From: Flavobacterium lacisediminis
GTDB taxonomy: Bacteria > Bacteroidota > Bacteroidia > Flavobacteriales > Flavobacteriaceae
Length of the DNA stretch: 64,000 nucleotides
Direction: 5' to 3'
NCBI RefSeq assembly: GCF_025909975.1
Contig: NZ_JAPCIO010000001.1
Span: forward strand, 476,921 to 540,920
The position numbers were made by a program, and so were the translations under genes. Below are positions 1 to 64,000 of this stretch, piece by piece. Positions within the stretch are counted from its first letter, which is position 1; every line of letters starts with the position of its first letter. A model generated the notes under the pieces. The model worked only from the letters and a program-made list of their open reading frames with translations, searched no databases and was not told the DNA's origin.

Positions 1-41
1 GAAAGCAATTTCACCTTTTTTATTATAATAAACTTGGTAAC

Positions 42-76
42 AAAAAAGGCGAGGATTTTTAATCCTCGCCTTTTTT
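42..76. terminator. Bidirectional intrinsic terminator
   Basis: A perfect 16-bp stem with a TTT loop. The GGCGAGGATT core is flanked by A6 on the left and T6 on the right, so it can end transcription from either side. It lies directly downstream of the superoxide dismutase gene, which is read leftward. The gene on its other side is outside the window. Confidence 0.85.
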
Positions 77-94
77 AATTTTATTTATTCTGAA

Positions 95-700
95 TTATTT
101 CGCTGCAGCAAAACGTTTTGCTACTTCCGTCCAGTTAATTACATTAAAGAATGCTTCCATATAATCAGGACGTCTGTTTTGATAATTTAAATAATAAGCG
201 TGTTCCCAAACATCCATTCCTAAGATTGGTTGTCCACCACAAGCAACACCTGGCATAATTGGGTTGTCTTGGTTTGGAGTAGAACAAATTTCTAATTTTC
301 CATCTTTAACACATAACCAAGCCCATCCTGAACCAAAACGAGTAGCTCCCGCTTTAGAAAATTCTGCTTTAAAAGCATCAAATGAACCAAACGCAGCATC
401 AATAGCATTAGCTAAATCACCTGTTGGTAATCCACCACCATTTGGCGACATAATTTCCCAAAACATTGTGTGATTATAATGTCCACCACCATTGTTACGA
501 ACTGCCATATTGTTCATATCTAAATTCTTCATTAAATCTTCAATAGATTTTCCTTCTAAATCTGTTCCGGCAATTGCAGCGTTTAAGTTAGTAACGTAAG
601 CATTATGGTGCTTAGAATGGTGAATTTCCATTGTTCTTGCATCAATATGTGGTTCTAATGCATCGTATGCATAAGGTAATTGTGGTAATTCAAAAGCCAT
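95..700 (-). CDS. sodA: Superoxide dismutase, Mn-type (Fe/Mn family)
   Basis: Converts superoxide to hydrogen peroxide and oxygen. At 201 residues it has the usual length of a cytoplasmic Fe/Mn SOD, and no signal peptide is visible. Metal ligands can be read at H27, H77 (in NHTMFW), D163 and H167 (in DVWEHAYY). The second-sphere residues look Mn-type: G73 in the N-terminal GGGHYNH segment and Q144 in the C-terminal NQDNP, whereas Fe enzymes usually carry the Gln in the N-terminal half. Metal choice is inferred from those two positions; a cambialistic enzyme is possible. The gene is a single unit with its own promoter at 734-762 and a terminator at 42-76, divergent from the helicase gene. Confidence 0.95.
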
Positions 701-733
701 GATATTTTATTTTTAGATTAGTAATATTTTCAC

Positions 734-762
734 CAAATTTACAAATTAAACTTCGGAATCAA
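734..762 (-). promoter_or_regulatory. Promoter of sodA
   Basis: On the minus strand this reads TTG, 18 bases, TAAATTTG, an exact match to the Bacteroidota TTG/TAnnTTTG promoter. It ends 33 bases before the sodA ATG. No operator-like palindrome was seen around it. Confidence 0.7.
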
Positions 763-807
763 AAATAGATAGTTTCTATACCACTATTATTAAGATAAAT
801 ATAACAT

Positions 808-3800
808 TTGAAAACAGCAGCATTTACTATATACGACGCTTCGGCTGGCTCTGGAAAAACCTATACGCTAACGAAAGAGTATTTAAAAATTCTTTTCTTA
901 GCCACTAATGATGATGCGTATCGAAAAATTCTCGCCATTACGTTTACCAACAAAGCGGTGGAAGAAATGAAAAGCCGAATTGTTTCCAGTTTGTACGAGT
1001 TTTCCATTGATACCACTTCCGATAAAGCGATGGAATTGCTAAAAGATGTTGCCTCGGAAACCAAATTAAGCATCGCTACCTTAAAAGATAAATCGAAAGC
1101 CATAATCAAAAATATCATTCATAATTATGCGGCGTTTGATATTTCTACGATTGATAAATTCACGCATAAAGTCATCAGAACGTTTGCACAAGATTTGAAT
1201 TTACCTCCGAATTTTGAAGTTTCATTGGAAACCGATTCGCTTTTGCAAGAAGCCATTGATTTGGTAATTTCTAAAGCCGGAGATGATGTAAATCTGACTA
1301 AATTATTAATCGAATTTTCAAAAGAAAAAACCGACGACGATAAAAATTGGGATATTTCTGCCGAATTATTAAAGGTTGCCCAACTGATTACAAACGAAAA
1401 TAATTCGGAAGAAATCAAAGAAATGGCTGATAAGAGTTTGGCTGATTTTGGTGTCATCAAAAAGAAATTGCAGGAAGAAATTAAAGAGTTAAAATCGGAA
1501 TGTAAAGCTGTTGCTAAAACTATTTTGGATAAAATTGATACGAATGGTGTTTCTCGAAAATCGTTTTACAGAAGTTTGGTTCCTAATTTTTTAGAGAAAA
1601 TCGTTGATGAGAAAATTGCGATTAATGAAACTGTAATCAAATATTTAGATGGTTCAGAAAGTGGTTATTCCAAAACCGTTCCACAATCCGATAAAGATTT
1701 TATTGATGAAAACGCTTCCGAAATTTTAGCTTCGGTTATTTCAATCAATGAAAAATCAGGAAAAATTTCAATGTACGAAGCTTTTCTGCAAAACCTAAAT
1801 CCACTTTCGTTACTAAACACGATTTATCAAGAATTCAAACAAATTCAGGAAGAACAAAATTTAGTTTCGATTTCCGATTTCAATAAAATTATTCACAACG
1901 AAATACAAAATCAGCCAGCGCCTTTTATTTATGAGCGCTTGGGCGAAAAATACCGTCATTATTTTATCGATGAATTTCAAGACACTTCGGTAATGCAATG
2001 GCAAAATTTGATTCCGTTAATCGATAATGCTTTATCAGGTCAAGACGATTTTGGTCAGCAAGGAACTTTGATGTTGGTGGGCGATCCAAAGCAAGCCATT
2101 TACCGTTGGCGTGGCGGAAAAGCCGAACAATTTATCGATTTAGCTAAAGAAGATAAAAAACACAATCCGTTTTCTAATAAAGACAAAGAAACACTTCGTT
2201 TAGGAACGAATTACCGAAGTTACAGCGAAGTCATTCAGTTTAACAATGCGTTTTTTAAGCAATTATCAGATAAATTTGAAAATCCAGATTATAAAAATTT
2301 ATACGAAAATCTTTCACATCAAGAAATCAATTCCAAAAACGGAGGTTATGTGAATTTGTCGTTTATCGAAGTGCCAGAAGATGAAACCGAAGTTGAAGGT
2401 TTTGATTCAGACAACGATTCGATTTCGGTAAAAGATAAATTTTACTTGAATCAAACGTTAAGAACTATTGAAAAATGTATCGCAAACGGATTTGAATACA
2501 AAGATATCGTTTTGCTTACGCGAACAAAAGCACCTGGAATTAAGTTGGCGAATTTCTTAACCGAAAACAGCATTCCGATTTTATCTTCGGAAACTTTATT
2601 GATTCAAAATGCGACTGAAGTAAAGTTGTTGATTGCATTGCTTCGCTATTTAAAAAATCCAAAAGATGATGAGTCAAAAGTCTATTTCTTGTATTTTATT
2701 GCGAAATATCTGCAATCGGAAGTAGCAATTCATGATTTTATTTTGACTGCAAAAGATAAAAATTCGGAAGAATTAGAAACGTTTTTGAAAACCATTGGTA
2801 TTGAAATTTCGTTCAAAAATTGCAAGAAAAAATCGTTGTATGAAGCAGTCGAAATTTTGATTGCGACGTTTTTAAATGACAAAGTGAATACTTCGTATTT
2901 GCAATATTTCTTGGATTTGGTGTTGGAAAAAGATGTAAAAGTACAATCGAGCATTGCTGATTTCTTGGAATATTGGGACAAAATTGGCTACCAAAAAAGT
3001 ATTCCGTCACCAGAGGGAACCAATGCCGTTCGTATAATGACGATTCATAAATCGAAGGGTTTAGAATTTCCGGTTGTGATTTTTCCGTTTGCCGAAGAAG
3101 ATTTTTCGAGAAAAATTAAAGACAAATTATGGATTCCGCTTGAAGATTCGAATATTGATTTGCCAAAAGCGTTAATCAATAACAGAAAAGAAGTCGAAAG
3201 TTACGGGAACGAAGCTAAAAGCATTTTTCAAACCAAAAATCAAGAAGAAGTTTTAGATACGATTAACGTTTTATATGTAGCATTAACGAGAGCTGAAGAA
3301 CAATTGTATGTGATTTCGAATAAACTTACAACCAAAAAAGGCGATTTGGTTACCAATAATTTATCGTATTATTTTATAGAGTTTTTACAGAATTCAGGCA
3401 AATACGAAGATACAAAATTGGAATACGAATTCGGAAATCCAACCCGAATTTCAACCAACAAAGCTCACGAAGGTAAAAACAATCAAATTGGTATTGTAAC
3501 CCATAAGTTAAATCCAAAAAATATCAAAATTGCACAACGCGAAGCTTTAATGTGGGGAACCATTCAGCAAGATGCGATTAATTTCGGTAATATCTTGCAT
3601 GAAATCATGGCGTTTATTCATACGAAAGACGATGTGGATTTGGCCATTCAAAAATCAACTGAATTAGGATTGATTACGTTTTCTCAACAAGAAGTTTTCA
3701 AAGAAACGATTCAAAACATTGTCAATCATTCGGAATTAAAAGAATATTTTGAACCTGATGCCAAAGTGTTTAATGAGCAAAATATCATTAAAAAAGCCAA

Positions 3801-3996
3801 TAAAAACAGCAAACCAGATAGGGTTGTAATTAAAAATAATTTAGCGTATTTGTTAGATTATAAAACAGGAGAAAAACACAACAAACACAAAGCGCAATTA
3901 GAAGAATATGAATTGGCTTTACAAGAAATGAATTTTACAGTTGCAAAAAAAGCACTCATATATATAGGAGAAAGTATAGAAATAGTAACTTTGTAA
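808..3996 (+). CDS. AddA/RecB-like UvrD helicase-nuclease
   Basis: A superfamily 1 ATP-dependent DNA helicase with a C-terminal nuclease, probably the AddA-like subunit that unwinds and trims double-strand breaks before RecA loading. Visible motifs are the Walker A GSGKT (residues 14-18), the UvrD Walker B DEFQDT (388-393), VGDPKQA (D426), motif VI LYVALTRAEE (R about 828), and a PD-(D/E)XK signature with DYKTG (D1017, K1019) followed by a QLEEY helix. The start is a TTG; the Walker A lies only 13 residues in, as in relatives, and no upstream ATG fits. The length of 1062 residues is normal. The probable partner is at 6970, separated from it by kbl and the ompA-like gene. Bacteroidota genomes usually annotate this simply as a UvrD-helicase domain protein. 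Confidence 0.85.
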   Translation: MKTAAFTIYDASAGSGKTYTLTKEYLKILFLATNDDAYRKILAITFTNKAVEEMKSRIVSSLYEFSIDTTSDKAMELLKDVASETKLSIATLKDKSKAIIKNIIHNYAAFDISTIDKFTHKVIRTFAQDLNLPPNFEVSLETDSLLQEAIDLVISKAGDDVNLTKLLIEFSKEKTDDDKNWDISAELLKVAQLITNENNSEEIKEMADKSLADFGVIKKKLQEEIKELKSECKAVAKTILDKIDTNGVSRKSFYRSLVPNFLEKIVDEKIAINETVIKYLDGSESGYSKTVPQSDKDFIDENASEILASVISINEKSGKISMYEAFLQNLNPLSLLNTIYQEFKQIQEEQNLVSISDFNKIIHNEIQNQPAPFIYERLGEKYRHYFIDEFQDTSVMQWQNLIPLIDNALSGQDDFGQQGTLMLVGDPKQAIYRWRGGKAEQFIDLAKEDKKHNPFSNKDKETLRLGTNYRSYSEVIQFNNAFFKQLSDKFENPDYKNLYENLSHQEINSKNGGYVNLSFIEVPEDETEVEGFDSDNDSISVKDKFYLNQTLRTIEKCIANGFEYKDIVLLTRTKAPGIKLANFLTENSIPILSSETLLIQNATEVKLLIALLRYLKNPKDDESKVYFLYFIAKYLQSEVAIHDFILTAKDKNSEELETFLKTIGIEISFKNCKKKSLYEAVEILIATFLNDKVNTSYLQYFLDLVLEKDVKVQSSIADFLEYWDKIGYQKSIPSPEGTNAVRIMTIHKSKGLEFPVVIFPFAEEDFSRKIKDKLWIPLEDSNIDLPKALINNRKEVESYGNEAKSIFQTKNQEEVLDTINVLYVALTRAEEQLYVISNKLTTKKGDLVTNNLSYYFIEFLQNSGKYEDTKLEYEFGNPTRISTNKAHEGKNNQIGIVTHKLNPKNIKIAQREALMWGTIQQDAINFGNILHEIMAFIHTKDDVDLAIQKSTELGLITFSQQEVFKETIQNIVNHSELKEYFEPDAKVFNEQNIIKKANKNSKPDRVVIKNNLAYLLDYKTGEKHNKHKAQLEEYELALQEMNFTVAKKALIYIGESIEIVTL

Positions 3997-4028
3997 CCAT
4001 TAACACAACCATAAACGATTAATATATT

Positions 4029-5225
4029 ATGTACGGAAAAATCCAACAACACCTACAAAACGAATTAAATACGATTCAAGATAACGGATTATTTAAAAAA
4101 GAACGCATTATTACTTCTCCACAAGGAGCGGAAATTACAATTTCAACTGGCGAAACGGTTTTGAATTTTTGTGCGAACAATTATTTAGGATTGTCATCAC
4201 ATCCAGAAGTGGTTCAAGCGGCGAAAGATGCTTTAGATTCTCATGGTTTCGGAATGTCATCAGTGCGTTTTATTTGCGGAACTCAAGATATCCACAAAGA
4301 ATTAGAACAAAAAATCGCAAATTTTTACGGAACAGAAGATACAATTTTATACGCAGCAGCTTTTGATGCTAACGGCGGAGTTTTTGAACCTTTATTAGGA
4401 GAAGAAGATTGTATTATTTCTGATAGTTTAAATCATGCTTCGATTATCGATGGAGTTCGTTTGTGTAAAGCAGCACGTTACCGTTATGAAAATAATAACA
4501 TGGAAGACTTAGAACAACAGTTAATCAAAGCAACTGAAGCAGGTCATCGTTTTAAATTAATTGTAACTGACGGCGTTTTTTCAATGGACGGATTAGTAGC
4601 GCCATTAGATAAAATTTGCGATTTGGCAGATAAATATGATGCTTTAGTAATGGTTGACGAATGTCACGCAGCTGGTTTCATAGGTGCTACTGGAAAAGGT
4701 ACACTAGAAGCTAAAGGCGTAATGGGAAGAGTAGATATCATTACAGGAACATTAGGTAAAGCTTTAGGTGGCGCAATGGGTGGTTACACAACGGCAAAAA
4801 AAGAAGTGATTGAAATTTTACGCCAACGTTCGCGTCCATATTTATTTTCAAACTCTTTAGCGCCATCTATTGTAGGAGCTTCATTAAAAGTTTTTGAGCT
4901 ATTAGAAAAAGACACGACTTTAAGAGATAAACTAGAATGGAATACGAATTATTTCAAAGCTGGATTAAGAAAATCAGGTATTGATTTTATTGATGGAGAC
5001 TCTGCAATTGTGCCAGTTATGCTTTATGACGCCAAATTATCGCAAATAATGGCGGAAGAACTGTTAAAAAAAGGAATCTATGTTATAGGGTTTTTCTTTC
5101 CAGTTGTTCCAAAGGATAAAGCTCGTATTCGCGTACAATTATCAGCAGCACATACACAAGAACATTTAGATAAAGCTATTGAAGCTTTTACAGAAGTTGC
5201 CAAAAAATTAGGGATAATCAAGTAA
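4029..5225 (+). CDS. kbl: Glycine C-acetyltransferase (2-amino-3-ketobutyrate CoA ligase)
   Basis: PLP-dependent alpha-oxoamine synthase family enzyme that cleaves 2-amino-3-ketobutyrate with CoA to glycine and acetyl-CoA, the second step of threonine breakdown after threonine dehydrogenase. The length of 398 residues equals that of E. coli Kbl, and the PLP lysine falls at the same position, K244 in GTLGKALGG. The PLP-contacting MVDECHAAG (D210, H213) and the substrate-binding NNYLGL near residue 50 are also present. The gene lies 32 bases after the helicase gene. A TAACTTTG box at 3986-3993 overlaps that gene's end and may be its promoter. No threonine dehydrogenase gene is in the window. 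Other AONS-family members (KbL, BioF, HemA) are alternatives, but the match in length and active site favours Kbl. Confidence 0.93.
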
Positions 5226-5262
5226 AATCCTATAAAAAAGTAATTTTTTTTAACAAAACTTT

Positions 5263-5291
5263 TTGTAGTTAAAAAAAACGTATTACTTTTG
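5263..5291 (+). promoter_or_regulatory. Strong-looking promoter of the OmpA-family gene
   Basis: TTG (5263-5265), 18 bases, TACTTTTG (5284-5291), matching the Bacteroidota promoter consensus. The start codon follows 37 bases later. A strong promoter is expected for an abundant outer-membrane protein. Confidence 0.75.
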
Positions 5292-5328
5292 TTCCAATTA
5301 TAACGCATTGTAATTAAATAAAACAAGT

Positions 5329-6906
5329 ATGAAACATCTTAACAAATTATTTGCTGCAGCTTTGTTGTTTGCTGGTTTAACATCACAAGCACAAGATAGC
5401 AACAACCCATGGGCAGTGTCTTTTGGGGTAAATGGAGTTGACACTAAAGTTAGTGCTGTTGGTAATGACAGTCCAAAATTCATCCAATTAATTAACGTAG
5501 AAAAAAACTGGAACATTTTACCTTCAGTTTCTTACTTAAACGTATCTAGATACGTTGGAGATGGATTTTCTTTCGGATTAACAGGTTCTGTAAACAGAAT
5601 CGACAAATGGGTTACTAGAGTTCCAGGAACTGAAGGAACTGATGTTGTTTCTAACCCAGGAAACTTATCTTATTATGCTTTTGATGCTGTGGTTAAATAC
5701 AGCTTCATGGATTTGTTAAAATCTAAATGGTTAGATCCATCTATCAACATTGGTGGAGGTTATAACTTTATTGGTGATGCTTCTGCAGGTACTGTAAATG
5801 GAGGTTTAGGTTTAACTTTTTGGTTAACTGAAGGAGTTGGTTTACAATTCCAATCTACTTACAAACATTCATTTGATGATAATAGAACGCCAAACGCTGA
5901 TATCCCAACTCATATCCAACATTTTGCTGGTTTAACTTTCAAATTTGGAGGTAAAGATACAGATGGTGATGGTATTTATGACAAAGATGATGCATGTCCA
6001 GAGGTTGCTGGTTTACCAGAATTCAAAGGATGTCCTGATACAGATAAAGACGGTATTCAAGATTCAGAAGATGCTTGTATTGACGAGCCAGGTACTAAAG
6101 AATTAAACGGTTGTCCTGATAACGACGGAGACGGTATTATCAACAAAGAAGATTCTTGTATTGATGAGAAAGGTACTAAAATGATGAATGGATGTCCAGA
6201 TGCTGACGGTGACGGTGTTGCTGATAAAGATGACAAATGTCCTACTGTAGCTGGAGCTAAAGATAACGCTGGTTGTCCATGGCCTGATACTGACGGTGAC
6301 GGTGTTGCTGATAAAGATGACAAATGTCCTACTGTAGCTGGAGCTAAAGATAACGCTGGTTGTCCATGGCCTGATACTGACGGTGACGGTGTTGCTGATA
6401 AAGATGACAAATGTCCTACTGTAGCTGGAGCTAAAGATAACGCTGGTTGTCCATGGCCTGATACTGACGGTGACGGTGTTGCTGATAAAGATGACAAATG
6501 TCCTACTGTAGCTGGTACTGTTGCTAACAATGGTTGTCCAGAAGTATCTGACGATACAATGAAAAAATTAAATGACTATGGTAAAACTATCTTGTTTAAC
6601 TCTGGTAAAGCTTCTTTCCAAAAACAAACAATCCCAGTTTTACAAGCAATGGCTGCTATCTTAAAAGAGTACCCAACTGCTAAATTCTCATTAGAAGGTC
6701 ATACAGATTCAGATGGTAAAGATGCAATGAACCAAAAATTATCTGAAGATAGAGCTGCTGCTGTTAAAAACTTCTTAGTTGAAAACGGTATTGATGCTTC
6801 TAGATTATCTTCTAAAGGTTTTGGTGAGTCTATGCCAGTAGATTCTAACAAAACTTCTAAAGGTAAAGCTAACAACAGAAGAGTAGAAGTGAAATTAGTT
6901 AAATAA
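5329..6906 (+). CDS. OmpA-family outer-membrane protein with TSP type-3 repeats
   Basis: Probably a major outer-membrane protein that tethers the membrane to peptidoglycan. The 525 residues read as: signal peptide 1-21 (cleavage after SQA), an N-terminal region likely forming a beta-barrel (about 22-205), a calcium-binding thrombospondin type-3 repeat stalk (about 210-404, repeated DxDGDGxxDxxDxCP), and an OmpA C-terminal peptidoglycan-binding domain (about 415-525) with LEGHTDSDG and NNRRVEVKL. Within the stalk, three copies of a 29-residue unit are identical at the DNA level and a fourth is partly diverged. It has its own promoter (5263-5291) and terminator (6931-6958), so it is a single-gene unit. 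It resembles the P60/OmpA-type proteins of flavobacteria. Confidence 0.9.
6205..6540 (+). repeat. 87-bp perfect tandem repeats inside the OmpA-family gene
   Basis: Units begin at 6205, 6292, 6379 and 6466. The first three are identical in all 87 bases, including silent positions. The fourth matches for its first half and then diverges. Each encodes 29 residues of the TSP3 stalk, starting [13 protein letters not shown] and ending CPWPDT, so the array changes length in frame. Confidence 0.97.
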
Positions 6907-6930
6907 TTTCTTTCAAAAAAATAATAGGAA

Positions 6931-6958
6931 ACGCCCCGATTTATCGGGGCGTTTTTTT
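6931..6958 (+). terminator. Intrinsic terminator after the OmpA-family gene
   Basis: GC-rich stem ACGCCCCGAT / ATCGGGGCGT followed by a run of seven T. It ends only 12 bases before the next start codon, so the downstream AddB-like gene probably depends on read-through or on a promoter I do not recognise. Confidence 0.9.
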
Positions 6959-6969
6959 ATTTTTATAAA

Positions 6970-9747
6970 ATGAAACAAAATACTTTTTTAGATAAGTTAA
7001 GTGCAACTATTTTATCGCAATCTGATATTCAATTATCGAATTGTTTGATTGTTTTACCTAATAAAAGAGCCAAAGTGTTTCTTTTGGAATGTTTAAAAAA
7101 TCAATTAGAAACCACTTCATTTGCGCCAACTATAATAAGTATTGAAGATTTTATTCAAGAAATTTCTCGTTTTCGCACGATTGATCCTATTGAATTGTTA
7201 TTTGAATTCTACGAAGTCTATCTCTCCGTTACCGAAAAAGCCAAACAACAAACATTTGAAGAATTTGCTACTTGGGCAAAAACTGCTATTCAAGATTTTA
7301 ATGAAATCGATAGATATCTATTAGATCCAAGCCATGTGTTTTCTTATTTAGAAGATATTGAAGCTTTGAAACGTTGGAATTTAGAACCATCAAATACCAC
7401 CAAACTAATAGATACACATTTAGAGTTTTGGGCTAAATTACCTTTATACTACGAATCTTTTTATAATCATTTATTAAAAAAAGGAATCGGTTATCAAGGG
7501 TTATTATATAGAGAAGCAGTTAAAAATCTAGCTACGTTTACCACAACCATTACCAATCAAATCTTTTTCGCTGGGTTCAATGCTTTAAATCAAGCGGAAG
7601 AACGTATATTCAAGCACCTAGCTAACGAAAACAAAGCCAAAATTTATTGGGATATCGATGAGGTGTTTTTGAATGATTCCTATCATGACGCTGGTCTATT
7701 CATTCGAAAGTTCAAAAAAGAATGGATGACTTTCGTTAATCAAGATTTTGAATGGGTAGTGAATCACTTTAGTGAGGAAAAAAATATCGAAATTATTGGT
7801 ACGCCAAAAAGCATCGGTCAAGCTAAAATTGTAGGAACCATTATTGAAAAAATTCAATCTGAAAACCCAAATTTAGAAAAAACAGCTGTTGTTCTTGGGG
7901 ATGAAAACCTGCTGCTTCCTGTTTTATATGGTTTGCCAGAATCGGTTGAGGCGTTGAATATTACAATGGGTTATCCAAGTAAAAATAATCCGGCGCATCT
8001 GTTGATTAGTAAGTTGTTCAAGTTGCATACCAATGCCAAACAACGAAACGAAAAAAGCTACACCTTCTATTACAAAGAAGTTTTAGATATTTTAAATCAT
8101 CCTTTGGTGGAACCCTATTGTAAAGTGGAAGAAGTTGTAAAAGTGATTAACAACAACAATTTCACTTTCTTTTCCAATCAAAAATTATTCAGTTTATTCG
8201 AAGAAAAATATCCAAACACAGAAAACAAATTCTTCAAATTATTATTTACACGTTGGGATGATTCAATTTCCGATATTTTAGCGAATTTGAATTCGATTTT
8301 ACTAACCATAAAATTCTATTTAAGTAACGATGATAGTGAAGAGAAAGTAACAAAAGCTTTCGTGTATTCAGTGTTTAAAACGATAAATAAATTAACCAAT
8401 TATCACGAAACCTATAATCAAATCGAAAGTTTGCCATCACTTCAGGCAATTTATAAGCAAATTATCGATTTAGCGGAAGTTTCTTTCGAAGGCGAACCTT
8501 TGAGTGGTCTTCAAGTAATGGGTGTTTTAGAAAGCCGCGTATTGGATTTTGAAAACGTGATAATCACTTCAGTAAACGAAGGTAAATTTCCAGCTGGGAA
8601 ATCACAGAATTCATTCATTCCTTATGATGTGAAGAAAGAACTTGGCTTACCAACGTACAAAGAAAAAGATGCGATTTATTGCTATCACTTTTATCATTTG
8701 TTGTTGCGCGCGAAAAATGTTTGGTTGCTTTATAATACCGACAATGAAGGAATTGATGCGGGTGAAAAAAGCCGTTTCATTACCCAATTGGAAATCGAGA
8801 AACAACCAAAACACAACATCACTAGCACAATTTATAATGCCGTTTTACCTGAAAAAGCATACGAACCCGTAACCATTCCAAAAACAGATAAAATCTTAAC
8901 CCGTTTACACGAAATCGCAACGGATAAAGGGTTTTCGCCATCGTCTTTAACGAATTATATTCGAAATCCATTACAGTTTTACATGCAACGTATTTTACGT
9001 ATTAATGAAGCCGATGAAGTGGAGGAAAATATCGCAGTGAATACGTTGGGAACCATCATTCACAATGCTTTGGAAGAATTGTATACACCTTATTTGAATC
9101 AGTATTTGGCATTGCATCATATTGAAGCGATGGAAACAAAAATTGACGAGGTTATTCTAAAACATTTCAAAGAAATATACAAAGAAGGTGAAATAACAAA
9201 AGGTAAAAACCTGTTAGCTTTTGAAGTGGCGAAACGAAATGTTTACAATTTTCTACAAATAGAAAAGAAAGATATCGAAGAAGGTCAAGCGATAAAAGTA
9301 CTATTGTTAGAAGCGAGTTTGTCTTGTGAAATAGAAGTGAAATCATTACCCTTTCCAATAAAAATTGCAGGTAAAGTCGACCGAATTGAAGAGCGAGATG
9401 GAACTATCAGAATTATCGATTACAAAACGGGTAAAGTATTGGGCAATAGCTTAAAAATTAACGATTTTACTGATTTGACTTCGGATATTAAAAATGAAAA
9501 AATTATTCAGTTGTTGTGTTATGCGTTGATGTTTGAAAATCACGAATTAAAACAAAACCGAGAAGTTTCAGCGGGAATTGTTTCGTTCAAAAACATGAAA
9601 AGTGGTTTTTTACCTTTTGGATTAGGAAAAGGAAAAGACACCGAATTAGCTATTTCTAGTGAAATTTTAGAAGATTTTAAAGCAGAATTAGAAACTTTGA
9701 TTTTGGAAATTTTTAATGCTGAAATTCCGTTTAAAGAAAAAGTATAA
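6970..9747 (+). CDS. AddB-like PD-(D/E)XK nuclease
   Basis: Probably the second subunit of an AddAB-type end-resection enzyme. Of 925 residues, the N-terminal half resembles an inactivated UvrD-like helicase fold: at the start it reads ILPNKRAKVFL-like sequence (LIVLPNKRAKVF) with no Walker A GxGKT. The C-terminal quarter is a PD-(D/E)XK nuclease: SPSSLTNYIRNPLQFY, GTIIHNALEE, GKVDRIEE (D804), IIDYKTGK (D817, K819) and a QLLCYAL helix. The four cysteines that hold a 4Fe-4S cluster in Firmicutes AddB are not seen, and NYIRNPLQFY has Asn-Pro where they have Cys-Pro. It follows the OmpA-family terminator by 12 bases, with no clear promoter. The assignment rests on the nuclease domain and on the AddA-like gene nearby. 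Confidence 0.8.
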   Translation: MKQNTFLDKLSATILSQSDIQLSNCLIVLPNKRAKVFLLECLKNQLETTSFAPTIISIEDFIQEISRFRTIDPIELLFEFYEVYLSVTEKAKQQTFEEFATWAKTAIQDFNEIDRYLLDPSHVFSYLEDIEALKRWNLEPSNTTKLIDTHLEFWAKLPLYYESFYNHLLKKGIGYQGLLYREAVKNLATFTTTITNQIFFAGFNALNQAEERIFKHLANENKAKIYWDIDEVFLNDSYHDAGLFIRKFKKEWMTFVNQDFEWVVNHFSEEKNIEIIGTPKSIGQAKIVGTIIEKIQSENPNLEKTAVVLGDENLLLPVLYGLPESVEALNITMGYPSKNNPAHLLISKLFKLHTNAKQRNEKSYTFYYKEVLDILNHPLVEPYCKVEEVVKVINNNNFTFFSNQKLFSLFEEKYPNTENKFFKLLFTRWDDSISDILANLNSILLTIKFYLSNDDSEEKVTKAFVYSVFKTINKLTNYHETYNQIESLPSLQAIYKQIIDLAEVSFEGEPLSGLQVMGVLESRVLDFENVIITSVNEGKFPAGKSQNSFIPYDVKKELGLPTYKEKDAIYCYHFYHLLLRAKNVWLLYNTDNEGIDAGEKSRFITQLEIEKQPKHNITSTIYNAVLPEKAYEPVTIPKTDKILTRLHEIATDKGFSPSSLTNYIRNPLQFYMQRILRINEADEVEENIAVNTLGTIIHNALEELYTPYLNQYLALHHIEAMETKIDEVILKHFKEIYKEGEITKGKNLLAFEVAKRNVYNFLQIEKKDIEEGQAIKVLLLEASLSCEIEVKSLPFPIKIAGKVDRIEERDGTIRIIDYKTGKVLGNSLKINDFTDLTSDIKNEKIIQLLCYALMFENHELKQNREVSAGIVSFKNMKSGFLPFGLGKGKDTELAISSEILEDFKAELETLILEIFNAEIPFKEKV

Positions 9748-9758
9748 TTGAAATAAAA

Positions 9759-9802
9759 CCTTGCGAACTTTGCGAAAAAACTTTGCGTGCTTTGCGGTTA
9801 AA
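9759..9802 (+). repeat. 44-bp repeat, left copy (inverted partner at 10602)
   Basis: Contains four CTTTGCG-like units (for example CTTTGCGTGCTTTGCGG). It matches the reverse complement of 10602-10645 at 37 of 44 positions. It ends exactly at the stop codon of the alpha/beta hydrolase gene. Confidence 0.85.
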
Positions 9803-10585
9803 TTAAACCCTTTTCAAAAAACCACTCAAAACTCCTAACAATTCCGCTTGGTTTTCAAAATGACTCATATGGCCGTCTTCAAAAGTGGTGAGTTGCACTT
9901 GTGTACCTTCGATTTGTTCTAGATTGTCATCGTAATTTAAAACGGGATCTTTTTTGCCTAAAATTAGTTGAATTGGATATGGAGCAAAATGTAAAATAAC
10001 TTCACGGTCTTTTCTAATTTTCATACCTTCTAACGCAGCAACAATACCTTGAAGTGGTGTTTTTAAAGCTTCTAATTTTACTTCTTCAATAATATCTGCT
10101 AAGCGTTCGCGATTGTCTTCGCTAAATAAATTAGCAATACTCATGCGAATAAAAGCCGAATAATTTTGCTTCACCGCCACAATAGCACGGTCGCGATTTG
10201 TTTTTCGTTCGTCGCTATCAGCTCTTGAAGTGGAATTTTGTAATACAATTCCTTTAACATTATCGGGATATAATTCGGCGAAAGCCAACGCCACATAACC
10301 GCCCATCGAATGTCCAATCAAAACCGCTTTCCTGATTTTTAATTCGTGCAACACATGATGCACCATATCGGCTTGGTCTTCCATCGTGTGGACATAACCT
10401 AGACATTCTGTTTCACCATGACCTAATAAATCAATAGTAATGATGCGATGCTTTTTAACTAATTCAGGAATAAACGCTTTCCACATCGATTGATTTTCCA
10501 AAAAACCATGCAATAAAACCACTGCCGTTCCTTTTCCTTGGTCGGTGTAACTGATTTTAGTGTTTTTGAAGTTCGTGGTTTTCAT
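9803..10585 (-). CDS. Alpha/beta hydrolase
   Basis: A cytoplasmic serine hydrolase of the alpha/beta fold; substrate unknown. The 260 residues show an oxyanion-hole HGF (26-28), the nucleophile elbow GHSMGG (S93), an acid in ILGKKDPV and a C-terminal histidine in EDGHMSHFE, so the triad looks complete. I place the start at the ATG at 10583-10585: the longer reading frame to 10621 would add 12 residues encoded by an intergenic repeat. The gene is bounded on both sides by inverted copies of a 44-bp repeat. Esterase, MenH-like thioesterase or peroxidase-like roles are all possible and cannot be separated by eye. Confidence 0.88.
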   Translation of the reverse strand: MKTTNFKNTKISYTDQGKGTAVVLLHGFLENQSMWKAFIPELVKKHRIITIDLLGHGETECLGYVHTMEDQADMVHHVLHELKIRKAVLIGHSMGGYVALAFAELYPDNVKGIVLQNSTSRADSDERKTNRDRAIVAVKQNYSAFIRMSIANLFSEDNRERLADIIEEVKLEALKTPLQGIVAALEGMKIRKDREVILHFAPYPIQLILGKKDPVLNYDDNLEQIEGTQVQLTTFEDGHMSHFENQAELLGVLSGFLKRV

Positions 10586-10601
10586 GTGGGCAAAGGTAAA
10601 G

Positions 10602-10645
10602 TTTAAACGCAAAGGGCGCAAAGTTTTTTCGCGAAGTGCGCTAAG
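10602..10645 (-). repeat. 44-bp repeat, right copy (inverted partner at 9759)
   Basis: Read on the minus strand it carries the same run of CTTTGCG-like units as 9759-9802, with 7 mismatches in 44 and no gaps. It lies 16 bases upstream of the hydrolase start codon, so it may also touch that gene's promoter. Confidence 0.85.
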
Positions 10646-10660
10646 TTTTTCCGATTAGTT

Positions 10661-10705
10661 TGTCATATTGAAAGCATCTCTTTAAGAGATTCCTACAGAA
10701 TGACA
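10661..10705. repeat. TGTCAT...ATGACA hairpin element
   Basis: Begins TGTCATATTG and ends CAGAATGACA, with an inner hairpin ATCTCTT/AAGAGAT. The termini match the TGTCATTCTGA-type intergenic repeat found again at 11148. It sits just upstream of the DUF1398-like gene. Confidence 0.7.
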
Positions 10706-10750
10706 TAATTGTGTAAAAAAACGTATTTTAGCACTATAAAATCATCCTCC

Positions 10751-11143
10751 ATGTTCACCATCCAACAAATCCACGAAGCACACGCCAAAGTAAAAAGTGG
10801 TGCCGATTTTCCAAAATACATGCAAGACATTATTGCACTTGGTGTGACTTCTTTCGAAACGTTTGTGTTTGATAATCATACTAATTATTATGGTGCTAAT
10901 GATTTTCAAATATCTTCAGAAGGTTTTTCAGAAACCTTAACTATTGTTGATGAAAGTAACGTTGAGCAATTCAAATTAGACTTAAAATCGCACCAACAAG
11001 GCAACACTGATTATATGACTTTTTTAAACGACTGCGCCAAATCAGGTGTTGAAAAATGGATTGTAGTAATGGATAAAATGATTTGCAGTTATTACGACAA
11101 AGCCGGGAATGAAATGGTGGTGGAAATAATTCCTTCGGTTTAG
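10751..11143 (+). CDS. DUF1398-like small protein
   Basis: A 130-residue cytoplasmic protein with no signal peptide or membrane segment. The opening FTIQQIHEAHAKVKSGADFP, the middle TNYYGANDF and the ending SYYDKAGNEMVVEIIP look like the DUF1398 (YbcV-type) family, whose function is not known to me. The ATG at 10751 is chosen over an upstream TTG at 10709, because the family alignment begins here and the longer form starts next to a repeat. The gene is bracketed by two TGTCA-type repeat elements (10661 and 11148) and no operon partner is visible. Confidence 0.75.
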   Translation: MFTIQQIHEAHAKVKSGADFPKYMQDIIALGVTSFETFVFDNHTNYYGANDFQISSEGFSETLTIVDESNVEQFKLDLKSHQQGNTDYMTFLNDCAKSGVEKWIVVMDKMICSYYDKAGNEMVVEIIPSV

Positions 11144-11147
11144 TTTC

Positions 11148-11236
11148 TGTCATTCTGAACTCGTTTAACTTCGTTGAATCTTCGATTTCAGAATCTTTAA
11201 ATGAGGATGAGAAGCTGAAACGAGTTCAGCTTGACA
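11148..11236. repeat. Imperfect inverted repeat with TGTCA ends
   Basis: Left arm 11148-11166 (TGTCATTCTGAACTCGTTT) and right arm 11218-11236 (AAACGAGTTCAGCTTGACA) pair at 17 of 19 positions around a 51-base centre. It has the form of a non-coding miniature element. It follows the DUF1398-like gene's stop by 4 bases. Confidence 0.8.
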
Positions 11237-11245
11237 AATAAGAAT

Positions 11246-11274
11246 AAAAAACGGCTCACATTTCTGCAAACCGT
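11246..11274 (-). terminator. Probable terminator of the aminopeptidase P gene
   Basis: Read leftward: ACGGTT, 12-base loop, AGCCGT (one G-U pair), then TTTTTTATT. The stem is short, so this is a moderate call. It lies 26 bases past the aminopeptidase stop codon. Confidence 0.55.
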
Positions 11275-11285
11275 CTATACTGTAA

Positions 11286-11295
11286 ACTGAGACTG
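11286..11295. repeat. ACTGAGACTG motif after pepP
   Basis: The 10-base motif ACTGAGACTG sits 4 bases beyond the aminopeptidase stop codon. The same core occurs twice in tandem beyond the thiL stop at 25865-25890. Confidence 0.6.
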
Positions 11296-11299
11296 AAAA

Positions 11300-12592
11300 C
11301 TAACTATTCATTATCGATTCAATTTCTTCAATTTCAATTGGAATATTACGCATTAGATTAAATGCAGCACCTTTTTCTTGAATCACCATATCGTCTTCTA
11401 AACGAATACCAAAACCTTCTTTCGGAATGTAAATTCCTGGCTCAACGGTGAATACCATATTGGCTTGCATAGGTTCGTGTAATAATCCGTAATCGTGAGT
11501 GTCTAATCCCATGTGGTGACTTGTTCCGTGCATGAAATATTTTTTATACGCTGGCCAATCTGGATTTTCGTTTTGTACATCGGCTTTGTCGATTAACCCT
11601 AAACCAAGTAATTCAGAAGTCATGATTTTACCCACTTCTACATGATATTGTTTCCATAAAGTTCCTGGAACCAACATTTTAGTGGCTTCATTTTTCACAT
11701 TTAAAACCGATTGATAAACCGCTTTTTGTCTGTCTGTAAAACGACCAGAAACTGGAACCATACGCGTCATATCGCTTGAATAATTAGCGTATTCTGCACC
11801 AACGTCTAATAAAATCAAATCACCGGCTTTACATTGTTGGTTGTTTTCAATGTAATGTAACACATTTGCATTGTTTCCAGAAGCGATAATTGGCGTGTAA
11901 GCAAAACCTTTCGAACGATTTCTTAAGAATTCATGCGCAAATTCAGCCTCGATTTCGTATTCCATTACGTTTGGCTTTACGAATTGTAATACTCTTCTAA
12001 AACCTTTTTCAGTAATATCACATGCTTTTTGGATTAAATCCAATTCTTCGCTTTCTTTTACCGAACGCAATCTTTGTAAAATAGGATTCGATTTTTCTAC
12101 TTTATGTGCAGGATAATTTTCTTTCCACCATTTGATAAAACGCGCTTCACGAGTTTCAGTTTCAATAACGGCTCTATAATGTTCGTTAGTATTGATGTAA
12201 ATCGTATCGGCATACGCCATGATTTCTTTCAAAGTCTTGTGAAAATCTTGTAACCAAATCACCGATTTAATTCCAGAAACCTCAAAAGCTCTTTCTTTAG
12301 TAAGTTTTTCACCTTCCCAAATAGCAATATGCTCGTTTGTTTCTTTTAAGAATAAAATTTCTCTCAAATGTTCGTAAGGCGCATCAGGAAAAAGCAATAA
12401 AATACTTTCTTCTTGATCCACTCCCGATAAATATAAAATATCTCTATGTTGTGCAAAAGGCAAAGTACTATCAGCACTTACCGGATAAATATCGTTTGAA
12501 TTGAATACCGCAACGCTGTTAGGTTTCATTTGAGCTGTAAACTTAGCTCTGTTTTTAACGTATAAATCGCGGTCTATTTGATGGTATTTCAT
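11300..12592 (-). CDS. pepP: Aminopeptidase P family protein (Xaa-Pro aminopeptidase)
   Basis: Removes the N-terminal residue from peptides that have proline in position two. The 430 residues comprise an AMP_N domain (about 1-150) and a pita-bread M24 domain (about 180-430). The dinuclear metal ligands are visible: D263 (LLDVGAE), D274 (SSDMTR), H359 (HGTSHHMG), E384 (TVEPG) and E399 (RLED). There is no signal peptide, so it acts in the cytoplasm. A TATTTTTG box at 12616-12623 on the minus strand is a possible promoter. It fits the other peptide-degrading enzymes of the window. Confidence 0.93.
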   Translation of the reverse strand: MKYHQIDRDLYVKNRAKFTAQMKPNSVAVFNSNDIYPVSADSTLPFAQHRDILYLSGVDQEESILLLFPDAPYEHLREILFLKETNEHIAIWEGEKLTKERAFEVSGIKSVIWLQDFHKTLKEIMAYADTIYINTNEHYRAVIETETREARFIKWWKENYPAHKVEKSNPILQRLRSVKESEELDLIQKACDITEKGFRRVLQFVKPNVMEYEIEAEFAHEFLRNRSKGFAYTPIIASGNNANVLHYIENNQQCKAGDLILLDVGAEYANYSSDMTRMVPVSGRFTDRQKAVYQSVLNVKNEATKMLVPGTLWKQYHVEVGKIMTSELLGLGLIDKADVQNENPDWPAYKKYFMHGTSHHMGLDTHDYGLLHEPMQANMVFTVEPGIYIPKEGFGIRLEDDMVIQEKGAAFNLMRNIPIEIEEIESIMNS

Positions 12593-12710
12593 GGTTTATG
12601 ATTTTTTTCGATTTCCAAAAATAAAAAGATAAAAATGAAAAGTTGTTAAATACTTTAGAAATTTTGTAGAAGTGCAATGTTTTGGCTAATTTTCAACAAA
12701 TTTTTTCAAG

Positions 12711-15320
12711 ATGAAGCAAATTACTATCCTGTTTTTATTGATTGTGCAATCTACAATCGCTCAAAATTCTTTGTTTAATCAAGTAGAAGCTAAGAATATC
12801 GGACCAACGATTATGAGTGGTCGTGTGGTAGATTTAGCAGTAAATCCAAAAAATCCTACTGAATTTTATGTTGCGTATGCTACAGGCGGACTTTGGTATA
12901 CCAATAATAACGGAACTTCTTTCACTCCATTGATGGATTCGGCAGAAACGGTTAATTGTGGTTCGGTTACTGTGGATTGGAATTCGGGAACAATTTGGGT
13001 AGGAACTGGTGAAGTGAATGCTTCGCGTTCGTCTTATTCTGGAGTTGGGGTTTTAAAATCTTCGGATAAAGGAAAAACTTGGGAAAATTTAGGATTAAAA
13101 GATTCGCATCATATTAGCCGAATTTGGGTCAACCCAAGTAACTTGAATGAAATTGTAGTAGCAGCTGTTGGTCATTTATATACAACGAATAAAGAACGAG
13201 GTATTTATAAATCAACTGATGGTGGTAAATCTTGGAAACAAACATTGTTTGTTGCGGAAGATACTGGAATTATTGATTTATCCGTTTCTAAAAACAATCC
13301 AAAAATCATGTTTGCAGCGTCTTGGCAAAAAGATAGAAAAGCGTGGCATTTTGATGGTGATGGAGAAAAATCAGGCATTTATAAAAGTGAAGATGGCGGA
13401 ACTTCTTGGAAATTAATTTCAACCAAAGAAAGCGGATTTCCATCGAATGAAGGTGTGGGAAGAATTGGTTTGGCAATGATTAATGAAAACTTGATTTATG
13501 CGATTGTAGATAATCAAAATAAAAGGCCAAATAGTAAAGTTGATAAGCCAAAAGACGCTAACGAAGCTTTGTTTCAAACAGAAGTAATAGGTTGTGAGTT
13601 ATACAAGTCAGAAGATGGTGGAAAGTCGTGGAAGCGAACACATGAAAAGTATATTGACGACATGTTTTATACTTACGGATACTATTTTGCGAACATTTCG
13701 GTAGATGAGAAAAATCAAAATCGTGTTTATATTGGTGGTGTTCCATTATTGTTTTCTGAAGATGGTGGAAAAACATTTACTGTAATTTCAAAAGAAAATG
13801 TGCATGCGGATCATCACGTTACTTGGGTAAATCCTGAAAACCCAAATCATATTATTAACGGAAATGATGGCGGTGTAAATATTTCGTATGATAACGGAGC
13901 ACATTGGATAAAATGCAATAATGAAGCATTAGGCCAATTATATGCGGTGAATGTGGACTATCAAGAAAATTACAATGTATATGGAGGTTTGCAAGATAAT
14001 GGTGTTTGGTTTGGAAATAATAATTATGAGAAAAGTGTTGGTTGGCATCAAGAAGGGAGATATCCGTATCAGGAATTAATTGGTGGCGATGGTATGCAAA
14101 TTCAAATAGATAGTCGCAATCCAAATGTGGTTTTTACAGGTTATCAATTTGGGAACTACTATAGAATCAACCAGAAAGAAGGTAAGTTTGATTACATCAC
14201 GCCAAAAGCACCAAAAGGAGAAAAACCATATCGTTTCAATTGGCAAACACCTATTTTATTGTCTTCGCACAATCAAGATATTTTGTATATGGGTTCTGAG
14301 TTTTTACACCGTTCTATGAATCAAGGCGAAACTTGGGAAAGAATTTCAAGTGATTTAACAAACGGAGCTAAAGAAGGAAATGTAGCTTTTGGAACTATTT
14401 CGACTATTTCAGAAAGTAAATTCCAATTTGGATTACTTTATGTAGGTTCCGATGATGGAAAAATTCATGTTTCAAAAGATGGCGGTGTTTCTTGGCAATT
14501 GATTTCGGGTAATTTGCCTCAAAATTTATGGGTTTCAAGAGTTGTCGCTTCGTCTCATAAAAAAGAAAGAGTTTATGTGACTTTGAATGGGTATAGAAAC
14601 GATAATTTTGTAAGCTATGCTTATGTTTCGGAAGATTTTGGTGCGACTTGGACTTCAATTTCGAATGGATTAACACAAGCGGTAAATGTCATAGTTGAAG
14701 ATTTTGCAAATGAAAACATTTTATATATTGGAACGGATAATGGTTTATTCATTTCAATAGACAAAGGTATCACATGGCAAGATTTTTCAAACGGAATGCC
14801 GAATGTTGCGGTTCATGATGCGGTAATTCAAACGAAAGCAAAAGAATTAATTGTTGGAACTCATGGTCGTTCGGTTTATAAAATGGATATTTCTAAAGTT
14901 CAGGAATTGACTAAAGACGTTTTGGCTAAAAGTCTACATTTATTTAAAGTAAATGATAGAACAAAATCAGACCGATGGGGAACTCAAAATTACGCGTGGG
15001 GGAAACCAAGTGAGCCTTCGCAAACAATTTGGTTTTATTCAAACGCTGATGGAATGGTAAATGTTTCTGTTACAAATGAAGCAGGAATAGTAGTTCATAC
15101 TCAAAAAGTAGCTGCAAAAAAAGGATTGAATACATTTGAATTTGATTATTCAATGACTAAAAATGTAGCTGATAATTGGAATAAAAAAGATAAAAATATC
15201 AAAATCAAAGAAGCTGAAAATAAGAAGTTTTATTTACCCGTTGGGAAGTACAAGCTAACTATTTCTAAAGATAAGTCATCGGAAAGTAAATCATTTGAAA
15301 TTTTAAATTCAAAAAAATAG
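12711..15320 (+). CDS. Exported BNR/sortilin-like beta-propeller protein
   Basis: An 869-residue exported protein built from many BNR/VPS10-type repeats (recurring S.DGG.SW, for example KSTDGGKSW and KSEDGGTSW), which should fold as one or two large beta-propellers. A signal peptide covers about residues 1-17 (hydrophobic LFLLIVQSTIAQ). Relatives are often called glycosyl hydrolase or VPS10-domain proteins, but I see no defined catalytic motif. It lacks a T9SS C-terminal signal: the end (LPVGKYKLTISKDKS) is not of that type, so it may stay periplasmic or on the membrane. The last 150 residues form a separate beta-rich domain. The same repeat type occurs in the T9SS protein at 33605. Confidence 0.82.
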   Translation: MKQITILFLLIVQSTIAQNSLFNQVEAKNIGPTIMSGRVVDLAVNPKNPTEFYVAYATGGLWYTNNNGTSFTPLMDSAETVNCGSVTVDWNSGTIWVGTGEVNASRSSYSGVGVLKSSDKGKTWENLGLKDSHHISRIWVNPSNLNEIVVAAVGHLYTTNKERGIYKSTDGGKSWKQTLFVAEDTGIIDLSVSKNNPKIMFAASWQKDRKAWHFDGDGEKSGIYKSEDGGTSWKLISTKESGFPSNEGVGRIGLAMINENLIYAIVDNQNKRPNSKVDKPKDANEALFQTEVIGCELYKSEDGGKSWKRTHEKYIDDMFYTYGYYFANISVDEKNQNRVYIGGVPLLFSEDGGKTFTVISKENVHADHHVTWVNPENPNHIINGNDGGVNISYDNGAHWIKCNNEALGQLYAVNVDYQENYNVYGGLQDNGVWFGNNNYEKSVGWHQEGRYPYQELIGGDGMQIQIDSRNPNVVFTGYQFGNYYRINQKEGKFDYITPKAPKGEKPYRFNWQTPILLSSHNQDILYMGSEFLHRSMNQGETWERISSDLTNGAKEGNVAFGTISTISESKFQFGLLYVGSDDGKIHVSKDGGVSWQLISGNLPQNLWVSRVVASSHKKERVYVTLNGYRNDNFVSYAYVSEDFGATWTSISNGLTQAVNVIVEDFANENILYIGTDNGLFISIDKGITWQDFSNGMPNVAVHDAVIQTKAKELIVGTHGRSVYKMDISKVQELTKDVLAKSLHLFKVNDRTKSDRWGTQNYAWGKPSEPSQTIWFYSNADGMVNVSVTNEAGIVVHTQKVAAKKGLNTFEFDYSMTKNVADNWNKKDKNIKIKEAENKKFYLPVGKYKLTISKDKSSESKSFEILNSKK

Positions 15321-15407
15321 TAAAAAAGGCATACTATTTGCTGTTAATTTTTCGTTAAGATAAAGTGATTCGAATAGGAGTGTTCGGTTACACATAAAAC
15401 TAGTGTC

Positions 15408-16283
15408 ATGAAAAAAATAGTTGGAATGTTTTTGGTTCTTGTTTCGGTTGTTTCTTTTTTTTCTTGTGAAAACGAAGATAATACTGCTGCTGAAGAACCT
15501 TCTTTAATTATTAAATTTAAGTTTGATCCTGATCAAGTGCGTTTGAATAATTTGGGTCAACCAGCTGCAATTCCAACGGGTCATGCTGCTCAATCTCCGG
15601 ATTTTAAAAAAATAAGTGCTCATTATTTTGAATTGGCGCCTACAGCTTTCACACAATTAGGAGATGGAACAATATTATATCATGCAGATGAAACTACTCA
15701 GGGAGGTTCAGTAGCAATTGATTTCAGTAAGGCTGTCATTGTAGGAGAAGGTGAAGCTTTTTTAAGAATTCCATTAAGTCAAGTGGCGCAAGGAAATTAT
15801 GAATATGTAAGAGTTTCTTTAGCGTATCAAGAATATACTATTTCGGTTAGAAATGCAGGGAATGATTATTTAGGGAAGTTAGCAAGTTTTGTTGGGTATA
15901 ATACTTATATTACAACACATTCCATAGGAAACAATTCGTTTCCAGTAAACGGGAATCGCTTGCAAGGATACTGGGCTTTTGCTTTAAATGATTTTCCATA
16001 CGCAACATCAGGCCAAGCCCCTGCTGGCGCTACAACAGTTCCAAACCCTATTGCTGCTACTTCGCCAATTCCACCAGGGTCGTGTGTGGTAACGCGTAAA
16101 TTTGCTCAAAACTTAGTAATTAACGGAAATGAAACTCGTGATGTTGTTATTACTTTATCACTTTCTACTAATAATAGTTTTGAATGGCAAGAAGTAACTG
16201 CAGATGGTAAATATGAACCTTCAATAGGGGAAAATGTAGTAGATATGGGGCTAAGAGGATTGATACCTTCTTATGTAAAATAA
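15408..16283 (+). CDS. Hypothetical lipoprotein
   Basis: I do not recognise the family. Of 291 residues, the first 20 form a lipoprotein signal peptide ending in the lipobox SFFSC (acylated C20), followed by an acidic ENEDN stretch that in Bacteroidota often favours export to the cell surface. The rest is beta-rich and has no other membrane segment. Its conserved-looking segments are YHADETTQGG and GNRLQGYWAFALNDF. It stands alone between the beta-propeller gene and the sdh operon and has no recognisable promoter or terminator. Confidence 0.75.
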   Translation: MKKIVGMFLVLVSVVSFFSCENEDNTAAEEPSLIIKFKFDPDQVRLNNLGQPAAIPTGHAAQSPDFKKISAHYFELAPTAFTQLGDGTILYHADETTQGGSVAIDFSKAVIVGEGEAFLRIPLSQVAQGNYEYVRVSLAYQEYTISVRNAGNDYLGKLASFVGYNTYITTHSIGNNSFPVNGNRLQGYWAFALNDFPYATSGQAPAGATTVPNPIAATSPIPPGSCVVTRKFAQNLVINGNETRDVVITLSLSTNNSFEWQEVTADGKYEPSIGENVVDMGLRGLIPSYVK

Positions 16284-16392
16284 ATATATTTGCTAATATA
16301 GTATATATTTACATGACTCAGTTGCTTTAATCCCTTGATATTCAACGATAGTTAAATTCATTTTAAAATCATTATAAATTAGCTCGAAAAGG
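16284..16392. other. Intergenic stretch, nothing seen
   Basis: AT-rich spacer between the lipoprotein gene and the sdh promoter, with no open frame, repeat or clear terminator. Confidence 0.6.
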
Positions 16393-16423
16393 TTGTAGTT
16401 AATTTCAAATAGCCTTATTTTTG
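16393..16423 (+). promoter_or_regulatory. Promoter of the sdhCAB operon
   Basis: TTG (16393-16395), 20 bases, TATTTTTG (16416-16423), with the sdhC ATG 39 bases further on. This is the only promoter-like element before the operon. Confidence 0.7.
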
Positions 16424-16462
16424 TTTGATTTTTTATTAAACTAGTACAATCAAATAAAAATT

Positions 16463-17344
16463 ATGGCAAAATCGGCACTATTAAAGTCATCTATCGTAAA
16501 AAAATACTGGATGGCTCTTACAGGTTTATTTCTATGCTTGTTTTTGGCGGGGCATTTGGCAGGAAATCTTCAATTGATTTTCGGAACCAGTCAGCAATTC
16601 AATGAATATGCATTATTCATGACCACCAATCCTGCAGTTAAGTTACTTTCTTATGTTACTTACATTTCAATTATATTCCATGCTATTGATGGGATTATGT
16701 TGACTATTCAAAACAAAAAAGCAAGACCAATTGGTTATGCTAAAACAGATGGTTCTTCAAGTAGTTTAGCTTCAAGAAATATGGCTGTTTTAGGAACTGT
16801 GATTTTGGTTTTCATCGCTACTCACATGGTGAATTTTTGGGCAAAAATGCATTTTGATAAAAACATGCCTTTGGTTCAAAAAGAAATTGACAATGGAATG
16901 GGCGGAAAACAAATTCAGTTAGTTGGTACAAAAGATTCTCAAATGCCATTTATGCAATTAGATCAAACAGGAAAACTTTCTAAAGAGTTTTTCGAGATGA
17001 TTAAAGCACAGACACAAGGTCAATACGATTTGGAAGTTCAGGACATGACTAAAATTGTAAATAAGAAAACAGGTGAAGTTGTATTTATCGGTTATAAAGA
17101 TTTACACAAATTAACGGTAGATTTCTTCAAAGATGCAAAATACGGATTGTATTTTACAATTGGTTATGTTTTAGCTATGTTAGCTTTAGCATTTCACTTG
17201 TGGCATGGTTTTCAAAGTGCCTTCCAATCTTTAGGTGTTAATAATAAGTTTACACCGGCTATTAAGTTTTTCGGAAGAGCATTTGCAATTATAGTTCCAC
17301 TATTGTTTGCAATTATTCCAGTTTTCTTACATCTTAAAAAATAA
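16463..17344 (+). CDS. sdhC: Succinate dehydrogenase cytochrome b subunit, with long insertion
   Basis: Di-haem membrane anchor of complex II (fumarate-reductase type), passing electrons between SdhB and menaquinone. Five membrane segments can be read (about 20-38, 62-80, 105-124, 230-248 and 272-290), with candidate haem histidines H31, H73, H121 and H245. The 293 residues exceed the usual 220-230 of this family. The excess lies between segments three and four (about residues 136-212), a soluble stretch rich in charged residues that should form an extra domain on one side of the membrane. The reading frame and composition are intact, so it is not a frameshift artefact. First gene of sdhCAB. 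Confidence 0.9.
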   Translation: MAKSALLKSSIVKKYWMALTGLFLCLFLAGHLAGNLQLIFGTSQQFNEYALFMTTNPAVKLLSYVTYISIIFHAIDGIMLTIQNKKARPIGYAKTDGSSSSLASRNMAVLGTVILVFIATHMVNFWAKMHFDKNMPLVQKEIDNGMGGKQIQLVGTKDSQMPFMQLDQTGKLSKEFFEMIKAQTQGQYDLEVQDMTKIVNKKTGEVVFIGYKDLHKLTVDFFKDAKYGLYFTIGYVLAMLALAFHLWHGFQSAFQSLGVNNKFTPAIKFFGRAFAIIVPLLFAIIPVFLHLKK

Positions 17345-17362
17345 TCAACATCAGTATATATT

Positions 17363-19372
17363 ATGAAGTTAGATTCTAAAATACCAGCTGGTCCATTAAA
17401 AGATAAATGGACCGATCATAAAAATCACTTGAAATTAGTTGCTCCAAATAATAGACCAAAAATTGATATTATTGTGGTAGGAACTGGTTTAGCAGGTGCT
17501 TCTGCTGCCGCTTCTCTTGGAGAAATGGGATACAACGTAAAAGCATTCTGTTTTCAAGATTCTCCTCGTCGTGCGCACTCAATTGCAGCTCAAGGAGGTA
17601 TCAATGCAGCAAAAAATTATCAAAATGATGGTGATAGTATTTACCGTCTTTTTTATGATACAATTAAAGGTGGTGACTACCGTGCGCGTGAAGCAAACGT
17701 TCACCGTTTAGCAGAAGTTTCAGGAAATATTATCGACCAATGTGTGGCGCAAGGAGTTCCTTTCGCACGCGAATATGGTGGAATGTTAGATAACCGTTCA
17801 TTTGGTGGAACACAAGTACAACGTACTTTCTACGCTGCTGGACAAACAGGACAACAATTATTATTAGGAGCATATTCAGCTTTATCAAGACAAATCGGGT
17901 TAGGTCGTGTAAAAATGTACAACCGTCACGAAATGTTAGATTTGGTTAAAGTAGATGGGAAAGCTCGTGGAATTATCGCTCGTAACTTGATTACAGGAGA
18001 AATCGAAAGACATTCAGCACATGCTGTTGTTATTGCTTCTGGAGGTTACGGAAACGTATATTTCCTTTCTACAAACGCAATGGGAAGTAATGTAACGGCT
18101 GGATGGAAAATCCACAAACAAGGAGCATTATTTGCAAACCCATGTTATGTACAAATTCACCCAACATGTATTCCAGTTCATGGAACAAATCAGTCAAAAT
18201 TAACGTTGATGTCTGAATCGTTACGTAACTCAGGGCGTATTTGGGTTCCAAAGAAAAAAGAAGATGCAGAAGCAATCAGAGCAGGTAAGTTAAAACCAAC
18301 TCAAATTGCAGAAGAAGATAGAGATTATTATTTGGAGAGAAAATATCCAGCTTTTGGAAATTTAGTTCCTCGTGATGTGGCTTCAAGAGCTGCAAAAGAA
18401 GTTTGTGACGCTGGACACGGTATCGAAGCAAATGATACTAACGAAGGAGTTTACCTAGATTTCTCAACAGAAATTCAAACTAAAGGAAAACAATCTGCTT
18501 ACGCGAAAGGAAATCATAATCCAACTCCAGAAGAAATTACTGCTTTAGGAAAACAGTGGTTAGAAGAGAAATATGGTAACTTGTTTACTATGTATCAAAA
18601 AATCACGGATGAAAATCCTTATGAAACACCAATGAAAATTTACCCTGCTGTTCACTATACTATGGGTGGTGTTTGGGTTGATTATAACTTACAATCTACA
18701 ATTCCAGGTTGTTTCGTTGCTGGTGAGGCTAACTTCTCTGACCACGGAGCTAATCGTTTAGGAGCTTCGGCTTTAATGCAAGGTTTAGCAGATGGATATT
18801 TTGTGTTACCCTATACAATTTCTAACTATTTAGCTGACGAAATTAGAACTGGAAAAATCTCAACAGATTCTCCAGAATTCATAGAAGCAGAAGCTAGAGT
18901 TAAAGATTCAATTAGCAAATTCTTAAACAACAACGGTACAAAATCGGTTGATTATTTCCATAAAAAATTAGGTTTAATTATGTGGAATAAAGTTGGAATG
19001 GGAAGAAATGAAGCAGGTTTAAAAGAAGCTATTGCTGAAATCGCTCAATTAAAAGAAGATTTCTACAAAGATGTTTACGTTCCGGGAAGTGCAGATGAAT
19101 TAAATCCTGAGTTAGAAAAAGTATTAAGAGTTGCCGATTTCATCGAATTAGGTCAATTAATGGCAATGGATGCTTTACAACGTAAAGAATCTTGTGGAGG
19201 TCACTTCCGTGAAGAATATCAAGATGCAGAAGGTGAAACATTACGTGATGACGAAAACTTCAAATTTGTTGGAGCTTGGGAATACAAAGGTGATGACATC
19301 AATAAAGAAGAACTTCACAAAGAAGAATTGAAATACGAAGAAATTAAAATTGCAGCTAGAAATTACAAATAA
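17363..19372 (+). CDS. sdhA: Succinate dehydrogenase/fumarate reductase flavoprotein subunit
   Basis: Catalytic subunit of complex II: oxidises succinate to fumarate with covalent FAD. The 669 residues contain the FAD-binding [11 protein letters not shown] (about 40-50), the covalent FAD histidine H72 in [13 protein letters not shown], and HPTCIPVHG and [17 protein letters not shown] of the active-site and FAD regions. The length and the C-terminal extension fit the non-classical (W. succinogenes / Bacteroides) type. It lies 18 bases after sdhC and 6 before sdhB, so the three are one transcript. Confidence 0.97.
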
Positions 19373-19378
19373 AATATT

Positions 19379-20140
19379 ATGAGTGCAGCAAAAAATATCA
19401 ATATAAACCTTAAAATTTGGCGTCAAAAGAACGCTAGTTCTAAAGGTAGCATGGAAACTTATAAATTAGATAATGTTTCTACTGCAAGTTCGTTTTTGGA
19501 AATGTTAGACCAATTAAACGAGCAATTAATTAACGAAAAGAAAGAGCCAGTAGCATTTGACCACGATTGTCGTGAAGGTATTTGTGGCATGTGTTCTTTA
19601 TACATCAACGGACGTGCTCACGGACCTGATACTGGAATTACAACGTGTCAGTTACATATGAGAATGTTTAACGATGGTGATACAATTTACATCGAACCAT
19701 GGAGAAGTAAAGCTTTCCCTGTAATCAAAGATTTAGTGGTTGATAGAAGTGCTTTCGATAGAATTCAGCAAGCTGGAGGTTTCGTATCGGTAAACACTTC
19801 TGGAAATACAATTGATGCTAACTCAATTCCAGTTCCTAAAGTTGATGCAGATAAAGCGTTTGAAGCAGCAGCTTGTATTGGTTGTGGAGCTTGTGTGGCG
19901 ACTTGTAAAAACGGTTCAGCGATGTTATTCGTTGGAGCTAAAGTATCGCAATATGCTTTATTACCACAAGGTAAAGTTGAAGCTACACAACGTGTTTTAA
20001 ACATGGTACGTCAAATGGACGAAGAAGGTTTCGGAAATTGTACGAATACTGGAGCATGTGAAATAGAATGTCCAAAAGGAATTTCGTTAGAGAATATCGC
20101 TCGTATGAACAGAGAATACTTAAAAGCTTCTTTGAAATAA
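19379..20140 (+). CDS. sdhB: Succinate dehydrogenase/fumarate reductase iron-sulfur subunit
   Basis: Electron-transfer subunit of complex II. The 253 residues carry three cluster motifs: 2Fe-2S ligands in CREGICGMC plus a downstream cysteine in TTCQLH, the 4Fe-4S motif [11 protein letters not shown] (about 162-172) and the 3Fe-4S set in [15 protein letters not shown]. It ends the sdhCAB operon, and a terminator follows within 23 bases. Confidence 0.97.
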
Positions 20141-20162
20141 TTCATTGAAACTTCAAAATAAT

Positions 20163-20195
20163 AAAACGCATTCATTCATTTGGATGCGTTTTTTT
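20163..20195 (+). terminator. Terminator of the sdhCAB operon
   Basis: Stem AAAACGCAT / ATGCGTTTT with a 12-base loop and a T-run. It excludes an in-frame upstream start for the next gene, because that start would lie inside the hairpin. Confidence 0.8.
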
Positions 20196-20221
20196 GTATT
20201 TTTAAACCAAATTCAAATCTG

Positions 20222-20986
20222 ATGAAAGTAGCCCTTTTTCAAACCAAATTAGCTTGGGAAAATCCTGTAATCAATCGAACATTTATTGAAGAATATTTTC
20301 TTAACGAAGACGAATCGTTTGATTTATTTGTGTTACCTGAAATGTTCACTTCAGGTTTTACCATGAATCCATCCGCTGTTGCAGAAACCATGGAAGGCGA
20401 AACAATTAATTGGTTAAAAGAACTAGCTAAAAAGAAAACTTGTGCCATAACGGGAAGTTTAGTCATTAAAGAGAATGACAATTTCTATAACCGAATGGTT
20501 TTTGTTTTTCCATCTGGAGAAGTGCAGTTTTACAACAAACGCCATTTGTTTACTTTAGCTGGGGAAGAAAAAGTATATACAAAAGGGAATGATAAAGTAA
20601 TTGTAAATTATAACAATTGGAACATTTGCCTACAAATTTGTTACGATTTACGTTTCCCAGTTTTCGCTCGAAATGTTGAGAATTACGATTTGTTATTATA
20701 CGTTGCCAATTGGCCAAAACCACGTATTAATGCTTGGGATGCGCTGTTGAAAGCTCGTGCCATAGAAAATATGTGCTACACCATTGGAGTTAACAGAATA
20801 GGTGAAGATGCTAATCATTTGGAGTATCCTGGTCATTCTAAAGCGATTGATTTTTTAGGAAATACAATTTTGGATTGCGAAGATGAATTAGGAGTTTTTA
20901 TCTTCGAATTAGACAAAAATGCTCAACAAGAAACCCGTCAAAAATTGAATTTTTTAAATGATAGAGATGGTTTTACTATTCTCTAA
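20222..20986 (+). CDS. Omega-amidase / nitrilase-family carbon-nitrogen hydrolase
   Basis: Hydrolyses a C-N amide bond, most likely alpha-ketoglutaramate or alpha-ketosuccinamate (YafV/Nit2-like omega-amidase). Of 254 residues, the catalytic triad is E40 (LPEMF), K106 (YNKRHLF) and C140 (LQICYDLRFP). The nitrilase core is complete and cytoplasmic. The ATG at 20222 is preferred to an upstream start at 20180 that falls in the sdh terminator. Its stop codon overlaps the stop of the convergent Ig-like lipoprotein gene. The exact substrate is inferred from overall resemblance to YafV. Confidence 0.88.
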   Translation: MKVALFQTKLAWENPVINRTFIEEYFLNEDESFDLFVLPEMFTSGFTMNPSAVAETMEGETINWLKELAKKKTCAITGSLVIKENDNFYNRMVFVFPSGEVQFYNKRHLFTLAGEEKVYTKGNDKVIVNYNNWNICLQICYDLRFPVFARNVENYDLLLYVANWPKPRINAWDALLKARAIENMCYTIGVNRIGEDANHLEYPGHSKAIDFLGNTILDCEDELGVFIFELDKNAQQETRQKLNFLNDRDGFTIL

Positions 20987-22584
20987 TCCAAAATAAAATC
21001 TTGCTCTACATCCCAATTGGCTCTAACATCAATTACTTTTGGAAAGTAAATGATTTCTTCCGCTTGTTTTTTGGCTAAATAATTTCCAGTATCCCACTCG
21101 TTATTAGCATTGTCGTCATAAATAATTCGGATAGTGTATAATCTTGGTTCAATGGTTTCAAAAGAAATACTCGTTTCTTTTGCAGAACTAGCGGTATATA
21201 AAACTTCATTTTTATCTAACAATTCAATTATAAAAGGAAAACGTTTTACGTTTGTTAAATTGATTTTTAAGTTCCCATAATCGGAAAGTTGTTTGGTGGC
21301 AAAATTGAATTTTAATGAATCATTTGCTTTGTCATAAAAGTCTTTTATAGCACCCGGAAGCAATTCTATTGTGTATTTTTCGTCTTCCTCTTTTTTGAAA
21401 TCAAAAGAAATTTCTTGATCAAAATCATGGTATTTTGAGGTAAACTTTACTGCTACAGAATCTTTATTTTTCAATATAATTTTCGACTCATCAATTGTTA
21501 AAATAGGTGTAGTTGTTTTCAAAACGAAAGTGTTTCTAAATGCTAATACAGCACCTGTTTTGTTTTCAATATCTAAAGAGTCTGATTCTTTTAAATTTTT
21601 GAGTTTAGAGGTAAAATTTTTAGAATAAGCTCCATTTTTGACAGCAATCTGGATAGAATCCATTTTTACATTTGGATAAAAAATTTGAACAGAATCTTTA
21701 TCTTTTGATGGGAATTTACTAATTTTAATAGGCACTTCTTTGTTGTTATATGTGGCCGTGATAGAAGTGTTTTTAAAATCTCCTTCATAACCTAAGAAAA
21801 GTTTATTATTGCTTTCTTGTGTTGGTTTAACAGCTTTAAATGCTTTCTTTTCTTGGAATAATTCCAATTCGAACATATCTGCCGTTGGAACAGTAATTGG
21901 ATAGTCGATAAACCCAATTTTATCAGTATCTGGATTGTATTTGTTGTTGTTTGCTTTGTCTTTTAACGCAACAATCTTATAAGAGCCTTCTTTTAAGTTT
22001 TCAAGAGAAAACGCTTTTAAACTATCTAAAGTGTTTGTGATATATAGAGGTGTTTCTTTATATACTGTTGAATCAGTAAATGTTTTAGCGTCATACAGCA
22101 TAACACTAACAAAACTATCTGGATTTTGTTCATAAGCGTCTTTAACTTTTCCTACAACTGTTAATGAGTCTACATAACTTCCAGTTGAAAATACATATTT
22201 GAATTGAGAGTAAGGATTTCCTTCATTGTTATCCGTAATACTTTGCCCAAAGTTGAAACTGTAAGTTGTGTTAGGTGCTAAAGAGTCCAGAATTTTAATT
22301 GAAATATATTTACTTGCACTTCCTTGCGGTACAATTATAGGTTGTTTTTTCATTGGAGGCGAAATAATCAATTGTTTGTTGATGTCTTTCACTTTAATTA
22401 ATTCATCAAAATTGATTTTGATTTCATTTCCTTTGAAATTGGTAGTAAAATTATCAGGTGAACTATTGATGATTTTAGGCGCAATTGTGTCTTTGTCGCC
22501 ACCAGTAATAGTGCCTCTTTTTGCACAATTAGTTAATAATAAAAGACTTGCCAGTAAAAAGGCTATGTGTTTAAATTTTGTCAT
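20983..22584 (-). CDS. Lipoprotein with bacterial Ig-like (SbsA-type) domain
   Basis: A 533-residue lipoprotein. The signal peptide ends with the lipobox LLTNC (acylated C20). It is followed by a glycine/charged linker and an SbsA-type Ig-like domain (about 32-130) that begins DTIAPKIINSSPDN and includes NFDELIKV and SYSFNFGQSITDNNEG. The rest is several beta-sandwich segments without known motifs. Such proteins are common in Bacteroidota, but their function is not established. I start at the ATG at 22582-22584, since the longer frame to 22638 runs over a TATGTTTG promoter-like box (22628-22635, minus strand) and would spoil the signal peptide. Confidence 0.82.
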   Translation of the reverse strand: MTKFKHIAFLLASLLLLTNCAKRGTITGGDKDTIAPKIINSSPDNFTTNFKGNEIKINFDELIKVKDINKQLIISPPMKKQPIIVPQGSASKYISIKILDSLAPNTTYSFNFGQSITDNNEGNPYSQFKYVFSTGSYVDSLTVVGKVKDAYEQNPDSFVSVMLYDAKTFTDSTVYKETPLYITNTLDSLKAFSLENLKEGSYKIVALKDKANNNKYNPDTDKIGFIDYPITVPTADMFELELFQEKKAFKAVKPTQESNNKLFLGYEGDFKNTSITATYNNKEVPIKISKFPSKDKDSVQIFYPNVKMDSIQIAVKNGAYSKNFTSKLKNLKESDSLDIENKTGAVLAFRNTFVLKTTTPILTIDESKIILKNKDSVAVKFTSKYHDFDQEISFDFKKEEDEKYTIELLPGAIKDFYDKANDSLKFNFATKQLSDYGNLKINLTNVKRFPFIIELLDKNEVLYTASSAKETSISFETIEPRLYTIRIIYDDNANNEWDTGNYLAKKQAEEIIYFPKVIDVRANWDVEQDFILD

Positions 22585-22651
22585 TTTCTTAAATAATGGT
22601 GTTGCAAAATAACGACTATAATTAGTACAAACATACAACTTTTAGTAATTT

Positions 22652-23335
22652 TTATGATAGCGTATAAGCAATGGTCACAATACTCACTTTACTGTTTGGT
22701 ATTTTTAATAATGCTTTTGCACAAGCCTCTAGGGTAGCGCCTGATGTCATTACGTCATCTACAAGCAAAAAATGTTTGTTGTAGTCTGCTTCAGTGAAAT
22801 TTACATCAAATAAGGCTTTAGTTATTTCTTTTCTGTTTTCTCTGTCTTTTTTTGTTTGTGTTTTAGAATATCTGCTTCTATATAGTAAAGAAGTATTATG
22901 TGGAATATTAAGTTCATTTGAAAGCGCTTCGCAAAAAGTCGTAACTTGATTATAACCTCTTTCTTCTAATCTTTTTTTATGAAGTGGAACTGGAATTATT
23001 TCAGAAACTGTTTTTATCTTTGCAATTGATTCTAAATCTTTTGAGTACCATTTTCCTAAAAGGGTTCCAATTTCTTGATGTTTTTTGTATTTTAGATTAT
23101 GGATTAAGTTTTGAACAATTCCTTTTTTGTGAAAATAAAGCATTGATGCACTAAATTCAATCGGAATTATGCCATAAAATTTTTTTGTTGTATCATTGCC
23201 CTCCAAAATATGATGATTGGTAAAAGGTAAATTGTGATTACATTCTGTACAAATGATTTTTTCATTTTGAAGTAATAATGAGTCACAACCCATGCAAAGT
23301 TTTGGAAAAAGTAAGTTTATCAGATATTTTAGCAT
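22652..23335 (-). CDS. comF: ComF-family phosphoribosyltransferase-like protein
   Basis: Homologous to ComF/GntX, which in competent bacteria supports DNA uptake; the exact chemical activity is unknown. The 227 residues start with a double CxxC zinc site (C14, C17, C29, C32) and end with a type I phosphoribosyltransferase fold holding the PRPP loop LLVDDVMTSGAT. The length is typical. It is divergent from the membrane-anchored unknown at 23397 and lies upstream of the Ig-like lipoprotein gene (67-base gap), so the two may share a transcript. Confidence 0.9.
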   Translation of the reverse strand: MLKYLINLLFPKLCMGCDSLLLQNEKIICTECNHNLPFTNHHILEGNDTTKKFYGIIPIEFSASMLYFHKKGIVQNLIHNLKYKKHQEIGTLLGKWYSKDLESIAKIKTVSEIIPVPLHKKRLEERGYNQVTTFCEALSNELNIPHNTSLLYRSRYSKTQTKKDRENRKEITKALFDVNFTEADYNKHFLLVDDVMTSGATLEACAKALLKIPNSKVSIVTIAYTLS

Positions 23336-23396
23336 TTTATCGATTAATTATAGCAACATTAACATTTTTAAATAAATTTATAAAAAAGTTTATAAA

Positions 23397-24179
23397 ATGA
23401 CACGTAGAAAAAATAAAATAACAAAAATTAGCATCTTGATATTGATGCTATTGTCGTTGTTTTTAGGTGTCAAATATTATAAAATTTCAGACGATTTTAA
23501 TGCTTATGTGGAGAGCTCTGATTTAGAAAACAAAGTTCTTGAAAGTCAGTTAACCGAGATTTTGCATAAATACGATTCGGTTAGTGCTAAAAATAAAATA
23601 GATAGTATTCGTTTTAATGAAGAGTTTAGTTTAGTTAAATCTGGTAATAAATCAGAGAGAAAAGACTCAAAATTTAATTCGATCGAAGATTCAATAGTTT
23701 TCTTTGCAAAACAAAAGCAAAATGAAAAAAGTATTGGTTCAAACACTAATACGAATCCTTTAGTAGTTTCTAATTCTAAAACAGCTCCTAAAACTTCTCA
23801 ATTGTCAGCATTAAATGTAAATGCAAAAGGGGTTAAAATTTATTCTGATAGCTATAATTTAAGTGAGTCTAAAATTCAACAGTTAAGAGTTTGTTTTACT
23901 TTGGAAGAAAACCAATTGGTTAATTCAGGTAATAAAACTATTTATGTTCAGGTAGTAAATCCTAAAAATCAAATTATTTCATCAGGAAATACTTCTGTAG
24001 AATCAGATACTAATGTTAAATTACAATATAGTGCTTCAGTAAACGCAAACTATCAAAAACAAGACACTGATGTTTGTACTTATGTTAATTTGGAGCAAAA
24101 GAAAACTATAAAAGGTAAATATAAAATTAATATTTACCACGATTTTGTTAAAATTGGCACTACAATTTTCGAATATTAA
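23397..24179 (+). CDS. Membrane-anchored protein of unknown function
   Basis: I cannot assign a function. The 260 residues have a single uncleaved membrane segment (about 12-28, ISILILMLLSLFLGVKYY-like), a periplasmic coiled-coil-like region (about 35-65), a Ser/Asn/Lys-rich linker (65-135) and a C-terminal beta-rich domain (about 140-260) with paired cysteines at VCFTLEEN and DVCTYVNLE. It is conserved in flavobacteria to my recollection, sometimes with uninformative chromosome-partitioning names, which nothing here supports. It lies between comF (divergent) and glyS (same strand, 63-base gap). Confidence 0.7.
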   Translation: MTRRKNKITKISILILMLLSLFLGVKYYKISDDFNAYVESSDLENKVLESQLTEILHKYDSVSAKNKIDSIRFNEEFSLVKSGNKSERKDSKFNSIEDSIVFFAKQKQNEKSIGSNTNTNPLVVSNSKTAPKTSQLSALNVNAKGVKIYSDSYNLSESKIQQLRVCFTLEENQLVNSGNKTIYVQVVNPKNQIISSGNTSVESDTNVKLQYSASVNANYQKQDTDVCTYVNLEQKKTIKGKYKINIYHDFVKIGTTIFEY

Positions 24180-24230
24180 TAATTCTTATTTTTATTCCTT
24201 AATTTCTTTTCTTTATTTCATTCCTATTTT

Positions 24231-24238
24231 TACTTTTG
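24231..24238 (+). promoter_or_regulatory. -7 box immediately before glyS
   Basis: TACTTTTG ends 4 bases before the glyS ATG at 24243. If this is the working promoter, the transcript would begin at or very near the start codon. No TTG is seen at the usual -33 distance, so the call is moderate. Confidence 0.5.
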
Positions 24239-24242
24239 CAGT

Positions 24243-25784
24243 ATGGCAAAACAAGATGATATTTTTAAAAATGTAGTTTCGCATGCAAAAGAATACGGAT
24301 TTATATTTCCGTCAAGCGAAATTTACGATGGTTTAAGCGCAGTATATGACTACGCTCAAAATGGTGTGGAGTTAAAGAAAAACATCCGTGAATACTGGTG
24401 GAAAGCAATGGTGCAAATGCACGAGAATATTGTAGGTTTAGATGCTGCAATATTAATGCATCCAACGACATGGAAAGCTTCAGGTCACGTTGATGCTTTT
24501 AACGATCCATTAATCGACAACAAAGATTCTAAAAAAAGATACCGTGCCGATGTTTTAATTGAGGATTATGCCGAGAAATTAAATCAAAAAGCACAAAAAG
24601 AAATTGACAAAGCTCGTGAGCGTTTTGGTGCTTCATTTGATGAAGAGCAATACAAAACAACCAATCCACGTGTGATGGAATATTTGTCTAAAAAGAAAGA
24701 AATTCTAGAAAGAATGGCTCGCTCTTTAGAGACAGAAAACCTTGCTGATGTAAAAGCTTTAATCGAAGAATTAGAAATTGCTTGTCCAGATAGCGGTTCA
24801 AAAAACTGGACTGATGTAAAGCAATTCAACTTAATGTTCGGAACAAAATTAGGTGCTTCTGCTGAAAACGCAATGGATTTATATCTTCGTCCAGAAACTG
24901 CTCAAGGTATTTTCGTAAACTTCTTAAACGTTCAAAAAACCGGTCGTATGAAAATTCCTTTCGGGATTGCTCAAACGGGTAAAGCGTTTAGAAACGAAAT
25001 CGTAGCAAGACAATTTATTTTCCGTATGCGCGAATTTGAACAAATGGAAATGCAGTTTTTCGTGAAACCAGGTGAAGAAATGAAATGGTACGAATACTGG
25101 AAAACCACACGTTTAAATTGGCATTTATCACTTGGTTTAGGAAAAGAAAATTATCGTTTCCATGACCACGAAAAATTAGCTCATTATGCTAATGCAGCTG
25201 CTGATATCGAATTTAATTTCCCATTCGGATTCAAAGAATTGGAAGGAATTCACTCAAGAACTGATTTCGATTTGAAAGCGCACGAACAATTCTCAGGTAA
25301 AAAATTACAATATTTTGATAACGATACCAATTCAAATTACACGCCTTATGTGGTAGAAACTTCAGTTGGTTTAGATAGAATGTTCTTAGCTGTTTTCTCT
25401 AAAGCGTTACAAGAAGAAACCTTAGAAGATGGTTCGACAAGAACCGTTTTACGTTTGCCTTCTGTTTTAGCACCAACAAAAGCAGCTGTTTTGCCTTTAG
25501 TTAAAAAAGACGGTTTGCCAGAAGTTGCTAACAAAATCATAGAAGATTTAAAATGGGATTTCAATGTAGCATATGATGAAAAAGATGCGGTAGGAAGACG
25601 TTACAGAAGACAAGATGCTCTTGGAACGCCATTCTGTATTACGGTTGATCATCAAACATTAGAAGATGAAACGGTAACTATTCGTCACAGAGATTCGATG
25701 CAACAAGACAGAGTGAAAATTTCAGAATTACGAGATATCATCAATAATGAAGTTTCCATGAGAAATTGGTTGATGAAAATGTAG
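24243..25784 (+). CDS. glyS: Glycine--tRNA ligase (homodimeric type)
   Basis: Charges tRNA-Gly. The 513 residues are of the alpha2, single-chain class II type (also found in eukaryotes), not the alpha/beta two-gene type. Class II signatures include LRPETAQGIFVNF, the motif 2 region FRNEIVARQFIFRMREFEQ and the motif 3 region VETSVGLDRMFLAV. The C-terminal anticodon-binding domain starts about residue 410. A convergent terminator (25815) ends it. A -7 box ends 4 bases upstream of the ATG, suggesting a leaderless or nearly leaderless mRNA. Confidence 0.97.
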   Translation: MAKQDDIFKNVVSHAKEYGFIFPSSEIYDGLSAVYDYAQNGVELKKNIREYWWKAMVQMHENIVGLDAAILMHPTTWKASGHVDAFNDPLIDNKDSKKRYRADVLIEDYAEKLNQKAQKEIDKARERFGASFDEEQYKTTNPRVMEYLSKKKEILERMARSLETENLADVKALIEELEIACPDSGSKNWTDVKQFNLMFGTKLGASAENAMDLYLRPETAQGIFVNFLNVQKTGRMKIPFGIAQTGKAFRNEIVARQFIFRMREFEQMEMQFFVKPGEEMKWYEYWKTTRLNWHLSLGLGKENYRFHDHEKLAHYANAAADIEFNFPFGFKELEGIHSRTDFDLKAHEQFSGKKLQYFDNDTNSNYTPYVVETSVGLDRMFLAVFSKALQEETLEDGSTRTVLRLPSVLAPTKAAVLPLVKKDGLPEVANKIIEDLKWDFNVAYDEKDAVGRRYRRQDALGTPFCITVDHQTLEDETVTIRHRDSMQQDRVKISELRDIINNEVSMRNWLMKM

Positions 25785-25814
25785 TTTTGAAGTAAAAAGC
25801 TCAAAGTAAATATA

Positions 25815-25848
25815 AAAACCCCAAATTTCAATTGAAATCTGGGGTTTT
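25815..25848. terminator. Terminator between glyS and thiL
   Basis: AAAACCCC / GGGGTTTT outer stem with an inner ATTTCAATTGAAAT; A and T tracts on both sides allow it to serve both convergent genes. Confidence 0.8.
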
Positions 25849-25864
25849 ACTTTTTAAAGTTATT

Positions 25865-25890
25865 AATACTGAGACTGAATACTGAGACTG
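25865..25890. repeat. Tandem 13-bp repeat AATACTGAGACTG
   Basis: Two perfect copies of AATACTGAGACTG, ending 4 bases beyond the thiL stop codon. The ACTGAGACTG core also follows the pepP stop at 11286. Confidence 0.75.
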
Positions 25891-25894
25891 TAAA

Positions 25895-26941
25895 CTATTC
25901 AGAAAGCGCATTCCAACCACGAGCTTTTAATTCAATCTTAGTATTTGCTCTTGTAATTAAATGATTTCCTTCGGTAGCCGCAACCATATGTCCGATTACG
26001 GTGAAGTTTGGATTGCCTTTGATTTTGTCAAAATCTTCCATTTTAATAGTGAAAAGCAATTCGTAATCTTCGCCACCGCTTAATGCTACAGTTGTGATGT
26101 CTAAATTAAATTCCTCACACACATTAATCAACTGCGGATCAACTGGGATTTTTTCTTCGTATAAATTACAACCTACATTACTTTGCTTACACAAATGTAA
26201 AATCTCCGACGACAAACCGTCCGAAATATCAATCATTGATGTTGGTTTGATTTCCAATTTCTCCAATAATTCTTTGATGTCGTTACGTGCTTCTGGTTTT
26301 AATTGACGTTCAATTAAATACGTGTAATCATCTAAAACCGGTTGGTTGTTTGGATTTACTTGAAATACTTGTTTTTCGCGTTCCAAAACTTGTAATCCCA
26401 TGTAAGCAGCACCAATATCACCCGAAACCACTAATAAATCGTTTTCTTTCGCTCCGTTTCTATATACGATATCTTCTAAATTCGCTTCACCTATAGCGGT
26501 AATGCTAATAATTAATCCTTTTTGGGAAGAAGTCGTATCGCCACCAATTACATCTACATTGTAAATTTTTGAGGCTAACGTAATTCCTTCAAATAATTCT
26601 TCCAAAGCTTCTAAAGGAAAACGATTTGAAACCGCTATCGAAACTGTAATTTGTTTTGGAGTAGCATTCATCGCACAAATGTCAGACACATTGGCAACAA
26701 CCGCTTTGTATCCTAAGTGTTTTAACGGCATGTAAGCCAAATCAAAATGAACGCCTTCCACTAATAAATCGGTGGAAATTACCGCTTTTTTATCTCCAAA
26801 ATCTAAAACGGCAGCATCGTCTCCAATGCTTTTAAGTGTAGACTCGTGAGTAATACTAAAGTTTTTAGTTAAGTGTTCAATTAAACCAAATTCGCCTAAT
26901 TGTGATAAGCTGGTTCTTGACTGGTCTTTATTTTCTAACAT
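25895..26941 (-). CDS. thiL: Thiamine-monophosphate kinase
   Basis: Phosphorylates thiamine monophosphate to thiamine diphosphate, the last step of cofactor synthesis. The 348 residues show ThiL signatures: GDDAAV near residue 42, the STDLLVEGVHF segment, GGDTTSS, SGDIGAAY, MIDISDGL and LSGGEDYELLF. The length is normal for Bacteroidota. It has its own promoter (26957-26986), which overlaps an intergenic repeat, and a shared terminator at 25815. Confidence 0.95.
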   Translation of the reverse strand: MLENKDQSRTSLSQLGEFGLIEHLTKNFSITHESTLKSIGDDAAVLDFGDKKAVISTDLLVEGVHFDLAYMPLKHLGYKAVVANVSDICAMNATPKQITVSIAVSNRFPLEALEELFEGITLASKIYNVDVIGGDTTSSQKGLIISITAIGEANLEDIVYRNGAKENDLLVVSGDIGAAYMGLQVLEREKQVFQVNPNNQPVLDDYTYLIERQLKPEARNDIKELLEKLEIKPTSMIDISDGLSSEILHLCKQSNVGCNLYEEKIPVDPQLINVCEEFNLDITTVALSGGEDYELLFTIKMEDFDKIKGNPNFTVIGHMVAATEGNHLITRANTKIELKARGWNALSE

Positions 26942-26956
26942 TGATTATTTTTTTTG

Positions 26957-26986
26957 CAAAGATAGTCATTGCGAGACACGAAGCAA
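26957..26986 (-). promoter_or_regulatory. Promoter of thiL, inside a dispersed-repeat fragment
   Basis: On the minus strand: TTG (26986-26984), 19 bases, TATCTTTG (26964-26957), then the thiL ATG 15 bases later. The -33 TTG lies inside a GTCATTGCGAG...GAAGCAATCT repeat fragment. Confidence 0.7.
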
Positions 26987-26994
26987 TCTAATCT
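26965..26994. repeat. GTCATTGCGAG-type repeat fragment
   Basis: Reads GTCATTGCGAGACACGAAGC then AATCTAATCT, resembling the TCATTGCGAGGCACGAAGC-type dispersed repeat that I recall from many Bacteroidota genomes. Only one half is present. It fills the recX-thiL gap and reaches into the recX stop codon. Confidence 0.6.
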
Positions 26995-27467
26995 TTAGTC
27001 AATTCGTTCAACTTCTCATAAATCAAACTCGTTTCATATCCTTTACGAAGTAAGAAATCAACGAATTTTTTATTTCTTTTTTGTCCTTTTGGTGCTGCGA
27101 AGGTTTCCCAATTCTTTTCTGCCAAGGTGTGAAAGTTATGCAAATAAGTAGCTTCTGGGATTTCCTTTAATGCGGTTTGAATGTTTCGAGAAGAGATATT
27201 TCGAAATTTTAGTTCGTTTACGATGCGATTTTTACCCCAAAATTTATAATTGTGCTTGCCACGAACAAAACTTTGTGCAAAGCGTTCTTCGTTAATAAAA
27301 TTATTTTCAATAAGATAAGTCAAAATTTCGTCTTTTTCAGATTGACTAACAGAAAACGAGTATAATTTTTCTTCTACTTCCTTGTAACATCGCTCCTGAT
27401 AGGCGCAATAGTATTCCATCTTAGCATAGATTTCTTTCAAGGAAAAAGCGGATTTATTAGTTTTCAA
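26988..27467 (-). CDS. recX: RecX-family regulatory protein
   Basis: Modulates RecA filaments. The 159 residues form the usual helical RecX repeats: YYCAYQERCYKEVEEKL, YLIENNFINEERFAQSFVRGK and KGYETSLIYEKL. The start is a TTG (27467-27465); the first internal ATG would remove the first helix of repeat one. No recA is nearby. It is followed by thiL with its own promoter. Confidence 0.88.
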   Translation of the reverse strand: MKTNKSAFSLKEIYAKMEYYCAYQERCYKEVEEKLYSFSVSQSEKDEILTYLIENNFINEERFAQSFVRGKHNYKFWGKNRIVNELKFRNISSRNIQTALKEIPEATYLHNFHTLAEKNWETFAAPKGQKRNKKFVDFLLRKGYETSLIYEKLNELTKD

Positions 27468-27591
27468 TTCGTTAACAATTTAATAATGCAGTAAATATTT
27501 TAAAATCAAAAAATTATGATTTATCTTTGTAGGCTTTTTTTTAATCAAAGAAGGTAAAATTTAACCAAATCTAATATTTTCATTCAAAGTT

Positions 27592-30500
27592 ATGAAATTA
27601 AAATTACTATTTACGCTTATTCTAGTGTCAGGATTTTTAAAAAATCAGGATTCGTATTCTCAGTTGTTACAATGGAATACCTTTGGTAATACTGGTACTG
27701 AGACAACTGAGCCAAGTGTCTTCAATAATGTTAATGTCGCTGCATCAAATCTTACTCAAGGTACTATAACTCCTGCTGCTAATGCAAATAGATTTGGTGG
27801 TACAGGATGGTTTAATACTGGGAATACAGCTGCAGGAAATACTATAGCAGAGGCTGTAGCTGGAAATGATTATATACAATTTATAGTTACTCCAAACGCT
27901 GGTTTTTCTTTTACTCCAACATCATTAGTTTTTAACTGGGATAAGTCAGGGACTGGTCCTCAAAATGTAGTTTTAAGATCTTCTGTAGATGGATTTGCTA
28001 GTAATATTGGAATTGTTGCGCCAACAGCAGCAATTGGTACATCGAATACGATAACAATAAGCGGGTTGTCGAATATAACAGTTACTACTACTTTTAGGAT
28101 TTATGGATATGGAGCAACTGGAACAGGAGGAACTGGTGGTTTTGATACTTCAACTAATTCAGTAAATGTTCAATTAAATGGAACGACTAGTGCAGTTTTG
28201 ACCGATGCAGTTGATTACTGTAATTTACAATCACCAGCAAATGGAACAATTACTCAAGGAGGAGTTTTTAATGTATATGCACAAACTTATGAGCCAGGAG
28301 TAACAGAAGCTGCTGGTATAGGGACAGGAATTCAAGGTTGGATAGGATATAACACAACCAATAATGATCCAAGTATAGCTGGTTGGACGTGGGTACCTGC
28401 AACATTTAATGTGCAATCTGGAAATAATGATGAGTTGGTTGCGGATATTGGTTCTGCACTTGCGCCAGGGACTTACTACTATGCTTCACGTTTTCAATTA
28501 AATGGAGGTCCGTTTCGATATGGAGGTTATAATGGAGGTTTTTGGAATGGTACAACTAACGTGAATGGTGTTTTAACTGTTAATCCATCAGTAGTTGATT
28601 TTTGTAACGTTCAATTTCCAGCTACAGGAACTATTTTAGCAGGTGGAACTTTTACAGTATATGCGCAAGTTTATGAGCCGGGTGTTACTGAAGCAGCTGG
28701 TCAAGGAGCAGGAATTCAAGGTTGGATAGGTTATAATACAACCAATAATGACCCAAGTACGGTTGGTTGGACATGGATTCCAGCTACATTCAATGTACAA
28801 TCAGGAAATAATGATGAATATCAAGCAGAAATAGGTTCGGCATTACCAGCTGGAACGTACTATTACGCTTCAAGATTTCAATTAGGTACAGGCGCTTTCC
28901 GTTATGGTGGATTTAATGGCGGATTTTGGAATGGTACTACCAATGTAAATGGTGTGCTTACAGTAACAGCTCCAGAAATAAATTTACAAGGAAATGCAGT
29001 TTCAATAGTTTCAGGAGATGCAACACCTGCTTTAGCTGACCATACGGATTTTGGTTCTGTTGCAACTACCTCTGGAACTATAGTTAGGACTTTCACTATT
29101 CAAAATACAGGAAACGCTACTTTAAGTTTAACAGGGGTTAGTCCATTCATTACTATTTCAGGTACTAATTCAGCTGATTTTACTGTTACTGCAATACCGT
29201 CAAATAGTATCGCAGCTTCTGGAAGCACAACTTTTCAAATCACTTTTGATCCATCAGCAGATGGTTTAAGAACGGCAACTTTAAGCATTGCAAATAATGA
29301 TAGCAATGAAAACCCATATACTTTCGCTATTCAAGGAAATGGAATAAGTGCGCCCGTAATTACAAGTAGCTTAACTGCTTCTGGTAATCAAGGTTCGCCT
29401 TTTACCTATACAATTACAGCAACTAATTCGCCAACGAGTTATAATGCAACTGGTTTACCGGCAGGTTTATCTATAGATACGGTGACAGGAATTATTTCTG
29501 GTACACCAACAGTGACAGGAACTTTTAATGTAACTATTACTGCTGCAAATGCTGCGGGAACAGATACTCAAACATTGGTAATCACATTAGCGGTTGGGCC
29601 ATGTTTAAGTGAAGGTTTTGAGTCTGGTTTACCAGGAACTTGGATAAATAGCGGAACAATTTTAGGTGGTCAATTTTGTGAAGGAGCCCAAGGTGTGGTT
29701 TTTAACAATACAGGAGATTTTGTTGTTTCACCTGCTATTGTAAATCCACAAACACTTACTTTCTACAAGAGAAGAAGTGGAACAACTGATGCGTGGGTTT
29801 TAAATGTTGAAGTTTCTACTAGTAATGCAGGACCGTGGACAAATGTTGCTACTATCAATACAATTACAGGAACGTGTCAATTAGAAACTATTGATTTAAC
29901 TGCATACAATATCGGAACATACTACATAAGACTTTTAGATAGCAGATCTTCGGGTACCGCTCAAAGAACTATTGATGATTTTAAAGTATACTGTGGTTTA
30001 TTGTGTACCCCACCAGCCGATCCAACTGGGACTATTTCTGGAACAACTCCAGCGTGTGATAGTACAACATTGAGTTTTTCAGGTAATGCTACTGCACCAG
30101 TTGTTTATTATTGGCAAACAACAGCTATAGGAATTAGTCAAACAAATAATGCAAATGCCAATTTAAATGTTACTACATCAGGTAATTATTATGTAAGAGC
30201 TTATGATTCAGTAGCAATGTGTTGGTCAGTAAATGCTATCGGTCCATATGCTGTAACCATAAATAATACACCAGTTATTACTACTCAGCCGGTTAATGCA
30301 TCAACTATTGTTAATGCAAATGCAAGTTTTACAGTTGCTGCAACAGGCTCAGGTTTAACTTATCAATGGCAAGTAGATACCGGAAGTGGTTTTGTCAATT
30401 TATCAAATATTGCGCCTTATTCAAATGTTACTACTGCAACGTTGAATATTTCGGCTGCTACATTAGCTATGAGTGGTTATCAATATCGTTGCATTGTAAT

Positions 30501-33492
30501 TGCTTCTGCTCCATGTAGTAATTTGAATTCCAACGCTGCTACATTAACAGTTAATCCAGCAGTGGGAACTGTATTTAAACCAGGAGAATTGGTGTTTGTA
30601 GGGTATGATGGTCAATGTTTAGGTGCAGGGGCTGAAGATGAATATTTAGTTGCAACTTTGGTTGATATTGCACCAGGAACGTCTTTTTTAATTGTAAACT
30701 CAAGATATGAAGCGGGTGCAGCAGCTAATGTTAGAACCGATAAATGGGGAGGTGGAGGAGATAACGCTGATGAACAGCCTTATCAAGCAACAATTACTTA
30801 CACGGGTGCTGCAAATATTCCGGCAGGTTCTGTTTTAGTGTTTAGAACCAATGGAACAATTAATTGGTTCGGAAGTGTTAATATAATAACAGGAGTTACT
30901 ACAACAAACAGAACAGCAGATTTTTCAGGAAGCGTTTTAAATGGTGTTTTCTTTTCGCCAAACATTACTACAAGTGGTTCTGATCAAATGTATTTAGCAC
31001 AAGGAGCGTTTACTTTTGATGGTACGTTAGATATAGGACAAGCAAATTATTATTTAAGTGGAACACTTTTACACGGATTAACGAATCGTGCGGCTTGGGT
31101 TCCTATTACTAGTGCTTGTAATGGAGATGCTTCTGGAGGAAATTCAAGAGAATCGAGATTGCCTGCAGCATTAACTTGTTTTAATGTTGAAAGTGCTAGT
31201 ACTTCTGCAATTAGTGGATATTATGAGAATGATAAACAACATGGTATTGCAACTGTAAGACAAATTGTGCAAGGAATATCTGATGTTACAAATAATTGGA
31301 CTTTAAGCACAGGAAGATATACTTTAGATGCCACAAGTAGTGCTGCAAATAGAGCTGGAAAAACATTTCAAATTGGCCCAAGCAATCCTTCAGGACAATG
31401 GGTAGGAAATGTAGATACGAACTGGTTTAATTGTGCAAACTGGGAAGGTTTATCAGTTCCAAGTGTTACTACAGATGTTACGGTTGATGCAACAGCAATG
31501 AATATTGCAGTTATAGATTACACAGCACCATATTCAAATGAGTATTCAGATATTGCGTATTCAAATCATTTAAATATTTCTGGAAGTACAGTTCAAATAC
31601 AAGCATCTTCAAATAATGTTTTAGAAGTTCATGGAAATCTTCAAATTTCAGGATCTGGAGTTTTAGATATGGACGACAGTAATGCTGGCACTGCTGATGG
31701 TCAGTTATATTTGTTTGGAGATTGGACAAATAGTGTTGGAAATGCAGCATTTTCAGAAGGAAATGGAACCGTTTACTTTACGGGAACAGCTCCGCAAATA
31801 ATAAATAACGTAACACCATTAGGAACGGAAGTTTTCTATAATGTCATATTAAATAATTCTTTTGACACTAGTGTTTCCAATGATTTAGTTGCGGAAGGAA
31901 ATTTAGTAATTAATTCAGGAAGAGTTTTAAATATTGATGGCACTGGTTATGTTAGAGTAAATAATAGATTAACTCATAATGGTGATTTAACCATTCAAAA
32001 TAATGGTCAATTTATTCAAGTAAACGAAACCGATACTAATGATGGTGTTTACACGGGAACAAAATTCCAAGTAAATAGAACGGCACAAGTACGTAATTTG
32101 GATTATGTATTTTGGAGTTCGCCAGTTGAGAATTTTGCAGTGGCGAGTTTACCAAATGCATACCGCTATTATTGGAATACTTTAGCAGCAAATGCGAATG
32201 GTACATTAGGGAATTGGGCAAATGCATCTGGTAACATGACCAAAGGACAAGGATATATAGCAAGAGCGTCTAATGGTGCTGCAACAGCTCAAGCAATGAA
32301 TCTTATTTTTTCTGGTAAACCAAATAACGGCGCATTTACTTTACCTATTCAAAGAGGAATTTTTGATGGAGCTGATTATGATGCGGAGCCGGCCAATACT
32401 AACAACGTATTAACAACTAAATATGATGATAACTGGAATTTAGTTGGAAACCCTTATCCTTCTGCTATTGACGCAGAAGAGTTTTTAGTAGCAAATCAAA
32501 CAAAAATTGAAGGTGCTGTTTGGGTTTGGACACATGGATTGTTGCCAACATCTATTACTGATCCATTCTATAACAACTATCAATACAATTACTCTGCAAC
32601 TGATTATATAAAATATAACGGTTTAGGTTCTACAGATCCTGATACTTTTGCTGGAAAAATTGCTTCTGGACAAGGGTTTATGGTTAATATGTTGCATGTT
32701 GCTTCTACACCAAATACAATCGATTTTAATAATAGTTTTAGAACTGGTGTAGGGTATGCAAATTATAACAATAGTGATTTCTTTAGAAATTCATCTGTTG
32801 CTGAATCATTTGAAGATCAGGAAAAGCACAGAATGTGGTTAGATGTTGTTAATACAACCACAGGTCAATCTGATAGAACATTATTAGGGTATGCTTCAAA
32901 TGCAACTTATGGAAGGGATCATTTCTACGATTGTATTCATAAACCGAATACAACTATTAGTTTCTATTCATTAATTAACAAAGAGCCTTTCATTATTCAA
33001 GGTAGAAGTCTCCCGTTTGATATTAATGATAAAGTTCCTATGGGATTAAGTGTTGGTGTTAACAGTAATGTTACAATTGCTATAAGAAAAGCAGATGGGA
33101 TATTTGCACAAGGTCAAACAATTTATTTAGAAGATAAATTATTAAATGTTATTCATGATTTATCTGCATCACCATATTCTTTTGTGTCAAATGCAGGAAT
33201 TTTTAGTGATCGTTTTGTTATTAGATATACAAATGAAACATTAAGTAGCGAAGATTTTAATAATGATTCAGATGTTTTAGTTTCGTCAACAGATATAATC
33301 AAAGTGTACTCGAATAATGAGAGCATTCAAAGTGTTCAAGTTCACAATGTATTAGGTCAGTTATTAATAAACAAAACCGATATCGATTCAGAGGTATTTG
33401 AAATTAATACTTTGCAAAAAAATAATGCACCTTTAATTATTCAAGTAACATTGGTAAATGGTAAAAAAGTATCTAAGAAACTTATTTACTAA
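27592..33492 (+). CDS. Giant secreted protein with T9SS type C sorting signal
   Basis: A 1966-residue multidomain cell-surface or secreted protein of unknown binding target. In order: signal peptide (about 1-22); a beta-rich N-domain (25-205); two near-identical tandem modules of about 127 residues (207-460); a choice-of-anchor D/ASH-like domain (about 463-577, DFGSVATTSGTIVRTFTI); a putative Ig domain (580-660); a MAM/jelly-roll-like segment starting EGFESGLPGTW (670-790); Ig-like domains (about 800-995); a lamin-tail-like domain (about 998-1260); beta-repeat sequence; and a long conserved C-terminal region (about 1480-1966) with NWNLVGNPYPSAI, ending in a type C (ChiA-type) sorting signal. 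A possible promoter box, TATCTTTG, is at 27522. No catalytic motif is seen, so adhesion is the likeliest role. Confidence 0.85.
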   Translation: MKLKLLFTLILVSGFLKNQDSYSQLLQWNTFGNTGTETTEPSVFNNVNVAASNLTQGTITPAANANRFGGTGWFNTGNTAAGNTIAEAVAGNDYIQFIVTPNAGFSFTPTSLVFNWDKSGTGPQNVVLRSSVDGFASNIGIVAPTAAIGTSNTITISGLSNITVTTTFRIYGYGATGTGGTGGFDTSTNSVNVQLNGTTSAVLTDAVDYCNLQSPANGTITQGGVFNVYAQTYEPGVTEAAGIGTGIQGWIGYNTTNNDPSIAGWTWVPATFNVQSGNNDELVADIGSALAPGTYYYASRFQLNGGPFRYGGYNGGFWNGTTNVNGVLTVNPSVVDFCNVQFPATGTILAGGTFTVYAQVYEPGVTEAAGQGAGIQGWIGYNTTNNDPSTVGWTWIPATFNVQSGNNDEYQAEIGSALPAGTYYYASRFQLGTGAFRYGGFNGGFWNGTTNVNGVLTVTAPEINLQGNAVSIVSGDATPALADHTDFGSVATTSGTIVRTFTIQNTGNATLSLTGVSPFITISGTNSADFTVTAIPSNSIAASGSTTFQITFDPSADGLRTATLSIANNDSNENPYTFAIQGNGISAPVITSSLTASGNQGSPFTYTITATNSPTSYNATGLPAGLSIDTVTGIISGTPTVTGTFNVTITAANAAGTDTQTLVITLAVGPCLSEGFESGLPGTWINSGTILGGQFCEGAQGVVFNNTGDFVVSPAIVNPQTLTFYKRRSGTTDAWVLNVEVSTSNAGPWTNVATINTITGTCQLETIDLTAYNIGTYYIRLLDSRSSGTAQRTIDDFKVYCGLLCTPPADPTGTISGTTPACDSTTLSFSGNATAPVVYYWQTTAIGISQTNNANANLNVTTSGNYYVRAYDSVAMCWSVNAIGPYAVTINNTPVITTQPVNASTIVNANASFTVAATGSGLTYQWQVDTGSGFVNLSNIAPYSNVTTATLNISAATLAMSGYQYRCIVIASAPCSNLNSNAATLTVNPAVGTVFKPGELVFVGYDGQCLGAGAEDEYLVATLVDIAPGTSFLIVNSRYEAGAAANVRTDKWGGGGDNADEQPYQATITYTGAANIPAGSVLVFRTNGTINWFGSVNIITGVTTTNRTADFSGSVLNGVFFSPNITTSGSDQMYLAQGAFTFDGTLDIGQANYYLSGTLLHGLTNRAAWVPITSACNGDASGGNSRESRLPAALTCFNVESASTSAISGYYENDKQHGIATVRQIVQGISDVTNNWTLSTGRYTLDATSSAANRAGKTFQIGPSNPSGQWVGNVDTNWFNCANWEGLSVPSVTTDVTVDATAMNIAVIDYTAPYSNEYSDIAYSNHLNISGSTVQIQASSNNVLEVHGNLQISGSGVLDMDDSNAGTADGQLYLFGDWTNSVGNAAFSEGNGTVYFTGTAPQIINNVTPLGTEVFYNVILNNSFDTSVSNDLVAEGNLVINSGRVLNIDGTGYVRVNNRLTHNGDLTIQNNGQFIQVNETDTNDGVYTGTKFQVNRTAQVRNLDYVFWSSPVENFAVASLPNAYRYYWNTLAANANGTLGNWANASGNMTKGQGYIARASNGAATAQAMNLIFSGKPNNGAFTLPIQRGIFDGADYDAEPANTNNVLTTKYDDNWNLVGNPYPSAIDAEEFLVANQTKIEGAVWVWTHGLLPTSITDPFYNNYQYNYSATDYIKYNGLGSTDPDTFAGKIASGQGFMVNMLHVASTPNTIDFNNSFRTGVGYANYNNSDFFRNSSVAESFEDQEKHRMWLDVVNTTTGQSDRTLLGYASNATYGRDHFYDCIHKPNTTISFYSLINKEPFIIQGRSLPFDINDKVPMGLSVGVNSNVTIAIRKADGIFAQGQTIYLEDKLLNVIHDLSASPYSFVSNAGIFSDRFVIRYTNETLSSEDFNNDSDVLVSSTDIIKVYSNNESIQSVQVHNVLGQLLINKTDIDSEVFEINTLQKNNAPLIIQVTLVNGKKVSKKLIY
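28210..28968 (+). repeat. Tandem duplicated module (384-bp period) in the giant protein gene
   Basis: The segments from 28210 and 28594 encode modules that share TNNDP, TFNVQSGNNDE, GTYYYASRFQL and NGGFWNGTTNVNGVLTV. The DNA has diverged at many silent sites, so the duplication is old compared with the ompA-like array. Confidence 0.9.
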
Positions 33493-33507
33493 ATAAATTA
33501 AAGATTA

Positions 33508-33546
33508 AAAAGAAAAAGCGACTAGATATAGTCGCTTTTTCTTTTT
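33508..33546 (+). terminator. Terminator after the first giant T9SS gene
   Basis: A perfect 17-bp stem, AAGCGACTA / TAGTCGCTT core, GATA loop, flanked by A- and T-rich arms. Confidence 0.85.
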
Positions 33547-33554
33547 AATAAAAG

Positions 33555-33583
33555 TTGTTTTTTAGGTTATTTTATTATATTTG
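33555..33583 (+). promoter_or_regulatory. Promoter of the second giant T9SS gene
   Basis: TTG (33555-33557), 18 bases, TATATTTG (33576-33583), 21 bases before the ATG at 33605. The in-frame TTG at 33581 lies within this box and is therefore not the start. Confidence 0.7.
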
Positions 33584-33604
33584 TTATCCCCAATCTTACC
33601 TAAA

Positions 33605-36600
33605 ATGAAAAGAAAATTACTTTACGCTTCAGCTTTTGTAATAGTTGTTGTTGCGTTTGCTTTTTTAAGCTCAAATAATAATGAGCAACAAAAAACTGAA
33701 AAACAAAGAATTGAAAAATCTGTAATTAATACTTCTAGTATAAAATCAGATTTAAAAATCGAAGAATCTAAAATTTTAGAAGGACATAATTCTAAAAATG
33801 GTTCTTTAAAAAATCAATCAAAACAATCAACGACTGTTGAAAATACGATTGAGAATCACTCTTCTTTAAAAGATTTAGACTCCATTGAAGAGTTAAAAAG
33901 GAAATACGCATCTTTTCTTCGTAATCACCCTTTTGCCAAGACGAAACAATTATCTAAGAGTGAAAGAAAAGAGTTGTCTTTACCTCCTAATGCTTTTTAT
34001 GAGCAGGAATGGTTATATACTGCTAATCCACATTTAGAGCGACCAGAGCCAGAAGCAACGTTACAGTTACAACAAAGATTAAAAACACTTGAACTTACGA
34101 ATAGAGTTCCGGGAGATGCTGTAGATAACGCTTGGGTAGAACGAGGTCCAAACAATGTTGGAGGAAGAGTTCGTACTCTTATGTTTGCTCCAGGAAGCAC
34201 TACCAAGGTTTTTGCAGGTGGAGTAAGTGGCGGCTTATGGGTTAATAATGATATAACTTCAGCAGCCACTCAATGGCAACAAGTTAATGGAGTTCCAGGA
34301 AATTTGGCGGTTTCGTGTATTACTGTTGATCCAAATAATTCAAATATCATGTATTTAGGCACTGGTGAAGTATATACATGGGGTGCTGTAAACGGGAATG
34401 GTGTTTATAAATCTACAGATGGCGGCCTAAACTGGGTAAATATTTTTGGTGCAGCAACAGCGAATGTGGCGGATAATATAGTTTACATTCAAGATATAGT
34501 AGCTTGGAATAACCCAGGAACAAATCAAACGGAAGTTTTTATTGGTGTTGATGCTATGGCATATACAGAAGAGGTTACTGCGGCTTCTGGTGGGACAGCA
34601 GGGTTTACCTATTTAGGGTCTAATTCAATAGGTTTATACAGAAGTACAGATGGAACAAATTTTGCAAGATTAAATGTTGCAGTGCTTAAAAATGCATCTA
34701 ATCAATTTTATGCCCCAAATAAATTCGCAATTGGTGCCGATGGGAAATTATGGATGGGAACAAAATACAGTTATGCTTTTGGAGCTGCTGGCGGAATGGT
34801 GTTTTCTACTACTAATGGTGGTACTTGGACAAATGTTAGAAATTTAGGTAACAATGGTAGAGTGGAAATTGTAGCATCAAAGCAAACCGCTAATAAGCTA
34901 TATGTGTTATTGGAAAATAGATCTGGAGCTGGAGATTTAGCTCGTTTTGCCGTAACAACAGATGGTTTTGCTACTGCTCCAACTTTTAGAGCAATTCCAG
35001 ATGACGTTGATACCGGAATCCCAGCAAATGATTTTACAAGAGGACAAAGTTTTTATGATTTATTAATAGGTATTGACCCTAATGATGATAATACATTGAT
35101 AATTGGTGGAATCGACTTATTTAGAACTGCTGATGGAGGGACTAATTTTACTCAAATTTCAAAATGGTCTAACAATAATAACTTAGCTGCACTAAACGTG
35201 CCATTGGTACATGCGGATCATCATTGTATTGCTTTTGCAAATTCATCTCGATTGGTATTAGGAAACGATGGTGGTGTGTTTTATTCAAACACTGGGGCTG
35301 TTGGAGCTGCTTCAATTGCATCAAGAAATAACGGTTTAAACATTACACAGTTTTATAAAGCAGCTATTAATCAAACAGGTGCTACACAAAAATTATTAGC
35401 TGGAGCTCAGGATAATGGTTCGCAGTTTATTAATAACGCTCCTGGATCACCAGCTTCTTCAGTTGCTGTTTCTGGTGGAGATGGATGTTGGGTTTTTATC
35501 GATAAGCAAGATGATTTTATGATTTCTTCTTACGTATATAATGTTTACTATAGAAAAGACATGAATGGTGCTGCATTAAATACTATTGTTAATAATACGG
35601 CAGATGGAGATTTTGTTAACCAAAGTGGGTATGATAGTAATTCTAATATCTTATACACAAATGGTACAAATGGTACAAATTATAGAATATACAGATTCTC
35701 AGGCGCTACTTTAACAACGCAGGCTACTTTGTCTGATGCTTTATTAAATGATATTCCTACGTATTTACAACCTTCGCCATATACTGCAAATAGACTTTTG
35801 GTTGGACTTGCTAATGGTAGATTGTTAAGATTAAATAGTGCGAATGGGACACCAACGTGGGCATCTATTGGAAATGGAGCTTGGTTGGGTGCGATTTCTG
35901 ATATTCGTTATGGACAATCTGAAAACGATATTTTTGTTACGTTTCATAATTATGGTGTAGTTAGTGTATGGTACACTGCAGATGGTGGAACGACATGGCA
36001 AAACAAAGAAGGGAATCTACCTAATTTACCAGTTAAATGTATTTTACAAAACCCTTTCGCTTTAAATGAGGTAATTGTTGGGACAGAACTAGGAGTTTGG
36101 GCTACTACAAATTTTAATGCAGCGTCTCCAAACTGGGTTCGATCAAATAATGGAATGAAAGATGTTAAGGTGTTATCTTTTGATTATAGAAGCTCAGATA
36201 ATACAATTTTAGCGGCAACTTTTGGAAGAGGCATGTTTACTGGTGAGTTTTGGACTTGTGGAAGTTCAACTACTACTTGGAATGGTGCAGCGTGGAGTAA
36301 TGGAGCGCCAGATAAAAAGAAAGTAGTTGTTATTGACGGGAATTATAATACAGCAACAAACGGAAGTTTTGAATGTTGTAGTTTAACTGTAAATGCAGGT
36401 AGAACTGCTAATATTGGAGCTAATAATTATATTACTGTTTCGGGTAATATCACAGTAAATGGAACTTTGAATGTTTTAAATAATGGATCATTGGTTCAAA
36501 TTGATGACGCCGCTGTTAATACTGGAAATATTTCATATGAGAGAACGGTTTCTATTCGTAAAAATGATTATGTATATTGGTCATCACCAATTAGCGCTTT

Positions 36601-37948
36601 CAATGTAAATGGAGTTTCTCCCTTGACAAATACTTTGTTTATTTTTAAATGGAATCCAACCATTGTTAATACTAATGGTGGTTTTGGAAATTGGGTTTCA
36701 GGAAGTGGAGAAACTATGGTTTTAGGAAAAGGATATATCGTTAAAGGTCCAGAAAGTTTTACAAATGTAGCTCAAAATTTTACTGCAACTTTTAATAATG
36801 GTACTCCTAACAACGGTATAATAACAATTCCTATTTCTAGAGGTGGTTTTACTGGAGCAAATTACAATGGAACTAATGGAACTCAGGTAACAAAGTTTGA
36901 TGATAACTGGAATTTAGTTGGTAATCCATATCCATCAGCTATTCGTGCTTTAGATTTCTTGAATTTGAACACAAATATTGAAGGAGCAGTACGTTTGTGG
37001 ACGCATACAAGTTTGCCGTCTTCAGCAATTTCTTCTCCTTTTTATGGAACTTCTCCATCAAATTATACACCTGCAGATTATATAACGTATAATGGTTTAG
37101 GTACAGTAAGTGGTCCTGTAGGCTTTAATGGTTATATTGCTGGTGGACAAGGTTTCTTTGTTCAAATGAATGATGGTGCTGCAGCAACTCAAAATATTAC
37201 TTTTAATAATGCATTAAGAAGTGCTTCTTATGCTAATAATCAGTTTTATAGAAATGCTCAAGGAGAAGACAATCCTAGTTTAGTAGCCTCAAGAATTTGG
37301 TTAGATATTGTAGATAATGAAAATAATTCAGATAGAACTTTAGTAGGATATGCTGAAGGTGCAACTGCAGCAAAAGATCGTCTTTTTGATGCTGTTACTG
37401 CTGCTGGACTAACAATGAAAATTTATTCTTTGTTAGAAGATGATTTGTTAACTATACAAGGAAAATCGTATCCAATTGACACAAATGATAGAGTGGCTTT
37501 AGGGGTTAATATCGTAGCAAACGGTAATTATTCAATTGCAATTGCTGCATTAGATGGTGTTGCTTCTGATTTACCAATTTATTTAGAGGATAAAGATTTA
37601 AATATTATTCATGATTTAAGACAATCTCCATATTCTTTCTCAGCTAATGCAGGTATATTGAATAATAGATTTGTGTTACGATATAACAATGAAACATTAG
37701 GAAATAATGATTTTGTTTCAAGTAATGAAGTAATGGTGGTTTCAAACAATGCTATTCAAGTAGTTTCAAATAAAGCACTAATTGCTAATGTTAAAGTTTA
37801 TTCTGTTTTAGGTCAATTACTTTTCGATTCTAATGTTATGAGTTCTAATACATTTGAAACGTCTAAAATTCAAAAAAACAACACTGCTTTATTAGTTCAG
37901 GTTACACTTGAAAACGGAACTAAAGTAACTAAGAAAATAGTTTTTTAA
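33605..37948 (+). CDS. BNR/VPS10-type beta-propeller protein with T9SS type C sorting signal
   Basis: A 1447-residue secreted or surface-attached protein. In order: signal peptide/anchor (about 3-24, LLYASAFVIVVVAFAFL), a Lys/Ser/Glu-rich linker (25-150), BNR/sortilin-like repeats (about 165-885, with KSTDGGLNW, TADGGTTWQ and HADHHCIAF), a beta-repeat domain, and the T9SS type C region (about 980-1447) containing NWNLVGNPYPSAI and ending NGTKVTKKIVF. The C-terminal region clearly parallels that of the upstream gene at 27592 and the propeller parallels the protein at 12711. It has its own promoter and a terminator at 37968. No enzymatic motif is evident. Confidence 0.87.
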   Translation: MKRKLLYASAFVIVVVAFAFLSSNNNEQQKTEKQRIEKSVINTSSIKSDLKIEESKILEGHNSKNGSLKNQSKQSTTVENTIENHSSLKDLDSIEELKRKYASFLRNHPFAKTKQLSKSERKELSLPPNAFYEQEWLYTANPHLERPEPEATLQLQQRLKTLELTNRVPGDAVDNAWVERGPNNVGGRVRTLMFAPGSTTKVFAGGVSGGLWVNNDITSAATQWQQVNGVPGNLAVSCITVDPNNSNIMYLGTGEVYTWGAVNGNGVYKSTDGGLNWVNIFGAATANVADNIVYIQDIVAWNNPGTNQTEVFIGVDAMAYTEEVTAASGGTAGFTYLGSNSIGLYRSTDGTNFARLNVAVLKNASNQFYAPNKFAIGADGKLWMGTKYSYAFGAAGGMVFSTTNGGTWTNVRNLGNNGRVEIVASKQTANKLYVLLENRSGAGDLARFAVTTDGFATAPTFRAIPDDVDTGIPANDFTRGQSFYDLLIGIDPNDDNTLIIGGIDLFRTADGGTNFTQISKWSNNNNLAALNVPLVHADHHCIAFANSSRLVLGNDGGVFYSNTGAVGAASIASRNNGLNITQFYKAAINQTGATQKLLAGAQDNGSQFINNAPGSPASSVAVSGGDGCWVFIDKQDDFMISSYVYNVYYRKDMNGAALNTIVNNTADGDFVNQSGYDSNSNILYTNGTNGTNYRIYRFSGATLTTQATLSDALLNDIPTYLQPSPYTANRLLVGLANGRLLRLNSANGTPTWASIGNGAWLGAISDIRYGQSENDIFVTFHNYGVVSVWYTADGGTTWQNKEGNLPNLPVKCILQNPFALNEVIVGTELGVWATTNFNAASPNWVRSNNGMKDVKVLSFDYRSSDNTILAATFGRGMFTGEFWTCGSSTTTWNGAAWSNGAPDKKKVVVIDGNYNTATNGSFECCSLTVNAGRTANIGANNYITVSGNITVNGTLNVLNNGSLVQIDDAAVNTGNISYERTVSIRKNDYVYWSSPISAFNVNGVSPLTNTLFIFKWNPTIVNTNGGFGNWVSGSGETMVLGKGYIVKGPESFTNVAQNFTATFNNGTPNNGIITIPISRGGFTGANYNGTNGTQVTKFDDNWNLVGNPYPSAIRALDFLNLNTNIEGAVRLWTHTSLPSSAISSPFYGTSPSNYTPADYITYNGLGTVSGPVGFNGYIAGGQGFFVQMNDGAAATQNITFNNALRSASYANNQFYRNAQGEDNPSLVASRIWLDIVDNENNSDRTLVGYAEGATAAKDRLFDAVTAAGLTMKIYSLLEDDLLTIQGKSYPIDTNDRVALGVNIVANGNYSIAIAALDGVASDLPIYLEDKDLNIIHDLRQSPYSFSANAGILNNRFVLRYNNETLGNNDFVSSNEVMVVSNNAIQVVSNKALIANVKVYSVLGQLLFDSNVMSSNTFETSKIQKNNTALLVQVTLENGTKVTKKIVF

Positions 37949-37967
37949 ATTCAAAATACTTTTATTC

Positions 37968-38001
37968 AAAAGCCCAATCGATTAAAGATTGGGCTTTTTT
38001 T
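37968..38001 (+). terminator. Terminator after the BNR/T9SS gene
   Basis: AAAAGCCCAATC / GATTGGGCTTTT stem with a 7-base loop and a T-run. Confidence 0.85.
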
Positions 38002-38051
38002 ATTTCATTTAAAATCAATTTCGTATTTTTGAACTTTATCAAACAATCACA

Positions 38052-39440
38052 ATGGACAATATAAAACAATACGTTCAAGAAAATAAAGAACGTTTTTTAA
38101 ACGAATTAATCGAACTTTTAAAAATACCATCAGTAAGTGCTGATAGCGCTTATGCTCACGATGTTGTATTAACAGCCGAGGCAGTTAAAGCAAGTTTAGA
38201 AAAAGCAGGTTGCGATTTCGTAGAGCTTTGCGAAACACCAGGTTATCCAATTGTTTACGGAGAAAAAATCATCGATAAAAATTTACCAACGGTTTTAGTG
38301 TACGGACATTATGATGTACAACCACCAGATCCAATGGAATTATGGACTTCGCCACCTTTTGAACCTGTAATTAAAACAACAGAAATTCACCCTGAAGGAG
38401 CCATTTTTGCTCGTGGTGCTTGTGATGACAAAGGTCAAATGTACATGCATGTGAAGGCGTTTGAGTATATGATTCAAAACAATTGCTTGCCATGTAACGT
38501 AAAATTCATGATTGAAGGTGAAGAAGAAGTAGGTTCAAAAAGTTTAGGATGGTTCGTAGAAAGAAATCAAGAGAAATTAGCAAATGATGTAATTTTAATT
38601 TCCGATACAGGAATGATTTCTAACCAACAACCATCAATCACAACTGGATTAAGAGGTTTAAGTTATGTTGAGGTTGAAGTTACCGGGCCAAATAGAGATT
38701 TACATTCAGGATTATATGGTGGAGCGGTTGCGAATCCAATTAATGTATTAACCAAAATGATTGCTTCGTTACATGATGAAAACAATCATATTACGATTCC
38801 TGGTTTTTACGATAAAGTAGAAGAATTATCTGCTGATGAAAGAGCCGAAATGGCAAAAGCGCCTTTCTCATTAGAGAAATACAAAAAAGCCTTAGATATC
38901 GAAGATATTCACGGAGAAGCAGGTTATGTTACCAATGAAAGAAATTCGATTCGTCCAACATTAGATGTAAATGGAATTTGGGGTGGTTACACAGGAGAAG
39001 GAGCTAAAACGGTTATTGCAAGCAAAGCTTTTGCTAAAATTTCGATGCGTTTAGTGCCAAACCAAGATTGGGAAGAAATTACAGAATTGTTTAAAAAACA
39101 TTTCGAAAGTATTGCTCCTAAATCAGTGAAAGTTGTAGTAAAACCGCATCATGGTGGACAAGGTTATGTTACGCCTATTGATAGTGTAGGATATAGAGCA
39201 GCAAACAAAGCATATACTGAAACTTTTGGTGTTCCTGCAATTCCGGTTCGTTCTGGGGGAAGTATTCCAATTGTAGCGTTATTTGAGAAGGAATTAAAGA
39301 GTAAAACTATTTTAATGGGCTTTGGGTTAGATAGTGATGCCATTCACTCGCCAAATGAACATTTTGGAGTTTTCAATTATTTAAAAGGAATTGAAACGAT
39401 CCCGTTATTCTACAAATATTTCACAGAAATGAATAAATAA
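38052..39440 (+). CDS. M20-family dipeptidase
   Basis: A dizinc dipeptidase or aminoacylase of family M20. The 462 residues have the catalytic domain split by a dimerisation domain (about 205-370). Visible ligand motifs are VYGHYDVQPP (H86), RGACDDKGQ (D125), the general base in IEGEEEVGS (E157-E158) and, near the C-terminus, IHSPNEHF. There is no signal peptide, so it acts on imported peptides. A TATTTTTG box at 38024-38031 is its likely promoter. Its terminator is shared with the convergent HTTM gene. Confidence 0.93.
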   Translation: MDNIKQYVQENKERFLNELIELLKIPSVSADSAYAHDVVLTAEAVKASLEKAGCDFVELCETPGYPIVYGEKIIDKNLPTVLVYGHYDVQPPDPMELWTSPPFEPVIKTTEIHPEGAIFARGACDDKGQMYMHVKAFEYMIQNNCLPCNVKFMIEGEEEVGSKSLGWFVERNQEKLANDVILISDTGMISNQQPSITTGLRGLSYVEVEVTGPNRDLHSGLYGGAVANPINVLTKMIASLHDENNHITIPGFYDKVEELSADERAEMAKAPFSLEKYKKALDIEDIHGEAGYVTNERNSIRPTLDVNGIWGGYTGEGAKTVIASKAFAKISMRLVPNQDWEEITELFKKHFESIAPKSVKVVVKPHHGGQGYVTPIDSVGYRAANKAYTETFGVPAIPVRSGGSIPIVALFEKELKSKTILMGFGLDSDAIHSPNEHFGVFNYLKGIETIPLFYKYFTEMNK

Positions 39441-39443
39441 AAT

Positions 39444-39470
39444 AAAATCCCGATGAAAATCGGGATTTTT
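39444..39470. terminator. Terminator between the dipeptidase and HTTM genes
   Basis: AAAATCCCGAT / ATCGGGATTTT with a GAAA loop and T-run; the A-rich left side suits the convergent gene too. Confidence 0.85.
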
Positions 39471-39474
39471 TGTT

Positions 39475-40773
39475 TTAATGAAGTAAAACCCATTCATTAT
39501 GACCAAAATAATCCCATTTAGCTTTTGCCATGTCAAATTTTGGATCAATAAGTGTTTTATATTCTTTTCTGTTAATACTGTTTTTACAATCGATGTAAAT
39601 AGCTATAGGTTTTCCTTTGAAATTTTCTTTAATACGTTGACAATATTGCCAAATGAAATCGGGTTTGGTTGCTAAGTTCAGAGCTTGTTTTTCTGTTAAC
39701 TCTTTACCGTAATTATAAATTGATTCTTTTCCGGTTTTTAAATCTTTTACTCTAATGATAATGTATCCGTTTCTTTCTCTAAGCATCATGCGCCAGCTTA
39801 ATCGGTGCCCTTCTTCTGTCCAAAGCACATCCCCTTCAATAAAGTGATGACGAAGTGGGAGTAAAAGTTGAATAATTAAATAAGGAATCATCAAAAAGTA
39901 AACAATTCTTTTTCCGTAGAAATTTTGGTGTAAATTTTCATTTTCAACACTTGTTTTCTTTTTAAGAAATATTCTTCTGATGGTTTCAGGTTCGTAAAAA
40001 AATAAAGCAAAAGTTAGAGCAAAGAAAGGAAAAATGCCAATTTCTAAGAAAACTGCATTAAAAAGATGGAAAGATAAAGAAGCTATTAATGCAATAATTC
40101 TAGTTCTTTTGAAAAGAAGAAGAGGTACAATTAGTAAATCAAAAATAATTCCCATATAGGCAATAAACAAATAAAACCATTTTTGAATAAATAGTTTTTT
40201 TAAGGCTCTGATTTCTGTAGAATTTACTAATAAGTTTCTTGTAAAAGTGCCGTCCAACCAATCTGGATAAAATTTAGCAATGGATGCGTAAACATAAACA
40301 ATAGCAACTTGAACTATAAATAAAAGACTAATCCAATAAGGCATTGTTTTTTCCTCTTTCACTCTTTGTTGCTTTACATCTATAGAAGCATATCGATTTG
40401 CTGGAAGAAAAATCAGCAGGAAACTTATTAAAAGTAATAAATAGTAATGATTGTTATAAGCTGTTTTTTGCATGAAATAAACACCAGCCCATAAAATGGT
40501 GAATGAAATGATAGCTATTCGATATCGATATCCGAGCATAATAGCTAATCCAAAAACACCCATTGTAATGAAATAAAAATACATTCCATTGCCAGGAAAA
40601 GGTTGTAACCATTCAAAACCAATAAAAGAAAAAGTAAATTGTGGATCAATCAAAACTCGTTTAACCCATCCTGTAAGTATTGCGCCAAAGCTTTCACAAG
40701 CAACTAAAAATCCAAAGAAAATTCGGAAAACAATTAATGGACTGTTATCTATTTCTTTGAATAATGTTTTCAT
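39475..40773 (-). CDS. HTTM-domain membrane protein
   Basis: A 432-residue integral membrane protein with about eight hydrophobic segments across residues 15-300, and a soluble C-terminal domain (about 320-432). The N-terminal pattern (SPLIVFRIFFGFLVACE, then GYRYRIA and NNHYYLLLLISFLL) fits the HTTM family, related in sequence to vitamin K-dependent gamma-carboxylase. Whether bacterial members carboxylate proteins is not established. The start ATG overlaps the ribF stop by 4 bases (ATGA), so the two are translationally coupled. Confidence 0.82.
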   Translation of the reverse strand: MKTLFKEIDNSPLIVFRIFFGFLVACESFGAILTGWVKRVLIDPQFTFSFIGFEWLQPFPGNGMYFYFITMGVFGLAIMLGYRYRIAIISFTILWAGVYFMQKTAYNNHYYLLLLISFLLIFLPANRYASIDVKQQRVKEEKTMPYWISLLFIVQVAIVYVYASIAKFYPDWLDGTFTRNLLVNSTEIRALKKLFIQKWFYLFIAYMGIIFDLLIVPLLLFKRTRIIALIASLSFHLFNAVFLEIGIFPFFALTFALFFYEPETIRRIFLKKKTSVENENLHQNFYGKRIVYFLMIPYLIIQLLLPLRHHFIEGDVLWTEEGHRLSWRMMLRERNGYIIIRVKDLKTGKESIYNYGKELTEKQALNLATKPDFIWQYCQRIKENFKGKPIAIYIDCKNSINRKEYKTLIDPKFDMAKAKWDYFGHNEWVLLH

Positions 40774-41702
40774 TTTAAATTTTGAATATATGCAAGAGAA
40801 AAGATTTTGTCTTTTTCAAGTTGGGCTTGTAATTCTACTATAGATTCAAATTTATGTTCTTCGCGTATACGCTCTAAAAACGAAATTTGTAATTTTTCGT
40901 TATAAATATCTTCATTTATTCCAAAAAAATGTACTTCAATTGATTGTTCATTTTCACCTAATGTTGGGTTGTTGCCGATATTCATCATGCCATAATGCAT
41001 CACATCATTAATCTGGCTTGATACAATATAAACACCGTTTTTTGGAAGTAATTTGTAATTTTCTTTAATTTCAATGTTAGCTGTTGGAAATCCAATAGTT
41101 CTGCCTACTTTTTTTCCTTCAACAACTTTTCCTGTAATAAAATAAGAATAGCCCAAATATTGATTGGCTAATTGAATTTCTCCTTCTAATAAAGCTTTTC
41201 TAATCTTAGTAGAACTAATCGCAATTTCGTTAATTTCTTGAGCGCTAATTTGTTCAACTTCAAACCCATATTTTTCTCCATAAGAAATTAAATCGCTAAT
41301 ATCAGCTGTTCTGTTTTTTCCAAATCGATGATCGTGACCAATAATAATTTTATGAATGTTTAATTTGTCAACTAAAATTTCTTTCACAAATTCTTCAGCA
41401 GATAAATTTGAAAATGCCGCATCAAAAGGATGAATAATTAGGTTGTCGATGCCGAATTTATCAAGTAATTCCGCTTTTTCATCAATAGTATTTAACAATT
41501 TAATAGAAGCATCTTGTTGTAAAACCATTCTAGGATGCGGAAAAAAAGTAAGTAATACGCTTTCTGTATTTTCTAAATTCTTAGCATCAACTATTTTTTT
41601 TAGTATTGATTGATGACCTAAGTGAACACCATCAAAAGTACCGATAGTTATAATCGATGGTTTTAAAGGTTTGAAGGTGTATACTGAAAAATGAGTTTTC
41701 AA
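40770..41702 (-). CDS. ribF: Bifunctional riboflavin kinase / FAD synthetase
   Basis: Makes FMN from riboflavin and FAD from FMN. The 310 residues comprise an N-terminal FAD synthetase (nucleotidyltransferase motif GTFDGVHLGHQ at about 21-31, and IIIGHDHRFGKNR) and a C-terminal riboflavin kinase (KVGRTIGFPTANIE, NGVYIV, MMNIGNNPT). I start at the TTG at 41702-41700, giving MKTHFSVYTF; the upstream ATG at 41753 lies beyond a TATATTTG promoter box (41719-41726, minus strand) and adds residues not expected in RibF. It is co-transcribed and overlaps by 4 bases with the HTTM gene. Confidence 0.93.
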   Translation of the reverse strand: MKTHFSVYTFKPLKPSIITIGTFDGVHLGHQSILKKIVDAKNLENTESVLLTFFPHPRMVLQQDASIKLLNTIDEKAELLDKFGIDNLIIHPFDAAFSNLSAEEFVKEILVDKLNIHKIIIGHDHRFGKNRTADISDLISYGEKYGFEVEQISAQEINEIAISSTKIRKALLEGEIQLANQYLGYSYFITGKVVEGKKVGRTIGFPTANIEIKENYKLLPKNGVYIVSSQINDVMHYGMMNIGNNPTLGENEQSIEVHFFGINEDIYNEKLQISFLERIREEHKFESIVELQAQLEKDKIFSLAYIQNLK

Positions 41703-41718
41703 AATTAAATTGTTTGTG

Positions 41719-41726
41719 CAAATATA
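41719..41726 (-). promoter_or_regulatory. -7 box of ribF
   Basis: Minus-strand TATATTTG, ending 17 bases before the TTG start. A TTG at 41753-41751 gives a 24-base spacer, longer than usual. No FMN riboswitch was recognised in the short leader. Confidence 0.55.
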
Positions 41727-41918
41727 ATTTGACTTTGTTAAATTTAGTAGCAATTTAGATAAATAAAATTATTTTCTAACTTGTATTTTGTCTTGTTTAA
41801 ATAGTTTTGAAATTAATATATATTATTTGATTTTTACCATGTATTGATTGTAAAGGGCTTGAATTAAAATTTTTTAAATGAATTTATTTTAAAAAAAATC
41901 AAACAACACGTAAGTTAT

Positions 41919-41948
41919 TTGTTAAATATCTAAAAATTAGTATCTTTG
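41919..41948 (+). promoter_or_regulatory. Promoter of the M43 metalloprotease gene
   Basis: TTG (41919-41921), 19 bases, TATCTTTG (41941-41948), 25 bases before the ATG. The rest of the 220-base intergenic stretch from 41754 is AT-rich with no other feature seen. Confidence 0.75.
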
Positions 41949-41973
41949 CTCTTTACCTAAAAACTACCTTATT

Positions 41974-44766
41974 ATGAAACAAAATTTACTATTATGTTTT
42001 ATGTTGATTTCTGGTTTTTTTGGTTTTTCTCAACAGTTAAAAACTAAAGATTTAGTCAAATCAGATGAAACGTTTAAAAATGGCATTTCCGCAGCTAGAT
42101 CTTTTGGTCCGAATGGAATTGTTAGATGCGCAAGCACAGAATATTTAAAAAGCAAACAGAGTAGAGGCTTAGCGCCTTCGGATGAGGCTTTTGAGGCTTG
42201 GTTAGCTCCAAAATTAAAAGAAATTAAAAAACAACGTTCAGAAGGCAGACTTCCTGCTGTAATAAGAATTCCTGTTGTTGTCCACATTATTCACAACGGT
42301 GATGCATTAGGAACTGGTGAAAATATTGCAGATGGTCAAGTATTGTCGCAAATAACGGTTTTTAATCAAGACTTTAGAAAATTAGCCGGTACTCCTGGTA
42401 ACGGAGCTGGGGTTGATACTACAATTGAATTTTGTTTGGCTGTAGTTGATCCAAATGGTAATCCTACAAATGGTATTGATAGAGTAAGCCGAGCAATTGT
42501 TTCTTATGGAGAGGCAGATGTTGAGGCAGCAAAAGCAGCAACAATTTGGGATCCTACTAAATATTTAAATATGTGGACTTTCCGATTTGGAGGAGACTTA
42601 GCAGGTGTCTTAGGATATGCTCAATTTCCTACAGGATCTGGTTTAAATGGAATGCCTGCTGAAGATTGTATTACAGGTGAAGCATCTACAGACGGTGTAG
42701 TTTGTAGTTTTGACACTTGGGGTTCAAGAACTTTGTTTCCAACTGGTTCATACGGAGGAACTGCATATGATAAAGGAAGAACAATGACTCATGAGGTTGG
42801 GCATATGTTAGGTTTGCGTCATATTTGGGGTGATGATGGTTGTCCTTCAGGAACAACAAACGTTGCAACTAATGAAGATTTTTGCGCAGATACTCCTGCG
42901 TCTGCAGCGGCTAACTTTGGTTGTCCAACGGGTACAGACTCTTGTCCAACAATACCAGGTGTCGATCAAATCCAGAATTATATGGATTATACGGATGATG
43001 GCTGTATGAACATGTTTACTCAAGAACAAAAGGATAGAATGTTAGCCGTTTTAATGAATTCTCCACGTAGAGATGATTTATTGGTTTCTACAGTTTGTAC
43101 TTCACCACAAGCTACAATTCAGTTTAAGCGTTTAGTTTGTGAGTCAAGAGTTCAAAATTCTGATAAAACTGAAGGTGATGGATGTAGCTTTACGGATTAC
43201 ACAATTCCTTTAAATATTAATAAAGCACCAACGGCAAATGCAGTAGTGACCTTTACAATAGATGGTGCTTCTACAGCAAATTCAAATGACTTTGCTATCA
43301 TGACGCCTACAGTAACTTTTAATTCAGGTTCAACGGCGGATCAAAATTTAGTAGTTAGAGTTTATAATGATGCATATATTGAATCTCTTGAAAATGTTAT
43401 TATTAATTTTACAGTAAATGCTAACGGAGGAGATGCTGTGGCAAATCCTGAAGGGAATAAATTAACTTTTTCGATTCTTAATGATGATGTAGCTCCATCA
43501 AGTACTGTTGTTAATACAATATTAACAGAAGATTTTGAAGATGCAGCAGGTTGGACATTGCTTGATACTGATGCAGATACATGGGGAACGGTTAATGGTG
43601 CGGCTGGTATTGGTACAGCTCCTAATACCATTGTTGGTGTTTGTGCATATTCTGAAAAAAGTAGAACGTATTTAGGAGGTACAGGTAATGCTACACCAAA
43701 TAATTATATGATTAGCCCTCAGGTAACTATTCCATCTGGAGCTGTAGCAGTAAATTTATCTTATATTATGGCTGGTTATGGAGCGACTTCTGGTAATTAT
43801 ACTGTTTATTTTACAACAAACGTTTCAACTGAAGCAAATATAACTTCAGGAACAGTATTACAGGCAGCGACTACAATTGGCAACGGAGCATCTGTTTTAA
43901 GAAATCATAGTTTATTAGCTTTAGCAGGTCAAACTGGTTATATTGTTTTCAGACATAGTAATTTAAATACTGCAACAGGTTTATTGTTGTTAGATTCTGT
44001 ATTATTGACTTCTACTGTAAATACAAATGTTCAGACAGCTGTTAATACAGCGACTAGTGGTAATAACGGTTTAAAAGGTGCAGGTACTGCTACTTTCTAT
44101 GATTCTGTTGCAAGAAATATAATGACAGGTATAACTGTTAATAGTGCTACTGACTTTGGATGTACTTCTGTTGCTGTAACAAGATCAGGAACTGGTGCGT
44201 TACAATATGGTTCAGTTACTGGAACAATTAACTTTGCAATGTCAAAACAGTTTACAATCACTCCTGCAAATGTGGTTACAGGGAATTCAACAATCACATT
44301 CTATTTTACTGAAGCTGAAATCGCTGGATGGGAAGCTGCTACAGGAAATGCAAGATCATTATTATATGTTGTTAGAGATGGTGTAACAAGAGAAATCCAA
44401 CCTGTAACAATAGGTTCGTTTGGTGCTACTGGCGTAACTTTAACAGCAACATTTACAAACGGTATACAAGGTGTTTATTCATTTGCTAGACAAGCAAGTT
44501 TGCCTTCTGAGAGTTTTGCTTTCAGTGATATTAATTTATATCCAAATCCAAATAATGGTAGTTTTAATGTTCAATTTACTCCTTATTCTGATCAAATTAA
44601 TGTTTCAGTTTTTGATATAAGAGGAAGAGTTATTTTTGATAAACAATATCAGAATAATGGATTATTTAACGAAACTATTCAATTAGAAAATGTTCAATCT
44701 GGAATTTATTTAGTAAAAATTCAGGATGGTTCTAAAAATTTAACTAAGAAAATTATAGTTGAATAA
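41974..44766 (+). CDS. Secreted M43 (pappalysin-type) metalloprotease, T9SS type A
   Basis: Extracellular zinc protease of 930 residues. In order: signal peptide (1-19, ending GFSQQ), propeptide (20-95), M43 catalytic domain (about 96-365) with zinc motif HEVGHMLGLRH (273-283) and Met-turn YMDYTDDGCMNMF, a Calx-beta domain (about 395-500), a choice-of-anchor J-like domain starting TEDFEDAAGWTLLD (about 515-685), a beta domain, and a T9SS type A signal (about 860-930) beginning INLYPNPNNGSFNV and ending LTKKIIVE. The single-gene unit has promoter 41919 and terminator 44790. The type A tail is nearly the same as that of the next gene. The catalytic residues are intact, so activity is expected. 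The substrate is unknown. Confidence 0.92.
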   Translation: MKQNLLLCFMLISGFFGFSQQLKTKDLVKSDETFKNGISAARSFGPNGIVRCASTEYLKSKQSRGLAPSDEAFEAWLAPKLKEIKKQRSEGRLPAVIRIPVVVHIIHNGDALGTGENIADGQVLSQITVFNQDFRKLAGTPGNGAGVDTTIEFCLAVVDPNGNPTNGIDRVSRAIVSYGEADVEAAKAATIWDPTKYLNMWTFRFGGDLAGVLGYAQFPTGSGLNGMPAEDCITGEASTDGVVCSFDTWGSRTLFPTGSYGGTAYDKGRTMTHEVGHMLGLRHIWGDDGCPSGTTNVATNEDFCADTPASAAANFGCPTGTDSCPTIPGVDQIQNYMDYTDDGCMNMFTQEQKDRMLAVLMNSPRRDDLLVSTVCTSPQATIQFKRLVCESRVQNSDKTEGDGCSFTDYTIPLNINKAPTANAVVTFTIDGASTANSNDFAIMTPTVTFNSGSTADQNLVVRVYNDAYIESLENVIINFTVNANGGDAVANPEGNKLTFSILNDDVAPSSTVVNTILTEDFEDAAGWTLLDTDADTWGTVNGAAGIGTAPNTIVGVCAYSEKSRTYLGGTGNATPNNYMISPQVTIPSGAVAVNLSYIMAGYGATSGNYTVYFTTNVSTEANITSGTVLQAATTIGNGASVLRNHSLLALAGQTGYIVFRHSNLNTATGLLLLDSVLLTSTVNTNVQTAVNTATSGNNGLKGAGTATFYDSVARNIMTGITVNSATDFGCTSVAVTRSGTGALQYGSVTGTINFAMSKQFTITPANVVTGNSTITFYFTEAEIAGWEAATGNARSLLYVVRDGVTREIQPVTIGSFGATGVTLTATFTNGIQGVYSFARQASLPSESFAFSDINLYPNPNNGSFNVQFTPYSDQINVSVFDIRGRVIFDKQYQNNGLFNETIQLENVQSGIYLVKIQDGSKNLTKKIIVE

Positions 44767-44789
44767 TCATAATTTTAAGTATTTTAATC

Positions 44790-44820
44790 AAAGAGAAGAC
44801 GAAAGTCTTCTCTTTTTTTT
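44790..44820 (+). terminator. Terminator after the M43 protease gene
   Basis: AAAGAGAAGAC / GTCTTCTCTTT with a GAAA tetraloop and a run of T. Confidence 0.85.
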
Positions 44821-44852
44821 GTGAAAAACTCAAAAATTTATATTTAAAATTA

Positions 44853-44860
44853 TATATTTG
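44853..44860 (+). promoter_or_regulatory. -7 box of the reprolysin-like gene
   Basis: TATATTTG, 26 bases before the start codon; no clear TTG at the -33 distance. Confidence 0.5.
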
Positions 44861-44886
44861 ACTATTAATCATAAACTTAACCAAAA

Positions 44887-47800
44887 ATGAAAAAAAACTT
44901 ACTATTAATTATTTTAGTTCTTTTTTCTTCTTTTAATATGCATGCTCAGGGTAAAGGAGTGTGGAATTTAGTTGAAGGAAAAGCGATTGAAAATTTACCA
45001 AAAGTTAGAAGAGCCTCTCTTCCGCAAGAATATCAATTGTGGAAATTAGATCTTCAAGGCATGAAAAGCCAATTACGTAATGCACCCGTTAGAGGGGAAT
45101 TTCAAGGTGTTTCAAATGTTGTTATTCAACTGCCTAATGCTGAAGGAAAATTAGAACAATTTAGAATTTTAGAAACTCCTATTATGGAGGCAGGGTTAGC
45201 TGCTAAATATCCAAACATCAAGTCTTATGTTGGAAAAGGTATAGATGATGTTACGGCAATTGCTAGATTTTCTGTAACAGAATTCGGTTTACATAGTATG
45301 GTTTTATCTGCAGGGAAAAGTACCGCTTTTATAGATCCTTACACAGAAGACACACAGAATTATATTGTTTATAACAGAGCTAGCCTTTTAGGAAGTGCTC
45401 AGTCATTTGAGTGTTTAACAGATGAAGGTGCTCATTTACCTACATTGGAAAGTGATAGAAGAGCAGGTGCGACTTTTAGAGCTGACACAGATGATAAAGT
45501 TTTAAGAACTTATCGATTAGCCCAGTCTTGTACTGCAGAATATGGTAATTTATTTGATGGTGCTGATACAGACCCAATAGCTACCAGAAAAGGAAGAGTT
45601 CAGGCTCAAATGGCTATTACGATGACGCGTGTTAATGGTGTTTATGAAAATGATTTAGCTATTACTATGATTTTTATTGCTAATAACGACGCCTTAATTT
45701 ATATTGGAGCAACGGGTTCAGATCCTTGGAATGGGGAATACAATGTGCAAACAGGAGTTACTATTGATGCTAATGTTGGCTTTGGTAACTATGATATTGG
45801 ACATAATTTTAATACTTCTGGAGGAGGAAATGCGGGTTGTATAGGTTGTGTTTGTAGTCCAAGTACAGATCCTAATGGTGGTTTTCACAAAGGAACAGGT
45901 ATGACAGGTCTTCCAAATCCTACAGGAGATCCATTTGATATTGATTATGTAGCGCATGAAATGGGTCATCAATTTGGAGGTTATCATACACAAAGTAGCT
46001 CAGGTTGTCGTTCAGGAAGTGGAGCAACAGAAGTAGAGCCAGGATCAGGATCTACGATTATGGCATATGCTGGTATTTGTGCTTCAAATGTTCAAGGAGC
46101 TAGTGATGCATATTTTGCTTATGTAAATATTAGAGATATTATGCAAAATGTAAAGTTTGGAATAAGTCAACCAACTTTACCATTGACAAATCTTGCTAAT
46201 AACCCTCCAACAGCTAATGCAGGTAGAGATTATATAATTCCAAGATCAACAGCATTTATGTTAGTTGGTCAAGGTTCAGATCCTGAAGGGGATCCAATAA
46301 CTTATACTTGGGAACAAAATGACCCTGAAAATCCAAACACAACTGCTGCTCCTACAGCTACGAGAGCGGTAGGTCCAATGTTTAGATCTATATGGGGAAC
46401 ATCTTCAGCAACTAGATTTATGCCAAATATGGCTACGGTTTTAACTGGTGCAACTTCAAATACTTGGGAAGTTTGTCCATCAGTTGCTAGAGATTTAAAC
46501 TTCTCTTTAACAGTTAGAGATAATAATTCAGGAATCGGTCAAACGGCTACGGATTTAATGAAAGTAACTGTCAATGGAACTGCAGGTCCTTTTCTTGTTA
46601 GTGCTCCTAATACAGCTATTTCTTGGGCAGCAGGAACTAATCAAACAGTTACATGGAATGTGGCTGGTACTGATGTTAATGGAATTAATGCTAAATTTGT
46701 TGATATTTATTTATCAACGAATGGAGGAACAAGTTTTACAACTTTATTAGCTAGCAAAGTGCCAAATGATGGTTCTGAAACAATTACAGTTCCTAATACT
46801 GCAGGTACTACAAATAGAATAATGGTTAAAGGATGGGATAACATCTTCTTTGATGTTTCAAATACAAACTTTACTATTACGGCAGCTACAAGCACAATGT
46901 CAATAGCTTTTAATGGCGTTGAAGGTCAACAAAATAAATCTTCTTGCCAAGGAGCAAACACATCTTACAGTATAGATTATAAAGCTTTAGCAGGTTTTTC
47001 TGGCACAACAACTTTCTCAGCATCGGGTAACCCTGCGGGAACAACTGTTGCTTTTTCTCCAACATCAATAAATGCTAATGGTACGGTTACTATGACCATA
47101 GGTAACACTGCTGGTGCGGCACCAGGGCTTTATACTGTAATCGTAACAGCAACTTCTGGAGCTGTTACAAAAACAGCTCCATTCTATTTAGATTTGTTAA
47201 ATTCTAATTTTGGTACACAAACATTAACATCGCCTGCAAATAATGCAATAAATCAATTTACAAATTTAAGTTTGAGTTGGCCAGCAAATGTAGCAGCAGC
47301 ATCTTACGATGTTCAAGTTGCAACTGATGTAGCATTTACTACAATTGTTTATAGTGGAAATGTTACAGGAACAACATATTCTTTAAATGGTTTGGCTGAT
47401 GCTACCACTTATTATTGGAGAGTTAAGCCTAAAAATGCTGGTTGCGAAGGAGTTTATAGCGCTACTTATAATTTTAAAACAGGACAAACAAATTGTGGTT
47501 TAACATCAAGTGTAGATGTTCCTAAAACAATTAGAAGTAACAATGCAAATACAGTAACTTCTACTTTGAATGTAGCATCTGGTGTTGTGATAACAGATGT
47601 AAATGTGAATTTGAATATTACGCATACATACATTCAAGATTTAACGATTACACTTACTAGTCCATTAGGTACGGTTTTAAATGTATTAGTTGAGCCATGT
47701 GGCGATAATGACAATATGAATGTTACAGTTGATGATTCAGGTTCAGCTGTTATTTGTGGAACTGGAAATCCAGCTTTATCAGGGGTTGTTGTTCCAACTC

Positions 47801-48195
47801 AAGCATTATCAACATTTAATGGACAAAATTCAGCAGGTACGTGGACACTAACAGTTGCTGATAATTATGCTGGAGATGGAGGTTCGTTAAATAGTTGGGG
47901 TTTAAATTTCTGTACAACACAACCATTAAGTTCGAATAGCAATCAAATTAATGACTTAGTGGTTTATCCAAACCCTAATAACGGTAACTTCAATATTCAA
48001 TTCACATCAAATTCTGGAAATGATATTAAAGTAAATGTTCATGATATCAGAGGAAGAGAAATCTTTACTCAAACTTATGATAATAGTGGTTTGTTTAACG
48101 AATCATTACAATTAAGTGGTGTTCAGTCAGGAGTTTATCTTGTAACTGTTCAAGATGGTGCTAGAAAAGAAGTAAAAAAGATTGTAGTTCAATAA
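44887..48195 (+). CDS. Secreted reprolysin-like metalloprotease, T9SS type A
   Basis: Extracellular zinc protease of 1102 residues. In order: signal peptide (1-20, ending NMHAQ), a long propeptide (21-205), an M12B/M72-like catalytic domain (about 210-440) with zinc motif HEMGHQFGGYHT (H357) and a Met-turn-like TIMAYAG, Ig/PKD-like domains, a fibronectin-like segment (about 770-860), a P/homo-B (proprotein convertase) domain (about 870-1015) with GTWTLTVADNYAGDGG, and a T9SS type A signal (about 1030-1102) starting LVVYPNPNNGNFNI. Active-site residues are intact. Tandem with the M43 protease and sharing its sorting tail, it is probably part of the same extracellular protein-degrading set. It ends at a terminator at 48215. 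Confidence 0.92.
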   Translation: MKKNLLLIILVLFSSFNMHAQGKGVWNLVEGKAIENLPKVRRASLPQEYQLWKLDLQGMKSQLRNAPVRGEFQGVSNVVIQLPNAEGKLEQFRILETPIMEAGLAAKYPNIKSYVGKGIDDVTAIARFSVTEFGLHSMVLSAGKSTAFIDPYTEDTQNYIVYNRASLLGSAQSFECLTDEGAHLPTLESDRRAGATFRADTDDKVLRTYRLAQSCTAEYGNLFDGADTDPIATRKGRVQAQMAITMTRVNGVYENDLAITMIFIANNDALIYIGATGSDPWNGEYNVQTGVTIDANVGFGNYDIGHNFNTSGGGNAGCIGCVCSPSTDPNGGFHKGTGMTGLPNPTGDPFDIDYVAHEMGHQFGGYHTQSSSGCRSGSGATEVEPGSGSTIMAYAGICASNVQGASDAYFAYVNIRDIMQNVKFGISQPTLPLTNLANNPPTANAGRDYIIPRSTAFMLVGQGSDPEGDPITYTWEQNDPENPNTTAAPTATRAVGPMFRSIWGTSSATRFMPNMATVLTGATSNTWEVCPSVARDLNFSLTVRDNNSGIGQTATDLMKVTVNGTAGPFLVSAPNTAISWAAGTNQTVTWNVAGTDVNGINAKFVDIYLSTNGGTSFTTLLASKVPNDGSETITVPNTAGTTNRIMVKGWDNIFFDVSNTNFTITAATSTMSIAFNGVEGQQNKSSCQGANTSYSIDYKALAGFSGTTTFSASGNPAGTTVAFSPTSINANGTVTMTIGNTAGAAPGLYTVIVTATSGAVTKTAPFYLDLLNSNFGTQTLTSPANNAINQFTNLSLSWPANVAAASYDVQVATDVAFTTIVYSGNVTGTTYSLNGLADATTYYWRVKPKNAGCEGVYSATYNFKTGQTNCGLTSSVDVPKTIRSNNANTVTSTLNVASGVVITDVNVNLNITHTYIQDLTITLTSPLGTVLNVLVEPCGDNDNMNVTVDDSGSAVICGTGNPALSGVVVPTQALSTFNGQNSAGTWTLTVADNYAGDGGSLNSWGLNFCTTQPLSSNSNQINDLVVYPNPNNGNFNIQFTSNSGNDIKVNVHDIRGREIFTQTYDNSGLFNESLQLSGVQSGVYLVTVQDGARKEVKKIVVQ

Positions 48196-48214
48196 ATACA
48201 ATTTTGTAATATAG

Positions 48215-48244
48215 AAAAAGGGAAGCTTTAAGCTTCCCTTTTTT
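48215..48244. terminator. Bidirectional terminator between the reprolysin and pth genes
   Basis: AAAAAGGGAAGCT / AGCTTCCCTTTTT stem with a short loop; A and T tracts on both sides. Confidence 0.85.
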
Positions 48245-48863
48245 ATTTTCCATTATAAGTATTCATAGTATTATTTAAACCTGCTAAAGCAAAGGATTTT
48301 ACTATTTCTGAACTTATTTCAAGACGTTCTATTAATTTTTCTTTTTCTTCTGCGTCCCATTCACCTAAAACATAGTTGACTTGTTGCCCTTTTTTAAAGG
48401 CGTCACTGATGCCAAATCTAAAACGTGGGTATTCAGTCGAGTTTAATAATAATTGGATGTTTTTAAGTCCGTTATGACCGCCATCACTTCCTTTGGTTTT
48501 AATTCGGATAGTTCCAAAAGCTAAATTCAAATCATCGGTAATAACCAACATGTTTCCCTTTTCGATGTTTTCTTTTTCTAACCAATATTTTACCGCTTTC
48601 CCGCTTAAATTCATGTAAGTGTTAGGTTTCAATAACAGAATAGTTCTTCCTTTTATTTTTAACTCAGCAATTTCACCTAATTTCACCGTTTGAAACGAAA
48701 TTCCTTCCTGATTAGCAATGTAATCTAAAATTTTAAAACCGATATTGTGTCGCGTATTTGCGTATTCTGAGCCAATGTTTCCAAGCCCAACAATTAAGAA
48801 TTTCTTCATTGGAATAGTGTCTTCTTGTTTGTTTTTCTTAAATAGAGTTAAAAACCAATTCAT
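48243..48863 (-). CDS. pth: Peptidyl-tRNA hydrolase
   Basis: Recycles stalled peptidyl-tRNAs. The core (from MKKFLIVGLGNIG) shows the Pth signature YANTRHNIGFKILD with catalytic His, LLKPNTYMNLSG and GSDGGHNGLKNI. Two starts are plausible: the ATG at 48861-48863 adds an 18-residue tail (MNWFLTLFKKNKQEDTIP), and the ATG at 48807-48809 gives the usual 188 residues. I list the longer one because a TACTTTTA box lies just upstream of it, but the start is uncertain. The ORF to 48881 is longer than needed. Convergent with the reprolysin gene. Confidence 0.92.
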   Translation of the reverse strand: MNWFLTLFKKNKQEDTIPMKKFLIVGLGNIGSEYANTRHNIGFKILDYIANQEGISFQTVKLGEIAELKIKGRTILLLKPNTYMNLSGKAVKYWLEKENIEKGNMLVITDDLNLAFGTIRIKTKGSDGGHNGLKNIQLLLNSTEYPRFRFGISDAFKKGQQVNYVLGEWDAEEKEKLIERLEISSEIVKSFALAGLNNTMNTYNGK

Positions 48864-48902
48864 GATGTAAAAGTAGTGCAAAGTTTAGAAAGTTGAAAGC
48901 AT

Positions 48903-48930
48903 AAAAAAAGCACCAGTAAAACTGATGCTT
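48903..48930 (-). terminator. Terminator of the prs-L25 operon
   Basis: Read leftward: AAGCATCAGT / ACTGGTGCTT (one G-U pair), TTT loop, then a T7 run. Confidence 0.75.
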
Positions 48931-48954
48931 CTTTTTGTATAGTTTGTAAAGAAA

Positions 48955-49557
48955 TTATTTTTTCTTTTTTCCACCTTTTTCTGCTTTTGCAGCTTCTTGA
49001 GCAGCTTTCATCGCAGCACGAGAAATTCTTACTTGACAAACAACAGTGTTGTCTGGGTGCATTAATTTGAAATTGTTTGTTTCTAATTTAGTTACATACA
49101 ATTTGTTACCCATTTGTAATTCAGAAATACTTGCTTCAACAAAATCAGGTAAGTTTTTAGGTAAAGCTTTAACTTTTAAACGACGTTGGTTTAAACGTAA
49201 AACACCTCCTAATAATACCCCTGGAGAAGTTCCTGTAATTTTAACTGGTACTTCCATGATGATTTCTTTGTCATCACTTAATTGGAAAAAGTCAATGTGT
49301 AAAATTTTATCAGAAACTGGGTGAAACTGAATGTCTTGCATAATTACATTGTAAGACGTTCCGTTTAACTCAATTACAACTGTGTGTGCGTTTGGAGTGT
49401 AAACTAAATCTTTAAATGCTCTTTCGTCTGCAACAAAATGAACTGGCTGATTTCCTCCGTAGATAACGCAAGGAACCATTCCAGCATCACGTACGGCTTT
49501 AGTTGCCTTTTTACCTACGTTTTCTCTTTCTGATCCTTTAATCGTAATTGATTTCAT
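48955..49557 (-). CDS. rplY: 50S ribosomal protein L25 / general stress protein Ctc
   Basis: Binds 5S rRNA in the large subunit. The 200 residues match the long Ctc/TL5 form: N-terminal L25 beta-barrel (about 1-95, with [24 protein letters not shown]) and the C-terminal TL5 domain, ending in a lysine-rich tail ([10 protein letters not shown]). Downstream of prs by 49 bases on the same strand, and the usual neighbour of prs and pth. Confidence 0.95.
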
Positions 49558-49606
49558 TGTAAAATATATATAATTAATAAATACGTACTAATGTGGTTGC
49601 TCTTGA

Positions 49607-50548
49607 TTACATCAAAAATTTTCCACTAATAGAGTTGTTGTTTTGTACCATGTGCATTACTTCTGCAAATAATGGAGCACAACTTACTACTCTTATTTTC
49701 TTTGATTCTTTTCGTAACGGAATTGAATCGGTAACAATTAATTCTAATAATTTAGAATTTTCTATTTTTTCGTATGCCTCACCTGATAAAATAGGGTGCG
49801 TACAAATTGCTCTTACACTTAATGCTCCTTTTTCCATCATTACATCAGCTGCTTTTGCTAATGTTCCACCAGTGTCAATCATATCGTCAACTAAAATAAC
49901 ATTTCTGCCTTTTACGTCTCCAATTAACTCCATTGTATCAATTACATTCGCTTTTTTTCTTTGTTTGTAGCAAACTACAACGTCAGATTCTAAAAATTTA
50001 GAATACGCATATGCTCTTTTTGATCCTCCCATATCTGGAGATGCGATGGTTAAATTTTCTAAATTTAAACTTCTCACATAAGGCAAAAAGATTGTTGAAG
50101 CAAACAAGTGATCTACTGGTTTTTCAAAGAAACCTTGAATTTGATCGGCATGTAAATCCATGGTCATAATTCGGGTTGCTCCAGCAGTTTCTAAAAGTTT
50201 TGCAACTAATTTAGCTCCAATTGGCACTCTTGGCTTGTCTTTTCTGTCTTGTCTTGCCCAACCAAAATAAGGAATAACTGCGGTAATATGTCTGGCAGAT
50301 GCTCTTTTTGCTGCATCTATCATCAATAATAATTCCATTAAATTGTCTGCACTTGGAAATGTAGAACAAACTAGGAATACGCGCAATCCTCTTATTGACT
50401 CTTCAAAAGAAGGCTGAAATTCGCCATCACTATATTTAGAGAACGTAATCTTACCTAGCGGAACTCCATACTTTTCAGCAATTTGTTCTGCTAAATACAC
50501 ACTCTGAGAACATGCAAAAATTTTTGCTTCTGGTTCTTGATACAGCAT
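49607..50548 (-). CDS. prs: Ribose-phosphate pyrophosphokinase
   Basis: Makes PRPP from ribose 5-phosphate and ATP for nucleotides, His and Trp. The 313 residues have the class I layout: SDGEFQPSFEESIRG near residues 40-55, the catalytic flexible loop with YFGWARQDRKDKPRVP, and the PRPP-binding loop VDDMIDTGGTL near 215-225. A TAAATTTG box at 50600-50607 on the minus strand may be its promoter. First gene of a prs-rplY transcript. Confidence 0.97.
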   Translation of the reverse strand: MLYQEPEAKIFACSQSVYLAEQIAEKYGVPLGKITFSKYSDGEFQPSFEESIRGLRVFLVCSTFPSADNLMELLLMIDAAKRASARHITAVIPYFGWARQDRKDKPRVPIGAKLVAKLLETAGATRIMTMDLHADQIQGFFEKPVDHLFASTIFLPYVRSLNLENLTIASPDMGGSKRAYAYSKFLESDVVVCYKQRKKANVIDTMELIGDVKGRNVILVDDMIDTGGTLAKAADVMMEKGALSVRAICTHPILSGEAYEKIENSKLLELIVTDSIPLRKESKKIRVVSCAPLFAEVMHMVQNNNSISGKFLM

Positions 50549-50672
50549 GTTAATTTATTGTTTAGTAGTTAGTTAGTGTTGTGTCGTGTTAACGAGGTGC
50601 AAATTTAGAAATAAAATCGAACTCTGAAAGGATATTTTTAACTATTTTTTTATGAATTGCAGAAATATTTTT

Positions 50673-50680
50673 TACATTTG
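50673..50680 (+). promoter_or_regulatory. -7 box before tRNA-Leu
   Basis: TACATTTG, 34 bases before the tRNA 5' end. A TTG at 50657 is too close (13 bases) to serve as the -33 element. Confidence 0.5.
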
Positions 50681-50714
50681 CACCCACTTAATGATTTAAC
50701 CATCATTTCCCATT

Positions 50715-50794
50715 GCCCGGATGGCGGAATTGGTAGACGCGCACGACTCAAACTCGTGTACTTAGGTGTGTGGGTTCGATTCCCACTCCGGGTA
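50715..50794 (+). tRNA. tRNA-Leu (anticodon CAA)
   Basis: Class II tRNA. Acceptor stem GCCCGGA / TCCGGGT (closing pair G-U) with discriminator A, anticodon stem CACGA / TCGTG around loop CTCAAAC (anticodon CAA, reads UUG), T arm GTGGG TTCGATT CCCAC. The variable region is 11 bases (TACTTAGGTGT), able to form a 3-bp arm with a U-G pair. CCA is not encoded. A terminator follows at 50798. Confidence 0.95.
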
Positions 50795-50797
50795 CGA

Positions 50798-50825
50798 AAC
50801 CTCTCAGAAATGTGAGGTTTTTTTA
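50798..50825 (+). terminator. Terminator after tRNA-Leu
   Basis: AACCTC / GAGGTT stem with a 10-base loop followed by seven T. Confidence 0.8.
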
Positions 50826-50899
50826 TGTCTATAATTATTAATTTTGTAGATACTTTTTCCAAATCAAAATATAAAGTTTTATATTTGAGAACTATAAAA

Positions 50900-51403
50900 A
50901 TGGCTACAATGAAAAAGAATATAATTTTAGTAAGTATCTTAAGTTCAATATTGTTTGTTTCTTGTAAAAAAGATGTGGAAATAAAACCAGTTGAAGAAAC
51001 ACAACAACCTGCCCAACCTTTTTCAGGTGAGGCTTGGTTAAAACAGAGAGTTGGGAATCAGGGAAAACAAATCCAACCTGTACAACAACAAGTACAACAA
51101 ACTACTCAAACACCAACACAAACAGCGCCTGGAATGAATCCGCCACACGGACAGCCCGGACATCGTTGTGAAATTGCTGTGGGAGCGCCTTTGAATTCTA
51201 AGCCTGTTCAAAAAACAAAACCACAAACTATAACACCTGTAGTAAATACAAAAACAGTTGAGCAACCCGTGATGAATGTTAATTCAAAATCTAGTTCGGC
51301 CACGATAGTGGGCTCATCAACACCTCCAGGAATGAATCCACCTCATGGTCAAGAAGGTCATCGTTGTGATATTGCTGTAGGAGCACCACTTCCAAAATCA
51401 TAA
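50900..51403 (+). CDS. Small lipoprotein with duplicated GMNPPHGQxGHRCxIAVGAPL motif
   Basis: I do not know its function. The protein starts at the ATG at 50900 (an ATG at 50909 is equally possible), 13 bases after a TATATTTG box at 50880-50887, which rules out the longer frame from 50825. A lipoprotein signal ends in FVSC (about C22), followed by KKD. The mature part is Gln/Thr/Pro-rich and disordered, with a 20-residue motif of core GMNPPHG and HRC near residues 100-120 and again at about 147-166 (the C-terminus). Each copy has two His and one Cys, so metal or haem binding is possible. There is one gene in the unit; it ends at a terminator at 51414. Confidence 0.75.
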   Translation: MATMKKNIILVSILSSILFVSCKKDVEIKPVEETQQPAQPFSGEAWLKQRVGNQGKQIQPVQQQVQQTTQTPTQTAPGMNPPHGQPGHRCEIAVGAPLNSKPVQKTKPQTITPVVNTKTVEQPVMNVNSKSSSATIVGSSTPPGMNPPHGQEGHRCDIAVGAPLPKS

Positions 51404-51413
51404 TAGTATAAAA

Positions 51414-51445
51414 ACTAAAAAAGAGCCTTATGGCTCTTTTTTAGT
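51414..51445. terminator. Bidirectional terminator
   Basis: Perfect 14-bp stem ACTAAAAAAGAGCC / GGCTCTTTTTTAGT with a TTAT loop, between two convergent genes. Confidence 0.9.
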
Positions 51446-51459
51446 TTAGTATTTCTTTT

Positions 51460-53565
51460 TTATTTTAATTCTTTAACACCCATATTGTAAAGTGTAAAGA
51501 CTTGCATGTCTACATTTTCTTGAATAGTTGCTGCCACAGATTTTCCTGCTCCGTGACCTGCATTTACATCAATACGAATTAAAACCGGGTTGTCTCCAGC
51601 TTGTTTAGCTTGTAATTCAGCTGCAAATTTAAAACTGTGTGCTGGAACTACTCGGTCATCATGATCCCCTGTAGTTACCATAGTTGCTGGATATTTTGTA
51701 CCAGCTTTTACGTTATGAACTGGTGAATAACCTTTAATGTATTCAAACATTTCCTTGCTTTGTTCAGATGTTCCGTAATCGTATGCCCAACCTGCTCCAG
51801 CGGTAAATGTGTGGTAACGTAACATATCTAAAACACCAACTGCTGGTAACGCCACTTTTACTAAATCTGGGCGTTGTGTCATAACTGCACCCACTAATAA
51901 TCCACCATTCGAACCACCTTTTATCGCTAAATAATCAGATGAAGTGTAGTTTTCTTTGATTAGATATTCAGCTGCTGCAATGAAATCATCAAAAACGTTT
52001 TGTTTTTTCATTTGGGTTCCTGCATCGTGCCATTTTTTACCATATTCTCCACCACCGCGTAAATTTGCAACAGCGTAAACACCACCATTTTCTAACCAAA
52101 CGGCATTAGAAATACTAAAAGCAGGAGTTAAACTTGAATTAAATCCACCATAACCATATAAGATAGTTGGATTTTGTCCGTTTAATTTTGTGCCTTTTTT
52201 ATAAGTGATAATCATTGGAACTTTTGTGCCATCTTTTGAAGTATAAAACACTTGTTTTGATTCGTAATCTGCCGAGTTAAAATCAACTTTTGGTTTTTGA
52301 TAGATTGCTGATTTTCCTGTTTTTGGATCAAAAGAATAGATAGTTCCTGGGGTTACATAATTCGTAAATGAAAAATACAAAGTAGTTTCTTTTTCTTTTC
52401 CACCAAAACCACCAGCTGTTCCAACACCTGGCAATTGAATGTCACGTACTAGTTTTCCGTTGTAATCATATTGTTTGATGAATGAAACCGCATCTTTCAT
52501 GTAACTTGCAAAAATATAACCGCTACCAGTGTTTGGCGACAATACATTTTCAGTCTCAGCGATGCAATCTTTCCAATTTTCTTTTGCTGGATTTGATAAA
52601 TCAAAAGTCACCACGCGTTTGTTTGGCGCTTTGTAATTCGTTACCAAATAAATTTTCGAACCTTTATTATCTAAAACATCATTATCGTTTTCGTAATTGT
52701 TAATTAACGTTACGATTTTGCTATTTGGTTTTGATAAATCCAAGTAATACAATTCGTTTCCAGAAGTTGAATTCGCTGCCGAAATGAATAAATACTTTTC
52801 ATCTTCCGAAACGCCACCGCCAACATATCTTCTTTTTATATCACCACCAAAAACTAATTTATCTGTTTTTTGCGATGTGTTTAATTTGTGATAGTATAAT
52901 TTATGTTGGTCCGTTTTTGCTGATAATTCACTTCCAACAGGTTTATCGTAGCTTGAATAATAAAAACCTTCGTTTTTGTACCAAGAAACACCGCTAAATT
53001 TTACATCCACAATTGTATCACCAATAATTTTTTTAGTTTTGGTATCAATTACGATTACTTTTCTCCAATCACTTCCACCTTCTGATATAGAATAGGCTGC
53101 TAAACTCCCGTCTTTACTGAAATTTAATCCACCTAAAGAAGTCGTTCCGTCTTTTGAAAATGTATTTGGATCTAAAAAGATTTCTTCTTTACCCGCTTTA
53201 TCTTTTCTGTAAACAACCGATTGATTTTGAAGTCCGTTATTTTTGTAGTAATACGTATAATTTCCTTCTTTGAATGGAGCTCCAATTTTTTCGTAGTTCC
53301 ATAGTTTTTCCATGCGGGTTTTTAACTGATTTCTGTATGGAATTTGCTCTAAATAACCATAAGTAACCACATTTTGAGCTTTCACCCAAGCTTCCGTTTC
53401 GGCGCTTCGGTCGTCTTCTAACCAACGATACGGATCGTTAATTTTTTCACCAAAATAGGTGTCAACGTGGTCGATTTTTTTCGTTTCGGGATAATTAACT
53501 TTTGTTGTTTGCGCGTTCATAACAAGTGTACAAACAATAGCCGATACTGTTATTGTTTTTTTCAT
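51460..53565 (-). CDS. Prolyl oligopeptidase (S9A), exported
   Basis: Serine peptidase cleaving after proline in small peptides. The 701 residues have a signal peptide (1-18, ending VMNAQ), a seven-bladed propeller in the middle (about 80-420), and the alpha/beta catalytic domain at both ends. The nucleophile is S552 in GGSNGG. The acid is in TGDHDDRVVP and the His in NAGHGAG. The start at 53563-53565 is chosen because the longer frame to 53598 passes over a TATCTTTG box at 53586-53593. Flavobacterial enzymes of this kind are periplasmic. It fits the local set of peptide-degrading genes. Confidence 0.94.
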   Translation of the reverse strand: MKKTITVSAIVCTLVMNAQTTKVNYPETKKIDHVDTYFGEKINDPYRWLEDDRSAETEAWVKAQNVVTYGYLEQIPYRNQLKTRMEKLWNYEKIGAPFKEGNYTYYYKNNGLQNQSVVYRKDKAGKEEIFLDPNTFSKDGTTSLGGLNFSKDGSLAAYSISEGGSDWRKVIVIDTKTKKIIGDTIVDVKFSGVSWYKNEGFYYSSYDKPVGSELSAKTDQHKLYYHKLNTSQKTDKLVFGGDIKRRYVGGGVSEDEKYLFISAANSTSGNELYYLDLSKPNSKIVTLINNYENDNDVLDNKGSKIYLVTNYKAPNKRVVTFDLSNPAKENWKDCIAETENVLSPNTGSGYIFASYMKDAVSFIKQYDYNGKLVRDIQLPGVGTAGGFGGKEKETTLYFSFTNYVTPGTIYSFDPKTGKSAIYQKPKVDFNSADYESKQVFYTSKDGTKVPMIITYKKGTKLNGQNPTILYGYGGFNSSLTPAFSISNAVWLENGGVYAVANLRGGGEYGKKWHDAGTQMKKQNVFDDFIAAAEYLIKENYTSSDYLAIKGGSNGGLLVGAVMTQRPDLVKVALPAVGVLDMLRYHTFTAGAGWAYDYGTSEQSKEMFEYIKGYSPVHNVKAGTKYPATMVTTGDHDDRVVPAHSFKFAAELQAKQAGDNPVLIRIDVNAGHGAGKSVAATIQENVDMQVFTLYNMGVKELK

Positions 53566-53627
53566 ATTGTATTTGATGTTTAAAACAAAGATATTCATTT
53601 GAATTCTAAAGATTTGTTAAAAAACAA

Positions 53628-53651
53628 AAACGACTGAAATTTCAGCCGTTT
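53628..53651 (-). terminator. Terminator of the TonB cassette
   Basis: Twelve-base arms AAACGACTGAAA / TTTCAGCCGTTT with one mismatch, next to T- and A-rich runs; it lies 23 bases past the end of the lipoprotein gene. Confidence 0.6.
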
Positions 53652-53673
53652 TTTTTATCTTATAGTAATTGGG

Positions 53674-54234
53674 TTAGTTTACTGTAATTGGAAAGTAAAC
53701 TTCTGCATCAGTGTTTCCATCTGCATTTGTAATACTTCCTTCACTAACACCTGGAGCCGTTTTGTTTGGTAAATGTCTCAAGGTTACAGTTAAAGTTCCT
53801 GTTGTTCCAGAAGTTCCTGCTACAAAATTAAAGTGTAAACCAATTGGGTTTCCTTCTGAATCTAAATCAGTAGCACTATATGTTATATTTCCTAATGCTC
53901 CGCTTAAAAAATAAAAAATTTGGTGATCTAAACTTTCTTCAACAATTTCTGTTGTAATGTCTTCGATCGGATCGGCTAATTCATTTAAAAATGTTGTTGA
54001 ACCTGTGTAAGTTGTTCCAGCTACTAAATTTCCAGAAACAGTTACAACTGGTGCGTTTGGTCCGTCACCATCTAAATCTCTTGAAGTTAAGGTGATAGTT
54101 TGTCCACCTCCAACAAGTGTTGTAGTTACAGTTGTGATAACTTCTTCCTCGTTCACAGGAGTATCCTCGTTAGAACAAGAAGTTGAAAATATTACTGGAA
54201 TTACTAAAAGTGCGATAAGTTTTAAATTTTTCAT
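53674..54234 (-). CDS. Lipoprotein partner of TonB receptor, function unknown
   Basis: A 186-residue lipoprotein, with lipobox FSTSC (C20) and an acidic NEDTPVNEEE linker. The mature part is beta-rich with recognisable segments TLTSRDLDGDGPNAPVVTV, TTYTGSTTFLNE and HFNFVAG. Relatives are, to my memory, labelled type 1 periplasmic-binding-fold proteins, a name the sequence does not justify. It follows the TonB receptor gene by 11 bases and so is co-transcribed. It may capture the ligand on the cell surface, as SusD-like and other partner lipoproteins do, but it is not SusD-like. Confidence 0.75.
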   Translation of the reverse strand: MKNLKLIALLVIPVIFSTSCSNEDTPVNEEEVITTVTTTLVGGGQTITLTSRDLDGDGPNAPVVTVSGNLVAGTTYTGSTTFLNELADPIEDITTEIVEESLDHQIFYFLSGALGNITYSATDLDSEGNPIGLHFNFVAGTSGTTGTLTVTLRHLPNKTAPGVSEGSITNADGNTDAEVYFPITVN

Positions 54235-54245
54235 GTTTTGATTTT

Positions 54246-56627
54246 TTAATAATTAAATTTTAATTGAATTTGAATGTTTCTACCCATTTCGTCTACAAAA
54301 AAACGTTGGCGATTTAGGTAATCTCGATACGTTGTATTCATTATATTCTGTACACTTAAAGAAGTGGTTAAACTGTTCTTTTTATTGATTTTAAACGTCA
54401 TTTCACTATAAAAATGCAGTAAATGATAGCCTTTTGGTGGCGAACTAATATCAACCATAACCGGAGTTAGTGCATCATTTACAATAATATTAGTTTCAAA
54501 ATTGTAATTTGGGAATTGATTTTGTCTGAAAACCACTTCACTTTTTAATTCGGTTGCGAAATTGAACCAAGATTCATTTTTATATTGAATTTTATTGTTG
54601 ATTACAAATGGCGGCATATCAATTAAATACTCGTCAGTACTTAAGTTTTGCCCGTTTACATAAGCCATTCCTAACTCGTGTGAAAAATGGTTGGAAATAT
54701 TCCATTTGGTATTGATATCAAAACCTGTCAACAAAGCTTCTGTTTGTTTGAATTCCCAAACTGGAAAAGCGCCTCGAATAGTAGTTTCAAAACCAATAGG
54801 TTGCAAATAAATGAAATTTGAAATTCGATTAATAAACGGATTAAGTTGCACTTGAAACGATTTCCAATCTTTCTTAAAAGTGGTGTTGAATTTATAGGCT
54901 TGCTCTTTTTCTAATCGTAAATCACCTAATTCAATTTGACCAGTTGAATGATGTAATCCATCGCTAAATAATTCAGACGGATTTGGATTTCGAGAAGCCA
55001 AACTCACATTTACTAACCATTCCATTTCATGATGAAATTGCTTTCTAAATCCAATGTTTGCTGTAATATTATGATAATCAAAAGTAGGTTTCGTTAACCA
55101 TTGATTGCCTTCTTCACCCACAATAAAATGTGAAAATTCAGCATCATAACCACGTTCAGTCCATCTTGATTTCAAATAATATTTTGTTGCTTCGATAGTC
55201 GAAAAATCATAACGAATTCCCGATTCCAAAGAAGTAGCATTGTCGAATTTATAAACTGCAATTCCGTACAAGCCAGCATCTAATTTTTCATAACTCGGAA
55301 TTAGTGGACGAACTCCTGTTTTTGGATTCGCAAAATTATTTTGGTAACCCAAATTAAAACCCGATTTCAATCTCCAACTTCCAACATTCGTTTTATAATC
55401 AGCTAAAAAAGTATGCGTTGCCAATTGTAAATCTAAAGCGGCTTTGTTAGTATTTGCACTACTTCTTCTAACATCAAACTCTAAACGATTGTTGAATTGA
55501 AATGCATATTGCAAATCAATCGAAGTGTTTTCGTTTAGCCATCTTTGGTAATTTACTTTTGCTAAATGATGTTGTACTTCTTGTTTTGGAGCATCAATCG
55601 AGTAGGTGAAAGGTTCAATTACGCTTGGTTGTTGGTTGTTGATGGAATTGTATAAATCATTCACATTTCCAATATGAGCTGCTTTGATGATTCCAATTTG
55701 CGCATTGTAAAAACTGTACATCGCATTGAAATTATACTTTTCTTGAGCAAAACGAATGCCTCCCGAAAAATTTTGTTCCCGATTTCCAGAATTTGACAAC
55801 ACATAATCTGGCGTTTCGCGATCGCCTAAATATTTGAAAGTTCCCAAAGCATTCCAACTCCAACCATAACGATTTCCCTTTTGAATACTTGAACTCAAGC
55901 TTCCGCCCATTCCGTTAGAGGCTAAGTTAAGAATTGTTTTTCCAACTAAAGTATCTTTTTTAATCACTTCAGGTTCGATGACAACAATTCCACCAATAGC
56001 ATCACCGCCATATTGCAAAGCCGAAGCACCTTTAATCACGGTAATTTTTCCAGCCGCATTAATATCGAAATTAGGTGCATGTTCGGTTCCCCACTGTTGG
56101 TCTTCTAATCGAACATTATTATTGATAATTGGCACACGATTACTATGCAAACCATTAATTACTGGTTTAACAATAGTGCTTCCCGTTTTTAAAATAGAAA
56201 CTCCAGAAACTTCTTTCAAGGCTTCACCCAAGGTTTGATTACTAAATTTTTCAATAGTAGCACTTTTCAAGACTTGTTCGTTACTACTTTCGCTTTTTGA
56301 ATTGGAAAGTTGTCGAATAGTAATATCATCTAACTTGGTAATATCTAGTTTCAATCGTCGATTAATAGTTAAATCGGTTGAAATTTCGATAGTTTCCTCA
56401 ATAGCATAATAGCCTATAAACGAAATATAGAGTTTCTGTTTCCCTTTTGGAATGCCTGATAAAACATAAGTTCCGTTTGCATCGGTTGAAGTAGTTTTAT
56501 TGGCAATGTGTACGTGAGCATCTCTTAGTGGTAAGCCATTTTCATCTGAAATAATGCCAGTAATTGTAACTTGAGCATATCCGAAAAAGCCAACCAAAAA
56601 GAAAAATAATATCGATAAGAATCGCAT
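54246..56627 (-). CDS. TonB-dependent receptor with carboxypeptidase-like N-domain
   Basis: Outer-membrane 22-stranded gated channel, 793 residues: signal peptide (1-18), CarboxypepD_reg-like domain (about 19-105, ITGIISDENGLPLRDAHVHI), plug domain (about 110-215, KSATIEKFSNQTLGEALKEV and VIKGASALQYGGDAIGG) and beta-barrel to the C-terminal phenylalanine-rich end (QIQLKFNY). It is shorter than SusC-type polysaccharide receptors, fitting a metal or siderophore receptor. It lies between a His/Cys-rich small protein (65 bases upstream) and a lipoprotein (11 bases downstream). The ligand is not identifiable; copper, zinc or iron-chelate are the most likely. Confidence 0.9.
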   Translation of the reverse strand: MRFLSILFFFLVGFFGYAQVTITGIISDENGLPLRDAHVHIANKTTSTDANGTYVLSGIPKGKQKLYISFIGYYAIEETIEISTDLTINRRLKLDITKLDDITIRQLSNSKSESSNEQVLKSATIEKFSNQTLGEALKEVSGVSILKTGSTIVKPVINGLHSNRVPIINNNVRLEDQQWGTEHAPNFDINAAGKITVIKGASALQYGGDAIGGIVVIEPEVIKKDTLVGKTILNLASNGMGGSLSSSIQKGNRYGWSWNALGTFKYLGDRETPDYVLSNSGNREQNFSGGIRFAQEKYNFNAMYSFYNAQIGIIKAAHIGNVNDLYNSINNQQPSVIEPFTYSIDAPKQEVQHHLAKVNYQRWLNENTSIDLQYAFQFNNRLEFDVRRSSANTNKAALDLQLATHTFLADYKTNVGSWRLKSGFNLGYQNNFANPKTGVRPLIPSYEKLDAGLYGIAVYKFDNATSLESGIRYDFSTIEATKYYLKSRWTERGYDAEFSHFIVGEEGNQWLTKPTFDYHNITANIGFRKQFHHEMEWLVNVSLASRNPNPSELFSDGLHHSTGQIELGDLRLEKEQAYKFNTTFKKDWKSFQVQLNPFINRISNFIYLQPIGFETTIRGAFPVWEFKQTEALLTGFDINTKWNISNHFSHELGMAYVNGQNLSTDEYLIDMPPFVINNKIQYKNESWFNFATELKSEVVFRQNQFPNYNFETNIIVNDALTPVMVDISSPPKGYHLLHFYSEMTFKINKKNSLTTSLSVQNIMNTTYRDYLNRQRFFVDEMGRNIQIQLKFNY

Positions 56628-56692
56628 TTCTTTTAGTTTAAATGTAACAACAACGTATCATTATTTTTTGTAATGATATCGAAATATATTTT

Positions 56693-57040
56693 TTAAACTA
56701 AAGCAGGCGGACCGCGAAGGTAAAACGAATTCCCTTCAAACGTAACGCAAGATTCATTACTGTTAAATTGATACGGAATTTCGTAAAAAGAAGGAATAAA
56801 GTCAAAATGAAATACTTCAGGTGAAAGGAAAGCCGCAAATTTGAAATCACAAACGGGACAATCTTCACTTTCAGTAAACGTTTTTTCAGAAGTTTTAAAA
56901 GTCAAATGATGAGAATCATCACAACATTCTGTTTTTAAATGGTGATCATGAGAAAAAGTGTGAATAGATTGATAACTCACAGCAAATAATACTGCAAGCA
57001 TCAAAAACAAATTCATATGTAATAATTTCTTTTTCACCAT
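56693..57040 (-). CDS. Small exported His/Cys-rich protein
   Basis: A 115-residue protein with an N-terminal signal or anchor segment (KKK followed by about 16 hydrophobic residues) and then a run of potential metal ligands: HTFSHDHH, CCDDSHH and CPVC. The layout resembles small DUF2946-type proteins found beside copper or zinc transport genes. The start codon is ambiguous: the ATG at 57038-57040 gives a good signal peptide but sits only a few bases after the promoter box, whereas the ATG at 57014-57016 gives a shorter form. It lies upstream of the TonB receptor gene and probably heads the operon. Confidence 0.72.
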   Translation of the reverse strand: MVKKKLLHMNLFLMLAVLFAVSYQSIHTFSHDHHLKTECCDDSHHLTFKTSEKTFTESEDCPVCDFKFAAFLSPEVFHFDFIPSFYEIPYQFNSNESCVTFEGNSFYLRGPPALV

Positions 57041-57042
57041 CA

Positions 57043-57071
57043 CAAATATACTGCTTTTAGAACAAAGCCAA
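57043..57071 (-). promoter_or_regulatory. Promoter of the TonB cassette
   Basis: On the minus strand: TTG (57071-57069), 18 bases, TATATTTG (57050-57043). It is directly next to the small gene's ATG, implying a very short or absent leader. No Fur- or Zur-like palindrome was clear. Confidence 0.65.
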
Positions 57072-57077
57072 AAAACA

Positions 57078-57132
57078 AACCACGAATTAACGAATTTTTA
57101 AGTTTTGATGACTTATTCGCTAGTTCGTGGTT
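57078..57132. repeat. Imperfect inverted repeat (ACCACGAATTAACGAA type)
   Basis: Arms 57078-57094 and 57116-57132, each 17 bases, pair at 15 positions, with a 21-base centre. Confidence 0.75.
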
Positions 57133-57140
57133 GTGTATTG

Positions 57141-57234
57141 AAACACATAGAAACATAGAATTTAAGACTGATGTGAACTCAAAAAAGTGTAACATCCTTA
57201 AATCTATAAAAATAAACTATGTGTCTATGTGTTT
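57141..57234. repeat. Imperfect inverted repeat (AAACACATAGAAACATAG type)
   Basis: Arms 57141-57158 and 57217-57234, each 18 bases, pair at 17 positions, with a 58-base centre. It stops 4 bases from the asd stop codon. Confidence 0.8.
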
Positions 57235-57238
57235 AAAA

Positions 57239-58228
57239 TTATACCAAGTTATTCGCAACCAAATATTCCGCAATTTGGATTGTATTCGTAGCTGCTCCTT
57301 TTCTTAAGTTATCGGCAACAATCCACATATTGATGGTGTTTGGTTGGCTTTCATCTCTTCGGATTCTACCTACGAAAACATCGTCTTTTCCTTGTGCGTA
57401 AATTGGCATTGGATAGGTGTAAGTATCTAAATTATCTTGAACCGTCACACCAGGCGTGTTTTGTAAAATTTGACGCACTTCGTTCACATCAAAATCATTC
57501 TCAAACTGAATGTTTACGGCTTCACTATGTCCGCCAACGACTGGAATACGAATCGCAGTTGCTGTAACCGCGATGGTTTTGTCGTTTAAGATTTTTTGTG
57601 TTTCGCGCACCAATTTCATTTCTTCTTTGGTGTAACCGTTTGCTTCAAAACTATCACATTGAGGAATTGCATTTCTGTGAATTGGATATTTGTATGCCAT
57701 TTCATCTTGAATTCCTGCATATTCGTTTTCTAACTGACGCACGGCTTTTACACCAGTTCCAGTTATCGATTGATAAGTAGAAACTACAATACGTTTGATA
57801 TCATATTTGGCATGTAAAGGCGCTAAAGCCATTACCATTTGAATCGTTGAACAGTTTGGATTTGCAATAATTTTATCTTCTTTAGTTAAAACGTTTGCAT
57901 TGATTTCTGGAACGACTAATTTCTTAGTAGCATCCATACGCCAAGCAGAAGAATTATCGATTACGGTTGTTCCTGCAGCAGCAAATTTTGGAGCCCATTC
58001 TAAAGAAGTTTCTCCACCTGCCGAAAACAAAGCAATCTCAGGTTTCATATCTACAGCGGTTTGTAAACCTACTACTTTATAGGTGTTACCTTTCCATTCG
58101 ATTTCTTTCCCAACTGATTTTTCAGAAGCAACTGGAATTAACTCCGTTACAGGAAAATTACGTTCTGCTAATACTTGAAGCATTATTTCGCCTACCATTC
58201 CGGTAGCGCCAACTACGGCTACTTTCAT
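57239..58228 (-). CDS. asd: Aspartate-semialdehyde dehydrogenase
   Basis: Makes aspartate semialdehyde for lysine, threonine, methionine and diaminopimelate synthesis. The 329 residues contain the NADP loop GATGMVG (7-13), the catalytic Cys in NPNCSTIQ (C126), STYQSITGTG, and an active-site His in GGHSEAVNI. The length is normal. No neighbouring lysine or threonine pathway gene is seen. A pair of degenerate inverted repeats occupies its downstream side. Confidence 0.97.
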   Translation of the reverse strand: MKVAVVGATGMVGEIMLQVLAERNFPVTELIPVASEKSVGKEIEWKGNTYKVVGLQTAVDMKPEIALFSAGGETSLEWAPKFAAAGTTVIDNSSAWRMDATKKLVVPEINANVLTKEDKIIANPNCSTIQMVMALAPLHAKYDIKRIVVSTYQSITGTGVKAVRQLENEYAGIQDEMAYKYPIHRNAIPQCDSFEANGYTKEEMKLVRETQKILNDKTIAVTATAIRIPVVGGHSEAVNIQFENDFDVNEVRQILQNTPGVTVQDNLDTYTYPMPIYAQGKDDVFVGRIRRDESQPNTINMWIVADNLRKGAATNTIQIAEYLVANNLV

Positions 58229-58338
58229 TTTGATGTGTGTTATTTAATGATGCAAAAATATAGAATATTCAAACGACTTAGCAAATATTGATGAAATTAT
58301 AACAAAAGTTTTGATTTGTAACAGGATTTTTAAAATAT
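58229..58338. other. Short AT-rich gap, nothing seen
   Basis: No open frame, clear hairpin or repeat. It may contain the asd promoter, but no full TTG/TAnnTTTG pair was found. Confidence 0.5.
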
Positions 58339-58563
58339 TCAAATGTTGAGGTAAAATGTAAAAATACAAAGTAACATGAACAATAAAGCAATAAAGTATT
58401 TATGAAACCAACTGAGCCATAAGGCAATAAGAACAAGAACAAATCCTTCAAAATAATATTCACTAATTGAGTTTCTTACAACTACTGAGAATATAAAATT
58501 AAAGGTTATTAATAGTCTAACAACCCATTTGGTAATGTTTGAATCGTTGATTTTTTGGTACAT
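58339..58563 (-). CDS. Small multi-pass membrane protein, function unknown
   Basis: A 74-residue protein with three hydrophobic segments (about 14-30, 36-52 and 56-73) and almost no soluble part, reading KWVVRLLITFNFIF and WFHKYFIALLFMLLC. No motif is known to me. The coding status is moderate: the frame is intact, has a plausible hydrophobic pattern and lies on the same strand as two similar genes upstream (gap 50 bases). Confidence 0.5.
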   Translation of the reverse strand: MYQKINDSNITKWVVRLLITFNFIFSVVVRNSISEYYFEGFVLVLIALWLSWFHKYFIALLFMLLCIFTFYLNI

Positions 58564-58613
58564 TTTGGAAATATTTAAATTAATAAAAGGATTATAAAGC
58601 TAATTTCTTATAG

Positions 58614-58796
58614 CTACTCAACTTCCCCCTTATTCTTAATCTTCATTCCTAAATTATAAGAAATAATTCCTAAAAAAAATGAAATTATAACTTTACCAAA
58701 ATCAATTCCACTATTAGGTACGTTTGTAGCAAAACAATATATGTTGTATGCAATTATTGGCGCAATCATTACGAAATAGGCAATGTAATTTCTCAT
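58614..58796 (-). CDS. Small membrane protein, function unknown
   Basis: A 60-residue protein with two predicted membrane segments (about 4-22 and 33-52, AYFVMIAPIIAYNIYCF and GKVIISFFLGIISYNLG) and a charged tail (KIKNKGEVE). It starts 11 bases after the end of the 122-residue gene, suggesting a transcript with it. No recognised family. Confidence 0.5.
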   Translation of the reverse strand: MRNYIAYFVMIAPIIAYNIYCFATNVPNSGIDFGKVIISFFLGIISYNLGMKIKNKGEVE

Positions 58797-58807
58797 AATT
58801 AATTTAG

Positions 58808-59176
58808 TTAAAATCCAGCTTTTTTTATTTGTATTGTGTCTTTGACTTCATAGTCTAAAAATATTTTAGAAAATTTCACATTTTTAGATGAAAAAATGAC
58901 TTTATAATATTTTCCGATGGTTTTTTCTCTTTCGCCACCTGGAATATTTTCGCTGTCAAAACATTCTTTCCCATTAAAATGGAATCTGTAATAATATCTA
59001 CTGAAGCTTCTATTACTATAGAATTTATAAACTTGACATGTTGTTTCAATCTTATTATCTGCAATACTATTTTCTTCAAAGTCCATATCATTTTTTGCTA
59101 TTAAATATATTATTCCAAAAAATAATATAAATATAATAGCACCATTTATCTGTTTTTGTGAGTTATATGTTTCCAT
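58808..59176 (-). CDS. Membrane-anchored small protein, function unknown
   Basis: A 122-residue protein with one N-terminal membrane segment (about 13-26, IIFILFFGIIYLIA) and a globular beta-rich domain outside (about 40-122). Its YYYRFHFNGKECFDSENIPGG and YYKVIFSSKN are reminiscent of small DUF3592-like domains, which is only a weak resemblance. It heads a three-gene run of small unknowns. A TAGATTTG box lies at 59219-59226 on the minus strand. Confidence 0.6.
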   Translation of the reverse strand: METYNSQKQINGAIIFILFFGIIYLIAKNDMDFEENSIADNKIETTCQVYKFYSNRSFSRYYYRFHFNGKECFDSENIPGGEREKTIGKYYKVIFSSKNVKFSKIFLDYEVKDTIQIKKAGF

Positions 59177-59247
59177 TTTTAATTAATATAAAACAGGAAT
59201 TACATCCCGTGCCTATAACAAATCTAATCAATTTCCATCAAAAAAAT

Positions 59248-59266
59248 ACCACGCCAAAGGCGTGGT
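59248..59266 (-). terminator. Terminator of mscL
   Basis: Read leftward: ACCACGCC / GGCGTGGT, 3-base loop, then ATTTTTTT. It lies 32 bases past the mscL stop codon. Confidence 0.85.
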
Positions 59267-59297
59267 TTAATTAGAATATATAATGTAGCGGTATCGA

Positions 59298-59714
59298 CTA
59301 TTTTTTCAATAAATCTCTAATTTGTGTAAGCAATTCCTCTTGAGATGGTCCTGCTGGAGCCGCTGGAGCTGCTTCTTCTTTTTTCTTCGCTTTTTCTGCT
59401 GCTCTTAAAACTACAAAAATAAATAACGAAATAATTACGAAGTTAATAATAGCTTGTACCAAGTTACCATAAGTAATTACTGCTGCTCCTGCTGCTTTAG
59501 CCGCATCAAGATTTGCATAACTTTCGCCGTTTAATGCAACGAATTTTTGAGTAAAATCAATTCCACCTGTTATTAGCCCAACAATTGGCATAATTACATC
59601 GTCAACTGCAGAGCCAACAATTTTACCAAAAGCACCACCAATTACAACAGCAGTAGCTAAACTTAATACATCGCCTTTCATTAAAGAGGCTTTAAAATCT
59701 GCAAAAAATCCCAT
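59298..59714 (-). CDS. mscL: Large-conductance mechanosensitive channel
   Basis: Opens under sudden membrane tension to release solutes on osmotic down-shock. The 138 residues contain the N-terminal helix with [16 protein letters not shown], the pore-lining TM1 (about 17-45, [11 protein letters not shown]), a periplasmic loop, TM2 (about 82-105, [11 protein letters not shown]) and a C-terminal helical bundle after an alanine-proline linker. It has its own terminator. Length and order match the family. Confidence 0.96.
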
Positions 59715-59781
59715 AGTTTTTAATTTTAAGAGTTAGTTTTTGTTTTTATACTAACGAAAATACAAAAATTTTAACACAATG

Positions 59782-62226
59782 TTAATTTTTGTAAAAAATT
59801 CTTTTAACCCGTTGCGAAATTCCAGTTAGAATTTCATAAGGTATCGTGCCAATAACATTTGCCATCTCTGTTACTTTTGGGTTTTTTCCAAAAACAATCA
59901 CTTCATCTCCAGTTTTACATGAAATATTCGTAACATCAACCATCATCATGTCCATACAAATCGAACCTAAAATGGTCGCTTTTTGGTTGTTGATGGTAAC
60001 AAATCCTTTCTCATTGCCCCAAGCTCTTCGAATGCCATCAGCATAACCAATCGGAATCGTTGCGACTTTCATTTTTTGCGTTACTCGAAATCTTCGGCTG
60101 TAACCAATGCTTTCTTCGGGTGAAACTACTCTAATTTGGGAAATGATGGTTTTTAGAGTGCTTACGTTTTCTAGTACTTTCAATTCTTGTTCCGAATTTC
60201 CAATACCATATAAACCAATTCCCAATCGCACCATTTCCATTTGTTTTTCCGTATAATTGAAAATTCCAGACGTGTTTAAAATATGACGAATCGGTTTTGA
60301 AGGCAGTACTTTTTCTAATTCAGAATACATCGCATCAAAGCGTTGAAATTGTAATTTCGTGAAATCATCAAATTGCAAATCATCACTCGCAGCTAAATGC
60401 GAAAACACACTTTTTACCTTAACGAAATTGTTGTTTTTTAGCAACGAACATAACTCGGAAATCAAATGCGGTTCAAATCCTAAACGATGCATTCCGGTAT
60501 CCAATTTAATATGAATCGGATAATGGGAAATATTTTGGTGTTGGGCAATCTTTAAAAATGCTTGTAAACCTGTAATGGAATAAATTTCGGGTTCTAAATT
60601 ATAAGCAATCATGGCTCTAAAACTGCTATTTTCGGGATTTAAAACCATAATTGGAGTCGTAATTCCAGCTTTTCGCAATTCGATACCTTCATCGGCAAAA
60701 GCTACACCTAAGTAATCGACTTTATGATGTTCGAGCAATTTTGCAATTTCGTAACCACCATTTCCGTAGCCAAACGCTTTTACCATCACCATGATTTTGG
60801 TTTCAGGTTTTAGTTTGGATTTGTAGAAATTCAGGTTGTGACTGATCGCATCGAGATTGATTTCTAAAATGGTTTCGTGATTTTTCTCTTCCAATAAAAC
60901 CACAATTTCATGAAAGTTGAAACCACGCGCGCCTTTTACTAAAATAGTTTCGTTTTGAAACGATTGCGTGTTGAATTGTTGTAAAAATTCTTGCGTAGTG
61001 GCAAACGAAATCACATTGGGTAAATCGTTTAATTGTTTTCCGATGGTTTCGCCAATGGTAATAATACGTTCAATTTTATTTTTCGAAAGCAATTGTTTCA
61101 CTTGATTGTAAAGCGTTTCCACAGCAATGCCACTCGTGAAAATATCGGATAAAATAATTGTTTTTTTATCGTGTAATTTTTGTTGTTCTAAGAAATCCAA
61201 CGCAATTTTCAACGATTGATAATCCACCGAATAACTATCGTCGATGACCAAACAATTGTTGATTCCTTTTTTAGCTTGAAGTCTTAATTCTACTGGATAT
61301 AATTCGGCAACTCTATTTTGTATAAACGCAATTTCTTCGCCTAAAAATAGCATGAAATTCACGCAAGTAATTACATTTTCAATCGAATTTTCATCGGAAA
61401 ACGGAATTGTTATACTAAAAGTGTTGGTTGCGTTTTTGAACGTTAATTCGGTTTTACCATTTTCATTTTTCTTTGAAACGAAAAGATTCGCACTTTCATC
61501 GGTAAAACTCCAAGTATGTTTTTGACTGTTTTTTGGAAGTAAAGCTTCAATTTCAGCATTCTTTTCCAAGAAAATATCAGAACAATTTTCAAAAAGTTTA
61601 ATTTTCTCTTTTATTTTAGCCTCGCGATTTGCAAAACCTTCATCATGAACCGAACCAATATTCGTTAAAATGCCGTATTTCGGTTGGATGATGTGTTCTA
61701 AATTTGACATTTCATTGGGTAACGAAATTCCAGCTTCAAAAAGTCCAAAATCATAATTCCCTTCAATCGCTAAAATCGATAATGGAACGCCAACTTGCGA
61801 ATTATAACTTTTCGGATTTCGAACAATCAAATGATTCGGACTCAACAAGAAATTCAACCATTCTTTTACGATGGTTTTTCCGTTGCTTCCGGTAATTCCC
61901 ACAAATGGAAAATCGAATTGTTTTCGATATCCAATCGCAGTTTGTTGTAACGCTTTCAAGGAGTTTTCAACGATAATGAAATTCGCTTTTTCGTATAAAT
62001 GTTCCGGAATATATTCGACCACAAAATAACGAACGCCTTTTGCAATCAACTCTTCCAAATACAAATGGGCATCGTGATTTTGTCCTTTGATGGTAAAAAA
62101 CAAAGTATTGCTTCCATTTTGCAACGAACGGCTGTCAATCGAAATATGGCTTGCGGTAAACTCAGTCGAATTTCCGTGAAAAACGCCTTTACAAAACGAA
62201 ATAATATGAGTTAGGTTGAGATTCAA
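59782..62226 (-). CDS. Bifunctional MurF-alanine racemase
   Basis: Fusion joining two steps of peptidoglycan synthesis: it makes D-alanine from L-alanine and adds D-Ala-D-Ala to UDP-MurNAc-tripeptide. The MurF half (about 1-440) has the ATP-binding GITGSNGKT (110-118), NPKSYNSQVGVP and SIENV. The Alr half (about 450-814) carries the PLP lysine K483 in VKAFGYGNGG, the catalytic Tyr region ESIGYSRRF, and HIKLDTGMHRLG. This fusion is typical of Bacteroidota. Start TTG at 62226-62224 lies one base past the tdk stop, so translation is coupled to tdk. An ATG is not available close by. Confidence 0.95.
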   Translation of the reverse strand: MNLNLTHIISFCKGVFHGNSTEFTASHISIDSRSLQNGSNTLFFTIKGQNHDAHLYLEELIAKGVRYFVVEYIPEHLYEKANFIIVENSLKALQQTAIGYRKQFDFPFVGITGSNGKTIVKEWLNFLLSPNHLIVRNPKSYNSQVGVPLSILAIEGNYDFGLFEAGISLPNEMSNLEHIIQPKYGILTNIGSVHDEGFANREAKIKEKIKLFENCSDIFLEKNAEIEALLPKNSQKHTWSFTDESANLFVSKKNENGKTELTFKNATNTFSITIPFSDENSIENVITCVNFMLFLGEEIAFIQNRVAELYPVELRLQAKKGINNCLVIDDSYSVDYQSLKIALDFLEQQKLHDKKTIILSDIFTSGIAVETLYNQVKQLLSKNKIERIITIGETIGKQLNDLPNVISFATTQEFLQQFNTQSFQNETILVKGARGFNFHEIVVLLEEKNHETILEINLDAISHNLNFYKSKLKPETKIMVMVKAFGYGNGGYEIAKLLEHHKVDYLGVAFADEGIELRKAGITTPIMVLNPENSSFRAMIAYNLEPEIYSITGLQAFLKIAQHQNISHYPIHIKLDTGMHRLGFEPHLISELCSLLKNNNFVKVKSVFSHLAASDDLQFDDFTKLQFQRFDAMYSELEKVLPSKPIRHILNTSGIFNYTEKQMEMVRLGIGLYGIGNSEQELKVLENVSTLKTIISQIRVVSPEESIGYSRRFRVTQKMKVATIPIGYADGIRRAWGNEKGFVTINNQKATILGSICMDMMMVDVTNISCKTGDEVIVFGKNPKVTEMANVIGTIPYEILTGISQRVKRIFYKN

Positions 62227-62227
62227 T

Positions 62228-62860
62228 TTATTGATTATCGTCTTTTTGCTTGTTTACAATTTCAACATCTTTCACTTCCATGTTTTCTCGTATAGCTTTA
62301 AAATAAGCAGCACGACTTAATGGTTCGTATTCTTCGGTTTCACCAAGCATTACCAGTCTTTTATCATCCGATTTTCTAAAACTATAATGAGCTAAATTTC
62401 CAGTGCGTGTACAAACCGCATGTACTTTTGTAACATATTCGGCAGTAGCCATAAGCGCAGGCATTGGTCCGAAAGGATTTCCTTTAAAATCCATATCCAA
62501 TCCAGCAACAATCACTCGGATTCCTGAATTGGCTAAGTCATTACAAACGGCAACAATTTCATCGTCGAAAAATTGCGCTTCGTCAATACCTACTACATCA
62601 CAACCTTGTGCTAAAATTCGAATGTTTTGAGCAATTGGCACAGGTGTAGAACGAATTTCATTTTTATTGTGCGAAACTACCATTTCATCGTCATATCTTG
62701 TATCGACAGCCGGTTTAAAGATTTCCACTTTTTGTTTGGCAAACTGAGCGCGTTTTAGGCGGCGAATCAATTCTTCGGTTTTACCCGAAAACATTGAGCC
62801 ACAAATTACTTCAATCCAGCCAAATTGTTCTTGTTGATTTACGGTATTTTCGAGAAACAT
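62228..62860 (-). CDS. tdk: Thymidine kinase
   Basis: Phosphorylates thymidine in the nucleotide salvage pathway. The 210 residues fit the type II (TK1-like) family: Walker A GSMFSGKT (21-28), catalytic acid E94 in GIDEAQFFDDE, and the lasso domain around YVTKVHAVCTRTG. The structural zinc usually bound by four Cys in TK1-type enzymes looks absent: only C150 lies in that region, and the expected C-terminal pair is replaced in PLSRAAYF. It heads a two-gene transcript with murF-alr. Confidence 0.94.
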   Translation of the reverse strand: MFLENTVNQQEQFGWIEVICGSMFSGKTEELIRRLKRAQFAKQKVEIFKPAVDTRYDDEMVVSHNKNEIRSTPVPIAQNIRILAQGCDVVGIDEAQFFDDEIVAVCNDLANSGIRVIVAGLDMDFKGNPFGPMPALMATAEYVTKVHAVCTRTGNLAHYSFRKSDDKRLVMLGETEEYEPLSRAAYFKAIRENMEVKDVEIVNKQKDDNQ

Positions 62861-62895
62861 TTTGTATCTTTCGTACGTTAAAAATTATTTTCTGC

Positions 62896-62903
62896 TACAT
62901 TTG
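62896..62903 (+). promoter_or_regulatory. -7 box of the acidic protein gene
   Basis: TACATTTG on the plus strand, 58 bases before the start codon at 62962; no matching TTG upstream, so a weak call. Confidence 0.4.
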
Positions 62904-62961
62904 TAAGCAAAACAAAAATAGTAAAAAACAATCGATATAGTAAACGCTACAGCCTAAAGTT

Positions 62962-63915
62962 ATGAAGAAAAGAATATCTGCTGAATTAATCAGTATTGCG
63001 CACCGAATTTTAAAGTTAAAAAACCATTCAGAAACGGTTCAATTACAGCAAGAAGCTAAAAATTTGTACGATCAATTGACGATTTTGCGTTTTTATGAAG
63101 AGAATTTCGAATTGGTAAAAAACGAAATTTCTGAAGAAGTTTTAGCTGAAAAATTAGAAAGTAAACCAACCGAAGTTTTCAACGCGCCTATTCAGGATAA
63201 AGTTGTTGAAACTCCGGAAGAAGTAAAAGTAGAAGTTGCTCCAGAAGTAGAAGAAACTATTGCTGAACCAATTGCGGAAGAAAAAGTCGTAATCGCAGAA
63301 TTAATTGTGGAAGATGACGAAGAAGAGGAAGAGGTTTTGATGACTCCAATGGAAGAAGAACCAATTGAGGAAGAAATAATCGAAGAAGAACCAGTTGCAG
63401 AAACTCCAAAAGCAGAAGAACCAGCGAAACAAATTTCTTTTGAAGATTTATTGGTACACGATTATAAAGAATTAGATTTTGTAAAAGTAGAAGATGTTCC
63501 TGCTGAGGTAGAAAAAGCATCTGAAACTATTTTTGAAGCCGTAACTCCAGTTGTAGAAGTTAAGGAAGAAATTCAACCAGAATCTGTAGTGGCCGAAACG
63601 CCAAAAGCATTAGAAGAAGAGGTGAAAGCAACTTTCGAGAAAGTAAGTCATGAACCAAAAATAAGTTCGTTAAACGATAGATTAAACAAAACGATTTCTT
63701 TTGGTTTGAACGATAGAATCGGATTTGAGAAGAAGTTATTTGGCGGAAGTTCGGATGATTTCAACCGAGTGATTTCCCAACTGAATACATTTGATAGTTT
63801 TGAAGAAGCAAAATCTTTTGTTTTGGATTTCGTAAAACCTGATTATAACAATTGGGAAGGCAACGAAGAATTTGAAGCGCGTTTTATGGAAATTATCGAG
63901 AAAAAGTTTTCATAA
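62962..63915 (+). CDS. Acidic protein of unknown function upstream of rsmI
   Basis: A 317-residue cytoplasmic protein. In order: an N-terminal helical segment (1-65, with SAELISIAHRILKLKNHSE), a very acidic low-complexity middle (about 70-240, runs of EEE, PVAE, VEVAPEV), and a compact C-terminal helical domain (about 240-317, with SLNDRLNKTISFGLNDRIGF and FEEAKSFVLDFVKPDYNNW). I do not recognise a functional family. The stop at 63913-63915 directly abuts the rsmI ATG at 63916, so the two are translationally coupled, hinting at a ribosome- or growth-related role. Confidence 0.72.
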   Translation: MKKRISAELISIAHRILKLKNHSETVQLQQEAKNLYDQLTILRFYEENFELVKNEISEEVLAEKLESKPTEVFNAPIQDKVVETPEEVKVEVAPEVEETIAEPIAEEKVVIAELIVEDDEEEEEVLMTPMEEEPIEEEIIEEEPVAETPKAEEPAKQISFEDLLVHDYKELDFVKVEDVPAEVEKASETIFEAVTPVVEVKEEIQPESVVAETPKALEEEVKATFEKVSHEPKISSLNDRLNKTISFGLNDRIGFEKKLFGGSSDDFNRVISQLNTFDSFEEAKSFVLDFVKPDYNNWEGNEEFEARFMEIIEKKFS

Positions 63916-64000
63916 ATGGGTAAGTTATTCATAGTTCCAACGCCAATAGGCAATTTAGAAGACATGACTTTTCGTGCAATTAAAGTACTGAAAGAAGTCG
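63916..64000 (+). CDS. rsmI: 16S rRNA (cytidine-2'-O)-methyltransferase RsmI, 5' part
   Basis: Only the first 28 residues are in the window, opening GKLFIVPTPIGNLEDMT, the hallmark N-terminus of RsmI, which methylates C1402 of 16S rRNA using SAM. The ATG directly follows the stop of the acidic protein. The gene runs off the right edge. Confidence 0.9.
   Translation, partial: MGKLFIVPTPIGNLEDMTFRAIKVLKEV

What the first reader, a model, noticed from the sequence alone, without database searches (positions are those of the whole stretch)
53674..57071. TonB cassette with a metal-ligand-rich leader protein and a partner lipoprotein
A small exported protein with HxxHDHH, CCDDSHH and CPVC, a short TonB receptor and an unclassified lipoprotein form one transcript behind one promoter. 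The set looks like an uptake or sensing system for a metal ion or complex, with the small protein as a metal chaperone or sensor. The lipoprotein family has no established function.
Basis: inference. Interest (0 to 1): 0.52.

Follow-up and report, generated by a model that had tools for sequence, protein, structure and literature searches.

The report
Metal-uptake operon with ribosome-stalling leader
A small bacterial protein that looked like a metal carrier is more likely a built-in sensor: while being made it probably jams the ribosome and so decides whether the neighbouring genes, which import a metal that is probably zinc, are switched on.

Summary
The three genes are real and conserved: leader (56693-57040), TonB-dependent receptor (54246-56627), lipoprotein (53674-54234), minus strand of a Flavobacterium genome. 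The lipoprotein adjoins 94 of 96 receptors across the family (window included) and 52 of 52 in the genus; the leader is present at 82 of 96, and at 50 of 50 genus loci with upstream sequence. The receptor is ZnuD-like: ZnuD is its top structural match, and three of ZnuD's four zinc ligands align to near-invariant residues. The lipoprotein has two near-invariant His and a surface-export-type N-terminus. The leader fits best not as a chaperone but as a metal-sensing translation-arrest peptide like Bordetella CruR: export segment, His/Cys ligands, RGPP or RAPP ending in 108 of 132, with a Cys 48-49 residues before that Arg in 107 of 108 (CruR: 49). In the window an RNA stem whose 5' arm starts four bases after the stall codons covers the region before the receptor start (z -2.9). 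The DUF2946 model does not match, so it is CruR-like, not a CruR. Arrest, metal identity and response are untested. A Cys-bearing Fur-family regulator and operator tie the cassette to metal control in some relatives, not in this genome.

The parts
57043..57072 (-). Flavobacterium-type promoter (-33 TTTG, -7 TATATTTG) directly in front of the leader
   Evidence: pattern match; consensus recalled; inferred, near-leaderless start
56693..57040 (-). Leader: small exported His/Cys protein, probable metal-sensing translation-arrest peptide
56849..56860 (-). CPVC codons (C61-C64), putative metal site of the nascent chain; C61 is 48 residues before R109
56705..56716 (-). RGPP codons (R109-P112), putative arrest motif, three residues before the stop
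   Evidence: motif activity from PMC12992588 (passages)
56633..56701 (-). RNA stem-loop: 5' arm 56692-56701 (end of the leader gene), 3' arm 56633-56642, which is -15 to -6 of the receptor ATG
   Evidence: fold z -2.94; family statistics; stretch 95% identical by column with five close relatives
54246..56627 (-). ZnuD-like TonB-dependent receptor, 793 aa; E182-H183 and H559 align with ZnuD D99-H100 and H499
53674..54234 (-). Partner lipoprotein, 186 aa; lipobox C20, acidic residues after it (surface-export type), conserved H104, H154, D176, E31, Y76

Best explanation
The cassette is an outer-membrane importer for a divalent metal, most likely zinc, that carries its own translational sensor. 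The receptor takes the metal through a ZnuD-type site (acid-His in the plug, His in an extracellular loop). The surface lipoprotein, which has conserved His and Asp, captures metal and hands it to the receptor, as lid lipoproteins do in other Bacteroidota TonB pairs. The leader is made first and threads into the export pathway. When metal is scarce the ribosome stalls at RGPP, three residues before the stop. It then sits on the 5' arm of a stem-loop that otherwise masks the region before the receptor start, so receptor and lipoprotein are translated. When metal binds the nascent Cys/His site, 48 residues back from the Arg, the stall is released, the stem closes and synthesis falls. Shown here: gene linkage, motifs and their spacing, RNA complementarity, ligand alignment, top structural match. 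Inferred: arrest, its release by metal, zinc as the metal, surface location, metal binding by the lipoprotein.
For: Linkage. Arrest leader: R[GA]PP ending in 108 of 132, 58 of these 108 with exactly three residues after it; Cys 48 or 49 residues before the Arg in 107 of 108 and in 65 of 66 R[GA]PP representatives at under 50% identity. CruR has CXXC at 90-93 and RAPP at 139-142, three residues from its end, so its offset is 49 (PMC9426467, section 9). RGPP and RAPP support arrest in the widest range of contexts, and such small proteins are enriched before TonB receptor genes (PMC12992588, passages). Hydrophobic export segment in 132 of 132. RNA: median z -2.2, 69 of 127 below -2, against 0 of 121 at the receptor-lipoprotein junction; at least 5 pairs between the first 18 nt after PP and the receptor start in 102 of 127, 38.7 expected; in the window the start region goes from 0.35 to 0.71 unpaired when the first 15 nt are held open. 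Zinc-type receptor: ZnuD is best in PDB by sequence, profile and fold. H183 is in 95 of 95, H559 in 90 of 95, Glu or Asp at 182 in 146 of 147; the window's receptor has no Cys, so no OprC-type CxxxM. Lipoprotein: H154 in 147 of 147, H104 in 146 of 147; His/Asp-rich inserts in four. Metal regulator: operator in 14 of 51 genus loci, 0.37 expected; the same operator precedes the regulator gene in G249, G327, G388 and G413; regulator Cys invariant in 5 of 5 and aligned with the Cys of two Zur proteins.
Against: No arrest or metal response has been measured. The DUF2946 profile is not met. 24 of 132 leaders end otherwise (R/K-PPP, KAPP) with other Cys offsets, 52-57. Of 108 R[GA]PP leaders, 31 lack the second Cys of CxxC, which CruR needs. 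Holding the footprint open raises start accessibility only from a median 0.47 to 0.60 over 127 loci, by more than 0.2 in 33, and lowers it by more than 0.05 in 17. The stem arms do not covary among close relatives. In 41 of 82 family loci the leader follows another ORF within 150 nt, so it does not always head a transcript. 12 receptor-lipoprotein pairs have no leader. The operator was not found before the window's copy; the genome has one Fur-family gene and nothing like the Cys-bearing paralogue. Outside the genus the operator is at 3 of 94 loci, one of them within 100 bp of the first gene. Two relatives have an Nramp (Mn/Fe) gene beside an operator. Some genomes have further operator matches that I could not link to metal genes. 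ZnuD's E340 could not be aligned.
Confidence: 0.62

Rival explanations
1. The small protein is a stable exported metal chaperone or buffer that works with the receptor in the periplasm; the R-x-P-P tail is incidental or a docking motif.
For: Hydrophobic export segment in 132 of 132, 9.3% His+Cys against 2.8% in the receptors; stands next to the receptor at 82 of 96 family loci and 50 of 50 genus loci with upstream sequence.
Against: Low sequence conservation apart from ligands and tail; fixed 48-49 residue spacing to an arrest motif close to the stop; RNA stem linked to the stall site. The receptor and lipoprotein do without it at 12 loci.
Confidence: 0.15
2. The leader senses and the system imports copper, as CruR-BfrG and OprC do, not zinc.
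For: CxxC is the copper-sensing motif in CruR; OprC is the second structural family, close behind ZnuD; the TonB-copper model matches at 2.5e-24, below its cut-off.
Against: The receptor has no Cys and no CxxxM (OprC motif recalled); the ZnuD acid-His and His positions align; lipoprotein inserts are His/Asp-rich. The survey of RAPP/RGPP leaders found its copper-related class absent from Bacteroidota but its TonB class throughout Gram-negatives (PMC12992588, passages).
Confidence: 0.2
3. The substrate is manganese, iron(II) or haem; the conserved His of receptor and lipoprotein form a haem or Mn/Fe site.
For: Nramp gene beside the operator in two genomes; TonB-hemin is the best NCBIfam hit of the receptor, far below its cut-off; the His-His clamp is shared by haem receptors and ZnuD (PMC4557270, passages).
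Against: Acidic residue before the plug His; Cys in leader and in the relatives' regulator; no haemophore hit for the window's lipoprotein, nor among the top 25 families listed for its relatives (those lists are capped).
Confidence: 0.15

Closest known systems
CruR (bp2923)-bfrG-bp2921 operon, Bordetella pertussis (PMC9426467; abstract and sections 9-11 read)
   Same: Small exported protein in front of a TonB receptor; CXXC and RAPP with the same spacing (Cys to Arg 49 there, 48-49 here) and three residues after the motif; three-gene layout.
   Different: No DUF2946 match; RGPP in the window; short intergenic stem (65 nt against 162 bp); third gene is a lipoprotein, not bp2921; receptor ZnuD-like; probable zinc; Rho termination not examined.
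CutF-cutO, Rhodobacter capsulatus, and CutF-like proteins (PMC9973294; abstract and sections 10-12 read)
   Same: Exported nascent sensor, C-terminal proline motif, stem-loop over the next gene's start; their list has many Bacteroidota and TonB neighbours.
   Different: CutF is a copper sensor that raises translation of an oxidase when copper binds; the direction here is expected to be opposite.
RAPP/RGPP small proteins upstream of TonB genes (PMC12992588; passages read)
   Same: Class to which the leader belongs by motif, size, export segment and downstream gene.
   Different: That survey reports the class in general; in the passages read, no flavobacterial member, lipoprotein partner or fixed Cys-Arg spacing is described.
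ZnuD, Neisseria meningitidis (PMC4557270; passages read)
   Same: Fold, plug acid-His and loop His ligands.
   Different: 16% identity in the structural alignment, added CarboxypepD_reg domain, lipoprotein partner, E340 not aligned.
XusAB and BtuBG surface lipoprotein-receptor pairs (PMC13142918 passages; BtuBG through that paper)
   Same: TonB receptor plus a surface lipoprotein acting as ligand-binding lid; XusA also has a carboxypeptidase-like domain.
   Different: XusB is a beta-propeller that binds siderophores; this lipoprotein is predicted as an Ig-like sandwich with conserved His/Asp.

Membership tests
CruR / DUF2946 | Match to PF11162 above its cut-off | tested here: not met
   46 of the 132 leaders scanned: 2 weak hits, best E 0.0074; one of them, L010, 16.9 of 23.7 bits; window leader no hit
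CruR / DUF2946 | CXXC and C-terminal RAPP with conserved spacing (45 residues between) | tested here: met
   window CPVC-RGPP 44; 44 or 45 in 50 of 50 genus leaders and in 26 of 26 other R[GA]PP leaders with CxxC; first Cys to Arg 48-49 in 107 of 108. 31 of 108 lack the second Cys
CruR / DUF2946 | N-terminal export signal or transmembrane segment | tested here: met
   18-residue hydropathy at least 1.6 in 132 of 132; no dedicated predictor was available
CruR / DUF2946 | First gene of an operon ahead of metal genes | tested here: inconclusive
   Fits the window; in 41 of 82 family loci another ORF ends within 150 nt upstream
CruR / DUF2946 | Copper-relieved arrest and Rho termination | not testable with these tools
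   needs in vitro translation and reporters
CutF-like proteins | Under 150 aa, PP within the last 15 residues, signal peptide, next gene on the same strand within 1000 nt | tested here: met
   window leader 115 aa, RGPP-ALV, 65 nt to receptor; hydropathy as proxy for signal peptide; criteria from PMC9973294 section 10
ZnuD | Ligands D99, H100, H499 | tested here: met
   E182 (Glu or Asp), H183, H559 aligned and conserved
ZnuD | Ligand E340 | tested here: inconclusive
   region did not align; E383 is invariant in 95 of 95 in that part of the receptor
ZnuD | NCBIfam NF038289 cut-off | tested here: not met
   78.4 of 950 bits
OprC copper receptor | CxxxM copper ligands (motif recalled) | tested here: not met
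   window receptor has no Cys
Surface lipoprotein partner (Xus/Btu type) | Lipobox with export signal rich in Asp/Glu after Cys | tested here: met
   window CSNED; at least two acidic residues at +2 to +6 in 123 of 140 with a Cys found, 147 examined; signal from PMC5080379 passages
XusB | DUF4374 beta-propeller | tested here: not met
   no Pfam hit for the window protein at E <= 1; 186-aa model with seven to eight strands, pLDDT 89
Zur (regulator in relatives, not in the window) | Sensor-site Cys | tested here: met
   C70 invariant in 5 of 5, aligned with Cys of M. tuberculosis FurB and E. coli Zur, where two of the Fur proteins shown have Asn or Thr; role of this Cys recalled; NCBIfam Zur is the best model for one of two tested, below cut-off

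The most novel reading that the evidence does not exclude
The leader is a zinc-sensing arrest peptide: a nascent exported chain that binds zinc through Cys/His and releases an RGPP/RAPP stall, controlling a ZnuD-like receptor and its surface zinc lipoprotein across Flavobacteriaceae. It would use CruR geometry without a detectable DUF2946 match, with paralogous leaders ahead of other receptors in the same family.
Probability: 0.42. Interest if true: 0.75.

Novelty: new variant of a known kind. Interest (0 to 1): 0.6.

Why it matters
Metal-sensing arrest leaders are known from a few copper systems. The CruR authors remark that no riboswitch is described for copper or zinc (PMC9426467, discussion). 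A family-wide leader ahead of a zinc-type importer in another phylum, with the same Cys-to-Arg distance, would show that this mode of control extends to another metal, and that the spacing rather than the rest of the sequence carries the mechanism. It gives a testable function to two unannotated protein families found in about half of the 199 flavobacterial genomes sampled.

Tried and rejected
Single-sequence search for the leader found only 11 of 199 genomes. This is a sensitivity failure; reading the ORF upstream of each receptor found 82 of 96. Lipoprotein folds: best Foldseek E 3e-3 with TM 0.25, best VIA Z 7.5, within the background the tool describes; hits to P19/FtrA and CrdA were not used as evidence. 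DUF2946 search in 60 family genomes: 0. Sub-profile search for the ZnuD E340 region: no hits. The window's own upstream region holds no operator match. In a Riemerella zinc-regulation paper the passages I saw did not name this cassette. No paper on the flavobacterial cassette turned up in searches; that is limited to this open-access library and to listings, apart from the papers named as read in sections or passages.

Considered and rejected: SusCD-type glycan pair (SusC signature TIGR04057 only at E 0.014, under its cut-off; no Pfam hit in the lipoprotein); simple chaperone as first choice (see rivals). An early count of CxxC (92 of 132) looked only after residue 40; the full count is 101 of 132 and is the one used. 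Rows dropped: one family locus (L141) without a full receptor ORF; four genus loci without a full receptor ORF and two that begin at a contig edge; five of 132 leader-receptor gaps outside 10-200 nt left out of RNA folding. Not fetched: one second receptor piece each of genomes with split receptors where the list showed two (G440).
Full report
WHAT IS THERE. Reading the minus strand from a Flavobacterium-type promoter at 57072-57043 (consensus recalled), the window encodes a 115-aa leader (57040-56693), a 793-aa TonB-dependent receptor (56627-54246) and a 186-aa lipoprotein (54234-53674). Gaps are 65 and 11 bases. Upstream lies asd-like coding sequence on the same strand (57239-58228), downstream a prolyl-oligopeptidase-like gene (51460-53598); these two names are my reading of the translations, not from a call. 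The closest named relatives of the receptor are in Flavobacterium aquaticum and F. cheniae (96% identity).

LINKAGE. In 199 family genomes (198 genera, window's genome included) the receptor (E <= 1e-100) is in 96 and the lipoprotein (E <= 1e-3) in 98. I took the DNA around all 96 receptors and read the neighbours. The lipoprotein is found at 94 of 96 loci: downstream at 78, downstream with an overlapping start call at 3, upstream at 12, and one locus where the receptor was cut. The two misses (L109, L111) have split or edge-cut lipoprotein pieces beside the receptor in the genome search (G151, G099). A small His-containing ORF with a C-terminal PP lies just upstream of the receptor in 82 of 96. 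All 12 loci with the lipoprotein first lack the leader. In the genus, 56 of 249 genomes have the receptor; of 56 loci read, 52 have a full receptor ORF; lipoprotein 52 of 52, leader 50 of 50 with sequence upstream. The set is therefore a unit, with the leader as its most dispensable part.

RECEPTOR. By sequence the best solved relatives are ZnuD (7.7e-12) and OprC (1.7e-6); with a family profile ZnuD 2.9e-27, XusA (9gbc) 1.9e-24, OprC 2.2e-21. The AlphaFold model (pLDDT 85.6) has ZnuD at ranks 1-3 (best 4.6e-36) and OprC next (1.5e-34), so the fold alone separates them little. [quoted passage not shown] Counting along the printed alignment, ZnuD D99-H100 falls on E182-H183 and H499 on H559. 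H183 is in 95 of 95 and H559 in 90 of 95; position 182 is Glu or Asp in 146 of 147. The E340 region did not align; E383 and H353 are invariant in that part (95 of 95). The window's receptor has no Cys. NCBIfam models for haem, copper and ZnuD all match far below cut-off. In other genera the N-terminal CarboxypepD_reg domain carries C60 (92 of 94), H70, C73 and H94 (91 each), H95 (89) and H29 (87); in the genus these are mostly gone (H70 kept in 4 of 53), and H38-x-H40 is found in 51 of 53 instead.

LIPOPROTEIN. No Pfam match for the window's protein and only one weak, unrelated NCBIfam hit; for 70 members only weak, scattered hits among the families listed (lists capped at 25). In 147 sequences: H154 147, H104 146, Y76 146, E31 145, D176 144 with Glu in the other 3. 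Of 140 in which a Cys was found, 123 have two or more acids at +2 to +6, the pattern of the surface-export signal (PMC5080379, passages). Four members have inserts rich in His and Asp, as zinc-capture loops of ZnuD and ZnuA do (PMC4557270, passages). The model (pLDDT 89) is made of strands; H104 starts a strand, H154 ends one and D176 is near the start of the next, so a shared site at one end is plausible, but I had no coordinates to measure. No fold match stands above background.

LEADER. The leaders are diverse (median 28% identity to the window's among 89 representatives), yet keep a hydrophobic N-terminus (132 of 132), His/Cys residues, an invariant Cys (82 of 82) and the tail. Of 132, 62 end in RGPP and 46 in RAPP: 50 of 50 in the genus besides the window, 57 of 81 outside; the other 24 have R/K-PPP or KAPP types. 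Of the 108, 58 have exactly three residues after the motif. R[GA]PP occurs 0 times in 105,186 residues of the receptors of the same loci. Among the 108, a Cys stands 48 (57 leaders) or 49 (50) residues before the Arg, with one exception at 44; with one representative per cluster under 50% identity, 65 of 66. The window's is 48. In 77 of the 108 a second Cys completes CxxC; 31 have Tyr or another residue there. [quoted passage not shown] RAPP is needed for expression of the receptor downstream and CXXC for its control by copper (PMC9426467, section 9). Here the interval is 44 or 45 in every R[GA]PP leader with CxxC: 50 of 50 genus, 26 of 26 others, and the window; the 24 leaders with other tails have 47-51. 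CutF is a second precedent, with a stem-loop over the next gene's start opened by a nascent exported copper sensor (PMC9973294, abstract and sections 10-12). RGPP and RAPP support arrest in the widest range of contexts, and small proteins with them are enriched upstream of TonB receptor genes, across Gram-negatives (PMC12992588, passages). The leaders do not match DUF2946 above cut-off (46 of 132 scanned), so I call this one CruR-like, not a CruR.

RNA. From the last leader codons to the receptor start the window's RNA folds at -15.8 kcal/mol, z -2.94, 1 of 200 shuffles as good. The 5' arm (56701-56692) begins four bases after the second Pro codon; the 3' arm (56642-56633) covers -15 to -6 of the receptor ATG. 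A ribosome stalled on Pro-Pro would sit on the 5' arm. Holding the first 15 bases open raises the unpaired probability of the start region from 0.35 to 0.71. Over 127 loci median z is -2.2 and 69 are below -2, against 0 of 121 for the receptor-lipoprotein junction; for representatives, median -1.9 and 44 of 88. In 102 of 127 at least five pairs join the stall-proximal 18 bases to the start region, 38.7 expected from shuffles. The opening effect is weaker over the family (0.47 to 0.60; more than 0.2 in 33; a fall of more than 0.05 in 17), so the stem model is good for the window and mixed elsewhere. With five close relatives the 89-column stretch is 95% identical by column, without covariation, while sequence further upstream differs.

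METAL CONTROL IN RELATIVES. GCAA(C/T)NNN(A/G)TTGC lies within 200 bp before the leader in 14 of 51 genus loci, 0.37 expected from its rate in all loci, and once in 351,423 bases of receptor genes; outside the genus it is within 900 bp at 3 of 94. In three loci a divergent Fur-family gene adjoins. In genomes where that gene lies elsewhere the operator still stands before both it and the cassette (G327, G388, G413). The regulator has a Cys aligned with the Cys of FurB and Zur, where two of the Fur proteins shown have Asn or Thr, and a His-rich stretch. The operator also stands before an FAD oxidoreductase gene in G249 and G203, and that gene neighbours the regulator in G327, G388 and G413; an operator lies 141-142 bases from an Nramp gene in G249 and G203. 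Nramp favours Mn or Fe and is evidence against zinc. The stricter pattern GCAACNNNRTTGCA has 1 to 8 strand hits per genome in nine genomes, against 0 to 2 for the reversed control; the hits away from cassette, regulator, oxidoreductase and Nramp showed no metal gene in what I read. The window's genome has two hits (control one), neither at the cassette, one Fur-family gene, and none like this regulator.

BREADTH. Leaders with the same geometry (48-50) also stand before other genes: a different TonB-receptor-like ORF in L037, L038, L040, L041, L043, L045 and L046, an ABC ATPase in L047 and another lipoprotein in L048 (these gene names are my reading of translations). The operator lies just upstream of the leaders in L047 and L048. 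The window's case is one of several uses of such leaders in this family.

VERDICT. The metal-uptake reading is supported, zinc more likely than copper, and the small protein is best read as an arrest leader. The kind is known in outline (CruR, CutF, RAPP/RGPP class); the likely metal, the kept spacing without a DUF2946 match, the lipoprotein partner and the stem are the new elements. Nothing here replaces an arrest assay.

Noticed in passing
L037, L038, L040, L041, L043, L045, L046, L047, L048: Leaders with R[GA]PP tails and the same Cys-Arg distance stand before other TonB-receptor-like ORFs, an ABC ATPase or a different lipoprotein; three paralogues in one genome (G127).
   Followed up: partly
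L237 4191-5626 (G249), L246 (G203): A compact regulon: Fur-family regulator with sensor-site Cys divergent from the cassette, FAD oxidoreductase with CPYC, Nramp transporter, with paired operators 38-40 bases apart at the cassette.
   Followed up: partly
54246-56627 against other genera: The receptor's N-terminal domain has a Cys/His cluster (C60, H70, C73, H94, H95) in other genera that the genus Flavobacterium has mostly lost; H38-x-H40 is found there instead.
   Followed up: partly
L007, L009, L012 and others, just upstream of the leader: In 41 of 82 family loci the leader follows within 150 nt an ORF with a conserved F-E/V-K-K-M/T-L tail, apparently in one operon.
   Followed up: no
57071-57130: Inverted repeat in the upstream region (CCACGAACTAGCGAA ... 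TTCGTTAATTCGTGG), also upstream in close relatives, resembling a dispersed intergenic repeat.
   Followed up: no
50825-51403: Exported protein with two copies of a P-G-M-N-P-P-H-G-Q-x-G-H-R-C-x-I-A-V-G-A-P-L motif.
   Followed up: no
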